This document shows positions 1-37,156 of a stretch of 37,156 bases of DNA, piece by piece (positions within the stretch are counted from its first letter, which is position 1; each line of letters starts with the position of its first letter). The DNA is taken from the NCBI GenBank assembly GCA_022072085.1, contig JAJVII010000052.1:1-37156 (forward strand), written 5' to 3'. The notes beneath the pieces were generated by a model. The model saw only the letters and a program-made list of their open reading frames with translations, had not been told where the DNA came from and ran no database searches. The stretch is from Phycisphaerae bacterium (GTDB lineage Bacteria > Planctomycetota > Phycisphaerae > JAJVII01). Both the position numbers and the translations under genes were made by a program.

Positions 1-258
1 CGTGTCGAGCCGCGAAGGATTGGACGAGCGATCCGCCATGGCCCAACGTGTAACACAACCAAGGGCCTGGCGCAAGTGTTAATGGCATAGTACCCGGAAG
101 TCTTTTGCAGACGGGTGAAGTGTTACAAGGTATGCAGCATGTGGATGGAGCATCAACGCGAATGCGAACGCACGGGCCTGGTAGCGTCCCCCAGGCAGTT
201 CGCCAGAACCACCGTAGACGATCTCTTCGCGGATGTTCTTGCAAAGAATTGATCGTGA
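1..258. other. Contig start, no convincing gene
   Basis: No gene can be supported in the first 258 bases. A 37-codon reading frame on the plus strand (139..252) starts MWMEHQRECERTGLVAS and ends DDLFADVLAKN, and its frame stays open upstream to a stop near position 86. Its composition is protein-like, so it may be the tail of an eroded gene, but I recognise no family. It ends 6 bp before the convergent 3' end of the HepT-like gene. Confidence 0.3.
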
Positions 259-603
259 TCAGCCGAATTCCCGAAGCAGGGCGGCGATCTCGCTCTTCAA
301 TGCGGCCAAGTCATTCTGAATGATCCGCCAGACGAGGCGGTGATCAACGACGTCGTAACCGTGAGCCAATACATTTCGGAAACCGACGATCTTCGAGAGA
401 TGAGACACTCGGGCCGCTATCTGAGGATATTCTCTATTCAGTCGATTCAACGCTTCGCCGGCAATTTCAAACTGGCGTTCAACCGCTGAGCGGAGTGCGA
501 CATCGTTCAGGTAGTCCTCGACGGTCCTGTTCAGGCAGAACTGCCCGATCCTCTCGGCCGCCAGCCGAACGTCTTCCAGATGCACGGCTGGATCACGCTG
601 CAT
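259..603 (-). CDS. hepT: HepT-like toxin (DUF86 / HEPN family)
   Basis: A 114-residue, all-helical HEPN-type protein. In characterised MntA/HepT pairs HepT is the ribonuclease-like toxin, and MntA silences it by adding AMP to a tyrosine of the RX4HXY motif. That motif is visible as R76-NVLA-H81-G-Y83, so both the catalytic Arg/His and the acceptor Tyr are present. A longer frame runs up to 708, but MQRDPAVHLEDV at 603 is the natural family start and it overlaps the 3' end of the nucleotidyltransferase gene by 11 bp, the usual arrangement. The length is normal for DUF86. The pair lies directly downstream of nadA on the same strand but has its own good ribosome binding site and a TATAAT box upstream of mntA, so separate transcription is likely. 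Confidence 0.88.
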   Translation of the reverse strand: MQRDPAVHLEDVRLAAERIGQFCLNRTVEDYLNDVALRSAVERQFEIAGEALNRLNREYPQIAARVSHLSKIVGFRNVLAHGYDVVDHRLVWRIIQNDLAALKSEIAALLREFG

Positions 604-904
604 AAACGAGCGTCCTGTCTCTGTCGATGGCCTTTCGGAGGTACCGATTTTCGACGGCCACGGGCATGACCAGGTCGACCGATCGGCCGAACAACTCCTC
701 GAGTTCATCCTTCAGGCCGAAATACAGGTCCAGGCCCTGGCAGGGCGGATTGTCGACAAACTCCACCAGAAAGTCGAGGTCGCTGCGCGCGGCATCGAAG
801 TCCTCGCCTCGGGCGGCGGACCCGAACACCTCCAGCCGCTTGACGTGGTGGCGGACGCAGAGGTCGGCCAGCTCCGCGCGTCGCGATTCGATCACCTCGA
901 TCAT
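593..904 (-). CDS. mntA: MntA-like minimal nucleotidyltransferase antitoxin
   Basis: A 103-residue minimal nucleotidyltransferase. The family signature GSAARG (residues 28-33) followed by SDLD (D42, D44) and a third acidic residue in SVDLV (D77) gives a complete metal-binding triad, so it should be active. By homology with MntA/HepT systems it would transfer AMP from ATP to the Tyr of the HEPN partner, neutralising the toxin. The start at 904 is preceded by GGAGG with about 9 nt spacing. The gene overlaps the 5' end of hepT by 11 bp, implying coupled translation. A TATAAT hexamer lies 21 bp upstream of the start. Confidence 0.88.
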   Translation of the reverse strand: MIEVIESRRAELADLCVRHHVKRLEVFGSAARGEDFDAARSDLDFLVEFVDNPPCQGLDLYFGLKDELEELFGRSVDLVMPVAVENRYLRKAIDRDRTLVYAA

Positions 905-924
905 GCCGTTCGTCCTCCGGCGTC

Positions 925-930
925 ATTATA
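925..930 (-). promoter_or_regulatory. -10 element for mntA-hepT
   Basis: On the minus strand a perfect TATAAT lies 21 bp upstream of the mntA start codon. The best -35 match is GTGACC (4 of 6) with a long 19-bp spacer inside the 3' end of nadA, so the promoter is plausible but only half convincing. Confidence 0.5.
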
Positions 931-951
931 ACATCGACAGCCCCGGGCCGG

Positions 952-2079
952 TCACTTGACCGCCTTGGACGCCGTCGCCGCCTCCTTGCCTGGCAGCCGG
1001 AGCATCTGCTCCAGCGCCAGCAGGGCGCCGCGCTTCACGTCGGGCGGGACGACGATGCGGTTGACCACGCGGCCCGCAGCCAACTCGTCCAGCACCCACA
1101 GCAGATGCCGCGGGTCGATGCGATACATCGTCGTGCACAGGCACTGGCAGTCGCTCAGGCTCTGCACGTGCTTGACGCCGCGGAAGCGGTCGGCCAGCCG
1201 CTTGACCAGGTGAATCTCGGTCCCTACGGCCCATTCGCTGCCGGGCTCGGCCTGCTCGATCGTGTGAACGATCCTCTCGGTCGAGCCGGACAGGTCGGCC
1301 TTCTGCACCACCGCCCAGTCGCACTCGGGATGCACGATGACGCGGACGCCGGGCCGATCGGCACGCACCTGGTCGATGTGCTCGGGCCGAAAGAGCTGGT
1401 GAACCGAGCAGTGCCCCTTCCACAGGATGAACGTCGCGTCGCGGATCTGCCCGTCGGTCAGCCCGCCGTCGAGTTGGTGCGGATCCCACACGGCCATGCT
1501 CTCCAGCGGATGGCCCATCGCGTACGCGGTGTTCCGGCCCAGGTGCTGGTCGGGCAGGAAGATCACCTTGCTCCCGCGGCCGAGCGCCCAGGCCAGCGCC
1601 CGGTCGGCGTTGGAGCTCGTGCAGCAGGTCCCGCCGTGCTCGCCTACGAACGCCTTGACTGCGGCCGAACTGTTGACGTAGGTGATCGGCACGACCGTCG
1701 CGTCGGTCGCGGCAGCGATGATGTACCAGGCCTCGCGGACCTGGTCGATGTCGGCCATGTCGGCCATCGAGCAGCCGGCTGACAGGTCCGGCAGGACGAC
1801 GATCTTGTCCCGCGTGAGGATGTCGGCCGACTCGGCCATGAAGTGGACGCCGCAGAAGACGATGAACTCGGCGTCGGCGGCCTCGGAGGCGGCCTGCCGC
1901 GAGAGCTTGTAGCTGTCGCCGGTGAAGTCTGCGAAGCGGACGACGTCGTCGGCCTGATAGTGATGGCCGAGGATCACTAGCCGCCGCCCCAGCGCGGCCT
2001 TGCGGGCGCCGATGGCGTCGAACATCTCCGCGTCGGTCATCAAGTGATACCGAGGCGGCAGTGGGCTCTGGAACAGCAT
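952..2079 (-). CDS. nadA: Quinolinate synthase A
   Basis: A 375-residue NadA that condenses iminoaspartate with dihydroxyacetone phosphate to quinolinate, the de novo NAD precursor, using a [4Fe-4S] cluster in the cytoplasm. Family motifs are clear: GHHYQ (38-42), GDSYKLSRQA (54-63), a cluster Cys in SAGCSM (C103), a second in GHCSVH (C224), HPECDW (250-255), and the CQCLC motif (311-315) that supplies the third ligand. The start at 2079 is chosen over an ATG 18 bp upstream because AAGGAG sits 7 nt before it. The 5' flank is the ACACGAAGG repeat element, and the Nudix regulator gene ends 152 bp upstream on the same strand. That neighbour belongs to a family that controls NAD synthesis. nadB and nadC are not in the window. 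Confidence 0.97.
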   Translation of the reverse strand: MLFQSPLPPRYHLMTDAEMFDAIGARKAALGRRLVILGHHYQADDVVRFADFTGDSYKLSRQAASEAADAEFIVFCGVHFMAESADILTRDKIVVLPDLSAGCSMADMADIDQVREAWYIIAAATDATVVPITYVNSSAAVKAFVGEHGGTCCTSSNADRALAWALGRGSKVIFLPDQHLGRNTAYAMGHPLESMAVWDPHQLDGGLTDGQIRDATFILWKGHCSVHQLFRPEHIDQVRADRPGVRVIVHPECDWAVVQKADLSGSTERIVHTIEQAEPGSEWAVGTEIHLVKRLADRFRGVKHVQSLSDCQCLCTTMYRIDPRHLLWVLDELAAGRVVNRIVVPPDVKRGALLALEQMLRLPGKEAATASKAVK

Positions 2080-2090
2080 GGTCGAACTCC

Positions 2091-2290
2091 TTAACACGAA
2101 GGCTCACGAAGGACGTCGACACAGAGGGCCACGAAGGGGAGGGGAGGCAAGATGAAGAAGACCGCCCGCAACGCCCCCTCCGATCCCGTAATCTCCTTCG
2201 CGCCCTTCGTGTTAATCCTTTCTTCCCGGCGTCACTTCCTTCGTGTCGCTTCGTGTCTCTTCCTCGCGGCCTTTGGTGTTGATCCTTTCT
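2091..2290. repeat. ACACGAAGG-type interspersed inverted repeat
   Basis: The left arm opens TTAACACGAAGG and continues with CACGAAGG, ACACAGAGG and CCACGAAGG at roughly 10-base intervals. The right arm carries the reverse complement, ending CCCTTCGTGTTAA near 2214. A second right-arm copy follows: CCTTCGTG, CTTCGTGTCT and CCTTTGGTGTTGATCC near 2280. The sequences around TTAATCCTTTCT and TTGATCCTTTCT are a direct repeat of each other. The element lies between nadA and the Nudix gene and runs into the 3' end of the Nudix gene. Confidence 0.75.
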
Positions 2291-2942
2291 CCCTTGCGAA
2301 CCGGTAGAGGCCGGCAGGGCGGTGCACGCCGTTCATACGGCTTCGCCCGGTCGGTTCGAGGCGGCCCATCGCCAGGATGCGGCGGCGGAAGTTCCGCTTG
2401 TCCAGCCGGCGGCGGAGGATCAGCTCGTAGAGCGACTGAAGCTCGCTGAGCGTGAACTCCTCGCCCAGCAGGCCGAACCCGACGGTCGTGTATTCCATCT
2501 TCGCCCGCAGCCGGGCCAGGGCGTAGTCGAGGATGCGGCCGTGGTCGAATGCCAGCCTGGGCAGGTCGAACATCGAGAACCACCGGGCGTCCGCGGCGTC
2601 GTCGCCGGCGTGCGGCTCGATGCCGGCGGCCGGGACCAGGGCGTAGTAGGCCACCGTGATGACTCGCCCGCGCGGGTCGCGGCCTGGGTCGCCGAAGGTG
2701 TAAAGCTGCTCCAGATATGCGAGGTCCGTCACGGCCGTCTCCTCGGCCAACTCGCGGCGGGCCGCCTGCTCCAGCGATTCGCCGGGCTCGACGAATCCGC
2801 CGGGGATCGCCCATCGCCCGGCGAAGGGCGCTCGCCCCCGCCGCACGAGCAGCACGCGCAGGTCGGTCAGCCCGGCGCCCACGGTCAGGATGATCGTGTC
2901 GACGGTGACGGCCGGCGGCGGCGTTCCGAGCTTTCGGGCCAT
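2232..2942 (-). CDS. nrtR: NrtR-like Nudix-domain transcriptional regulator
   Basis: A 236-residue protein with an N-terminal Nudix hydrolase domain and a C-terminal winged helix. The Nudix box runs from G49 to about V71, with E55 and RELAEE retained; the last glycine is replaced by alanine. Residues 155-215 (GLLGEEFTLSELQSLYE, then DKRNFRRRIL) match the DNA-binding half of NrtR and related ADP-ribose-sensing regulators, which repress NAD biosynthesis and salvage genes. The gene lies directly upstream of nadA on the same strand, which supports that role. The start at 2942 has AGGAG 8 nt upstream. The final roughly 19 residues (EKGSTPKAARKRHEATRRK) are encoded by the repeat element, so the native C-terminus has been replaced. 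A simple ADP-ribose or NADH pyrophosphatase is the alternative. Confidence 0.85.
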   Translation of the reverse strand: MARKLGTPPPAVTVDTIILTVGAGLTDLRVLLVRRGRAPFAGRWAIPGGFVEPGESLEQAARRELAEETAVTDLAYLEQLYTFGDPGRDPRGRVITVAYYALVPAAGIEPHAGDDAADARWFSMFDLPRLAFDHGRILDYALARLRAKMEYTTVGFGLLGEEFTLSELQSLYELILRRRLDKRNFRRRILAMGRLEPTGRSRMNGVHRPAGLYRFAREKGSTPKAARKRHEATRRK

Positions 2943-2970
2943 GCGGCGAACTCCTGTTCAACTCCTATCA

Positions 2971-2999
2971 ATAATAGTGTCGGCATAACACTAATGCAA
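2971..2999 (-). promoter_or_regulatory. Promoter of nrtR with embedded palindromic operator
   Basis: On the minus strand TTGCAT (2999-2994), a 17-bp spacer and TATTAT (2976-2971) form a good sigma-70-like promoter. The spacer is almost filled by an inverted repeat, TAGTGT-N7-ACACTA at 2975..2993 (plus strand TAGTGTCGGCATAACACTA). A repressor bound here would block polymerase. This suggests autoregulation by the adjacent Nudix regulator and control of nadA by read-through. Confidence 0.7.
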
Positions 3000-3041
3000 G
3001 CCGATTCAGGGACGGGGTGGGAGCGATCGCGGCGTGCCTGC

Positions 3042-4238
3042 TCAGTCCGTCTCCCGCGGTGGGCCGACCGTGTTGCCGGGCTGGAGATAGCCGCGCATCT
3101 TCTCATGGCGCGGGCGGGCCTGCGGGTCGCGTCGGCGGATGACCTCCTCCATCGCCCAGTCGCCCATTTCGTGGAAGGGCAGTTCGACGGTGGTGATCGC
3201 CATTGAACGCAGCGGCGCCAGCCGGTCGTCCAGGAGGTCGACGGTGAGGAAGTCGGGGACGCTGCCGAGCTGCTCATGCCACTGGCGGCGGTGGCGAAGC
3301 TCGCTGGTCCACGGTTCCTGCGGGCCGACGGTGACCAGGCTCACGTCGCGCGGCACGCGGGCGCCGCCGGCGACCAGGGCCTGTGCGACCACGCGGGCGT
3401 AGACCTCGCAGAAGATCGCCGTCGGCCGACTGTCCGCCGGCAGGGTCAACCACAGTTGCGTCTGGTTCCACGCGTCCTGCGCCTTGTGTGCCTCCAGCAG
3501 CCAGGCGGGCTCGGGCAGGCGGCCGCGATGTTTCATGTATTCGGTGTATGCGGAGACGCGCTCTGCCGACGCCGGATCGACCGGGTGGCGGGTCGCACCC
3601 AGATATCCGATGCGCCGATGGCCGGCGTTCCAGGCCTGGTCCATCGCCAGCTCGACCGAGTGCGCATGATCGACCACCACGCTGCTGACGCCCGGGGCCA
3701 GGCAGGGGTAGTCCAGCGACACGGTCGGCAACTGCGTGGCGATCCACTCGAGCATCTGCGAGTTGAAAACCTCCAGCACGATCATCGAGTCGAAGCGGTC
3801 CAGCGGCATCTCCTTGATCCGCTGCAGCGTTACGGCCCCGGGGGAAGGCATCCGGGCCGAGACGATGTGCACCTGCTGGTCGTGCCGGTCGCAGGCCTCC
3901 AGCACGCCCCAGAGCGACTCGCGGGCATAGGCGGCCGACAGCATCCGGGCCACGTCGTGGTAGAAGATCAGCCCGGTCACGCCCGTGGACGTGCGGCGGG
4001 CCGGGTCGGTCGCGAACGTGCCCGAGCCGTGCAGCCGCTCGACCAGCCCATCCATCTGCAACCGCCTCAGGGCAGCGCGGATGGTCGTAGCCGATCGGCC
4101 GAGCTGTCGCGCCAGTTCGGCCTCGCTGGGAAGCCGGTCGCCGGGGCTGAGTCCGCGGACGATGGCCCGCAACCGCTCGGCCGCCTCCCGCGTGGCCCGC
4201 CCGCCGCTCGGTCGCTGGGGATTCGACATCGCAGCCAT
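3042..4238 (-). CDS. GntR-type regulator with LacI-like ligand domain
   Basis: A 398-residue transcription factor. Residues about 17-80 are a GntR winged helix (LPSEAELARQLGRSATTIRAAL, then a wing ending HGSGTFAT). Residues about 90-390 resemble the periplasmic-binding-protein-like sugar sensor of LacI/GalR regulators, with GHRRIGYLGATRHP and a PRDVSLVTVG strand typical of the family. The GntR-head/LacI-body combination resembles AraR-type regulators of carbohydrate use. The start at 4238 (MAAMSNPQ) has a GAGGG about 10 nt upstream; an ATG 9 bp further in is possible. No sugar-use operon is adjacent, so the target is unknown. The promoter side is the AT-rich block at 4270-4440. Confidence 0.85.
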   Translation of the reverse strand: MAAMSNPQRPSGGRATREAAERLRAIVRGLSPGDRLPSEAELARQLGRSATTIRAALRRLQMDGLVERLHGSGTFATDPARRTSTGVTGLIFYHDVARMLSAAYARESLWGVLEACDRHDQQVHIVSARMPSPGAVTLQRIKEMPLDRFDSMIVLEVFNSQMLEWIATQLPTVSLDYPCLAPGVSSVVVDHAHSVELAMDQAWNAGHRRIGYLGATRHPVDPASAERVSAYTEYMKHRGRLPEPAWLLEAHKAQDAWNQTQLWLTLPADSRPTAIFCEVYARVVAQALVAGGARVPRDVSLVTVGPQEPWTSELRHRRQWHEQLGSVPDFLTVDLLDDRLAPLRSMAITTVELPFHEMGDWAMEEVIRRRDPQARPRHEKMRGYLQPGNTVGPPRETD

Positions 4239-4920
4239 GATGACCGGCCCTCGATGAGATGTTGTCCGGGAAGGACGTTCGATAAACTCTGAATACCTTC
4301 AACTTAACAAATTTATCAGAGGAATTGAAATAGGTCTGCGTGGAAAATATTCATCAAAAAGAATGTCTGATTAAGAGTAAAATCGGTACAATAGCGGTCC
4401 GAAAAAGTATCCATCATCATATAGTTAAATATGTTAGAGCATGTCTGAAATTCCTTCTCTGTCCAGCATCCCCTTGGCACGCCGTTTGCATGCGTTCTTG
4501 TGTTGGGCAAACGGGCCTTGCGGCGGACAGTGCGACGGGAATTCGGGCGACGCCGCGGACCGATGGGGCGGGTTAAGAGTTGAGACGATTCAAGTCCGAG
4601 ACACGTATCTAAGTTCGGGTGGTCCAGAATCCTGCGGGGGTCACGGGCGGTCGAGGCCTTGGGCGTCGCCGGTTGGGCTGCTACCCCGACGCAGCCCGAT
4701 CGGCGGCGCGAACCGCTCGCGCGCAAACGCCATGACTTCTGGATCAGGTCGGGGGAGCCTGACCCCGCCCCGGTGTCCCCGACGCACCGGGGCTTTCTAT
4801 TGCGCCCCGCGCTCGGCCGTCGAGCGGGTCGGACGACAATCCTGCGGCATCTTCTTCTTGCCGACGCCAGCCGCAGCGGAAGATTGAATAGGACTTTCGC
4901 GCGGAGTCGGCGCCGCGGCC
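4239..4920. other. 682-bp noncoding region with AT-rich block
   Basis: No gene can be supported. Bases about 4270-4445 are strikingly AT-rich against neighbours of about 65-70% GC. They include an inverted CTCTGA (4287-4292) and TCAGAG (4316-4321). A hairpin CCGTTTGC/GCAAACGG spans 4482-4514, and a strong intrinsic terminator lies at 4767-4800. The plus-strand block between them may be transcribed as a noncoding RNA, but I found no good promoter and matched no known RNA family. Confidence 0.5.
4767..4800 (+). terminator. Rho-independent terminator without an obvious gene
   Basis: A perfect 9-bp stem GCCCCGGTG / CACCGGGGC with a 9-nt loop is followed by TTTCTATT. It reads as a terminator on the plus strand, but no plus-strand gene lies upstream in this intergenic region. 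Confidence 0.7.
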
Positions 4921-5928
4921 CTACTTCCTGGCCAGCCGGATCGGCGAGCCGGTGGGGATGTCAACCGGCTCGATCACCTTCAGCCCCGCGTCGCGGGCCC
5001 AGCCGTCGATCGTCAAAGCCGAGAAACTGCTGCCCGTCTCACTGCCCAGCAGCATGTTGCACGCGAACAGCAGTGGGATCACCGGCCCGCGGCGGTCCTC
5101 GTCGGCGACGAACTCCGCGACCGCGAGCAGGCCGCCCTTACGCAGGGCCCGGCTGCACCGCCGGGCCAGGTCTGCCGACGCATCCGCCCCCATCGAGTGG
5201 TAGACGTGTCCGATGAGGATCAGGTCGAAGCGGTCCGCGCCCAGGTCCGCGCTCTCGGCGGCCCCGGGCAGATACTCGTAGCGGTCGGCCACGCCGAACC
5301 GCTGGGCGTATTCCTGCGTTACCGGCAGGACGGCCGGGTAGTCCAGGGCCGTCACGCGGCAGGCCGCGTCGGCCTGGGCGAAGGGCAGCGACCATGTCGC
5401 CGCCCCGGCGCCAATGTCCAGCACCGCGCGCGGGCGGAACCCCTCACGGCCGGCCAGCGTCGAGGCCAATACGCGGGCGGCCGCGTAGTTGCCGTTGAAG
5501 AGCTGGCGGACCAGCGCTTGGAAGAACGACTTGTCGGCTGCCTGCACGGGGTCGCGCGGCGCGGGCCGACCGCTGCGGACCACGTCGGCCAGTTCGAGCC
5601 ATCGGCCGATCAGGTTCTTGCTGTGGATCACCTGCGGGCCCAGATCGACGGCGGGGTTGGGGCCCAGGTAGGTGCGGGTAACCTCGGTGACGTCGTAGCG
5701 TCCGGCGTCGTCGCGGACCAGCAGGCCCATACCAACCAGGGCGTCGGCCATCGCCGTCACGCCGCGCGCGGAGCAGCGGGTCCGCCGGGCCAGTTCCGCC
5801 GCGTCGGCCGGTCCGTCGGCGAAGCCGGCGAACAGGTTCACCTCGACAGCGGCCGCCAGCACGCAGGTCCGCCCGAACCCCCATCCGTTCCGCCACACGT
5901 CATCGGCGCGGGGCAGGTCAGCACTCAT
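4921..5928 (-). CDS. SAM-dependent O-methyltransferase, dimerisation plus catalytic domain
   Basis: A 335-residue class I methyltransferase of the O-methyltransferase type. Residues about 15-90 form a winged-helix dimerisation domain (ELARRTRCSARGVTAMADALVGMGLL). Residues about 165-320 are the Rossmann domain with motif I VLDIGAGAATW (169-179), an acidic post-I residue (D196) and a conserved GHVYHSM loop (240-246). Family members methylate small hydroxylated aromatics or pigment precursors; the substrate here cannot be inferred. Its ATG overlaps the stop codon of the upstream HicA-like remnant (ATGA), so translation is probably coupled to that reading frame. An AAGG is 9 nt upstream of the start. 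Neighbours do not point to a biosynthetic cluster. Confidence 0.85.
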   Translation of the reverse strand: MSADLPRADDVWRNGWGFGRTCVLAAAVEVNLFAGFADGPADAAELARRTRCSARGVTAMADALVGMGLLVRDDAGRYDVTEVTRTYLGPNPAVDLGPQVIHSKNLIGRWLELADVVRSGRPAPRDPVQAADKSFFQALVRQLFNGNYAAARVLASTLAGREGFRPRAVLDIGAGAATWSLPFAQADAACRVTALDYPAVLPVTQEYAQRFGVADRYEYLPGAAESADLGADRFDLILIGHVYHSMGADASADLARRCSRALRKGGLLAVAEFVADEDRRGPVIPLLFACNMLLGSETGSSFSALTIDGWARDAGLKVIEPVDIPTGSPIRLARK

Positions 5929-6071
5929 TTCATCGCCTTTCGAAGTTCGTCCGCGGTGATCCGGGCCTGTCGCAGGTGCAGGTGGCTGCCGCGCTGCCGG
6001 ACCGGTTCAAAGCCCAGCCGCTGCAATGCGCTGACCATCCGGCGGGCCGAAAGCACGGGGAGTTCAGGCAT
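5925..6071 (-). CDS. hicA: HicA-like toxin remnant with internal deletion
   Basis: A 48-codon frame, MPELPVLSARRMVSALQRLG..., that matches the N-terminal half of HicA mRNA interferases, including the GSH motif with the presumed catalytic His (H30). It then jumps directly to the family's C-terminal helix (QARITADELRKAMK). The central strands, usually about 20 residues containing the VPxH-kelxrGTL stretch, are missing, and no frameshift is visible. Full-length HicA is about 60-85 residues, so this copy is probably inactive. Its start overlaps the stop of the HicB-like frame by 8 bp and its stop overlaps the methyltransferase start by 4 bp. Recognition rests on motif recall, not on a search. Confidence 0.7.
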   Translation of the reverse strand: MPELPVLSARRMVSALQRLGFEPVRQRGSHLHLRQARITADELRKAMK

Positions 6072-6342
6072 GGACGGTTACCGATAGATCGACGCGCAGG
6101 CGGAAACGCTCGACCACGTTGGAAGCGTCCCGGTGAAGAGGGCTCTCATCGGCCGGCACCGGACGCAGGACCGGCAGGTTGCCGCCCATCGCCGTTTCCA
6201 CATAGCCGGCGACCGCCTCGCCAAGGTTCTTCTTGGCCTGAGTGCGGGTCCGCCCCTGGCTGGCGACGTCGACGTCCAGGCACAGGGCGCTGTATCCCTG
6301 CGCCTCCTTGATCAGTACGGCCTGGAAAACGAACGATTCTAT
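6064..6342 (-). CDS. hicB: HicB-like antitoxin frame lacking a normal start codon
   Basis: A 92-codon frame whose core, YSALCLDVDVASQGRTRTQAKKNLGEAV, is the HicB antitoxin fold (short RNase H-like domain). The frame is closed upstream by a TAG three codons beyond the ribosome binding site. At the expected start position, 5 nt after GGAGG, there is ATA instead of ATG: ATA-GAA-TCG-TTC-GTT-TTC. No ATG, GTG or TTG offers a sensible start; a CTG nine codons in is the only alternative. Either ATA is used, the base is an assembly error, or the antitoxin gene is dying together with its deleted toxin. No C-terminal DNA-binding domain is present. It lies 51 bp downstream of the lipoprotein gene. Confidence 0.7.
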   Translation of the reverse strand: MESFVFQAVLIKEAQGYSALCLDVDVASQGRTRTQAKKNLGEAVAGYVETAMGGNLPVLRPVPADESPLHRDASNVVERFRLRVDLSVTVHA

Positions 6343-6393
6343 CTTCGCCTCCGCATCAGTCTATTCCGTCGGGCGTCTTCAGACCAGCGTCTT

Positions 6394-6978
6394 TCATTCC
6401 TTCGCCAGCGCGGGCAGGTAGAGGTCCTCGAAGTCCTTCACGCCCTGGGCGTCGAGGGTGGCGGCGAATCGGCCGCTCGACTGTGCCCCGTCGGTGTAGC
6501 TCAGGTCGAACGTCCCCTTCAGCACCGCGTCGCCGGGAACGATCGGGTCGGCAGTGATCATCCCCGATCGCGACAGTCGCAGTTGCTTCACCTCGCCTTT
6601 GCGCCGGCCGACCAGGAGCAGGTAGGCCTGCTGCCGCCCGCCGCCGCTCATCGCGTGCACGCCCGGGCCCGACTGCATGTGGATGTAGAGGTAGTAGGCG
6701 TAGACCGGGAAGCGGTTGTCGGTCCGCGACCCGGGCAACTGGTAGGCCAGCACCAGCGATGTCCAGTTGCCCGGCTCCTCGGCGTAGATCGCGCGGTCGG
6801 TCTGCATCTTCCACTGTGTGACGCTCTCGCCGGGCTCGAGGTGGCCGCGGGTGACGGTGACTACCGATGCCGGCGGCTCCTTCTTGCACCCGGCCAACGG
6901 CGTCGCCGCCAGGGCCAGCATCAGCGCGACGGTGGTGCGACGCAGCCGGCGTTCTAGCGGCGGGCGGGTGGGGGTCAT
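6394..6978 (-). CDS. Putative lipoprotein, paralogue of the upstream gene
   Basis: A 194-residue exported protein. The N-terminus has basic residues, a hydrophobic segment and a lipobox ending LAGC, so it should be lipid-anchored after signal peptidase II cleavage. The rest is predicted beta-rich and matches no family I can name. It shares features with the protein encoded immediately upstream: RGxL-xx-GE near the start, an AYYLY/HYYLQ strand, and GTFDL followed by a G-x-F strand near the C-terminus. The ATG at 6978 overlaps the upstream stop codon by 4 bp (ATGA), so the two are translationally coupled. A much longer open frame extends upstream but is only a shadow of the neighbour. Confidence 0.75.
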   Translation of the reverse strand: MTPTRPPLERRLRRTTVALMLALAATPLAGCKKEPPASVVTVTRGHLEPGESVTQWKMQTDRAIYAEEPGNWTSLVLAYQLPGSRTDNRFPVYAYYLYIHMQSGPGVHAMSGGGRQQAYLLLVGRRKGEVKQLRLSRSGMITADPIVPGDAVLKGTFDLSYTDGAQSSGRFAATLDAQGVKDFEDLYLPALAKE

Positions 6979-7604
6979 AGGTGTTTGTTCCTGAGGAACT
7001 GGACGGCCTGCTCGCCGCCGGGCTCGGCTGTGAATTCGCCCACCAACCGCTCGTCGCCGCTCATGCGCAGGTCGAACGTGCCGTGGGTCAGCCATTTGTC
7101 GCGTGTGAACCCGCCGACGAGGTAGTACGGCCGCGTGCGGATCGTCCCGCGCAGCGCCGAGCGGATCAGCCGGGGCTTGTCCTGGCCCTTCTCGTACTCG
7201 TAGAGTTGGGCGAAGACCTCGCCGCTGGGAACATGGCCGGGGATGGTGAAATCGCCGCCGCCAGCCTGCACCGCCAATTGCAGGTAATAGTGATGGGCCG
7301 CCGGGGCCGGGCCCGGCGCGGGCGCCGGCTCGGTTCCGGGCGGCGGGGGGGCGTTCGGGTCGGCGGTCGCACCGGCGTCGAACGGCTCGAACGCCAGGAT
7401 GATGAACTGGCGTCCGCTGTCGTCCACGCGATGGATCGCCTCCTCGCTCTGATACTCGGCCATCAGGGCATCGCCCTCGATCAGGGCCCCGCGGCCGACC
7501 TTGAGCGTGGCCGACGTTTCGCAACCCGCAGCCGCCGCCAGAGCCAGCAGCATCGCCAGCCCGGCCGCACGCCTCACGCCGTGTTGAATGTGGAGTCTGG
7601 TCAT
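6975..7604 (-). CDS. Putative lipoprotein with Pro/Ala-rich linker
   Basis: A 209-residue exported protein with a signal segment ending in the lipobox AAAAGC, so probably anchored to a membrane. A low-complexity stretch of about 22 residues rich in Pro, Ala and Gly (PNAPPPPGTEPAPAPGP) interrupts the mature domain near residue 85. Downstream are HYYLQLAV, YYLVGGF and GTFDLRMSGDERLVGEF. The second and last of these recur in modified form in the next gene, which points to an old tandem duplication. No known domain is recognised. The gene is 39 bp downstream of the aldo/keto reductase and overlaps its paralogue by 4 bp. Confidence 0.75.
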   Translation of the reverse strand: MTRLHIQHGVRRAAGLAMLLALAAAAGCETSATLKVGRGALIEGDALMAEYQSEEAIHRVDDSGRQFIILAFEPFDAGATADPNAPPPPGTEPAPAPGPAPAAHHYYLQLAVQAGGGDFTIPGHVPSGEVFAQLYEYEKGQDKPRLIRSALRGTIRTRPYYLVGGFTRDKWLTHGTFDLRMSGDERLVGEFTAEPGGEQAVQFLRNKHL

Positions 7605-7643
7605 GCTTCTACTTATATCGGCTCGTGCCCGTCCCGGCCAGCA

Positions 7644-8603
7644 TCAGTTGCCCGACACGCCCTCCAGTTGCCCGAACAGCTCGGCCAGCCTGGCCGACGC
7701 CGCCTCCGGCAGCGGTTGCCCGCACAACGCCGCCGCGTTGGCCTGCAGGTGCTCCGCGTCACCCGTGCCCGAGAGTACCACGTCGGCCCCGCTCTCGTGC
7801 CGGGCGAAACGGTAGGCCGCCTCGGGAACCGTCGCGGCCACGCCGTCAGCCGTCAGCCAGCCCAACGGGTCGGCCGGGTCCAGCACGCCGGCAGGCAGTT
7901 GCCCGGAGGCGACCAGTTCGCCGATCACCTCGGCCAGCCGCTCGCGGCGGCTTAGCGCCCGCCGCACGGCGAACATGATCATCGTGCCGATGCCGCGCCG
8001 CCGCGTCGCCTCGAACACCCGTTTCCGTGCCGACGGGTTGAGCAGGCTGAAGCCGACCATCATCGTGTCCCAGCAGTCGTCGGCGAGCGCCCGCGTCAGC
8101 ATCGCGTGGCCGCTGTCGCGGCCGAACTCCTCGGTGATGCCGATGAAGCGAATCTTGCCCGCGTCGCGGGCCTTGAGCATCGCCGGCACAAGTTCCCGCA
8201 CTGCGTGGTCGTAGCGCTCCGGCATCACCGCGTGGAGCTGGTAGATGTCGACATGTTCGGTCCGCAGCCGCCGCAGGCTTGCGTCCAGGCCCGCCAGCAG
8301 TTCGTCGCCGGTGATGTTGCGCCCCGGGGCGCCCCACGTCCCATGCCACGTGGACTTCTTGGTTGCCAGCACGACGCGGTCGCGTCCGACTTCGGCGACG
8401 GCCCGGCCGATCGCCTCCTCGGTCAGGTAGCTCTCGGCGGTGTCGATCAGGTTCACGCCCAGGTCGATCGCCCGGCCGATCAGCTCGACGGTCTGCCCCT
8501 CGGCCAGCCGGTCGCCGCGGCGGCCGAGTTGGCTGGGTCCGCCGCCGCCCAGGCCCATCACGCTGACGCGAAGCCCCGTGCGTCCCAACGTCGTGTAGTC
8601 CAT
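7644..8603 (-). CDS. Aldo/keto reductase
   Basis: A 319-residue NADPH-dependent oxidoreductase of the AKR TIM-barrel family, reducing aldehydes or ketones in the cytoplasm. The catalytic tetrad is visible: D54 and Y59 (in DTAESY), a Lys in ATKK (82-83) and H124 in YQLHAV. The opening MDYTTLGRTGLRVSVMGLG is typical. The late motif around VVLSGTGDAEHL corresponds to the cofactor-binding strand near the C-terminus. A GGGAG lies about 6 nt upstream of the start. The gene is divergent from trpF with only 51 bp between the two starts, and is followed by the lipoprotein pair on the same strand. The substrate is unknown. Confidence 0.92.
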   Translation of the reverse strand: MDYTTLGRTGLRVSVMGLGGGGPSQLGRRGDRLAEGQTVELIGRAIDLGVNLIDTAESYLTEEAIGRAVAEVGRDRVVLATKKSTWHGTWGAPGRNITGDELLAGLDASLRRLRTEHVDIYQLHAVMPERYDHAVRELVPAMLKARDAGKIRFIGITEEFGRDSGHAMLTRALADDCWDTMMVGFSLLNPSARKRVFEATRRRGIGTMIMFAVRRALSRRERLAEVIGELVASGQLPAGVLDPADPLGWLTADGVAATVPEAAYRFARHESGADVVLSGTGDAEHLQANAAALCGQPLPEAASARLAELFGQLEGVSGN

Positions 8604-8639
8604 CTTCGCTCCCGCGTGGATTGCCCCGGCTGCTTTTCG

Positions 8640-8645
8640 TATACT
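8640..8645 (+). promoter_or_regulatory. -10 element for trpF (near-leaderless)
   Basis: TATACT ends 9 bp before the trpF ATG, so transcription would begin only about 2-4 nt before the start codon. No Shine-Dalgarno sequence is present. The -35 region is poor. Confidence 0.45.
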
Positions 8646-8654
8646 CTACGCACC

Positions 8655-9353
8655 ATGCGAGTCAAGATCTGTGGCATCATGCGCGTCGAAGACATGAAGG
8701 CGGCCTGCGTCACCGGCGCCGACTTCGTCGGGCTCAACTTCTCCCCTGGCAGTCCGCGCTACGTCGGCGCGGAAAAGGTGTCAGACACCTTTTCCGGACC
8801 GGCCGGCCAACTGCTGGCGGCCGTCGAGCCGCCGGCCATCGCCGTCGCAGTCACCGTCAACGCCCCGGGCGACCTGCTGGACGCCTTGGCGGCCCGCTTC
8901 CAGGTCCTCCAGCTCCACGGCGACGAGACGCCCGAGCAGGCCGACGCCGTCATCGACCGCGGCGTGAAGATCGTCAAGGCCTTCAATGTCGCAACCGAAG
9001 CCTTCGCCGCCGATGTGGCCGCCTGGCTGAACGCCGTGCAGAATCGCGACGGCGTGCTGGCCGTCCTGCTGGACGCCGCCCGCGAGGAGGCCGGCAACTT
9101 GAAATTCGGCGGAACCGGGCGGCGGTTCAACTGGGACTGGCTGGCGGCCGCCCGCGAACAAGGCCAACTGGCCGGCTGGCCGCCGATCCTGCTGGCCGGC
9201 GGGCTGACGCCCAAGAACGTCGGCACGGCCATCCAGACGACAGCCCCGTGGGGCGTGGACGCCGCCGGCGGCGTGGAGGTCGAGGACTCCCCCGGCGTCA
9301 AGAGCATCGACAAGATCCGCGACTTCATCCGCGTCGCCCGCGCGGGGCGATGA
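8655..9353 (+). CDS. trpF: Phosphoribosylanthranilate isomerase
   Basis: A 232-residue TrpF, the third step of tryptophan synthesis (Amadori rearrangement of phosphoribosylanthranilate). The start MRVKICGI contains the catalytic Cys (C6); GADFVGLNF, VLQLHGDE, the catalytic Asp in VLLDA, GGTG-x-x-FNW and LAGGL are the family landmarks. The frame is intact, but between SPRYVG and PAGQLL it carries a perfect 27-bp palindrome that adds about nine residues (AEKVSDTFS, 39-47) at a surface loop after strand 2. No other trp gene is adjacent. There is no ribosome binding site, which fits the near-leaderless promoter. An array of heptad repeats starts 6 bp after the stop. Confidence 0.95.
   Translation: MRVKICGIMRVEDMKAACVTGADFVGLNFSPGSPRYVGAEKVSDTFSGPAGQLLAAVEPPAIAVAVTVNAPGDLLDALAARFQVLQLHGDETPEQADAVIDRGVKIVKAFNVATEAFAADVAAWLNAVQNRDGVLAVLLDAAREEAGNLKFGGTGRRFNWDWLAAAREQGQLAGWPPILLAGGLTPKNVGTAIQTTAPWGVDAAGGVEVEDSPGVKSIDKIRDFIRVARAGR
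8770..8796. repeat. Perfect 27-bp palindrome inside trpF
   Basis: CGGAAAAGGTGTC, a single central A, then GACACCTTTTCCG: 13-bp arms with no mismatch. It sits in frame in trpF and encodes part of the loop EKVSDTFS. The GGTGTC/GACACC core resembles dispersed palindromes I recall from planctomycete and verrucomicrobial genomes. Confidence 0.85.
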
Positions 9354-9359
9354 AGGGGC

Positions 9360-9401
9360 GAGTCTCAAGTTTCAAGTTTCGAGTTTCAAGTTGCGAGTTG
9401 C
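9360..9401 (+). repeat. Six tandem heptads after trpF (single arm)
   Basis: GAGTCTC, AAGTTTC, AAGTTTC, GAGTTTC, AAGTTGC and GAGTTGC follow each other without gaps. No inverted partner arm is found before the next gene, so this looks like half of an element of the kind seen at 12489, 27441 and 32457. Confidence 0.8.
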
Positions 9402-9488
9402 GCGCGGCGGGCTGCGGCGACAAGCCGGCTTGCTCCGTGCGACGGGCGTGCCTATCCTTGGGGCATACTGCAACGGAGCCGCGGACCC

Positions 9489-10355
9489 ATGAACATCTGC
9501 TTCTCGACGCTGGCCTGCCCGGAGTGGGACCTTCAGTCGATCCTCGCGCACGCCGCGGAGTTCGGCTATGACGGGGTCGATTTCTACAACCTCGGCGGCG
9601 AGACCGACCTGCCGGCCCAGCCGGCCTTCTCCACCGAAGCTGCCCGCACCCGCGAACAGTTCGCCGCCGCCGGGCTGGCCGTCGTCGCGCTGAGTTGCTC
9701 GGCCGCCTTCGACCAGGCCCGCAAACGCAAGGCCGCCGCCGCGATGGACCAGGCCCGCCGATATATGGACGCCGCCGCCGCCGTCGGCGCCCGCTTCGTC
9801 CGCGTGCTGGCGACCGAGCAGGCCGAGACCGGCGACGAGCCGGCCCGCCTCGCCCGGGCCGCCGACCGCTTGGGCGAACTGGCCGACCACGCCACCGACG
9901 TGGGCGTGCGGCTGGTCGTCGAGAACGTCGGCAGCTTCGCCCGCTGCGAGTCGATGTGGTGGCTGATGGAACGCGTCGCCAACCCGCGGGTCGGCGTTTG
10001 CTGGAACCCCGTTGCCGGGCTGGACGCGGTGCAGAAGCCCAGCAAGGTCATCCCGACCCTGGGCAGCCGCATCCACTACGTGAAGGTCCGCAACGTGAAG
10101 GTCGGCGGCGACAACGCGTTCCGCTACGCCCCACTGGACGCCGGCGACCTGAACTTCAAGCACGCCATCGAACTGCTCCGCGGCGTCGGCTACGACGGGT
10201 TCCTCTGCTTCGAACTGGAGCGGCTGTGGAACCTGAGGCTGGCCGAGCAGGGCGCGACCCTCGGTCCGCTGCCCGCGCCGCAGGACGCCCTGGCCAAGGC
10301 CGCCCAACTCCTGCACACCTGGCTGGGCCAACCGGCCGAGGCCTCCGCCGGCTGA
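9489..10355 (+). CDS. Sugar phosphate isomerase/epimerase-like TIM-barrel protein
   Basis: A 288-residue member of the xylose-isomerase-like / AP endonuclease family 2 TIM barrels. Recognisable strands and metal ligands are the opening NICFSTLACPEW, FGYDGVDFYNLGG, RLVVENVGSF (Glu ligand), NPRVGVCWNPVAG, IHYVKVRNVK (His ligand) and GYDGFLCFELERLW (final Glu). Family members isomerise or epimerise keto sugars, hydroxypyruvate or inosose; the substrate here is open. In planctomycetes such genes are numerous and usually sugar related. GGAG lies about 9 nt upstream of the ATG. It is convergent with the glycosyltransferase gene, 28 bp away, with no clear terminator. Confidence 0.88.
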   Translation: MNICFSTLACPEWDLQSILAHAAEFGYDGVDFYNLGGETDLPAQPAFSTEAARTREQFAAAGLAVVALSCSAAFDQARKRKAAAAMDQARRYMDAAAAVGARFVRVLATEQAETGDEPARLARAADRLGELADHATDVGVRLVVENVGSFARCESMWWLMERVANPRVGVCWNPVAGLDAVQKPSKVIPTLGSRIHYVKVRNVKVGGDNAFRYAPLDAGDLNFKHAIELLRGVGYDGFLCFELERLWNLRLAEQGATLGPLPAPQDALAKAAQLLHTWLGQPAEASAG

Positions 10356-10383
10356 CGCTGCGCGTTGGATTGCCTGAATTGCC

Positions 10384-11475
10384 CTACTTCTCCGCCAGCG
10401 ATTCCCAGTCCACCGCGGCGATCAGGCGGGACCAGTCGAACTGCTCAGCCAATTGGCGGCCGCCGGCGTTGGCACCGGGCGTCGGCGGGTCGGCCAGCAG
10501 GTCGGCCAGGCGGGCGGGGAACTCTTCAATCGAGGTCAGGTCCAGGGCGTCGCTCTCGGCCGGCAGGCCGATGGCCGCGAACGGCGTGCAGAGCGCCCGT
10601 TGCCCACAGGCCAGCGCCTCGACCAGCTTCAGCCGCGTGCCGCCGCCGCTGAGCAGCGGGGCGACGACCATGTTGGCCAGGCGGATGTAGGGGAGGATGT
10701 CCGGGACCCACCCCGCGACGACGAAGCCCGGCGTCGTGGCCGCCCACGCCGGCGGATCCACACCCACCACCAGCAGCCGGGCGTCGGGGCAGCGGGCCAG
10801 CACGCCCGGCCACCAGTCGGCCAGCAGCCGCAACGACTGCACGTTGGGCGGATAGTGATAGGTTCCGAAATAGAGGGCCACCGGTTTGCCGGCCAGACCC
10901 AGCCGCTCGCGCAGCGCCGCGTCGGGCGGGCCGGGCGTGAACCGCCGCGTGTCCACGCCGTTGGCCAGGCGGATGCCCTCGCGTCCGTAATGCCGGGCCA
11001 GCAGGTCGGCGTCGCGTTGTCCGATGACCAGCACCGCGCGGGCTGCCCGGCACATCCGCCACTCGCTGCGGGCGACCAGCCAGCGGACCGGCGGCGAGGC
11101 CATCGTGCGGAAGCGGTCGCACTCGATGTTGTGGGCGTCGTAGACCAGCGGCACGCCGGCGCGTCGGACGGCCGGGGCGATCATCCGCGACTGGAACGGG
11201 TAGGACGCGACGACCAGGTCCGGCGGCGGGTCGAGCTGCTCGGCCAGGGCGCGGGCGAAGGCCCGGTTGAAAAAGTGCCCCGCGCGTCCGCGGCCGGGAT
11301 AGGCCAGCCAGCGGAACGGGCGATCGTCCAGGGCCTCGGGCGGACCGGCGACGTCGGCCGACAGCAGCGTGACCTCGTGCCGCTCAGCCAGAAACGCGGC
11401 CAGTGAGGTCGTGCGGACGGCGGCGCCGAAGTTGATCGGCCAGAGAGGGAACGGCGAAGTGAGCAGGATGCGCAT
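10384..11475 (-). CDS. Group-1 (GT4-like) glycosyltransferase
   Basis: A 363-residue GT-B glycosyltransferase. The N-terminal domain begins MRILLTSPFPLWPINFGAAVRTTSL with the acceptor-side glycine loop; YDAHNIE near residue 115 is typical. The C-terminal donor domain has KPVALYFGTYHYPPN and the signature GGGTRLKLVEALACG, whose Glu contacts the nucleotide sugar. It probably adds a sugar to a surface polysaccharide or lipid carrier in the cytoplasm; linkage and donor cannot be told. It resembles the sugar transferases that accompany PEP-CTERM exopolysaccharide loci. The start at 11475 is preferred to an open extension to 11589, which would run through the divergent promoter of the MEMO-family gene. 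Confidence 0.88.
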   Translation of the reverse strand: MRILLTSPFPLWPINFGAAVRTTSLAAFLAERHEVTLLSADVAGPPEALDDRPFRWLAYPGRGRAGHFFNRAFARALAEQLDPPPDLVVASYPFQSRMIAPAVRRAGVPLVYDAHNIECDRFRTMASPPVRWLVARSEWRMCRAARAVLVIGQRDADLLARHYGREGIRLANGVDTRRFTPGPPDAALRERLGLAGKPVALYFGTYHYPPNVQSLRLLADWWPGVLARCPDARLLVVGVDPPAWAATTPGFVVAGWVPDILPYIRLANMVVAPLLSGGGTRLKLVEALACGQRALCTPFAAIGLPAESDALDLTSIEEFPARLADLLADPPTPGANAGGRQLAEQFDWSRLIAAVDWESLAEK

Positions 11476-11509
11476 GGGCCCTCGTCGAGGTCGTGGCCCG
11501 CGGCGCGGA

Positions 11510-11538
11510 TTGGACAACCGCGACCCCGCGGTTACATT
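11510..11538 (+). promoter_or_regulatory. Promoter of the MEMO-family gene with palindrome in the spacer
   Basis: TTGGAC (11510-11515), a 17-bp spacer and TACATT (11533-11538). The spacer is an inverted repeat AACCGCG-ACCC-CGCGGTT (11516..11533), so a repressor site overlapping polymerase is likely. The start codon is 50 bp downstream. Confidence 0.6.
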
Positions 11539-11587
11539 AGTAAAGGGCTGGGAAAATGCAACGGTCGTGCGACCGGCGGAGACGGGC

Positions 11588-12484
11588 ATGTTGATTCGCG
11601 AGGCGGCGGTGGCTGGGACTTTCTACAAGGCCCAGGCCCGGGGCTGCCGCATCGAGGTCGAGGAACTGTTCGGGGCGGCCGTGCGGATGCTCGCGTCGCT
11701 GCCGCCGCTGCCGCCGCGCGTCGTGGGGGGCATCGTCCCGCACGCGGGCTATCTGTTCAGCGGCGCGGTCGCGGCGCTGACGCTGGAGGCGATCGCCCGC
11801 AGCCGCGACGACGCCGGGCCGGCGACCTTCGTGCTGCTGGGGGCGATGCACCGGCCGACCGGCCATGACGGTCTGGTCTTCGACCGCGGGCAGTGGGAGA
11901 CGCCGCTGGGCCCGGTCGCGGTGAACGAGCGGCTGGCCGGCCGCCTGCTGGACAGCACCAACGCCCTGAAGGCCGACCTCGACGCGCACGAGCAGGAGCA
12001 CTCGATCGAAGTGCAACTGCCGCTGATCCGCCACCGCTTCCCGGCCGCCGAGATTGTCCCGATCCTGGTGCCGCCGGCGCCTGAGGCCCCGCGGATAGGC
12101 CTGGCGATCGGGCGGGCGCTGAAGACCTACGACGCCGACGCGGTCGTGATCGGATCGACCGACCTGACGCACTACGGCCCGCGCTACGGGTTCACGCCCG
12201 CGGGCATGGGCCAGCGCGGGCTGGACTGGGCCAAGGGGACCAATGACGCGGGGATCATCGACGCGGTTCGGCGGCTGGCGGCCGACGAAGTCGTCGCCGA
12301 GGCCGAATCGCATTGCAGCGCCTGCGGCGGCGGGGCGGTGGCCGCGACGCTGGCGTCCGCGAAGGCGCTGGGGGCGACGGCCGGCGTGATCCTCCGGCAC
12401 ACGACCAGCCACGAGGTGGCTGCCCACCTGTTCCACGATCCGCCCTCCGACGCGGTCGGCTACCTGTCGGCGATCCTGGCGTGA
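11588..12484 (+). CDS. amrB: MEMO1 / AmmeMemoRadiSam system protein B homologue
   Basis: A 298-residue protein of the MEMO family (dioxygenase-like fold with a metal pocket). Visible features: VGGIVPHAGYLFSG with the first metal His, LLGAMHRPTGHDG, AHEQEHSIEVQLPLI, VPILVPP, VVIGSTDLTHYGPRYG, and the late SHCSACGGGAVAAT. Bacterial members usually lie beside an AMMECR1 protein and a radical-SAM enzyme; neither is here, so the gene stands alone. Its biochemical role in bacteria is not established. The ATG at 11588 has GGAG 7 nt upstream. It is preceded by a good promoter whose spacer is palindromic and followed within 5 bp by a heptad-repeat element. Confidence 0.9.
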   Translation: MLIREAAVAGTFYKAQARGCRIEVEELFGAAVRMLASLPPLPPRVVGGIVPHAGYLFSGAVAALTLEAIARSRDDAGPATFVLLGAMHRPTGHDGLVFDRGQWETPLGPVAVNERLAGRLLDSTNALKADLDAHEQEHSIEVQLPLIRHRFPAAEIVPILVPPAPEAPRIGLAIGRALKTYDADAVVIGSTDLTHYGPRYGFTPAGMGQRGLDWAKGTNDAGIIDAVRRLAADEVVAEAESHCSACGGGAVAATLASAKALGATAGVILRHTTSHEVAAHLFHDPPSDAVGYLSAILA

Positions 12485-12488
12485 TCGC

Positions 12489-12642
12489 AATGTCGAATGG
12501 CGAATGGCGAATGTCGAATGGAAGAAGGAAGTGGGCGTCCGGGCAGGACCGCCGGCGAACATCGAGCCCGCAGCGCACTGCGTGGCTCCTGCGATCTGTC
12601 ACCGATGCCTCTTCCCTCGTTCGACACTCGACATTCGACATT
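12489..12642. repeat. Inverted heptad-repeat element C
   Basis: Left arm: AATGTCG, AATGGCG, AATGGCG, AATGTCG, AATGGAA (12489-12523), then a purine-rich edge. Right arm: CGACACT, CGACATT, CGACATT (12622-12642), the same unit reversed. The core of about 80 bp is GC-rich and has no gene. The element fills the space between the MEMO-family gene and the lepA promoter. Confidence 0.85.
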
Positions 12643-12687
12643 TGCCCCCCTCTTCGGTTCAGTCTGTCCGCCGCGCGGGGCGGTTGC

Positions 12688-12693
12688 TATAAT
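12688..12693 (+). promoter_or_regulatory. -10 element for lepA
   Basis: A perfect TATAAT 33 bp upstream of the lepA ATG, just outside the repeat element. No good -35 hexamer is found at 16-18 bp. Confidence 0.5.
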
Positions 12694-12725
12694 GCAGCGT
12701 TTCCGCGAACCCTGTTGGAAACGTC

Positions 12726-14534
<1,809 letters not shown>

Positions 14535-14596
14535 GCGCATCGCCTGACGGCCCGCCGCCGCGGCCCGCGTATCACACATCTGAAAGGGCGGACATC

Positions 14597-16897
14597 ATGA
14601 GGAATCTGGCGACGGTCCTGTGCGCGCTGGCAATGCTGACTGCCCTCGAAGCAGCCCCGGCCGCCGGCGAGGAACTGGCGGTCAAGGTCTCGGCCAACTC
14701 CGCGCGGTTCATGCCTTACCAGGTCTTCGAGCTGACCTTCCAGCACGTCAACGGCTACAAGGATCCCACCTGGGATGTCGCCATCGAACTGAAGCTCACC
14801 GCGCCCTCCGGCAAGGCCGTCACCGTCGGCGGCTTCTTCTACGGCTCCAGCCGCCCGCAGAAACCCACGCTTAAGACCGTAACGGGCAACAAGGGCCGCG
14901 AGCAGACCGTCGCGATCTGGCCCTGCGACCCCGCGGACCTGTGGAAGGCCCGCTTCGCGCCCGCGGAACTGGGCGAGTGGAAATACGCCTGGACCTTCCG
15001 CGACGTGGCCGGCGGGTCGGCTGCGGGGCAGGGGAGTTTCGCCGTGGTCCGCGGCCGCGGGCCGGCCCGGCACGGCTTCCTCCGCGTCAATCCCGATAAC
15101 CCGCGCCGGCTGATCTTCGACGACGGCTCGGCCTACTGGCCGATCGGCTGGCAGGACGGACTTGGCGACGCCAATCACAACGGCACGGTGATGGACAGCC
15201 ACGGGATGGAGGGTCCATTCCGGCTGGATTCGCAGGCGACGCGGCCGAAAGTGCCGCCCGGCGCCCTGTTCGCCCGCGGCCCGAACATGGGCCCGGTCAG
15301 CGGCGACGCCTGGCTCGGTCGCCACGCCCGGGCGGGCTTCAACATGTGGCGGTTCTCGCCCAACAACGCCACGCAGATCAAGCTGTTCGCCACGCCCGGC
15401 GGGGGCAACTCGCGCGAGCGCGTCCTCTGGGAAGAGGCCGCCATGATCGACGAGATGCTCCGCAGGATGCACGACTACGACGTGCGGACGTTCTACGGCC
15501 TGTTCGGCTACATGGACGTCTGCGCCCAGGCGGCGAAGGACGCGAAGGACAAACAGGGCCGACCGATGGCCGGCGAACTGGAGAAGGTCAAGCGGCTGAT
15601 CAAGTACAGCGTCGATCGCTGGGGCGCCTACGTGGACGTGTGGGAACTGCTCAACGAACAGAAGGCCGACCCCGCGTGGTACGAGATTATGGCCCCCTAC
15701 CTCCGCTCGGTCGACCCCTATCGCCACCCGATCAGCACGAGCTGGGAGCATCCCGAGCTGGACTGCATCGACATCAACAGCCCGCACTGGTACCAGAACG
15801 AGAACGAGCTAGACAGCGACCAGGTGACTGCCGGCCGCATCCGCGGCGCGGCGAAGTTCGCCAAGCCGATCATCTACGGCGAACAGGGCAACAACCGCGG
15901 GCGGCCGGACCTGGCTGACAAGGGCATCGGCGGCGTGTGGGATCCCGGCTCGGCGCGGCGGATGCGCGTGCGGCTGTGGACGGCCATGTTCCAGGAGGCG
16001 GCGTTCATCTTCTGGGAAACCAGCTACGCCAAGGACGGCCACTTCATGAACCTCTGGATCGGTCCCGAGGAGCGGCAATACGTCCACGCGCTCCAGGACT
16101 TCTGCGGGCTGATCGACGCGGGCGTCAGGCCGGTCCCGGCCAGAACGGGTGGGCCGCAGGCCGGCGATGTCCGCGCCTATGGGCTGGCGTCGGGCAAGTG
16201 CGTCGCCGTCTACGTCCACCACGTCCGCTGCGACCAGTGCCGCAAGCTCCGCGACGCCGGCGACGGCCAGGTGAAGCACCAGTGGGACCACGACCGCGGG
16301 CAGGTCCGCGGCCTGACAGTGACGGTCGACGCTCCGGCCGGCGCGAGCGGGTTCTGGTACGACCCGTCCAACGGGGCGATCCTGGCGCGGGTTCCCGCCG
16401 CGGCGGCCGCCGGGCAGGTGACGCTGGAAGCCCCCGCGTTCATCGTCGACCTCGCCCTGCTGATCGGCCCGGGCGGGCTGCCCGACAGCGATCGTGACGG
16501 GCAGGCCAACGACCTCGACCCCGACGACGACAACGACGGCGTGCCCGACGCCCGCGATGCCTTCCCGCTGGAGCGAGAGGAGTGGGCCGATGCCGACGGC
16601 GACCGCATCGGCGACAACCAGGACGCCGACATCGACGGCGACGGCGTGGCCGACGACCGCAACCGCAACGGCGTGGCGGACAACCAGGAGGCCGACTGGG
16701 ACGGCGACGGCGTGCCCAACGCCGGGGCGATTCCGTCCGACGCCTTCCCTCGCGACCCGAAGGAATGGCGCGACACCGACGGCGATGGCATTGGCGACAA
16801 CGCCGACCCCGACGACGACAACGACGGCTGGACCGACGTCGAGGAAAAGGTCGCCGGAACCGACCCGCTGAACCCCGTCAGCTTCCCGGCGGAGTGA
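14597..16897 (+). CDS. Secreted DUF5060-type glycoside hydrolase with thrombospondin type 3 repeats
   Basis: A 766-residue exported protein. A signal peptide (MRNLATVLCALAMLTALEAAPAAG) precedes a beta-sandwich of about 100 residues resembling DUF5060 (YQVFELTFQHVNGYKDPTWDVAIELKLTAPSG). A TIM-barrel hydrolase domain follows, with VWELLNEQ (E354, candidate acid/base) and IIYGEQGNN (E429, candidate nucleophile), as in clan A glycosidases. Residues about 630-760 are acidic calcium-binding repeats of the thrombospondin type 3 kind (DSDRDG, DPDDDNDG, DADGDRIGDNQD, DIDGDGVADD). The substrate is unknown, probably a plant or algal polysaccharide. There is no PEP-CTERM tail. The gene ends one base before the PHP-domain gene, so the two form an operon. 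AAGGG lies upstream of the ATG at 14597. Confidence 0.85.
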   Translation: MRNLATVLCALAMLTALEAAPAAGEELAVKVSANSARFMPYQVFELTFQHVNGYKDPTWDVAIELKLTAPSGKAVTVGGFFYGSSRPQKPTLKTVTGNKGREQTVAIWPCDPADLWKARFAPAELGEWKYAWTFRDVAGGSAAGQGSFAVVRGRGPARHGFLRVNPDNPRRLIFDDGSAYWPIGWQDGLGDANHNGTVMDSHGMEGPFRLDSQATRPKVPPGALFARGPNMGPVSGDAWLGRHARAGFNMWRFSPNNATQIKLFATPGGGNSRERVLWEEAAMIDEMLRRMHDYDVRTFYGLFGYMDVCAQAAKDAKDKQGRPMAGELEKVKRLIKYSVDRWGAYVDVWELLNEQKADPAWYEIMAPYLRSVDPYRHPISTSWEHPELDCIDINSPHWYQNENELDSDQVTAGRIRGAAKFAKPIIYGEQGNNRGRPDLADKGIGGVWDPGSARRMRVRLWTAMFQEAAFIFWETSYAKDGHFMNLWIGPEERQYVHALQDFCGLIDAGVRPVPARTGGPQAGDVRAYGLASGKCVAVYVHHVRCDQCRKLRDAGDGQVKHQWDHDRGQVRGLTVTVDAPAGASGFWYDPSNGAILARVPAAAAAGQVTLEAPAFIVDLALLIGPGGLPDSDRDGQANDLDPDDDNDGVPDARDAFPLEREEWADADGDRIGDNQDADIDGDGVADDRNRNGVADNQEADWDGDGVPNAGAIPSDAFPRDPKEWRDTDGDGIGDNADPDDDNDGWTDVEEKVAGTDPLNPVSFPAE

Positions 16898-16898
16898 C

Positions 16899-17837
16899 AT
16901 GGACACCACGCGCTGGCTCAGGGGCAACACGCACACCCACTCCACGCGGAGCGACGGGGACGCGAGCGCGCGGCAGGTCGTCGAGTTCTACGCCTCCCGC
17001 GGCTACGACTTCATTGCCCTCACGGATCACAACCGCTGGCTGACGCCCGCTGAGGCCGCTCGCGTCGTCACGCCGCCGGGCTTCGTGCTCATCGGCGGCA
17101 GCGAGCTGAGCTACAAGTGCGACGGCACGGACAAACCCGTCGACGTCTGCGCCCTCGGCGGGCTCGGAGACGACCCGCCCGCCCGCCGTGTCGTCCGCGT
17201 CGGCCAATCGCCGTGGGAGACCGCCCAGGCCGCGGTGGACGCAGCCGTCGCCGCGGGCGGCCTGCCCGTCGTCAACCACCCCACCTGGCGCTGGGCGCTC
17301 TCGGGCGAGAACCTGCTCACCGTCCGCGGGCGATGGCTGCTGGAAATCTGGAACCCGTCCAGCGGCTGCAACAGCGTGCCGGTGGCCGGCGTCGAGTCGC
17401 CCGAGGACATCTGGGACCGGCTGCTCAGCAGCGGCCGCTGCGTCTGGGGTGTCGCCGCCGACGACGCCCATCGCCTGGCCCGCCCGGCCAGCCCGCCGCT
17501 GGACGCCGGCGGCGTCGCGTGGATCCGCGTCGGCGCCGAGGCCCGCACGTCCGCGGCCATCCTGGAGGCCATGTCGGCCGGGCGGTTCTATTGTTCCACC
17601 GGCGTGGAACTGGACGCCTGGTCTCCGGGCCCGGAGGAATACGGGTTGGCCGTGCGGACGGACGGCGACCGCCGATACTGCATCCGCCTGTTCGGCGCCG
17701 ACGGCGTGGAGCTGATGCGCACCAACGAGCCGCGCGTGAGCTACCGTCCAGCCGGCGACGAGATGTACATCCGAGCCCGCGTCGAAGACACGATGGGCGC
17801 CCGCTGCTGGACCCAGCCCTGGATGCTGGCCCGCTAG
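16899..17837 (+). CDS. PHP-domain metal-dependent phosphoesterase
   Basis: A 312-residue protein with the PHP metal-site motifs in order: NTHTHSTRSDGD (H12, H14, D19), ALTDHN (D43, H44), GGSELSY (Glu), VNHPTW (His) and VAADDAH (Asp, His). Such proteins hydrolyse phosphomonoesters or phosphodiesters with two or three metal ions. Residues about 210-312 form a C-terminal beta-rich region ending in ARVEDTMGARCWTQPWML, common in PHP proteins of planctomycetes. No signal peptide is seen. It starts one base after the hydrolase stop codon, so it is cotranscribed, but a link to carbohydrate breakdown is only inferred from position. Confidence 0.88.
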   Translation: MDTTRWLRGNTHTHSTRSDGDASARQVVEFYASRGYDFIALTDHNRWLTPAEAARVVTPPGFVLIGGSELSYKCDGTDKPVDVCALGGLGDDPPARRVVRVGQSPWETAQAAVDAAVAAGGLPVVNHPTWRWALSGENLLTVRGRWLLEIWNPSSGCNSVPVAGVESPEDIWDRLLSSGRCVWGVAADDAHRLARPASPPLDAGGVAWIRVGAEARTSAAILEAMSAGRFYCSTGVELDAWSPGPEEYGLAVRTDGDRRYCIRLFGADGVELMRTNEPRVSYRPAGDEMYIRARVEDTMGARCWTQPWMLAR

Positions 17838-18347
17838 GGTCCGCGCCGAGGGGCCCGGTGTGTCTTGCAGCCGGGGGGGTAAAAGGCGGAAGGGCTTCGG
17901 AGCAACGAACCCGAACGCCGACAGAATGGCTCGGGATCTCTCTTCCAGTCCCTGACCCCTTTTCCAGTCCCTTGTAGCTATCCCGGCGAGTCCGTCCTGT
18001 TCCCGCACCGGCGGACGCGGGGAGCGACCTGGGCCTCCGGAATTGCGTCCCGTGGAATCCACACTGGGCGCAGCAAATGTTTCCCGAAAGCAACAAACAA
18101 CGGTGTGAGGAGTCTTGAATGGAGGATGGAGAAATGTCTTCGTTCTCTCCGTAAATCTAATTGAAAAATACACTTAGGCGAAGTCGGTCAATTTCCAGAG
18201 TCAGGGCCAGCGAAGCTGGTACGGAAATTGCAGGTAATTGGCCCCACAGGAGGCGGTAATCACCTGGCCGGACCGGGGCCTGCGATCAGGCCTCGGGGAC
18301 GGCCATCTGGCGAATTTCGGCTCTGTCACTGAAGGAGGCATTTCAAG
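17838..18347. other. 510-bp intergenic region with leader hairpins
   Basis: No gene. A direct repeat TTCCAGTCCCT occurs at 17943 and 17962 around GACCCCTTT. Just upstream of the PEP-CTERM gene are two hairpins: CAATTTCC (18189) pairs with GGAAATTG (18223-18230) and encloses CCAGC-GAA-GCTGG; CAGGTAATT (18231) pairs, with one mismatch, with AATCACCTG ending near 18266. A strong GAAGGAGG precedes the gene start. Confidence 0.5.
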
Positions 18348-19676
18348 ATGCGATGCACCTTGCCGATCATGCTGGGCGTTGTTCTCCTTCTGACAACGGT
18401 CCCCACGGGGGCGGCGACGTATGACTACTACGTGAAGTACAGCGGAGGCAGCGATGCCAACGCCGGCACCTCCTGGGGCGGTGCGTACGCGACAATTCAG
18501 AAAGCCTGGAACCAGATTGACACGATCATGACAGCGGCCCCTGGCGGGACCACCACGTTCAATGTCCATCTGGAGCAGACCACGGGCGTCCAGGCGATGG
18601 CCGGCGCCGACAGCGGCAACGACTGGTGGGGCTATGGCGCCAAAGGCGCCGCCGACATTCGCCTGATGGGCGGATATGATCCTTCCACCGACGCCCTTAT
18701 CGGGGTCACCAACGTGACCAATGCCTCGGGTAATGCAATCCGCGTCGACACCTACGACGTTCACGACCAGAATGTCTACCTGACATTCTCGGACATGGTC
18801 GTCCACGGTTCGACCTCGGCCGTCGCAGTCACCGGCGCCCCGGCTCCGACGATCACCGGGCTGCGGACCACCTTCATCAGCGACAGCAGCACCAGCCCCG
18901 TGGTTTCCGGAACCACGACAAACGGCAGCGGGCTGGCCCAGTTGACGCTGGACCGGTCGGTGGTCCAGGGCGGAAACATAGGAATCAGCCTGAGCAGTGG
19001 CAGTTTCCGCAGCGCCATTGTGACCATGACCAATTCCGTGGTGACCGGCCAGAGCGGCACAGGCGCCATCGGCATCTACCTCGGCACTGGCGAGAATACC
19101 ATCGGGAACCCCACCGTGACGGTCCTGCACCTGTTGAACTCGACGATCTCCAACGTCGGCGCCGGAGGCGGCACCGGCGTCCAGGTTAATTTCTCGGGCT
19201 ATGACTACAACTTGCACATCAATGCAAGCCTGGACTACGTCCTGTTTGACAACGTGGGGACCGCCATTGAATTCCTCGAAAACAGCAAGGATCAGAACCT
19301 CAACCTGGCCGGCAGCGTGAACGCCTTCTACGACTACGCCACGCTGACCTCGCAGACAAATCCGGACGGAGACGGCATCGGTGTCATCGTGAACAATCTT
19401 GTCGGCAGCCTGACCGCGCCGGCCGGCAGCGCGATGCTGGACGCCGACGGTTATCACCTGCTCGCCGGCTCGCCTGTCATCGACGCCTACACGCTCTCCG
19501 GCGGGGACCCGACCGTCGACATTGACGGCGACGCCCGGCCGCTGGGTGCTGCCGGGGACATCGGGGCCGACGAGGTGTTGCCCGTCCCCGAGCCGGCCAC
19601 GCTGGGGCTGCTGGGCCTCGGCGGGCTGAGCCTGTTGGGCGCGAGCCATCGCAGGCGCAGCCGGACCGGGCTGTAG
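18348..19676 (+). CDS. PEP-CTERM protein with beta-helix-like body
   Basis: A 442-residue exported protein. A signal peptide (MRCTLPIMLGVVLLLTTVPTGAA) is followed by YYVKYSGGSDANAGTSWGGAYATIQKAW, the opening typical of right-handed beta-helix surface proteins, and by many Thr/Ser/Gly-rich strands. Near the end, GYHLLAGSPVIDAYT and DIDGDARPLGAAGDIGADE match the closing turn of such choice-of-anchor proteins. The tail from V413 has VPEPATLGLLGLGGLSLLG and then basic residues, the PEP-CTERM signal recognised by exosortase, which is not in this window. GAAGGAGG lies 9 nt upstream of the ATG. Its last about 90 coding bases and terminator are shared with the gene at 21371. Confidence 0.88.
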   Translation: MRCTLPIMLGVVLLLTTVPTGAATYDYYVKYSGGSDANAGTSWGGAYATIQKAWNQIDTIMTAAPGGTTTFNVHLEQTTGVQAMAGADSGNDWWGYGAKGAADIRLMGGYDPSTDALIGVTNVTNASGNAIRVDTYDVHDQNVYLTFSDMVVHGSTSAVAVTGAPAPTITGLRTTFISDSSTSPVVSGTTTNGSGLAQLTLDRSVVQGGNIGISLSSGSFRSAIVTMTNSVVTGQSGTGAIGIYLGTGENTIGNPTVTVLHLLNSTISNVGAGGGTGVQVNFSGYDYNLHINASLDYVLFDNVGTAIEFLENSKDQNLNLAGSVNAFYDYATLTSQTNPDGDGIGVIVNNLVGSLTAPAGSAMLDADGYHLLAGSPVIDAYTLSGGDPTVDIDGDARPLGAAGDIGADEVLPVPEPATLGLLGLGGLSLLGASHRRRSRTGL

Positions 19677-19756
19677 TCCCGCCTCCAACACACCGTTTAC
19701 ATTCGGGCCCGGCCGAGGAGGCCGGGCCCGCTTCTTGCGCCTGCCTGAGCAAGAGA
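19584..19756 (+). repeat. PEP-CTERM 3' cassette, copy 1
   Basis: This 173-bp block covers the sorting tag (VPEP onward), stop codon, 3' UTR and terminator. It aligns without gaps to 22115..22287 with 11 differences (about 94% identity). Sequence upstream of the block is not detectably similar between the two genes. Confidence 0.85.
19704..19734 (+). terminator. Intrinsic terminator after PEP-CTERM gene 1
   Basis: An 11-bp perfect stem CGGGCCCGGCC / GGCCGGGCCCG with a GAGGA loop, then CTTCTT. Confidence 0.8.
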
Positions 19757-19951
19757 AGACAGAGCACGCCCCGTCTCCTTGCGTCTGGACGGGCTTGACA
19801 CGCATCCAGGACAACGGCGGACATTGCCGCGCGGGGTGGTATATTACCCGATGAACCGGGCGTCGTCGCGGACGTGGCGAGACGCGGGCCGCCCAAGGCG
19901 GCCGCGGCTGAAAGAAGAACAGATCGTGCCCACTTTCTCCGGTCTTGACCG

Positions 19952-21043
19952 ATGGCAGATCGTGCTCCAAGAGATCGCGTGAGTTCGGACCGTCTGGCCC
20001 AACTCATCCGGCATTGCTACGAGCGGAGCATTCCGGGAACCAGGCTGCCGGGGCAGGCCGCCCTGGCCCGGCACTTCAATTGCCCCGAGTCGGCCGTGCG
20101 GAGGGCCCTGGATTCGCTGGTGGAGGAGGGCCTTCTGGAGAAGCGCGAGCGAAAGGGGACGTTCCTCAGGTCCGCGCCGGCAACAAGCCATCTGAGTCAG
20201 ATTCGCGTCCTGACAGAGGAAGGGATCCCTCATGCAAGACAGCAGACGCTGCTGGCGGGCGTGGATGACGCGTGTCGAGCACACGGGGCTCGGATGGATG
20301 TGACCCTCCTGCCGTCGACATCGGTCACGTACGATGCGCTGGTCGGTCTCTCGGCCGGCAAGCCGCTGAACTGCGGATGGATCATGCTCTTTCTCGCTTC
20401 GCCGCCGGCAACTGCCGTGAGCGACCTGCTTACGCGCGCCGTCCCGTTCGTGGTGGTGGACGAAGTGCCGGGGCCTTTCCGCACGAACCTGGTCACGCGC
20501 GATGTGCAGGGCGCCTTATTCCAGACCACGCAACGTCTGATTCGGCTGGGCCACCGTCGAATCGCACTGGGTGTGATCTTTCGCCCGCTCCTGCCGATCG
20601 ACACGGAACGGATTCGCGGCTTCGAACTGGCGCACCAGCAATCGGGCCTGACCGTGGATCGGGACCTCGTGGTTCATGCAAGGGGCGTGCGACACGACTG
20701 CGCCCCGCTGATGGTGTCGCTGCTCAACCGACCCGACCGTCCGACCGCAGTCGTGGGCGTCGACCAGTACTGCGGATGCGCCGCGATCAGGGCTTGCGAC
20801 CGACTGGGTTTGCGGGTGCCGGAGGATGTCAGCGTCGGCGCCGCCGGGCTGCATCCGCACTTTGAACTGCCGGAACTGAATCGTCTCACCTGCTGGGATG
20901 AGGGCTCGCCTCGGGACATGGGGCGGATGGCGGTCAATCTGCTTCTGGGCCCGACCGACGGCGGAAGTCCCATGACCATCTGGCGGCAAGCCACGCTGAT
21001 CGACCGGGGATCGGTCGGCCGGCCTCCCGGCGAGGTCATCTAA
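19952..21043 (+). CDS. GntR-type regulator with LacI-like ligand domain
   Basis: A 363-residue regulator. Residues about 12-75 form a GntR winged helix (LPGQAALARHFNCPESAVRRALDSLVEEGLLEK, wing RKGTFL). The remainder resembles a LacI/GalR-type sensor: LLAGVDDACRAHGARMDVTLLP, RLIRLGHRRIALGVI, VVGVDQYCGCAAIRACDRLGLRVPEDVSVGAAG. The ligand is unknown, probably a sugar. The ATG at 19952 has no good ribosome site; a GTG at 19979 preceded by AAGAGA is an alternative start. The gene lies between the two PEP-CTERM genes and may control the downstream one, whose upstream region has two CACTAGTG-centred palindromes. It shares its architecture with the regulator at 3042..4238. Confidence 0.82.
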   Translation: MADRAPRDRVSSDRLAQLIRHCYERSIPGTRLPGQAALARHFNCPESAVRRALDSLVEEGLLEKRERKGTFLRSAPATSHLSQIRVLTEEGIPHARQQTLLAGVDDACRAHGARMDVTLLPSTSVTYDALVGLSAGKPLNCGWIMLFLASPPATAVSDLLTRAVPFVVVDEVPGPFRTNLVTRDVQGALFQTTQRLIRLGHRRIALGVIFRPLLPIDTERIRGFELAHQQSGLTVDRDLVVHARGVRHDCAPLMVSLLNRPDRPTAVVGVDQYCGCAAIRACDRLGLRVPEDVSVGAAGLHPHFELPELNRLTCWDEGSPRDMGRMAVNLLLGPTDGGSPMTIWRQATLIDRGSVGRPPGEVI

Positions 21044-21144
21044 GGGCTTGGCCTTCCCGCCAGGCGAGTCTGCCGGCCGTGTTGCTGGAATGCAACGCCC
21101 AAGAGACTTCTAATGGCGGGGCGCAGGTGGACTTACGACAGGCA

Positions 21145-21158
21145 TCGCACTAGTGCGA
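21145..21158. promoter_or_regulatory. Operator-like palindrome 1 (CACTAGTG centre)
   Basis: TCGCACTAGTGCGA is a perfect 14-bp palindrome in noncoding DNA about 100 bp downstream of the regulator gene and upstream of the TATAAT box. Confidence 0.5.
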
Positions 21159-21348
21159 CAATCTGCACTGCATTTTCTCCACAGGATTGCGTTGCAGCCG
21201 ATTTGCAGACCGGAACTCCGTATAATTCATAACATGTTGTGGTGCATAGTGTTAATGGCAATATTCTCGCCAGAATCACTCCCTGGTACACCATTTGCAT
21301 ATCCATTAGATCACGGGCGGCACAGTGCCGCAGGAGAAATTGGGCGAG

Positions 21349-21358
21349 CCACTAGTGG
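21349..21358. promoter_or_regulatory. Operator-like palindrome 2 (CACTAGTG centre)
   Basis: CCACTAGTGG shares the eight central bases with the upstream palindrome and lies directly before the GGAGGAAGG ribosome site of the PEP-CTERM gene. Confidence 0.45.
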
Positions 21359-21370
21359 AGGAAGGCCAAC

Positions 21371-22207
21371 GTGAACAGGTCACTCTTCGTCACGATGGGA
21401 ATGGCGACACTTGCAGTCCTGCTGTCGATCGGGGCAACCCCGTCGGTCGCGGCACTTGTCGGCCTTGACAGCAACGTGTCTGCGGATCAGACCTTTGCCG
21501 ACGGCCTGTTTGTCTACGACACCTTCAGCGCGCCGGGCAGCGCTGTGGGCTTCGCCTCCTCGACCTATGGCGGAGTGGATTGGAGTCTGGCCTCAGACCG
21601 CTACGTCGCCGGAAACGGCGGAACGGTCGTGCGGGTTCAGGGCGTCAACAAGAATCGCTATCTCCCCTCGGAAATCAACTACGACTCCGCTCCCGGGGCG
21701 AACAACACCTACTGGTCCATCGTCGTGATGGCCAACCCCACGTACGGCGGGGGAAGCAATAATGCTCAGTTCAGCTCCGAGGGCGCGTTCAGTGACGGCA
21801 CGGCCAACTGGACCAACGGCTACAAGGGCCAGGTCCCCGTTCCGGGCGTTTCCCAGGACGCCAATTACCATATGTTCGTGTCGAAGATGACGTGGACCGC
21901 TCACGACACGCGGGACATCACGGTCTGGTTCGACCCGGACCTGAGCCTGGCCGAGAATAACGCGGTCAACACGGCGAAGGTCAACGTGGACAATGTCTCC
22001 AATAGCGGCTCAAACGTTCGCCTCTATATCCTCGGTCTCGGGGCCACCGACGTGGACGCGACCTTTGACTACTTCGGCGTCTCGACCGGTTCGCCGTTCA
22101 CCGTCGCTGCCGCGGTCCCCGAGCCGGGGACGCTGGCGCTGCTGGGCCTCGGCGGGCTGAGCCTGTTGGGCGCGAGCCGTCGGAGGCGCAGCCGGGCCGG
22201 GCTGTAG
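21371..22207 (+). CDS. PEP-CTERM sorting-domain protein
   Basis: A 278-residue exported protein starting with GTG at 21371, preceded by GGAGGAAGG. A signal peptide (MNRSLFVTMGMATLAVLLSIGATPSVAA) leads into a beta-rich domain of about 200 residues that looks like a jelly-roll: FVYDTFSAPGSAVGFAS, YVAGNGGTVVRVQG, YWSIVVMANPTYGGG, ITVWFDPDL, NVRLYILGLG, ATFDYFGVS. LamG-like or DUF-type PEP-CTERM proteins show this pattern, but I cannot name the family. The tail VPEPGTLALLGLGGLSLLG plus basic residues begins at V249. Its DNA is nearly identical to the tail of the gene at 18348, while the bodies differ. Confidence 0.85.
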   Translation: MNRSLFVTMGMATLAVLLSIGATPSVAALVGLDSNVSADQTFADGLFVYDTFSAPGSAVGFASSTYGGVDWSLASDRYVAGNGGTVVRVQGVNKNRYLPSEINYDSAPGANNTYWSIVVMANPTYGGGSNNAQFSSEGAFSDGTANWTNGYKGQVPVPGVSQDANYHMFVSKMTWTAHDTRDITVWFDPDLSLAENNAVNTAKVNVDNVSNSGSNVRLYILGLGATDVDATFDYFGVSTGSPFTVAAAVPEPGTLALLGLGGLSLLGASRRRRSRAGL

Positions 22208-22287
22208 TCCCGCCTCCAACACACCGTTTACAGTCGGGCCCGGCCGAAGAGGTCGGGCCCGCTTCTTGCGCCTGTCTGAGGAAGAGA
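22115..22287 (+). repeat. PEP-CTERM 3' cassette, copy 2
   Basis: The partner of 19584..19756: same length, no gaps, 11 mismatches. Identity continues through the stop codon and the noncoding 3' UTR (CCCGCCTCCAACACACCG) into the terminator, then stops. Confidence 0.85.
22234..22265 (+). terminator. Intrinsic terminator after PEP-CTERM gene 2
   Basis: CGGGCCCGGCC pairs with GGTCGGGCCCG. One C-to-T change relative to copy 1 is tolerated as a G-U pair, so the stem is conserved. CTTCTT follows. Confidence 0.75.
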
Positions 22288-22317
22288 GCAAGAGGGGTCG
22301 CGTCATCCCTTCAGCAA

Positions 22318-23646
22318 TTACTCGGATCGGCCCGATGCCTTGCGAAGGGCCTCCAGGTACGCCGCATCGACGGTTCCTCCGAGCTGCTGGCAGGCCTTCA
22401 CGTCGGCCCAGGCCCGGTCGTAAGCCTTCTGGTAAATGAATACGATGGCCCGGCACCTGTGCCACGCCTCGTTCTTCGGGTCCAGCTCGATGGCCTTGCC
22501 GTAGTCGGCGGCGGATCGGACGAGATCCCCCTTGCGAGCGTAGGCCTGCCCGCGAGAGCCGTAGAAACCGACGTGCTTCGGTTTCAGCTCGATGGCTTTG
22601 CTGAAGTCGGCGATGGCCCGGTCCTCGTCGCCCTTCCTGTCATGGTAGACCCCGCGTTCCTGGTAGATGAACGCGTCATCCGGGCGCAGTGCGATGGCCT
22701 TGGTGGCGTCCGCGATGGCCTTGTCGAGTTGGCCGTCTCGGGCAGTCAGGCCGGCGCGGATGCGATAGCCGTCGACGGACGCGGGGTCCACTTCGATGGC
22801 CTTGTCGCAGTCGGCCAGCGCCAGAACGAGCTTGCCGAGTTGCTCGTAGACCAGGGCACGCTTGATGTAGGAGTTATCGTCCCGCGGGTCCAGTTCGATG
22901 GCCCTGGTGAAATCGGCGAGGGCCCTGACGTTGTCGCCCTTGCAGTAGTAGGCAAAGCCACGGTTGTTGTAGGTGGATGCAGTGGGTTCCCGCTCGATCA
23001 CCGTCGTCAAGTCGGCGATGGCCCGGTCGCGGTCGCTCCGGACCAGGTAGGCCATGGCACGCGCCTTATAACCGGCCAGGTCCTTCGGATCGAGTTCGAT
23101 GCCCTTGCTGTAATCGGCAATGGCCAGATCGGACTGGCCGCTGATTTGGCGGGCGCGGCCGCGGCCGAGGTAGTGCCTGGCGTTGTTCGGATCCAGTTCG
23201 ATGGCGCTGGTGTAGTCGGCCGCCGCCTCCCGGTATCGCCCCATCTGCTCGTAGGCGGTGGCCCGACTGGTGCGGGCAGCGACATTCCCGGGCTCCCGTT
23301 CGATGGCCGCGGTGAAGGCGGCGAGGGCTCTGGCGAAATCGGCCTCGGCCTGGGCACGCTTGCCCTGGCGGCGATAGGCCAGGCCCCGTTCGAGGCGGAA
23401 GCAGGGGTCATTCGGGCTCAGCTCGATGGCCCGCGTGAACTGGGCGATCGCCCCATCGTAGTCGTGCCTCCGCTCGCAGAGCAGGCCTTGTTCAAAGCAG
23501 TCCACCGCGTCCGTCCCCGGGTCGGGCTGGGAGGCCGGCCCGAAGGCATCGGCCGCCTGGCTCGCCGGCGCCTCGAACATGCCGGCGGGCGGTAGGAGCA
23601 GGGCGGTAGCCAGGATCGACAGAAGAGGGATCGACGTGCGAGACAT
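22318..23646 (-). CDS. Exported tetratricopeptide repeat protein
   Basis: A 442-residue protein with a signal peptide (MSRTSIPLLSILATALLLPP) and about ten consecutive TPR units of 34 residues from about residue 50 to 425. Units have the usual pattern, for example YDGAIAQFTRAIELSPND and YREAAADYTSAIELDPNN, with AIELDP recurring at each repeat boundary. TPR arrays are protein-binding scaffolds; the partner is unknown. The start at 23646 is chosen because a signal peptide begins there and AAGGGG lies about 5 nt upstream; the longer open frame to 23832 is low quality. It faces away from the parS region and is convergent with the PEP-CTERM gene. Confidence 0.88.
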   Translation of the reverse strand: MSRTSIPLLSILATALLLPPAGMFEAPASQAADAFGPASQPDPGTDAVDCFEQGLLCERRHDYDGAIAQFTRAIELSPNDPCFRLERGLAYRRQGKRAQAEADFARALAAFTAAIEREPGNVAARTSRATAYEQMGRYREAAADYTSAIELDPNNARHYLGRGRARQISGQSDLAIADYSKGIELDPKDLAGYKARAMAYLVRSDRDRAIADLTTVIEREPTASTYNNRGFAYYCKGDNVRALADFTRAIELDPRDDNSYIKRALVYEQLGKLVLALADCDKAIEVDPASVDGYRIRAGLTARDGQLDKAIADATKAIALRPDDAFIYQERGVYHDRKGDEDRAIADFSKAIELKPKHVGFYGSRGQAYARKGDLVRSAADYGKAIELDPKNEAWHRCRAIVFIYQKAYDRAWADVKACQQLGGTVDAAYLEALRKASGRSE

Positions 23647-24106
23647 GGGCTGCCCCTTGAGTGGACCAAGTCTGGCTGTGGCGTCAGCCACGCTACCCCT
23701 GTTGGCCGGGGCTGTCAACCGGAACGCCGGGGACGTCCAGAACTGCCCGGGGCCGCCTGCGCCGGGATCGCCTTCATCCGACTTCGCGAAGACGTTTCGC
23801 CGGGCAAGCCCCCGGCCGGTCGGCCGGGGCAACTCTCACCCCCGGCCTTTGACCGGGATCCCTCCCTTCGCGGGCGAGCGGGCAAAACGCATTTGACCCG
23901 CGCGGCGGGGGCGCGAACGCGGTTGGGGCGACGATGTCAGGGGGACCGGGGGGGGATTTCCATGCAACGCATCGCGATGGTTGGCCGACGCGGGGCGATG
24001 TTCTGTGAAATCCTGGTCGGGCGGCGACGTAAACACTGGACTTGCGCGCGAAAATCGCGCGTTCCGAAAAACGCGCTAAACATTGTCGGTACAGGCGGGC
24101 GGGGCA

Positions 24107-24122
24107 TGTTCCACGTGGAACG
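24107..24122. other. parS: parS site 1 (ParB binding)
   Basis: TGTTCCACGTGGAACG matches the near-universal parS consensus at all but the last base. Bacterial ParB loads here and organises chromosome or plasmid partitioning. Confidence 0.82.
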
Positions 24123-24177
24123 TCGGCCGAACCCGTGTGGCGGCAGCGCCAGCAGGGGTGCGCGGTCGGCCGGGCGA

Positions 24178-24193
24178 TGTTCCACGTGGAACA
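24178..24193. other. parS: parS site 2 (ParB binding)
   Basis: TGTTCCACGTGGAACA is a perfect 16-bp palindrome and an exact parS sequence, 71 bp from site 1. No parA or parB gene is present in the window. Confidence 0.88.
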
Positions 24194-24351
24194 ATCGCAT
24201 CGCGAGGCGGCGTTTGACGCGGAGCGTCCGGCCGGCCGAGAGAAGTGCGCGCGGATGCGTCAATGTTGCAGACTTTTCCGTTCCCGGATTTTTCGGGGTC
24301 GCGCGAGCGGGGCCGTCGCAACGTCCGGCAGCCCGAATCGAACCCGGAGCG

Positions 24352-24442
24352 GATGAGGGGCAGAGGTTGGACGGCGCCTTGAACTCCCTGAGAGGAATAC
24401 GCCTCCTTCCCCCCTCAACCCCTCAACCCCTTTGCCCCTCAG
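24352..24442. repeat. Octad-repeat element F
   Basis: Right arm: CCCCTCAA, CCCCTCAA, CCCCTTTG, CCCCTCAG (24411-24442). The left arm, ATGAGGGGCAGAGG, is a shorter inverted copy. The core is about 40 bp. It has the arm-core-arm design of the heptad elements but an 8-base unit. Confidence 0.6.
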
Positions 24443-24537
24443 CACCGGATACTCGGCGTTAGTCCTTGCCCCGGGGCGGGGCGGGTCTTACGATACTCGA
24501 ATTCCGCCGGGCCAGGCGCCGCGGAGGATGGGAAGGC

Positions 24538-26355
24538 ATGATGGCCAAAGACAGCAAGAGCAATCCATCACAGACGCGGCCTCGCCCGCGGCCGGAAGAG
24601 GTCGAGAAGACGCCGGCGGAGTCGATCAAGGAAACCATCGACTCAATCATCGTGGCGTTCTGCCTTGCGTTCGTGTTCCGGGCGTTCATCGTCGAGGCGT
24701 TCGTCATCCCCACCGGCTCGATGGCCGACACGCTGCTGGGCATGCACCGGCAGTACACCTGCGAAAGCTGCGGCTACACCTTCGACGTCGGCATCCAGGG
24801 GAGCGTCACCACGCTGGAGGCGATCCAGCAACTCCAGAGCGGGGGCCGCGAGGTCCGCTGCCCGCACTGCGGCTGGGCGCTGGAGACGCAGGTCGGCTCG
24901 GAGGCCGACCGTGAGCGGCCCAACCTCGGCGGCGACAAGATACTGGTGCTCAAGTACCCGTACCTGTTTTCCACGCCGCGGCGGTGGGACGTGGTGGTCT
25001 TCTACAACCCCGCGCTGCCCAGCGACAACTACATCAAGCGGCTGATCGGGCGGCCGGGCGAGTCCGTCCAGATCGTCGACGGCGACATCTTCGTCGGCGA
25101 CGCAAACGACCCCTCCAAGCCGATGCGCATCGCCCGCAAGCCCGACCGCGTCCAGGACGTGCTGTGGCGGCCGGTGTTCCACGAGGACAGCCGGCCGATC
25201 TACAAGATGTCGGCCGACCGGCAGGTGCCGCAGTGGGTCCCCGAGGCTGCGGACAACGGCTGGACGACCTCCGGCCGCGTGTTCACGTATCGGCCGATGG
25301 CGTCTGGGAACAGTTCGATCCGCTTTCACAGCCTGGGCGAGGAGGTCATGGAGGCGGCGGTCCCGACGCCGGGGGACCTGAACCTGAAGTACCGCCCGCT
25401 GGGATTCGTCGACTACTACGCCTACAACCGCTACCCGCGCGACGAAGTGGAGTGGCGGCAGCTCAACATCGTCCGCGACCTCAAGCTCGAGGCGGTCGTC
25501 TTCTTCACCGACCCCAACGCCAAGGGGGTTCTGCGGATGTCGATGAACCGCCGCAACCACCGGTTCATCGCCGAGTTCCGTCAGGACGGCACGGCCGAAC
25601 TGATCCAGCAGACCACCGACCTGACGGGCGTCACGACCAAGCGGGTCATCGGGAGCTGGCCGGGCGGCGGCCGGGCGACCCCGCTGCCGACCGACCGCGG
25701 CGTGCGCGTGCGGCTGCAAAACGTGGACTTCCAGGCCAGCCTCTGGATCGACGGCCGCAAGCTGATCTGGACGCGGGACGATGACTACGGCCCGGACGGG
25801 CCGGTCGGCCCGAGCCTGGAGGACCTGCGCAGGCTGGATGAGCAGAAGAGTGAAGGCGGGTTGGCCGACCGACACCTGCCCGGCGTCTGGATCGAAGCGT
25901 CCGGCGGCCCGCTGGATCTGGCCCACGTGAACCTGGACCGGGACGTGTATTACTCGGCCTACACCGAGGGGCGCGAACACACGGCGGTGGACCGCGGAAC
26001 GCCACTGTCGCCGAGTGGGTCGCAGATCATGAGACTGCGCGGGACGACGGGCCATCCCAGCGACTACGACGAGTTTTTCATGTTGGGCGACAACAGCCCG
26101 GCCAGCTACGACGGGCGAAAGTGGGAGATCAACGAACCCGATTTGATGTCCTACTGGCACCTGCGCAGCCGGATTCCGGAGTCTGAAAAGGGCAAGGCGC
26201 CCAACGACGTCGCCGAGCCGTACCGGTTCGGAACCGTGCCGCGGGACCACCTGATCGGGCGGGCGTTCTTCGTCTACTGGCCGGCCGGGCTCCAGATGTT
26301 CAATTCCAGGCTACACCTGGTGCCGAATGTGGGTAAAATGCGGCTGATCAACTGA
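24538..26355 (+). CDS. lepB: Signal peptidase I with zinc-knuckle and large beta insert
   Basis: A 605-residue type I signal peptidase, far longer than the usual 200-320. One membrane helix (about 37-58) precedes the catalytic Ser in PTGSMADTLLG (S61). The general base Lys is in DNYIKRLIGRPGES (K167). The final catalytic-core box is FFMLGDNSPASYDGR (513-527), followed by GRAFFVYWP. Two insertions are unusual: C75-x2-C78 and C108-x2-C111 between the Ser and Lys boxes look like a zinc ribbon, and about 320 residues (190-510) of beta-rich sequence, including a stretch resembling a LamG-type sandwich (VRVRLQNVDFQASLWIDGRKL), separate Lys from the last box. It removes signal peptides outside the inner membrane. 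A start at the next codon (24541) is equally possible. Confidence 0.92.
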   Translation: MMAKDSKSNPSQTRPRPRPEEVEKTPAESIKETIDSIIVAFCLAFVFRAFIVEAFVIPTGSMADTLLGMHRQYTCESCGYTFDVGIQGSVTTLEAIQQLQSGGREVRCPHCGWALETQVGSEADRERPNLGGDKILVLKYPYLFSTPRRWDVVVFYNPALPSDNYIKRLIGRPGESVQIVDGDIFVGDANDPSKPMRIARKPDRVQDVLWRPVFHEDSRPIYKMSADRQVPQWVPEAADNGWTTSGRVFTYRPMASGNSSIRFHSLGEEVMEAAVPTPGDLNLKYRPLGFVDYYAYNRYPRDEVEWRQLNIVRDLKLEAVVFFTDPNAKGVLRMSMNRRNHRFIAEFRQDGTAELIQQTTDLTGVTTKRVIGSWPGGGRATPLPTDRGVRVRLQNVDFQASLWIDGRKLIWTRDDDYGPDGPVGPSLEDLRRLDEQKSEGGLADRHLPGVWIEASGGPLDLAHVNLDRDVYYSAYTEGREHTAVDRGTPLSPSGSQIMRLRGTTGHPSDYDEFFMLGDNSPASYDGRKWEINEPDLMSYWHLRSRIPESEKGKAPNDVAEPYRFGTVPRDHLIGRAFFVYWPAGLQMFNSRLHLVPNVGKMRLIN

Positions 26356-26699
26356 GCCGGTCGGGCGCGGATCGGAGAGGCGGAAACAGCGGCGTTTCGG
26401 GTGGTTTTCCACAGTCGGGTGGGTGAGGCGTGCCCAGAAGAGCGAACCAGTGCAAAATCCGTGCCAGAGCGGCTGCTGACGAAGCCGAAACATGGACGTT
26501 AGGGAATGGCAAACATGTAAATCATGCTGTGGAAACTGCTTCTGCAATTTCAGGAACGGTTTTCGCAACTGTGACATTGTAAGGACTAATGCAGAGTATT
26601 TAGGATTTGTCGCCGGTTTTCGGCGATTTCGATAGGCTTGCGGTTCTTTATCAACAGGTTTTCCACAGCGGCGACCAGCGCCGCCGAGGTTGAGCCCGG
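26356..26699. other. Candidate replication-origin-like region with DnaA-box-like 9-mers
   Basis: A 344-bp noncoding, AT-richer stretch. TTTTCCACA occurs at 26405 and 26659, TTATCAACA at 26648 and the reverse-strand GTTTCCACA at 26528-26536. The 26648/26659 pair is tandem with a 2-bp gap. A hairpin TCGCCG-GTTTT-CGGCGA lies at 26610-26626. Two parS sites are about 2.3 kb away. No dnaA or dnaN gene is visible, so oriC status is unproven. Confidence 0.45.
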
Positions 26700-27437
26700 A
26701 TGATCCTTCTGGAATCAATCGACCTGGTGAAGCGATACGGCGGGCGAACCGTCGTCAACCGCGTCTCGTACCACGTCAGCCAGGGCGAAATCGTCGGCCT
26801 GCTCGGCCGAAACGGCGCCGGCAAGACGACCAGTTTCCGCATGACCATTGGCATGATCGAGCCCGACGGCGGCACGGTGATGTTCGACGGCGTGGAGGTG
26901 ACCGACCTGCCGATGTACAAGCGGGCCCGCCGCGGCATCGGCTATCTATCGCAGGAGCCCTCGATCTTTCAGCGGCTCAGCGCCCGCGACAACCTGCTGG
27001 CGATCCTGGAAACCATGCCCATGTCGCGGCAGGCCCGTCGGCGCCGCGCCGACGATCTGCTGGAGCACTTCGGCCTGAGCAAGGTGACCAACCAGCACGC
27101 CCGGACGCTCTCCGGCGGCGAGCGGCGGAAGCTGGAGATCGCCCGTGCCCTCATCACCAACCCGACGCTGATCCTGCTGGACGAGCCGTTCTCCGGCGTC
27201 GACCCGATCGCCGTCGAGGACCTCCAGAAGGAACTGCTCAAGCTGCGGGCCGAGCAGGGCCTGTCGTTCCTGATCACCGACCACAACGTCGAGCGGACGC
27301 TGGAGGTGGTCGACCGGGCCTACATCATCAATGAAGGCAAGGTGCTCCGCGAGGGCAGCCCGAAGGAACTGATCACCGACGAACTGGTCCGCAAGACCTA
27401 CCTCGGCAACACCTTCCGCGGCGACGAATTCGACTGA
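26700..27437 (+). CDS. lptB: LPS export ABC transporter ATPase
   Basis: A 245-residue ABC ATPase of the LptB type, which powers extraction of lipopolysaccharide from the inner membrane with LptF/LptG. Walker A is GRNGAGKTT (36-44), the signature LSGGERRKLEIARAL (137-151) and Walker B LILLDEPFSGVDP (157-169). The H-loop ITDHNV is near residue 193. The signature with ERRKLEIARAL and the phrase DEPFSGVDPIAV are characteristic of LptB rather than of amino-acid importers such as LivG. LptA, LptC, LptF and LptG are not adjacent. GAGG lies about 10 nt upstream of the ATG, and DnaA-box-like 9-mers lie 33 bp upstream. Confidence 0.92.
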   Translation: MILLESIDLVKRYGGRTVVNRVSYHVSQGEIVGLLGRNGAGKTTSFRMTIGMIEPDGGTVMFDGVEVTDLPMYKRARRGIGYLSQEPSIFQRLSARDNLLAILETMPMSRQARRRRADDLLEHFGLSKVTNQHARTLSGGERRKLEIARALITNPTLILLDEPFSGVDPIAVEDLQKELLKLRAEQGLSFLITDHNVERTLEVVDRAYIINEGKVLREGSPKELITDELVRKTYLGNTFRGDEFD

Positions 27438-27440
27438 GAA

Positions 27441-27562
27441 GAATTTTGGATTCGAGACTTAGGATTTTGGATTGAAGGAAGAGGGCCTCGGCCTGTGCGT
27501 ATGTCCGATTGCGAACCTGTCCCCTCTTTGAATCTAAAATCGTCAATCTAAAATCTGAAATG
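27441..27562. repeat. Inverted heptad-repeat element D
   Basis: Left arm: ATTTTGG, ATTCGAG, ACTTAGG, ATTTTGG, ATTGAAG (27444-27478). Right arm: AATCTAA, AATCGTC, AATCTAA, AATCTGA (27531-27558), the same kind of unit reversed. A core of about 50 bp lies between. The element fills the whole gap between lptB and queD. Confidence 0.85.
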
Positions 27563-27574
27563 GACTGCACGCTT

Positions 27575-27937
27575 ATGCACGTCACGCTGTCCAGGACGTT
27601 CACCTTCGAAGCCGCCCATCGGCTGCCGGCAGTGCCCGAGGGGCACAAGTGCCGCCGCCTGCACGGCCACAGCTACAGGGTCCAGGTCGATGTCGCCGGC
27701 GAGGTGGACCCGGCCACCGGCTGGCTGATCGACTACGCCGACATCCTGGCCGCCTTCGAGCCGATCCGCCAGCGGCTGGACCACTACTACCTCAACGAGG
27801 TCGAGGGGCTGGAGAACGCGACAAGCGAGAACCTGGCCAAGTGGATCTGGGACCGCCTGGCCCCAGCCCTCCCGCTGCTGTCAGCCGTCGTCATCCACGA
27901 AACCTGCCAGAACCGCTGCGAATACCGCGGGCGGTAA
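27575..27937 (+). CDS. queD: 6-carboxytetrahydropterin synthase (QueD-like)
   Basis: A 120-residue enzyme of the 6-pyruvoyltetrahydropterin synthase family; the QueD branch converts dihydroneopterin triphosphate to 6-carboxytetrahydropterin for queuosine and other deazapurines. Zinc ligands are H15 (FEAAHRL), H30 and H32 (RLHGHSY); the catalytic Cys is C26 (HKCRRLHGH); D69/H70 and E109 ([12 protein letters not shown]) complete the active site. The start is uncertain: an ATG at 27560 would add MDCTL, but that codon lies in the right arm of the repeat element, and neither ATG has a ribosome binding site. 27575 gives the canonical family N-terminus. Other queuosine genes are absent. Confidence 0.88.
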
Positions 27938-27948
27938 GCCGCTCCGTT

Positions 27949-29058
27949 TCAGCCCTGCCGGCCCGACAGGGCCAGCAGTTCGCCCAGGCCAAAGGCGATC
28001 GCTGTCGCCATCAGCAGCGGCATGACGTGCATCTTCAACGCTCCGACGGCTGCCGTGTAGCGGACGCCGCCCAGCGACACGCCCTTCACGTTCTCGGCCA
28101 TCTTCGCCAACTGGGCCGCCTGCTCGCCGACGTATCCGCAGGCCAGCAGCGCCGCACCGGCCGCCAGCAGCGCAGCCGTCCCCAGCAGACTGGCGAACAC
28201 CGCCGGCAGCAGCCCGCCCGCCGCCGGTCCGCCGTAGGTCGCTGGCGTCAGTTGACGCTTGCCCGGCGGCAGCAGGCTGCGCAGCCCGCCCAGCGCCGTC
28301 AGCACGCAGAAGCCCATCCCCGTTAGCCAGGGCCAGATTCGGGCCGCGCCTGTCAGCCTCCAGGCCTCGTTGGCGACGTCCTTCTGCATCCCGTGTTTCC
28401 AGGCCGAGCGGAACAGCATCCCCCCGTCCGGCCAGACCGGCGCCAGGAAGATTACCAGCAGTGCCAGCCCGCCGACCGCCGCTGCCGCCTGCGCCGCCCG
28501 GGCGGCAGGGTTGCGCCACAGACCCAGCCCGCCGGCCAGGGCCAGCATCCACGCCCCGATCAGCGCCAGCGTTAGCCAGCAGTCGTGCGCCCGGTCGACG
28601 CCGCCGGCCGGGGGATGCGCCAGCAGCCCGTAGCGCGTGTAGATCGCCGAGGCGATGAAGTACCCTGCCCCAACCAGCATCGCCAGGCCTGCTCCAGCCG
28701 ACCCGCCGCCGGCCAGCGCCACGACCACGAGGATCGCTGCCGCCCCCAGCGGGTAGATGGCCGCGAACTTCTGCGGGAAGTCGACCTTCGGGTTGGTCTG
28801 GGCCTCGAAGCTGGTCCATTCGGTCTTGTCGAACTTCGCGCCGCTGCGGATCGGCAGGATGACGATGGCCGCGACGATCAGCCCCAGCAGGAGCAGCCCG
28901 ACGCGTACCCGCGCGCGCGGGCGGCCGGCTAGGGCTGCCGGTCGCTGATAGGTCGTCCAGGGCGTCGCCGCCGCCGGGGGCAGGGGCGTGTTCGGATCGG
29001 GCGGCCGCGGCGCCGCCGGCTCGGGGCTCAGGTCGTAGACATCATCGCTCTTGCTCAT
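27949..29058 (-). CDS. Multi-pass membrane protein with YDLxP N-terminus (twin 2)
   Basis: A 369-residue membrane protein of unknown function. The N-terminal about 65 residues are cytoplasm-like and proline-rich, opening MSKSDDVYDLSPEPAAPRPPDPN. About seven to nine hydrophobic segments follow (VGLLLLGLIVAAIVILPI first, TAIAFGLGELLAL last). The start at 29058 is chosen because YDLxP near the N-terminus recurs in the upstream neighbour. That neighbour also has exactly 369 residues, a similar layout (short tail, first helix, then a stretch beginning at a conserved position before AIYPLGAAAILV / VLLYPLLAGLGLIV), and the same strand, with 76 bp between them. The pair is probably an ancient duplication. 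Confidence 0.75.
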   Translation of the reverse strand: MSKSDDVYDLSPEPAAPRPPDPNTPLPPAAATPWTTYQRPAALAGRPRARVRVGLLLLGLIVAAIVILPIRSGAKFDKTEWTSFEAQTNPKVDFPQKFAAIYPLGAAAILVVVALAGGGSAGAGLAMLVGAGYFIASAIYTRYGLLAHPPAGGVDRAHDCWLTLALIGAWMLALAGGLGLWRNPAARAAQAAAAVGGLALLVIFLAPVWPDGGMLFRSAWKHGMQKDVANEAWRLTGAARIWPWLTGMGFCVLTALGGLRSLLPPGKRQLTPATYGGPAAGGLLPAVFASLLGTAALLAAGAALLACGYVGEQAAQLAKMAENVKGVSLGGVRYTAAVGALKMHVMPLLMATAIAFGLGELLALSGRQG

Positions 29059-29134
29059 AGGCGTGTGCCCCGTGAAGACGCCCCCAATCGCCGCGATACT
29101 ACACTGCGCCCCCGCCCGCCACAACGCCCGGCGG

Positions 29135-30244
29135 TCACTCGGCCGCCGCCGCCTCCGCGTGCCCCAAAGGCAGGTTCACCAGCACGTCGCTGAATCCGAC
29201 CGGGACCAGGAACAGGATCAGCAGCATGGTGCCTGCCGTCTTGAGGGACATCATCGCCAGCGTCCAGCCCAGGCCCGGCGGCAGATTCGCCCCGGCGGGA
29301 ATGCTGGCCATCGCCTGGAACATGGCGCCGAGTACCAGCGCCGCCAGCGAGAACATCAGCACGTAGAAGCCCAGCCCGGCCAGGCCGTCGCTCCGCCGGC
29401 TGGGCGAGTTCATCAGGCAGCAGATCGACGCCCCCACCGGTCCCAGCACGAAGCACCAGAGCCCCAGCGTCAGCCACGGCGCGTCGCTCACGGAACCTCC
29501 GGAGAACGCGTCGATCAGCAGCGCCCCGGTCTTCTGGGTCGGCCCGGCCGGCAGGAGCATCAGCCCCAGCACGAGAATTGCCCCGCACAGTCCCGACAGC
29601 CACGCCGGCCAACTCGTCGGCCTGAAGTACCGCGCCCGGCAGCCCGCGAACAGCAGCCCCCAGCCGGCCACCAGCCCTAGCGCCCAGAGCGCCGCCTTGC
29701 CTTGCGCCATGGCGTCCAGTTCGCCGGTTGGGGACGACATCGCAGACCTGTGCGCCTCCGCGCTGTCCACACTTCCCGCCATCAGGAGGCCCACATAGAT
29801 CGCCGGGATCAGCAGGATGGCGATCGCCCCGGCCATCCGCCGCACGCCCAACGCCAGCACGATCAGCCCCAGCCCGGCCAGCAGCGGGTAGAGCAGCACG
29901 ACTTTGAGCATCAGCGGGGCGTGCTCTGCGTGCTCCATCACGCTGAAGTTGATGAACTGCAGTTCGGTTGTCATTTCCCCGCTGTTGCTGAAGCTCGGCA
30001 TCATCACGGGCATGACAACGATTGCGATCAGCAGAGCGCCGTAGAGCAGCAGGTTCCGCGATCGCACCGACGCGTGCGAGTGCAACATCGCTATCTCGCG
30101 CCGCTTCGGCCGCTGAAATGACGTTACGCCTGCCGGCACGGGGGACGACGCCGCCGCTGACAGACCGGCCAGCGGATCGACGGGATCCGCCGGCCGGCCG
30201 ACATTGGACGCGGCGGAATCGGGTCGCAGGTCGTAATCGTTCAT
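29135..30244 (-). CDS. Multi-pass membrane protein with YDLxP N-terminus (twin 1)
   Basis: A 369-residue membrane protein, first gene of the twin pair. It opens MNDYDLRPDSAASNVGRP; the first helix is NLLLYGALLIAIVVMPVMMP. Roughly eight hydrophobic segments follow, and the protein ends in a short polar tail (GHAEAAAAE). Phrases shared with the downstream twin are YPLLAGLGLIVLALG versus YPLGAAAILVVVALAG, and similar W/GL-rich helices. No catalytic motif or transporter signature is recognised. The start at 30244 is preferred to an upstream extension because it gives the YDLxP opening common in planctomycete proteins. The gene is divergent from addB, with about 220 bp between starts. Confidence 0.75.
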   Translation of the reverse strand: MNDYDLRPDSAASNVGRPADPVDPLAGLSAAASSPVPAGVTSFQRPKRREIAMLHSHASVRSRNLLLYGALLIAIVVMPVMMPSFSNSGEMTTELQFINFSVMEHAEHAPLMLKVVLLYPLLAGLGLIVLALGVRRMAGAIAILLIPAIYVGLLMAGSVDSAEAHRSAMSSPTGELDAMAQGKAALWALGLVAGWGLLFAGCRARYFRPTSWPAWLSGLCGAILVLGLMLLPAGPTQKTGALLIDAFSGGSVSDAPWLTLGLWCFVLGPVGASICCLMNSPSRRSDGLAGLGFYVLMFSLAALVLGAMFQAMASIPAGANLPPGLGWTLAMMSLKTAGTMLLILFLVPVGFSDVLVNLPLGHAEAAAAE

Positions 30245-30464
30245 GTTGAGTCTCCCCAGTGCGAAAGGTGCGCTCAACCAGACGTGCCCCCCGGTCCCCA
30301 CGACCCGGAGCCTGCACGGCAATCTACCGGCCGCCTCGCGCCTTGGCCAGCACAATCATCCGGCGTCACGGTGCCCCGCGTTGCATCGGACGACTCGTGC
30401 GGCTACAACAGTTCGAGTCGGGAGCGATGGGGCGGCCGGCCCGCCGCCTCGCAAGGGAGTGCGC

Positions 30465-33400
30465 ATGTCCGTTCGATTCGTCATAGGCCGATCCGGCGCG
30501 GGCAAGACGCGACATTGCCTGGATGCGGTGCGCCGCCAACTCGCCGATTCGCCGGCCGACGGACCGCCGCTGATCCTGCTGGTCCCCGAGCAGGCCACCT
30601 TCCAGGTCGAGCGGGCGCTGCTGGACCCAGCCGGCGAAGGCACGCCGCTCGGCGGCCATCACCGGGCGCGGGTGCTTTCGTTCCAGCGATTCGCCGGGCT
30701 GCTGTTCAACGAACTGGGCGGGCCGGAGCATCCGCCCATCAGCGCGCTTGCCAAGCAGATGGCGCTGCGTGCCGTGCTCGAACCGCTGGGCAAGCGGCTG
30801 CCGACCTTCGCGCCGAGCATCGACCGGCCCGGCTTCCTCGCCCGGCTGGCCGACCTGTTCCGCGAACTGCACCAATACGAGGTGACCGCCGACCAGCTTC
30901 GCGAGCGGGCGTCGGCGGAGCCCTCCCACCGGCTGGCCGCCAAGCTGGCCGACCTGGCCGAGGCGTTCGACGCCTTCGAGGCTTACCTGAAGCAGGCGGA
31001 GTTCTCCGACCCCGACGCCGCGCTGACCGTCGCCCGGGGCCTGCTGGAACGCAGCCGGTTGGCGGCCGGGGCGAGCGTCTGGGTGGACGGCTTCGCCGGT
31101 TTCACGCCGCAGGAGTTGAGCTTCCTGGGCGAACTGGTCCGCGTCGCCGCCGCCGCCGAGATAGCCCTGGTGATGGACCCGCGGGCGGTGCCCGCCTGGC
31201 CCGGGCCGATGCAGGTCCCGCTCGGCCGACTCTTCCGCCGCAGCGAGGACACCTACCTTCGGCTGCGCCGTCACTTCGACCATCGCGGCCTGCCGGTCGG
31301 CCCGCCGTTGCTGCTGGAGCGGGTGCATCGCTTCGCCGCCGACTCCCCGCTGGTCCGCATCGAACGCGAGATGTTCGAGAAGGTCGGCGGTGGGCCGAAC
31401 GGCGCCGCCTCCTCCACTCGAAACTCCGACCTCCCGCCGCAACTGCTCGCCCATCGCAACGACCGCGTGGTGCTCGTCGAGGCCCCCGACCGCCGGGCCG
31501 AGGTGCGCGCCGCCGTCGCCCAGGTGCGGCATCTGGTGTCGGCCAGCGGCTGGCGCTTTCGCGACATCGCGGTCATCCTCCGCAGCCTGGAGGAGTACTG
31601 GCAACTGCTGGTCGAGGCCTTCGCGGACGCCGGGATCCCCTGCTTCATCGACCGCCGCCAGCCGATCGCACATCACCCGCTGGTTGAACTGCTGCGGTCA
31701 GCCGTCGCGGGCATCGCGACGGGCTTCGCGCCCGCGAGCGGCCACCTGATCGCCTGGCTGAAGACCGACCTGCCGGCCTCCATGTTCGGTGACGATTGTT
31801 CCAATCCCCTGGCTGCCTATCGCGACGCGGTGGACCGGCTGGAGAACTACGCGTTGGCCTACGGCATCGGTGGCGACGCCTGGTTCCGCCCCGACCGCTG
31901 GCGGTTCCATGAGCACACCGGCTTCGGCGCCGAGGACCTGGGCGACTCGGCCGACTGCCGGCCCGACAGCCACGACCGGATGGTCGATGCGACCGCGCGG
32001 GTGCTGGCCCCGCTGGCGGAGCTTCACAAACTGGCTCGCGCCCAACCCGACGGGCCCACCGTCGAGCAATGGACCGACGGCTTGTGGCGGATGCTCCAGC
32101 GGCTGCGGGTGGCCGACACGCTCGAAGCGTGGTCGGCTGGCGATCCCGGCCACGTGCATCGCCAGGCCCTCGACGCGGTCGAGGCCCTGCTGGCCGACCT
32201 GCGGCGTTCGCTGGGCGAGCGGCAGATGACGCCTGCGGTGCTGGTGCAGGTCCTCGAAGCCGGCCTGTCGCAGCTCACCCTCGGGTTGGTCCCGCCGAGC
32301 CTGGACCAGGTGCTCATCAGCGCGATCGAGCGTTCGCGTCATCCGCGGATCCGGGCGGCCCTGGTGCTGGGCATGGGCGAGCGGTGCTTCCCGCGGCTGG
32401 CGGCGGTGCAGTCGATCCTGACCGACGGCGACCGGCAGGCGCTGGCCGAGGCGGGCGAATGCGGAGGGGGGAATGCGGAATGCGGAATGAAGCCAGGAGA
32501 CCAGCCGGGCCTCTTCGACGATCCGTTTCCCGCGAAAGCCGCCGCCTCTTCTCCGACTCTCGGCACTCGGCACTCAGCACTCAGCACTTCTTCGGGCCTC
32601 CCGGCCGTCGAGCTGGCGCCGGGGCGCAGCGAGTTGCTTTTCGACGAGGACCTGATGGCCTACCTCGCCCTGACGCGGCCGGGCGAGCGGCTGTGGGTGA
32701 GCTACCCCGCGTCCGACGACGCCGGCCGACCGCTGGGCCCGTCGCGATATCTCCGCCGCCTGCGCGAGCTGCTGCCCGAGACGCCGCTGGTCCGCATTGC
32801 CGACCAGCCCGCGCCGCTGGCGGCGCTGACCGCGGGCGAGTTGGCCGGCGTGCTTGGCGGGCGATTCGCCGGCCGCATCGGCGACGACTCGCCGACGCCG
32901 CTGGAGGCCGCCTGTTACGGCCTGCTGCGCAACCGTGGGCCGGCGGCGCTGCTGCCGCTGGAGTCGCTGGCCTACGCCAACGAGCCGGGCCTGTCGGCTG
33001 AGGTGGCGGCGGGCCTGTTCGTGTCCGGCCGATCGCGCCGGCTGGCCGGCTCGGTCACGCGGCTGGAGAGCTTCGCCGCCTGCCCGTTCCAGCACTTGGC
33101 CGGGCATGGCCTGCGGCTCCAGCCCCGCGAGCGGATCGAGATGGACGCCCTCCAACTCGGTCGGTTCTATCACGAGATCCTGCGGCAGCTCTTCGACCGG
33201 CTGGCAGAGGGCGGCCGGCTGCGCTGGAGCGATCACGCGCCGGCCGATCTGCGGGCAGCCGTCCGCGAGCTGGTGGATAAGGCCCGCGACGAGCTGGACC
33301 TGCCGCGGCTGGAGGGCGGGGCGGTGGGTTGGCTGCTTCAGCAGGCCGAGGAGGCGCTGGGCGACCTGGCCGAGGCGATGGCTGCCGCGTCGTCGGCCGC

Positions 33401-34160
33401 CCCGACGCTGGCCCAGGCAGCGGCGGAGCTGACCTTCGGCACGTCCGAGCGCGGCGCGCTGCCGGCGCTGACGGTCGCGCTGGGCGGCGGCGTGAGCCTG
33501 GCGCTGCGCGGCAAGATCGACCGGCTGGACCTGGCCGACTCGGGCGAGGCCTTCGTCGTCGACTACAAGACTGGTCAGCGGGCCGTGGACTGGACGGGCA
33601 TCGCCCACGGGCTGAGCCTCCAGTTGACGGCCTACCTGCTGGCGATCGACCAGCACGGCGGGAAGCTTGCCGCCGGCGCCAAGCCGGCAGGGGCGTTCTA
33701 TCAGCGGATCACCGTCAGCCCGCCCACAGGCGACGCCCCGGCCCGGGACGAAGAGAAGTCGGCCGTCCGCGACTACCGTCGCCGCGGCCTGTTCTTGGCC
33801 GACGCCGCCGACCTGCTGGACGCCAGCGTGGCCGGCGGCGGATCGTCGCCGTTCGTCGCCTATCTGCGGAACAAGGACGGCAGCCTGTCGGCCCGCGGCA
33901 ACGACGCGGTCAGCGCCGGCCAGTTGGCGGGCTTGATGCGGCTGGCACGGATGCACATGCGAAAGTGGGGCCGCGAAATCCTCGCGGGCCGATCGGCCGT
34001 CGAGCCCTATCGGATCCGCCACGCCGGTCCGTGCAGCCTGTGCGACTTCCGCAGCGTCTGCCGACTCGACTTCGAATACAACCGGCTGCGCTACCTCCAG
34101 CCGGCCGGCCGCGGCGAGGTGCTGGCGACGCTCCCGAGCGACGAGGGGGACGCCGAATGA
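30465..34160 (+). CDS. addB: AddB: ATP-dependent helicase/deoxyribonuclease subunit B
   Basis: A 1231-residue partner of AddA in the AddAB helicase-nuclease that processes double-strand breaks for RecA loading. The N-terminus has GRSGAGKT (8-15). The C-terminal RecB-like nuclease has VVDYKTGQ (D1033, K1035) and four Cys matching the Fe-S staple of Bacillus AddB: C873 (AACPFQ), C1190, C1193 and C1199, with the same C-x2-C-x5-C spacing. Between residues about 665 and 709 the frame reads through a complete inverted heptad-repeat element, adding about 45 unrelated residues in the linker before VELAPGRSELLFDEDLMAYLAL. AGGGAG precedes the ATG by 6 nt. The stop overlaps the addA start (ATGA). Confidence 0.93.
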   Translation: MSVRFVIGRSGAGKTRHCLDAVRRQLADSPADGPPLILLVPEQATFQVERALLDPAGEGTPLGGHHRARVLSFQRFAGLLFNELGGPEHPPISALAKQMALRAVLEPLGKRLPTFAPSIDRPGFLARLADLFRELHQYEVTADQLRERASAEPSHRLAAKLADLAEAFDAFEAYLKQAEFSDPDAALTVARGLLERSRLAAGASVWVDGFAGFTPQELSFLGELVRVAAAAEIALVMDPRAVPAWPGPMQVPLGRLFRRSEDTYLRLRRHFDHRGLPVGPPLLLERVHRFAADSPLVRIEREMFEKVGGGPNGAASSTRNSDLPPQLLAHRNDRVVLVEAPDRRAEVRAAVAQVRHLVSASGWRFRDIAVILRSLEEYWQLLVEAFADAGIPCFIDRRQPIAHHPLVELLRSAVAGIATGFAPASGHLIAWLKTDLPASMFGDDCSNPLAAYRDAVDRLENYALAYGIGGDAWFRPDRWRFHEHTGFGAEDLGDSADCRPDSHDRMVDATARVLAPLAELHKLARAQPDGPTVEQWTDGLWRMLQRLRVADTLEAWSAGDPGHVHRQALDAVEALLADLRRSLGERQMTPAVLVQVLEAGLSQLTLGLVPPSLDQVLISAIERSRHPRIRAALVLGMGERCFPRLAAVQSILTDGDRQALAEAGECGGGNAECGMKPGDQPGLFDDPFPAKAAASSPTLGTRHSALSTSSGLPAVELAPGRSELLFDEDLMAYLALTRPGERLWVSYPASDDAGRPLGPSRYLRRLRELLPETPLVRIADQPAPLAALTAGELAGVLGGRFAGRIGDDSPTPLEAACYGLLRNRGPAALLPLESLAYANEPGLSAEVAAGLFVSGRSRRLAGSVTRLESFAACPFQHLAGHGLRLQPRERIEMDALQLGRFYHEILRQLFDRLAEGGRLRWSDHAPADLRAAVRELVDKARDELDLPRLEGGAVGWLLQQAEEALGDLAEAMAAASSAAPTLAQAAAELTFGTSERGALPALTVALGGGVSLALRGKIDRLDLADSGEAFVVDYKTGQRAVDWTGIAHGLSLQLTAYLLAIDQHGGKLAAGAKPAGAFYQRITVSPPTGDAPARDEEKSAVRDYRRRGLFLADAADLLDASVAGGGSSPFVAYLRNKDGSLSARGNDAVSAGQLAGLMRLARMHMRKWGREILAGRSAVEPYRIRHAGPCSLCDFRSVCRLDFEYNRLRYLQPAGRGEVLATLPSDEGDAE
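32457..32590. repeat. Inverted heptad-repeat element E inside addB
   Basis: Left arm: GAATGCG, GAGGGGG, GAATGCG, GAATGCG, GAATGAA (32457-32491). Right arm: ACTCTCG, GCACTCG, GCACTCA, GCACTCA, GCACTTC (32556-32590). Both arms have an exact 7-base period and are inverted relative to each other. The addB frame stays open through it. Confidence 0.85.
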
Positions 34161-37156
34161 ACTGGACCGACGCACAACGCGAAGCCATCGAACACAGCCG
34201 GAGCGACCTGCTCGTCGCCGCCGGCGCTGGCGCGGGCAAGACCGGTGTGCTGACCGAACGGGTCGCGCGGTTGGTGGCCGACGGCGTGCCGGTGACGGAG
34301 TTGCTCGTGGTGACGTTCACCGACGCCGCCGCCGGCGAGATGCGCGAGCGCATCGCCCGCCGCCTGGCCGGCGCGCTGGACGCAGCGCGGGCTGCGGGCG
34401 ACGCGGCCGCGGCGTCGCGGATCGCCCGCCAGGTCGTGCTGCTGGACGCCGGGCAGATCTGCACGCTGCACGCGTTCTGCAATCAGCTCCTGCACGAGAA
34501 CTTCGCCCTGCTTGGCCTGGACCCGGCGTTTGACATCCTCGACGAGAGCGAGGCCCTGCTGCTGCGGCAGGAGACGTTGGACGCGCTGCTGGAGTCGTAT
34601 TACGCCGACGGCGGCGAGGAGGGACGGCTCTTCCGCGAGATGCTTCACTACGAGCCCGGCCGCGGCGACGCCCGGCTGCGGGCGACGGTGCTGCGGCTGC
34701 ACGGCAAGATCAACAGCCTGGCCGACCCGGCCGACTGGTGGCGACGGGTGCTGGAGTCGATCGCGCGGGGGGCGGCGGCCGGCGTGGCCGACACCTTCTG
34801 GGCCGCCCCGCTGCGGCGGCTGCTGGAGCTGGAGTGCCAGGCCGCGTCCAGCCGCCTGGAGCAGGCCCGTGCGATCGCCGCGTCGGCCGACGAAGACCTG
34901 TCGAAGTATCAACGGGACCTGGGCACGCTGGCGGAGGGGGTCGAGTCGCTGCTGGCGGCGCTGAAGGGCCGCGACTTCTGGGGCGTGCTCGCCGAGCGGG
35001 TGGCCGACTACCCCGTGAAGAAGATGTCGCCGCTGAAGCGCGAAGTCGAGTGCGCCGAACGGCTCAAGGCGCTGGTCAAGATGGTGAAGGAGACGTGGAA
35101 GGAACTGGCCGGACTGGTCGCGCGTCCACAGGCCGATGTGCTGGCGGACCTGTCGGCGACGGCGCCGCTGGCCGGGCTGCTCGCGGAGATGGTCGAGCGG
35201 TTCGGCGGCGCCTACGCGGCGGCCAAACGCGAGCGGGCGGCGCTGGACTTCAACGACTTGGAGCGGCTGGCCTACGATCTGCTGACGCGGCACGAAGAGG
35301 CGGCGGCGGCTGTGCGGGCGCGGTATCGGCAGGTGCTCGTGGACGAATACCAGGACATCTCGCCGGTGCAGGCGGCGATCCTGCGGGCTGTGGCCGGGCC
35401 GAGCCAGGACGGCGTCTGCCGCCTGTTCATGGTCGGCGACCTCAAGCAGTCGATCTACCGGTTCCGCTTCGCCGAGCCGGACATCTTCGCCCGGACGATG
35501 GCCGACTTCGCCGCCGGGCGAGGCGGCCGCCTGGTCCACCTCGCGGAGAATTTCCGCAGCCGCAGCGTCGTGCTGGCGGCGGTGAACGCCCTGTTCGAGC
35601 GGCTGATGCTGCCGATGCACACGCTGATCGAGGAGTCGGTTGGCCCGGCCTACGACGCGGACGCGGCGCTGCGGTTCGCCTGCCCGGACTACGGCGACGG
35701 CGCCCCGCCGGACCCGGCGGTCGAACTGCACCTGCTGGCAGCCGACGCGGGCGACGCCCCCGACCCGGCCGACGACCCCGAAGCCGGCAACGACGAGGGC
35801 CCCGCGCCCGCTGATGCCACCCCCGACGAACTGGGGCAACTGGCCCGGGTGCAGTTGCAGGCCCGGCTGATCGGCCGACGGCTGCGGACGTTGCTCGGCC
35901 TCGACGGCTCAACGCCCGTAACGGTCTGGGACAACGATGCCGAGGTGTGGCGCGGGGCGCAGCCGCGCGATGTGGTGATCCTGCTGCGTTCGGCGTCGCG
36001 GATCGCGCCGGCGATCGTCGAGCAGTTGACCGCGATGGACGTGCCAGTGCACGCGGCCGCGACGGGCAGCTACTTCGAGGCCGTCGAGGTCAACGACCTC
36101 CGCGCCCTGTTGGCGGTGCTGGACAACCCGCGGCAGGACGTGCCTCTCGCGGCGCTGTTGCGCAGCCCGCTGATGGGCCTGGCCTGCCCGGACGGCGCGG
36201 CCGCCGGCGACCGTGGCGGCGTGCCCCGCGGGGCGCTGACGGCTGACGAGCTGGCGCGGATTCGGCTGGCCGACCGCGAGGTGCCGTTCCACGACGCCGT
36301 CGTTGCGGCGGCGACCGACGACGCGGTTGACGCGGGTCTGCGTTTGCGGCTGACCCGGCTGCTGGAGCGGCTGACGGCGTGGCGGACGATGTCGAGGCGG
36401 CGGCCGCTCAGCGAACTGCTGGCCGACGTCTTCCGTGCGACGGGGTATCTTGATTATGTCGCGGGGCTCGCGGGCGGGGCGCAGCGGCGGGCGAACCTGC
36501 TCGACCTGGCGGCGCGGGCGAGGCAGTTCGACGCCTTCGCGCGTCAGGGGCTGGCGCGGTTCCTGCGGTTCCTGGACGAACTGGAGTCGGCCGGGGAGGA
36601 TCTCGGAACGCCCGGCGCCCTTAGCGAAGCCGACAACGTCGTCCGCATCCTGACCATCCACCGGGCCAAGGGGCTGGAATTCCCGATCGTCGTGCTGGCG
36701 GACCTGGAGCACCAGTTCAACCGCGACGACGTGCAGGACGACGTGCTCTTCCACCGCAGCCTGCTGATGGGCCTGCGGCGGCTGGATCGCCGACGGCGGG
36801 TCCGCTACGCGTCGCTGCCGCATCGGCTGATCGCCCGGCAGTTGCAGTTGGAGTCGGCGATGGAGGAGATGCGGCTGCTCTACGTCGCGATGACGCGGGC
36901 CCGCGAGCGGCTGATCCTGGTCGGCTCCGACCGCGACCCGCTGCGGCGGTTGCAGCGCGACTGGGCGGAGGCCGCGTCGGCCCAGGACCTCCCCGCAGCG
37001 ACGAACTACCTGGTTTGGATCGGCCCGGCGATGTTGGCGGGCACGGCGGCGGGGCGCGTCGTGCTGGACACGGCCGCAGGGCTGGAGACGCTGCCGCCGG
37101 ACGTGCTGGAGCACGAGGAGGGCCTGCTGAACGTCCGCATTTACAGATCGGAAGAG
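34157..37156 (+). CDS. addA: AddA: ATP-dependent helicase/nuclease subunit A (3' partial)
   Basis: The first 1000 codons of AddA, a UvrD-like helicase with a C-terminal nuclease domain that is cut off by the window end. Motifs: SRSDLLVAAGAGAGKT (Walker A, 21-29), VVTFTDAAAGEMRERI, TLHAFC, VLVDEYQDISPVQ (Walker B), GDLKQSIYRFRFAEPD, LAENFRSR, TIHRAKGLEFPIVVL and LYVAMTRARERL. The start ATG overlaps the addB stop by 4 bp (ATGA), so the two subunits are translationally coupled. Complete AddA proteins are about 1150-1250 residues. The last four codons (RSEE) come from the adapter-like sequence at 37145 and should be ignored. Confidence 0.95.
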   Translation, partial: MNWTDAQREAIEHSRSDLLVAAGAGAGKTGVLTERVARLVADGVPVTELLVVTFTDAAAGEMRERIARRLAGALDAARAAGDAAAASRIARQVVLLDAGQICTLHAFCNQLLHENFALLGLDPAFDILDESEALLLRQETLDALLESYYADGGEEGRLFREMLHYEPGRGDARLRATVLRLHGKINSLADPADWWRRVLESIARGAAAGVADTFWAAPLRRLLELECQAASSRLEQARAIAASADEDLSKYQRDLGTLAEGVESLLAALKGRDFWGVLAERVADYPVKKMSPLKREVECAERLKALVKMVKETWKELAGLVARPQADVLADLSATAPLAGLLAEMVERFGGAYAAAKRERAALDFNDLERLAYDLLTRHEEAAAAVRARYRQVLVDEYQDISPVQAAILRAVAGPSQDGVCRLFMVGDLKQSIYRFRFAEPDIFARTMADFAAGRGGRLVHLAENFRSRSVVLAAVNALFERLMLPMHTLIEESVGPAYDADAALRFACPDYGDGAPPDPAVELHLLAADAGDAPDPADDPEAGNDEGPAPADATPDELGQLARVQLQARLIGRRLRTLLGLDGSTPVTVWDNDAEVWRGAQPRDVVILLRSASRIAPAIVEQLTAMDVPVHAAATGSYFEAVEVNDLRALLAVLDNPRQDVPLAALLRSPLMGLACPDGAAAGDRGGVPRGALTADELARIRLADREVPFHDAVVAAATDDAVDAGLRLRLTRLLERLTAWRTMSRRRPLSELLADVFRATGYLDYVAGLAGGAQRRANLLDLAARARQFDAFARQGLARFLRFLDELESAGEDLGTPGALSEADNVVRILTIHRAKGLEFPIVVLADLEHQFNRDDVQDDVLFHRSLLMGLRRLDRRRRVRYASLPHRLIARQLQLESAMEEMRLLYVAMTRARERLILVGSDRDPLRRLQRDWAEAASAQDLPAATNYLVWIGPAMLAGTAAGRVVLDTAAGLETLPPDVLEHEEGLLNVRIYRSEE
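37145..37156 (+). other. Illumina adapter-like contig end
   Basis: AGATCGGAAGAG is exactly the first 12 bases of the common TruSeq adapter and is the very end of the window. This is most likely untrimmed adapter, not genome sequence. Confidence 0.9.

Follow-up and report, generated by a model that had tools for sequence, protein, structure and literature searches.

How do two genes with unrelated bodies come to end in nearly the same DNA, after the stop codon as well as before it? The question is raised by a window of 37,156 nucleotides, which is contig C53 of the planctomycete genome G000 (5.49 Mb, 72 contigs). Two genes on the same strand, with a GntR/LacI-type regulator gene in between, encode substrates of the PEP-CTERM/exosortase system (TIGR02595, PF07589; Table 1). 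A preliminary description of this DNA saw in their common 3' end a single moving cassette of sorting tag, stop codon and terminator. We argue that PEP-CTERM tag DNA has probably been copied by ectopic recombination or gene conversion, mostly between neighbours.

Table 1. Features of the window that bear on the shared 3' end
Feature	Position	Strand	Evidence and remarks
Gene 1, 442-aa PEP-CTERM protein	18348..19676	+	ORF, PF07589, NF041518, TIGR02595
Block copy 1: VPEP codons, transmembrane helix, Arg-rich tail, stop TAG (19674-19676), 80 nt of 3' UTR	19584..19756	+	94% gapless vs copy 2
Hairpin copy 1: GC-rich, 11-bp stem, 5-nt loop, without U-tract	19704..19730	+	RNAfold -36.3 kcal/mol, z -3.0
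Regulator: GntR-type HTH and LacI-type periplasmic-binding-like sensor	19952..21043	+	PF00392, PF13377; upstream of gene 2
Gene 2, 278-aa PEP-CTERM protein	21371..22207	+	ORF, PF07589, NF041538 partial
Block copy 2: stop TAG (22205-22207)	22115..22287	+	94% gapless vs copy 1
Hairpin copy 2: GC-rich	22235..22261	+	RNAfold -37.3 kcal/mol, z about -3.7
TPR-repeat protein gene, convergent, just 3' of copy 2	22318..23832	-	PF00515 and others; context, outside block

Two unrelated genes with one 3' end

Both genes end in a PEP motif, a hydrophobic helix and a basic tail, and both score above the curated cut-offs for the sorting domain. Against PF07589 gene 1 has an E-value of 8e-7 (29.3 bits) and gene 2 of 2e-6 (27.8 bits; cut-off 20.7). 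Against TIGR02595 they reach 24.2 and 26.3 bits (cut-off 16). Each begins with a hydrophobic, signal-like sequence. Gene 1 has a choice-of-anchor Q domain close to its C-terminus (NF041518 choice_anch_Q, E 5.5e-7), and gene 2 has a C-terminal partial match to NF041538 EDSAP-1 (E 4e-8). An exosortase is very likely present in G000, because the genome has about 90 PEP-CTERM genes.

The bodies were described as unrelated, and this holds: neither blastn nor blastp finds similarity between them. For the body of gene 2, a search of 61 genomes of the class finds no relative at E <= 1e-5, and neither body has a useful match among PDB sequences. A repeat search of the window nevertheless gives a gapless direct repeat in which 162 of 173 bases are identical, just as the preliminary description had it (E about 1e-72 among PEP-CTERM 3' ends). 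Of the 11 differences, 6 lie among the 93 coding positions from VPEP to stop and the remaining 5 among the 80 positions of the UTR. The repeat starts at the VPEP codons and ends 80 bases beyond the stop; identity is at background upstream of 19584/22115 and beyond about 19756/22287, and the two genes have no 5' DNA in common. It was also claimed that selection on the protein cannot explain identity in the UTR. We agree, as the sharing includes synonymous sites and untranslated DNA. The protein does not explain the identity of the block, because the two copies agree at 18 of 19 four-fold degenerate sites of the tag, where unlinked gene pairs agree at 59%, and at 75 of 80 UTR bases. Recombination or gene conversion at the block, which the preliminary description also proposed, is the best explanation of sharing at the DNA level. 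Gene conversion is recognised by synonymous and non-coding identity above that of other copies and by sharp limits, and this is what we find in the window pair, across the genome and in relatives.

The hairpin after the stop codon deserves more caution. The terminator label given to it is unproven, because no U-tract follows the stem in either copy; the terminator scan does not report it. It is a strong GC hairpin that lacks the U-tract of an intrinsic (rho-independent) terminator. Stem changes, in the plural, were said to preserve pairing by G-U. There is one such change (C to U), and the other difference between the two hairpins is in the loop. We reject this compensation as structural evidence, since a single change is too little to count.

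The window's UTR has only one other match in G000 (C44:30538-30606, 81%). It belongs to an orphan copy between genes (G000:C44:30538-30659, minus strand) that is 82% identical to the window block and extends into the 3' half of the tag. This copy is a remnant of the window's tag-UTR block, because it lacks a gene body and one base is deleted from its tag. The family search finds no PEP-CTERM gene on contig C44. Nearly all other PEP-CTERM genes of G000 have different 3' UTRs, and an exact search of the genome collection with a degenerate 24-nt pattern of the UTR gave no match in other genomes. A dispersed, REP-like high-copy repeat in the UTR can be rejected with three copies only in 5.49 Mb. 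The preliminary description had staked its reading on other PEP-CTERM genes resembling this UTR and on the two bodies not being homologous in DNA. The first point largely fails, as only the orphan has this UTR; the second stands.

Two other observations on the window should be recorded. Of the 18 LacI-type (Peripla_BP_3) regulator genes in G000, 16 have a PEP-CTERM tag no more than 3.5 kb away, and nearly all of these are upstream of the tagged gene; such zones cover 9.2% of the genome (binomial P about 3e-15). Examples besides the window's own (19952-21043) are C6:86448, C9:69613, C64:15523, C12:91838, C10:64205, C45:2735, C7:123378, C23:70574 and others, and the pairing is also seen in the same-family genome G001. 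This suggests that a sugar-sensing regulator and a PEP-CTERM gene may form a module. In the C-terminal part of a glycosidase-like protein at 14396-16897, the DNA contains imperfect repeats, Asp-rich and each about 100 nt long (family D3).

Neighbours and mosaics across genomes

A PEP-CTERM family search of G000 gave 94 hits, and 91 genes, each taken with the sequence around it, were compared with one another. It was predicted that identity between such 3' ends would drop sharply at the VPEP codons and after the terminator. Identity does rise abruptly at the PEP codons in many neighbours, but the downstream end is not fixed. Tags were then compared in 44 neighbour pairs (<10 kb) with bodies judged non-homologous by BLAST, and genes were permuted over positions. 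The mean tag score is 62.2 against 38.8 under permutation, and 11 of the 44 pairs score at least 80 where 0.35 are expected (permutation p = 1e-4). The 60 nt upstream of PEP have no excess in the same pairs (14.5 vs 14.0 permuted).

How far the sharing runs differs from pair to pair. Three genes on C34 are 92-96% alike in tag DNA over 90-99 nt, the C42 pair is 96% alike over 82 nt, and C8_70092/73830 is 96% alike over 69 nt. In these, and in G007:C11 42318/44217, only the tag is shared and the UTRs are unrelated. C10_36430/38288 (77% over 158 nt) reaches +54/+72, and C57_15786/20995 (71% over 231 nt) reaches +113/+131. One group was left out of the counts: C25_98851, C32_26507, C22_4183 and C51_31650 are alike for about 75-235 nt past the stop and have dissimilar tags. 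Without tag similarity this resembles a common downstream element, perhaps a shared start of the downstream gene.

Tag exchange is seen most directly in mosaic genes. The body of C8_154863 is 90% identical in DNA to C14_30210. Within the PEP codons it switches partner, and from there, through tag and UTR into the first part of a sulfatase-like gene downstream, it matches C2_399 at 98.9% identity. C12_94490 has a body similar to C7_127356 (E 1.6e-32) and a tag 89% identical to that of its neighbour, C7_125706. Gene 1 of the window is itself a mosaic. It is homologous to C10_31897 (E 1.4e-35; 77% DNA identity over 224 nt) until about 38 nt into the tag, where it diverges and then matches gene 2. 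C8_154863, C12_94490 and gene 1, all from one strain of the species, are candidates for unidirectional transfer, for which the mark would be a donor-like tract in a recipient against an orthologous background. It must be noted that contigs C2 and C8 both end within the 470-nt repeat (C2:1-476 and C8:154863-155338, 98.9%), of which a search found no third copy. Overall, tags are enriched near contig ends, with 11 of 91 within 1.2 kb where 2.9 are expected (p = 1.4e-4), and tag repeats may add to assembly breaks. Some tags end very short reading frames of 30-62 aa (G000 C34:3223, C2:46576 and C22:88744; G006:C30:21075; G009:C27:24106; G011:C96:5721 and C137:24760). These are either frameshifted pseudogenes or detached tags.

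The excess among neighbours recurs within the class. Permutation gives p = 2e-4 in G007 and again in G011. In G006 and G009 the tags of neighbours are no more alike than expected (p 0.47 and 0.69), though UTRs are shared locally, and G002 and G003 have too few pairs for this test. Measured from PEP to past the stop, the block of G011:C52 (92% over 204 nt) runs from 0 to +125/+126, that of G007:C33 (84%) from -5 to +124, and that of G007:C11 (74%) from -2 to +53. Those of G006:C35 (76%) and G006:C10 (75%) reach +70/+76 and +98/+100. The G011 C51/C52 pair (92%, -6 to +145) was counted as unlinked since its genes are on different contigs. The G011:C52 block recurs once more at an unlinked site, G011:C101 (83-85%), where it is attached to yet another unrelated body. 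Across all genomes, blocks that reach at least 30 nt past the stop are found in 9 of 139 near pairs and 9 of 5745 far pairs (odds ratio 44, p = 7e-11). This recurrence in the tandem genes of relatives suggests that tags are copied from gene to gene by recombination.

In 31 strong neighbour blocks the 5' end is always -13 to 0 from PEP, and the 3' end is anywhere from -66 to +125. The 5' limit at PEP alone is unremarkable, because the tag is the sole homology. What is remarkable is that the sharing favours neighbours, includes synonymous sites and overruns the stop codon into the UTR. A single cassette with fixed boundaries is not supported and is rejected as the general rule: other pairs share a tag and UTR of their own, copies are few, and the position of the downstream end differs widely, some blocks stopping inside the tag and others reaching about +125.

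Proposed copying from the tag and its alternatives

We argue that PEP-CTERM tag DNA, dispersed over the genome, would serve as a substrate for recombination that is mostly local. Ectopic homologous recombination, either gene conversion or a crossover with later loss of one product, would start in the conserved tag codons. One gene's 3' end would be overwritten by that of another, usually a same-strand neighbour within about 5 kb. The tract would not extend upstream, because the bodies are unrelated and homology ends at the PEP codons. Downstream it would run for a variable length, as far as the stop codon or into the 3' UTR, and sometimes beyond; in the window pair it would have gone 80 nt beyond the stop, hairpin included. 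The outcome would be a body re-joined to a working exosortase-sorting tag, and one genome's tags would be kept alike. Because the 3' ends vary, tracts seeded in tag homology fit the data better than does a mobile cassette, which would have fixed ends. The data show that the DNA itself was copied, preferentially between neighbours, with a 5' limit at PEP, a variable 3' limit and mosaic genes as products. From this we infer a recombination pathway, a direction of copying and any selective benefit.

The tag-only cases fit gene conversion. Where the sharing extends into the UTR, three routes are compatible with the data: conversion that is imprecise at one end, break-induced copying, or duplication in tandem and later body replacement. 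There is no independent homology at the tract end of the window pair, 80 nt past the stop, so conversion there needs one non-homologous or imprecise end. This is where the strongest alternative must be weighed. One can imagine that a gene was duplicated in tandem and a foreign body then swapped in, so that the 3' block, and sometimes the end encoding the signal peptide, was simply inherited and the tag was the 3' crossover point. Inclusion of the UTR then requires no homology on both sides of a tract. Neighbours with clearly homologous bodies are common among PEP-CTERM genes (the C6 array, C22), and the tandem genes of G007:C33, G006:C21, G009:C23 and G000:C45 share promoter and signal-peptide DNA as well as tags around bodies that differ; the first three share the UTR too. 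Such 5' ends fit duplication with body replacement, or fast divergence of the body, as well as they fit conversion, and for these arrays the evidence favours duplication with body replacement. However, the window pair has no shared 5' DNA and would need a second, unexplained breakpoint, and tag-only sharing with unrelated UTRs, as in the C34, C42, C8 and G007:C11 cases above, is not expected. Recombination at the tag would still be required, and the two accounts differ only in the order of events. As a general explanation we consider duplication with body replacement unlikely. A LepA scan for the ancestral site by synteny gave only distant planctomycetes, the best at 66% (a Phycisphaeraceae MAG).

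A true mobile cassette of tag, stop and hairpin, with defined ends and moved by a recombinase or a retro-type mechanism, is far less probable still. The orphan on C44 without a body could be read that way, and so could the 3' end of the window pair shortly past the hairpin. A mobile gene cassette has fixed ends or a recombination site and many dispersed copies. Here there are three copies genome-wide and no match to the exact degenerate pattern in other genomes, every pair shares its own UTR up to a widely variable 3' end, and the aligned ends have no common terminal motif.

It is equally improbable that the genes are old tandem paralogues with bodies diverged past recognition and a tag and UTR held by selection: tandem paralogues do exist, and Haft et al. 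2006 (PMC1569441) place PEP-CTERM proteins among the sets that evolve fastest in their genomes, but near-identity at four-fold sites and in the UTR stands against zero alignable body and lengths of 442 and 278 aa, unlinked tags share far fewer four-fold sites, and the unrelated UTRs of nearly all other PEP-CTERM genes mean that this UTR is under no general constraint, so for the window pair this reading is refuted unless the UTR is under extreme constraint.

Copying by recombination seeded in the tag is the reading we retain. A further idea is offered only tentatively: the tag-coding DNA may have a second role as the place where the genome shuffles its surface proteins by crossover, with recombination seeded in about 90 dispersed tags per genome. 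If true, this role would supply new bodies with an existing anchor and the 3' UTR that goes with it, and would explain the lineage-specific tags of exosortase substrates on unrelated bodies.

Relation to known systems

In environmental bacteria, PEP-CTERM proteins make up a large surface proteome. In the part of Haft et al. 2006 (PMC1569441) used here, the tags cluster by species, the bodies are mostly orphans, usually without homology outside the tag, duplication and loss are frequent, and a paralogous expansion of the domain is inferred from protein trees. Near-identical tags on unrelated proteins were previously left at that expansion. Copying of tag and UTR at the DNA level, the sharp PEP boundary and the neighbour effect are absent from that part of the paper. 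A literature search that combined PEP-CTERM with gene conversion or concerted evolution gave nothing on the subject. Together, mosaics, the preference for neighbours and DNA tracts that begin abruptly at PEP make a testable mechanism. They are also a warning that tag similarity says little on the relatedness of proteins.

Neither ectopic conversion nor module shuffling is new as a kind of process. What appears undescribed in the literature searched is their limitation to a sorting tag and UTR, in tandem genes whose bodies are unrelated. Conversion of pilin and opacity genes is an example of intragenomic gene conversion. The tag copying is like the concerted evolution of bacterial gene families (e.g. 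PMC6053082) in that sequence is overwritten locally and synonymous and non-coding identity is left behind. Classical gene conversion, however, homogenises otherwise homologous genes, whereas here only the 3' tag and a variable stretch of UTR are shared and the rest is unrelated. LPXTG-anchored surface proteins of Gram-positives have conserved C-terminal anchor regions and recombined N-terminal modules. That is another anchor system in another envelope; in our case untranslated 3' DNA is included and the tag family has about 90 genes across the genome. In choice-of-anchor families (NCBIfam, e.g. NF041518) one body domain is found with different sorting tails. Gene 1 carries such a domain, choice_anch_Q, but those families are known from comparisons of proteins across species, and what we describe is an exchange of DNA within one genome.
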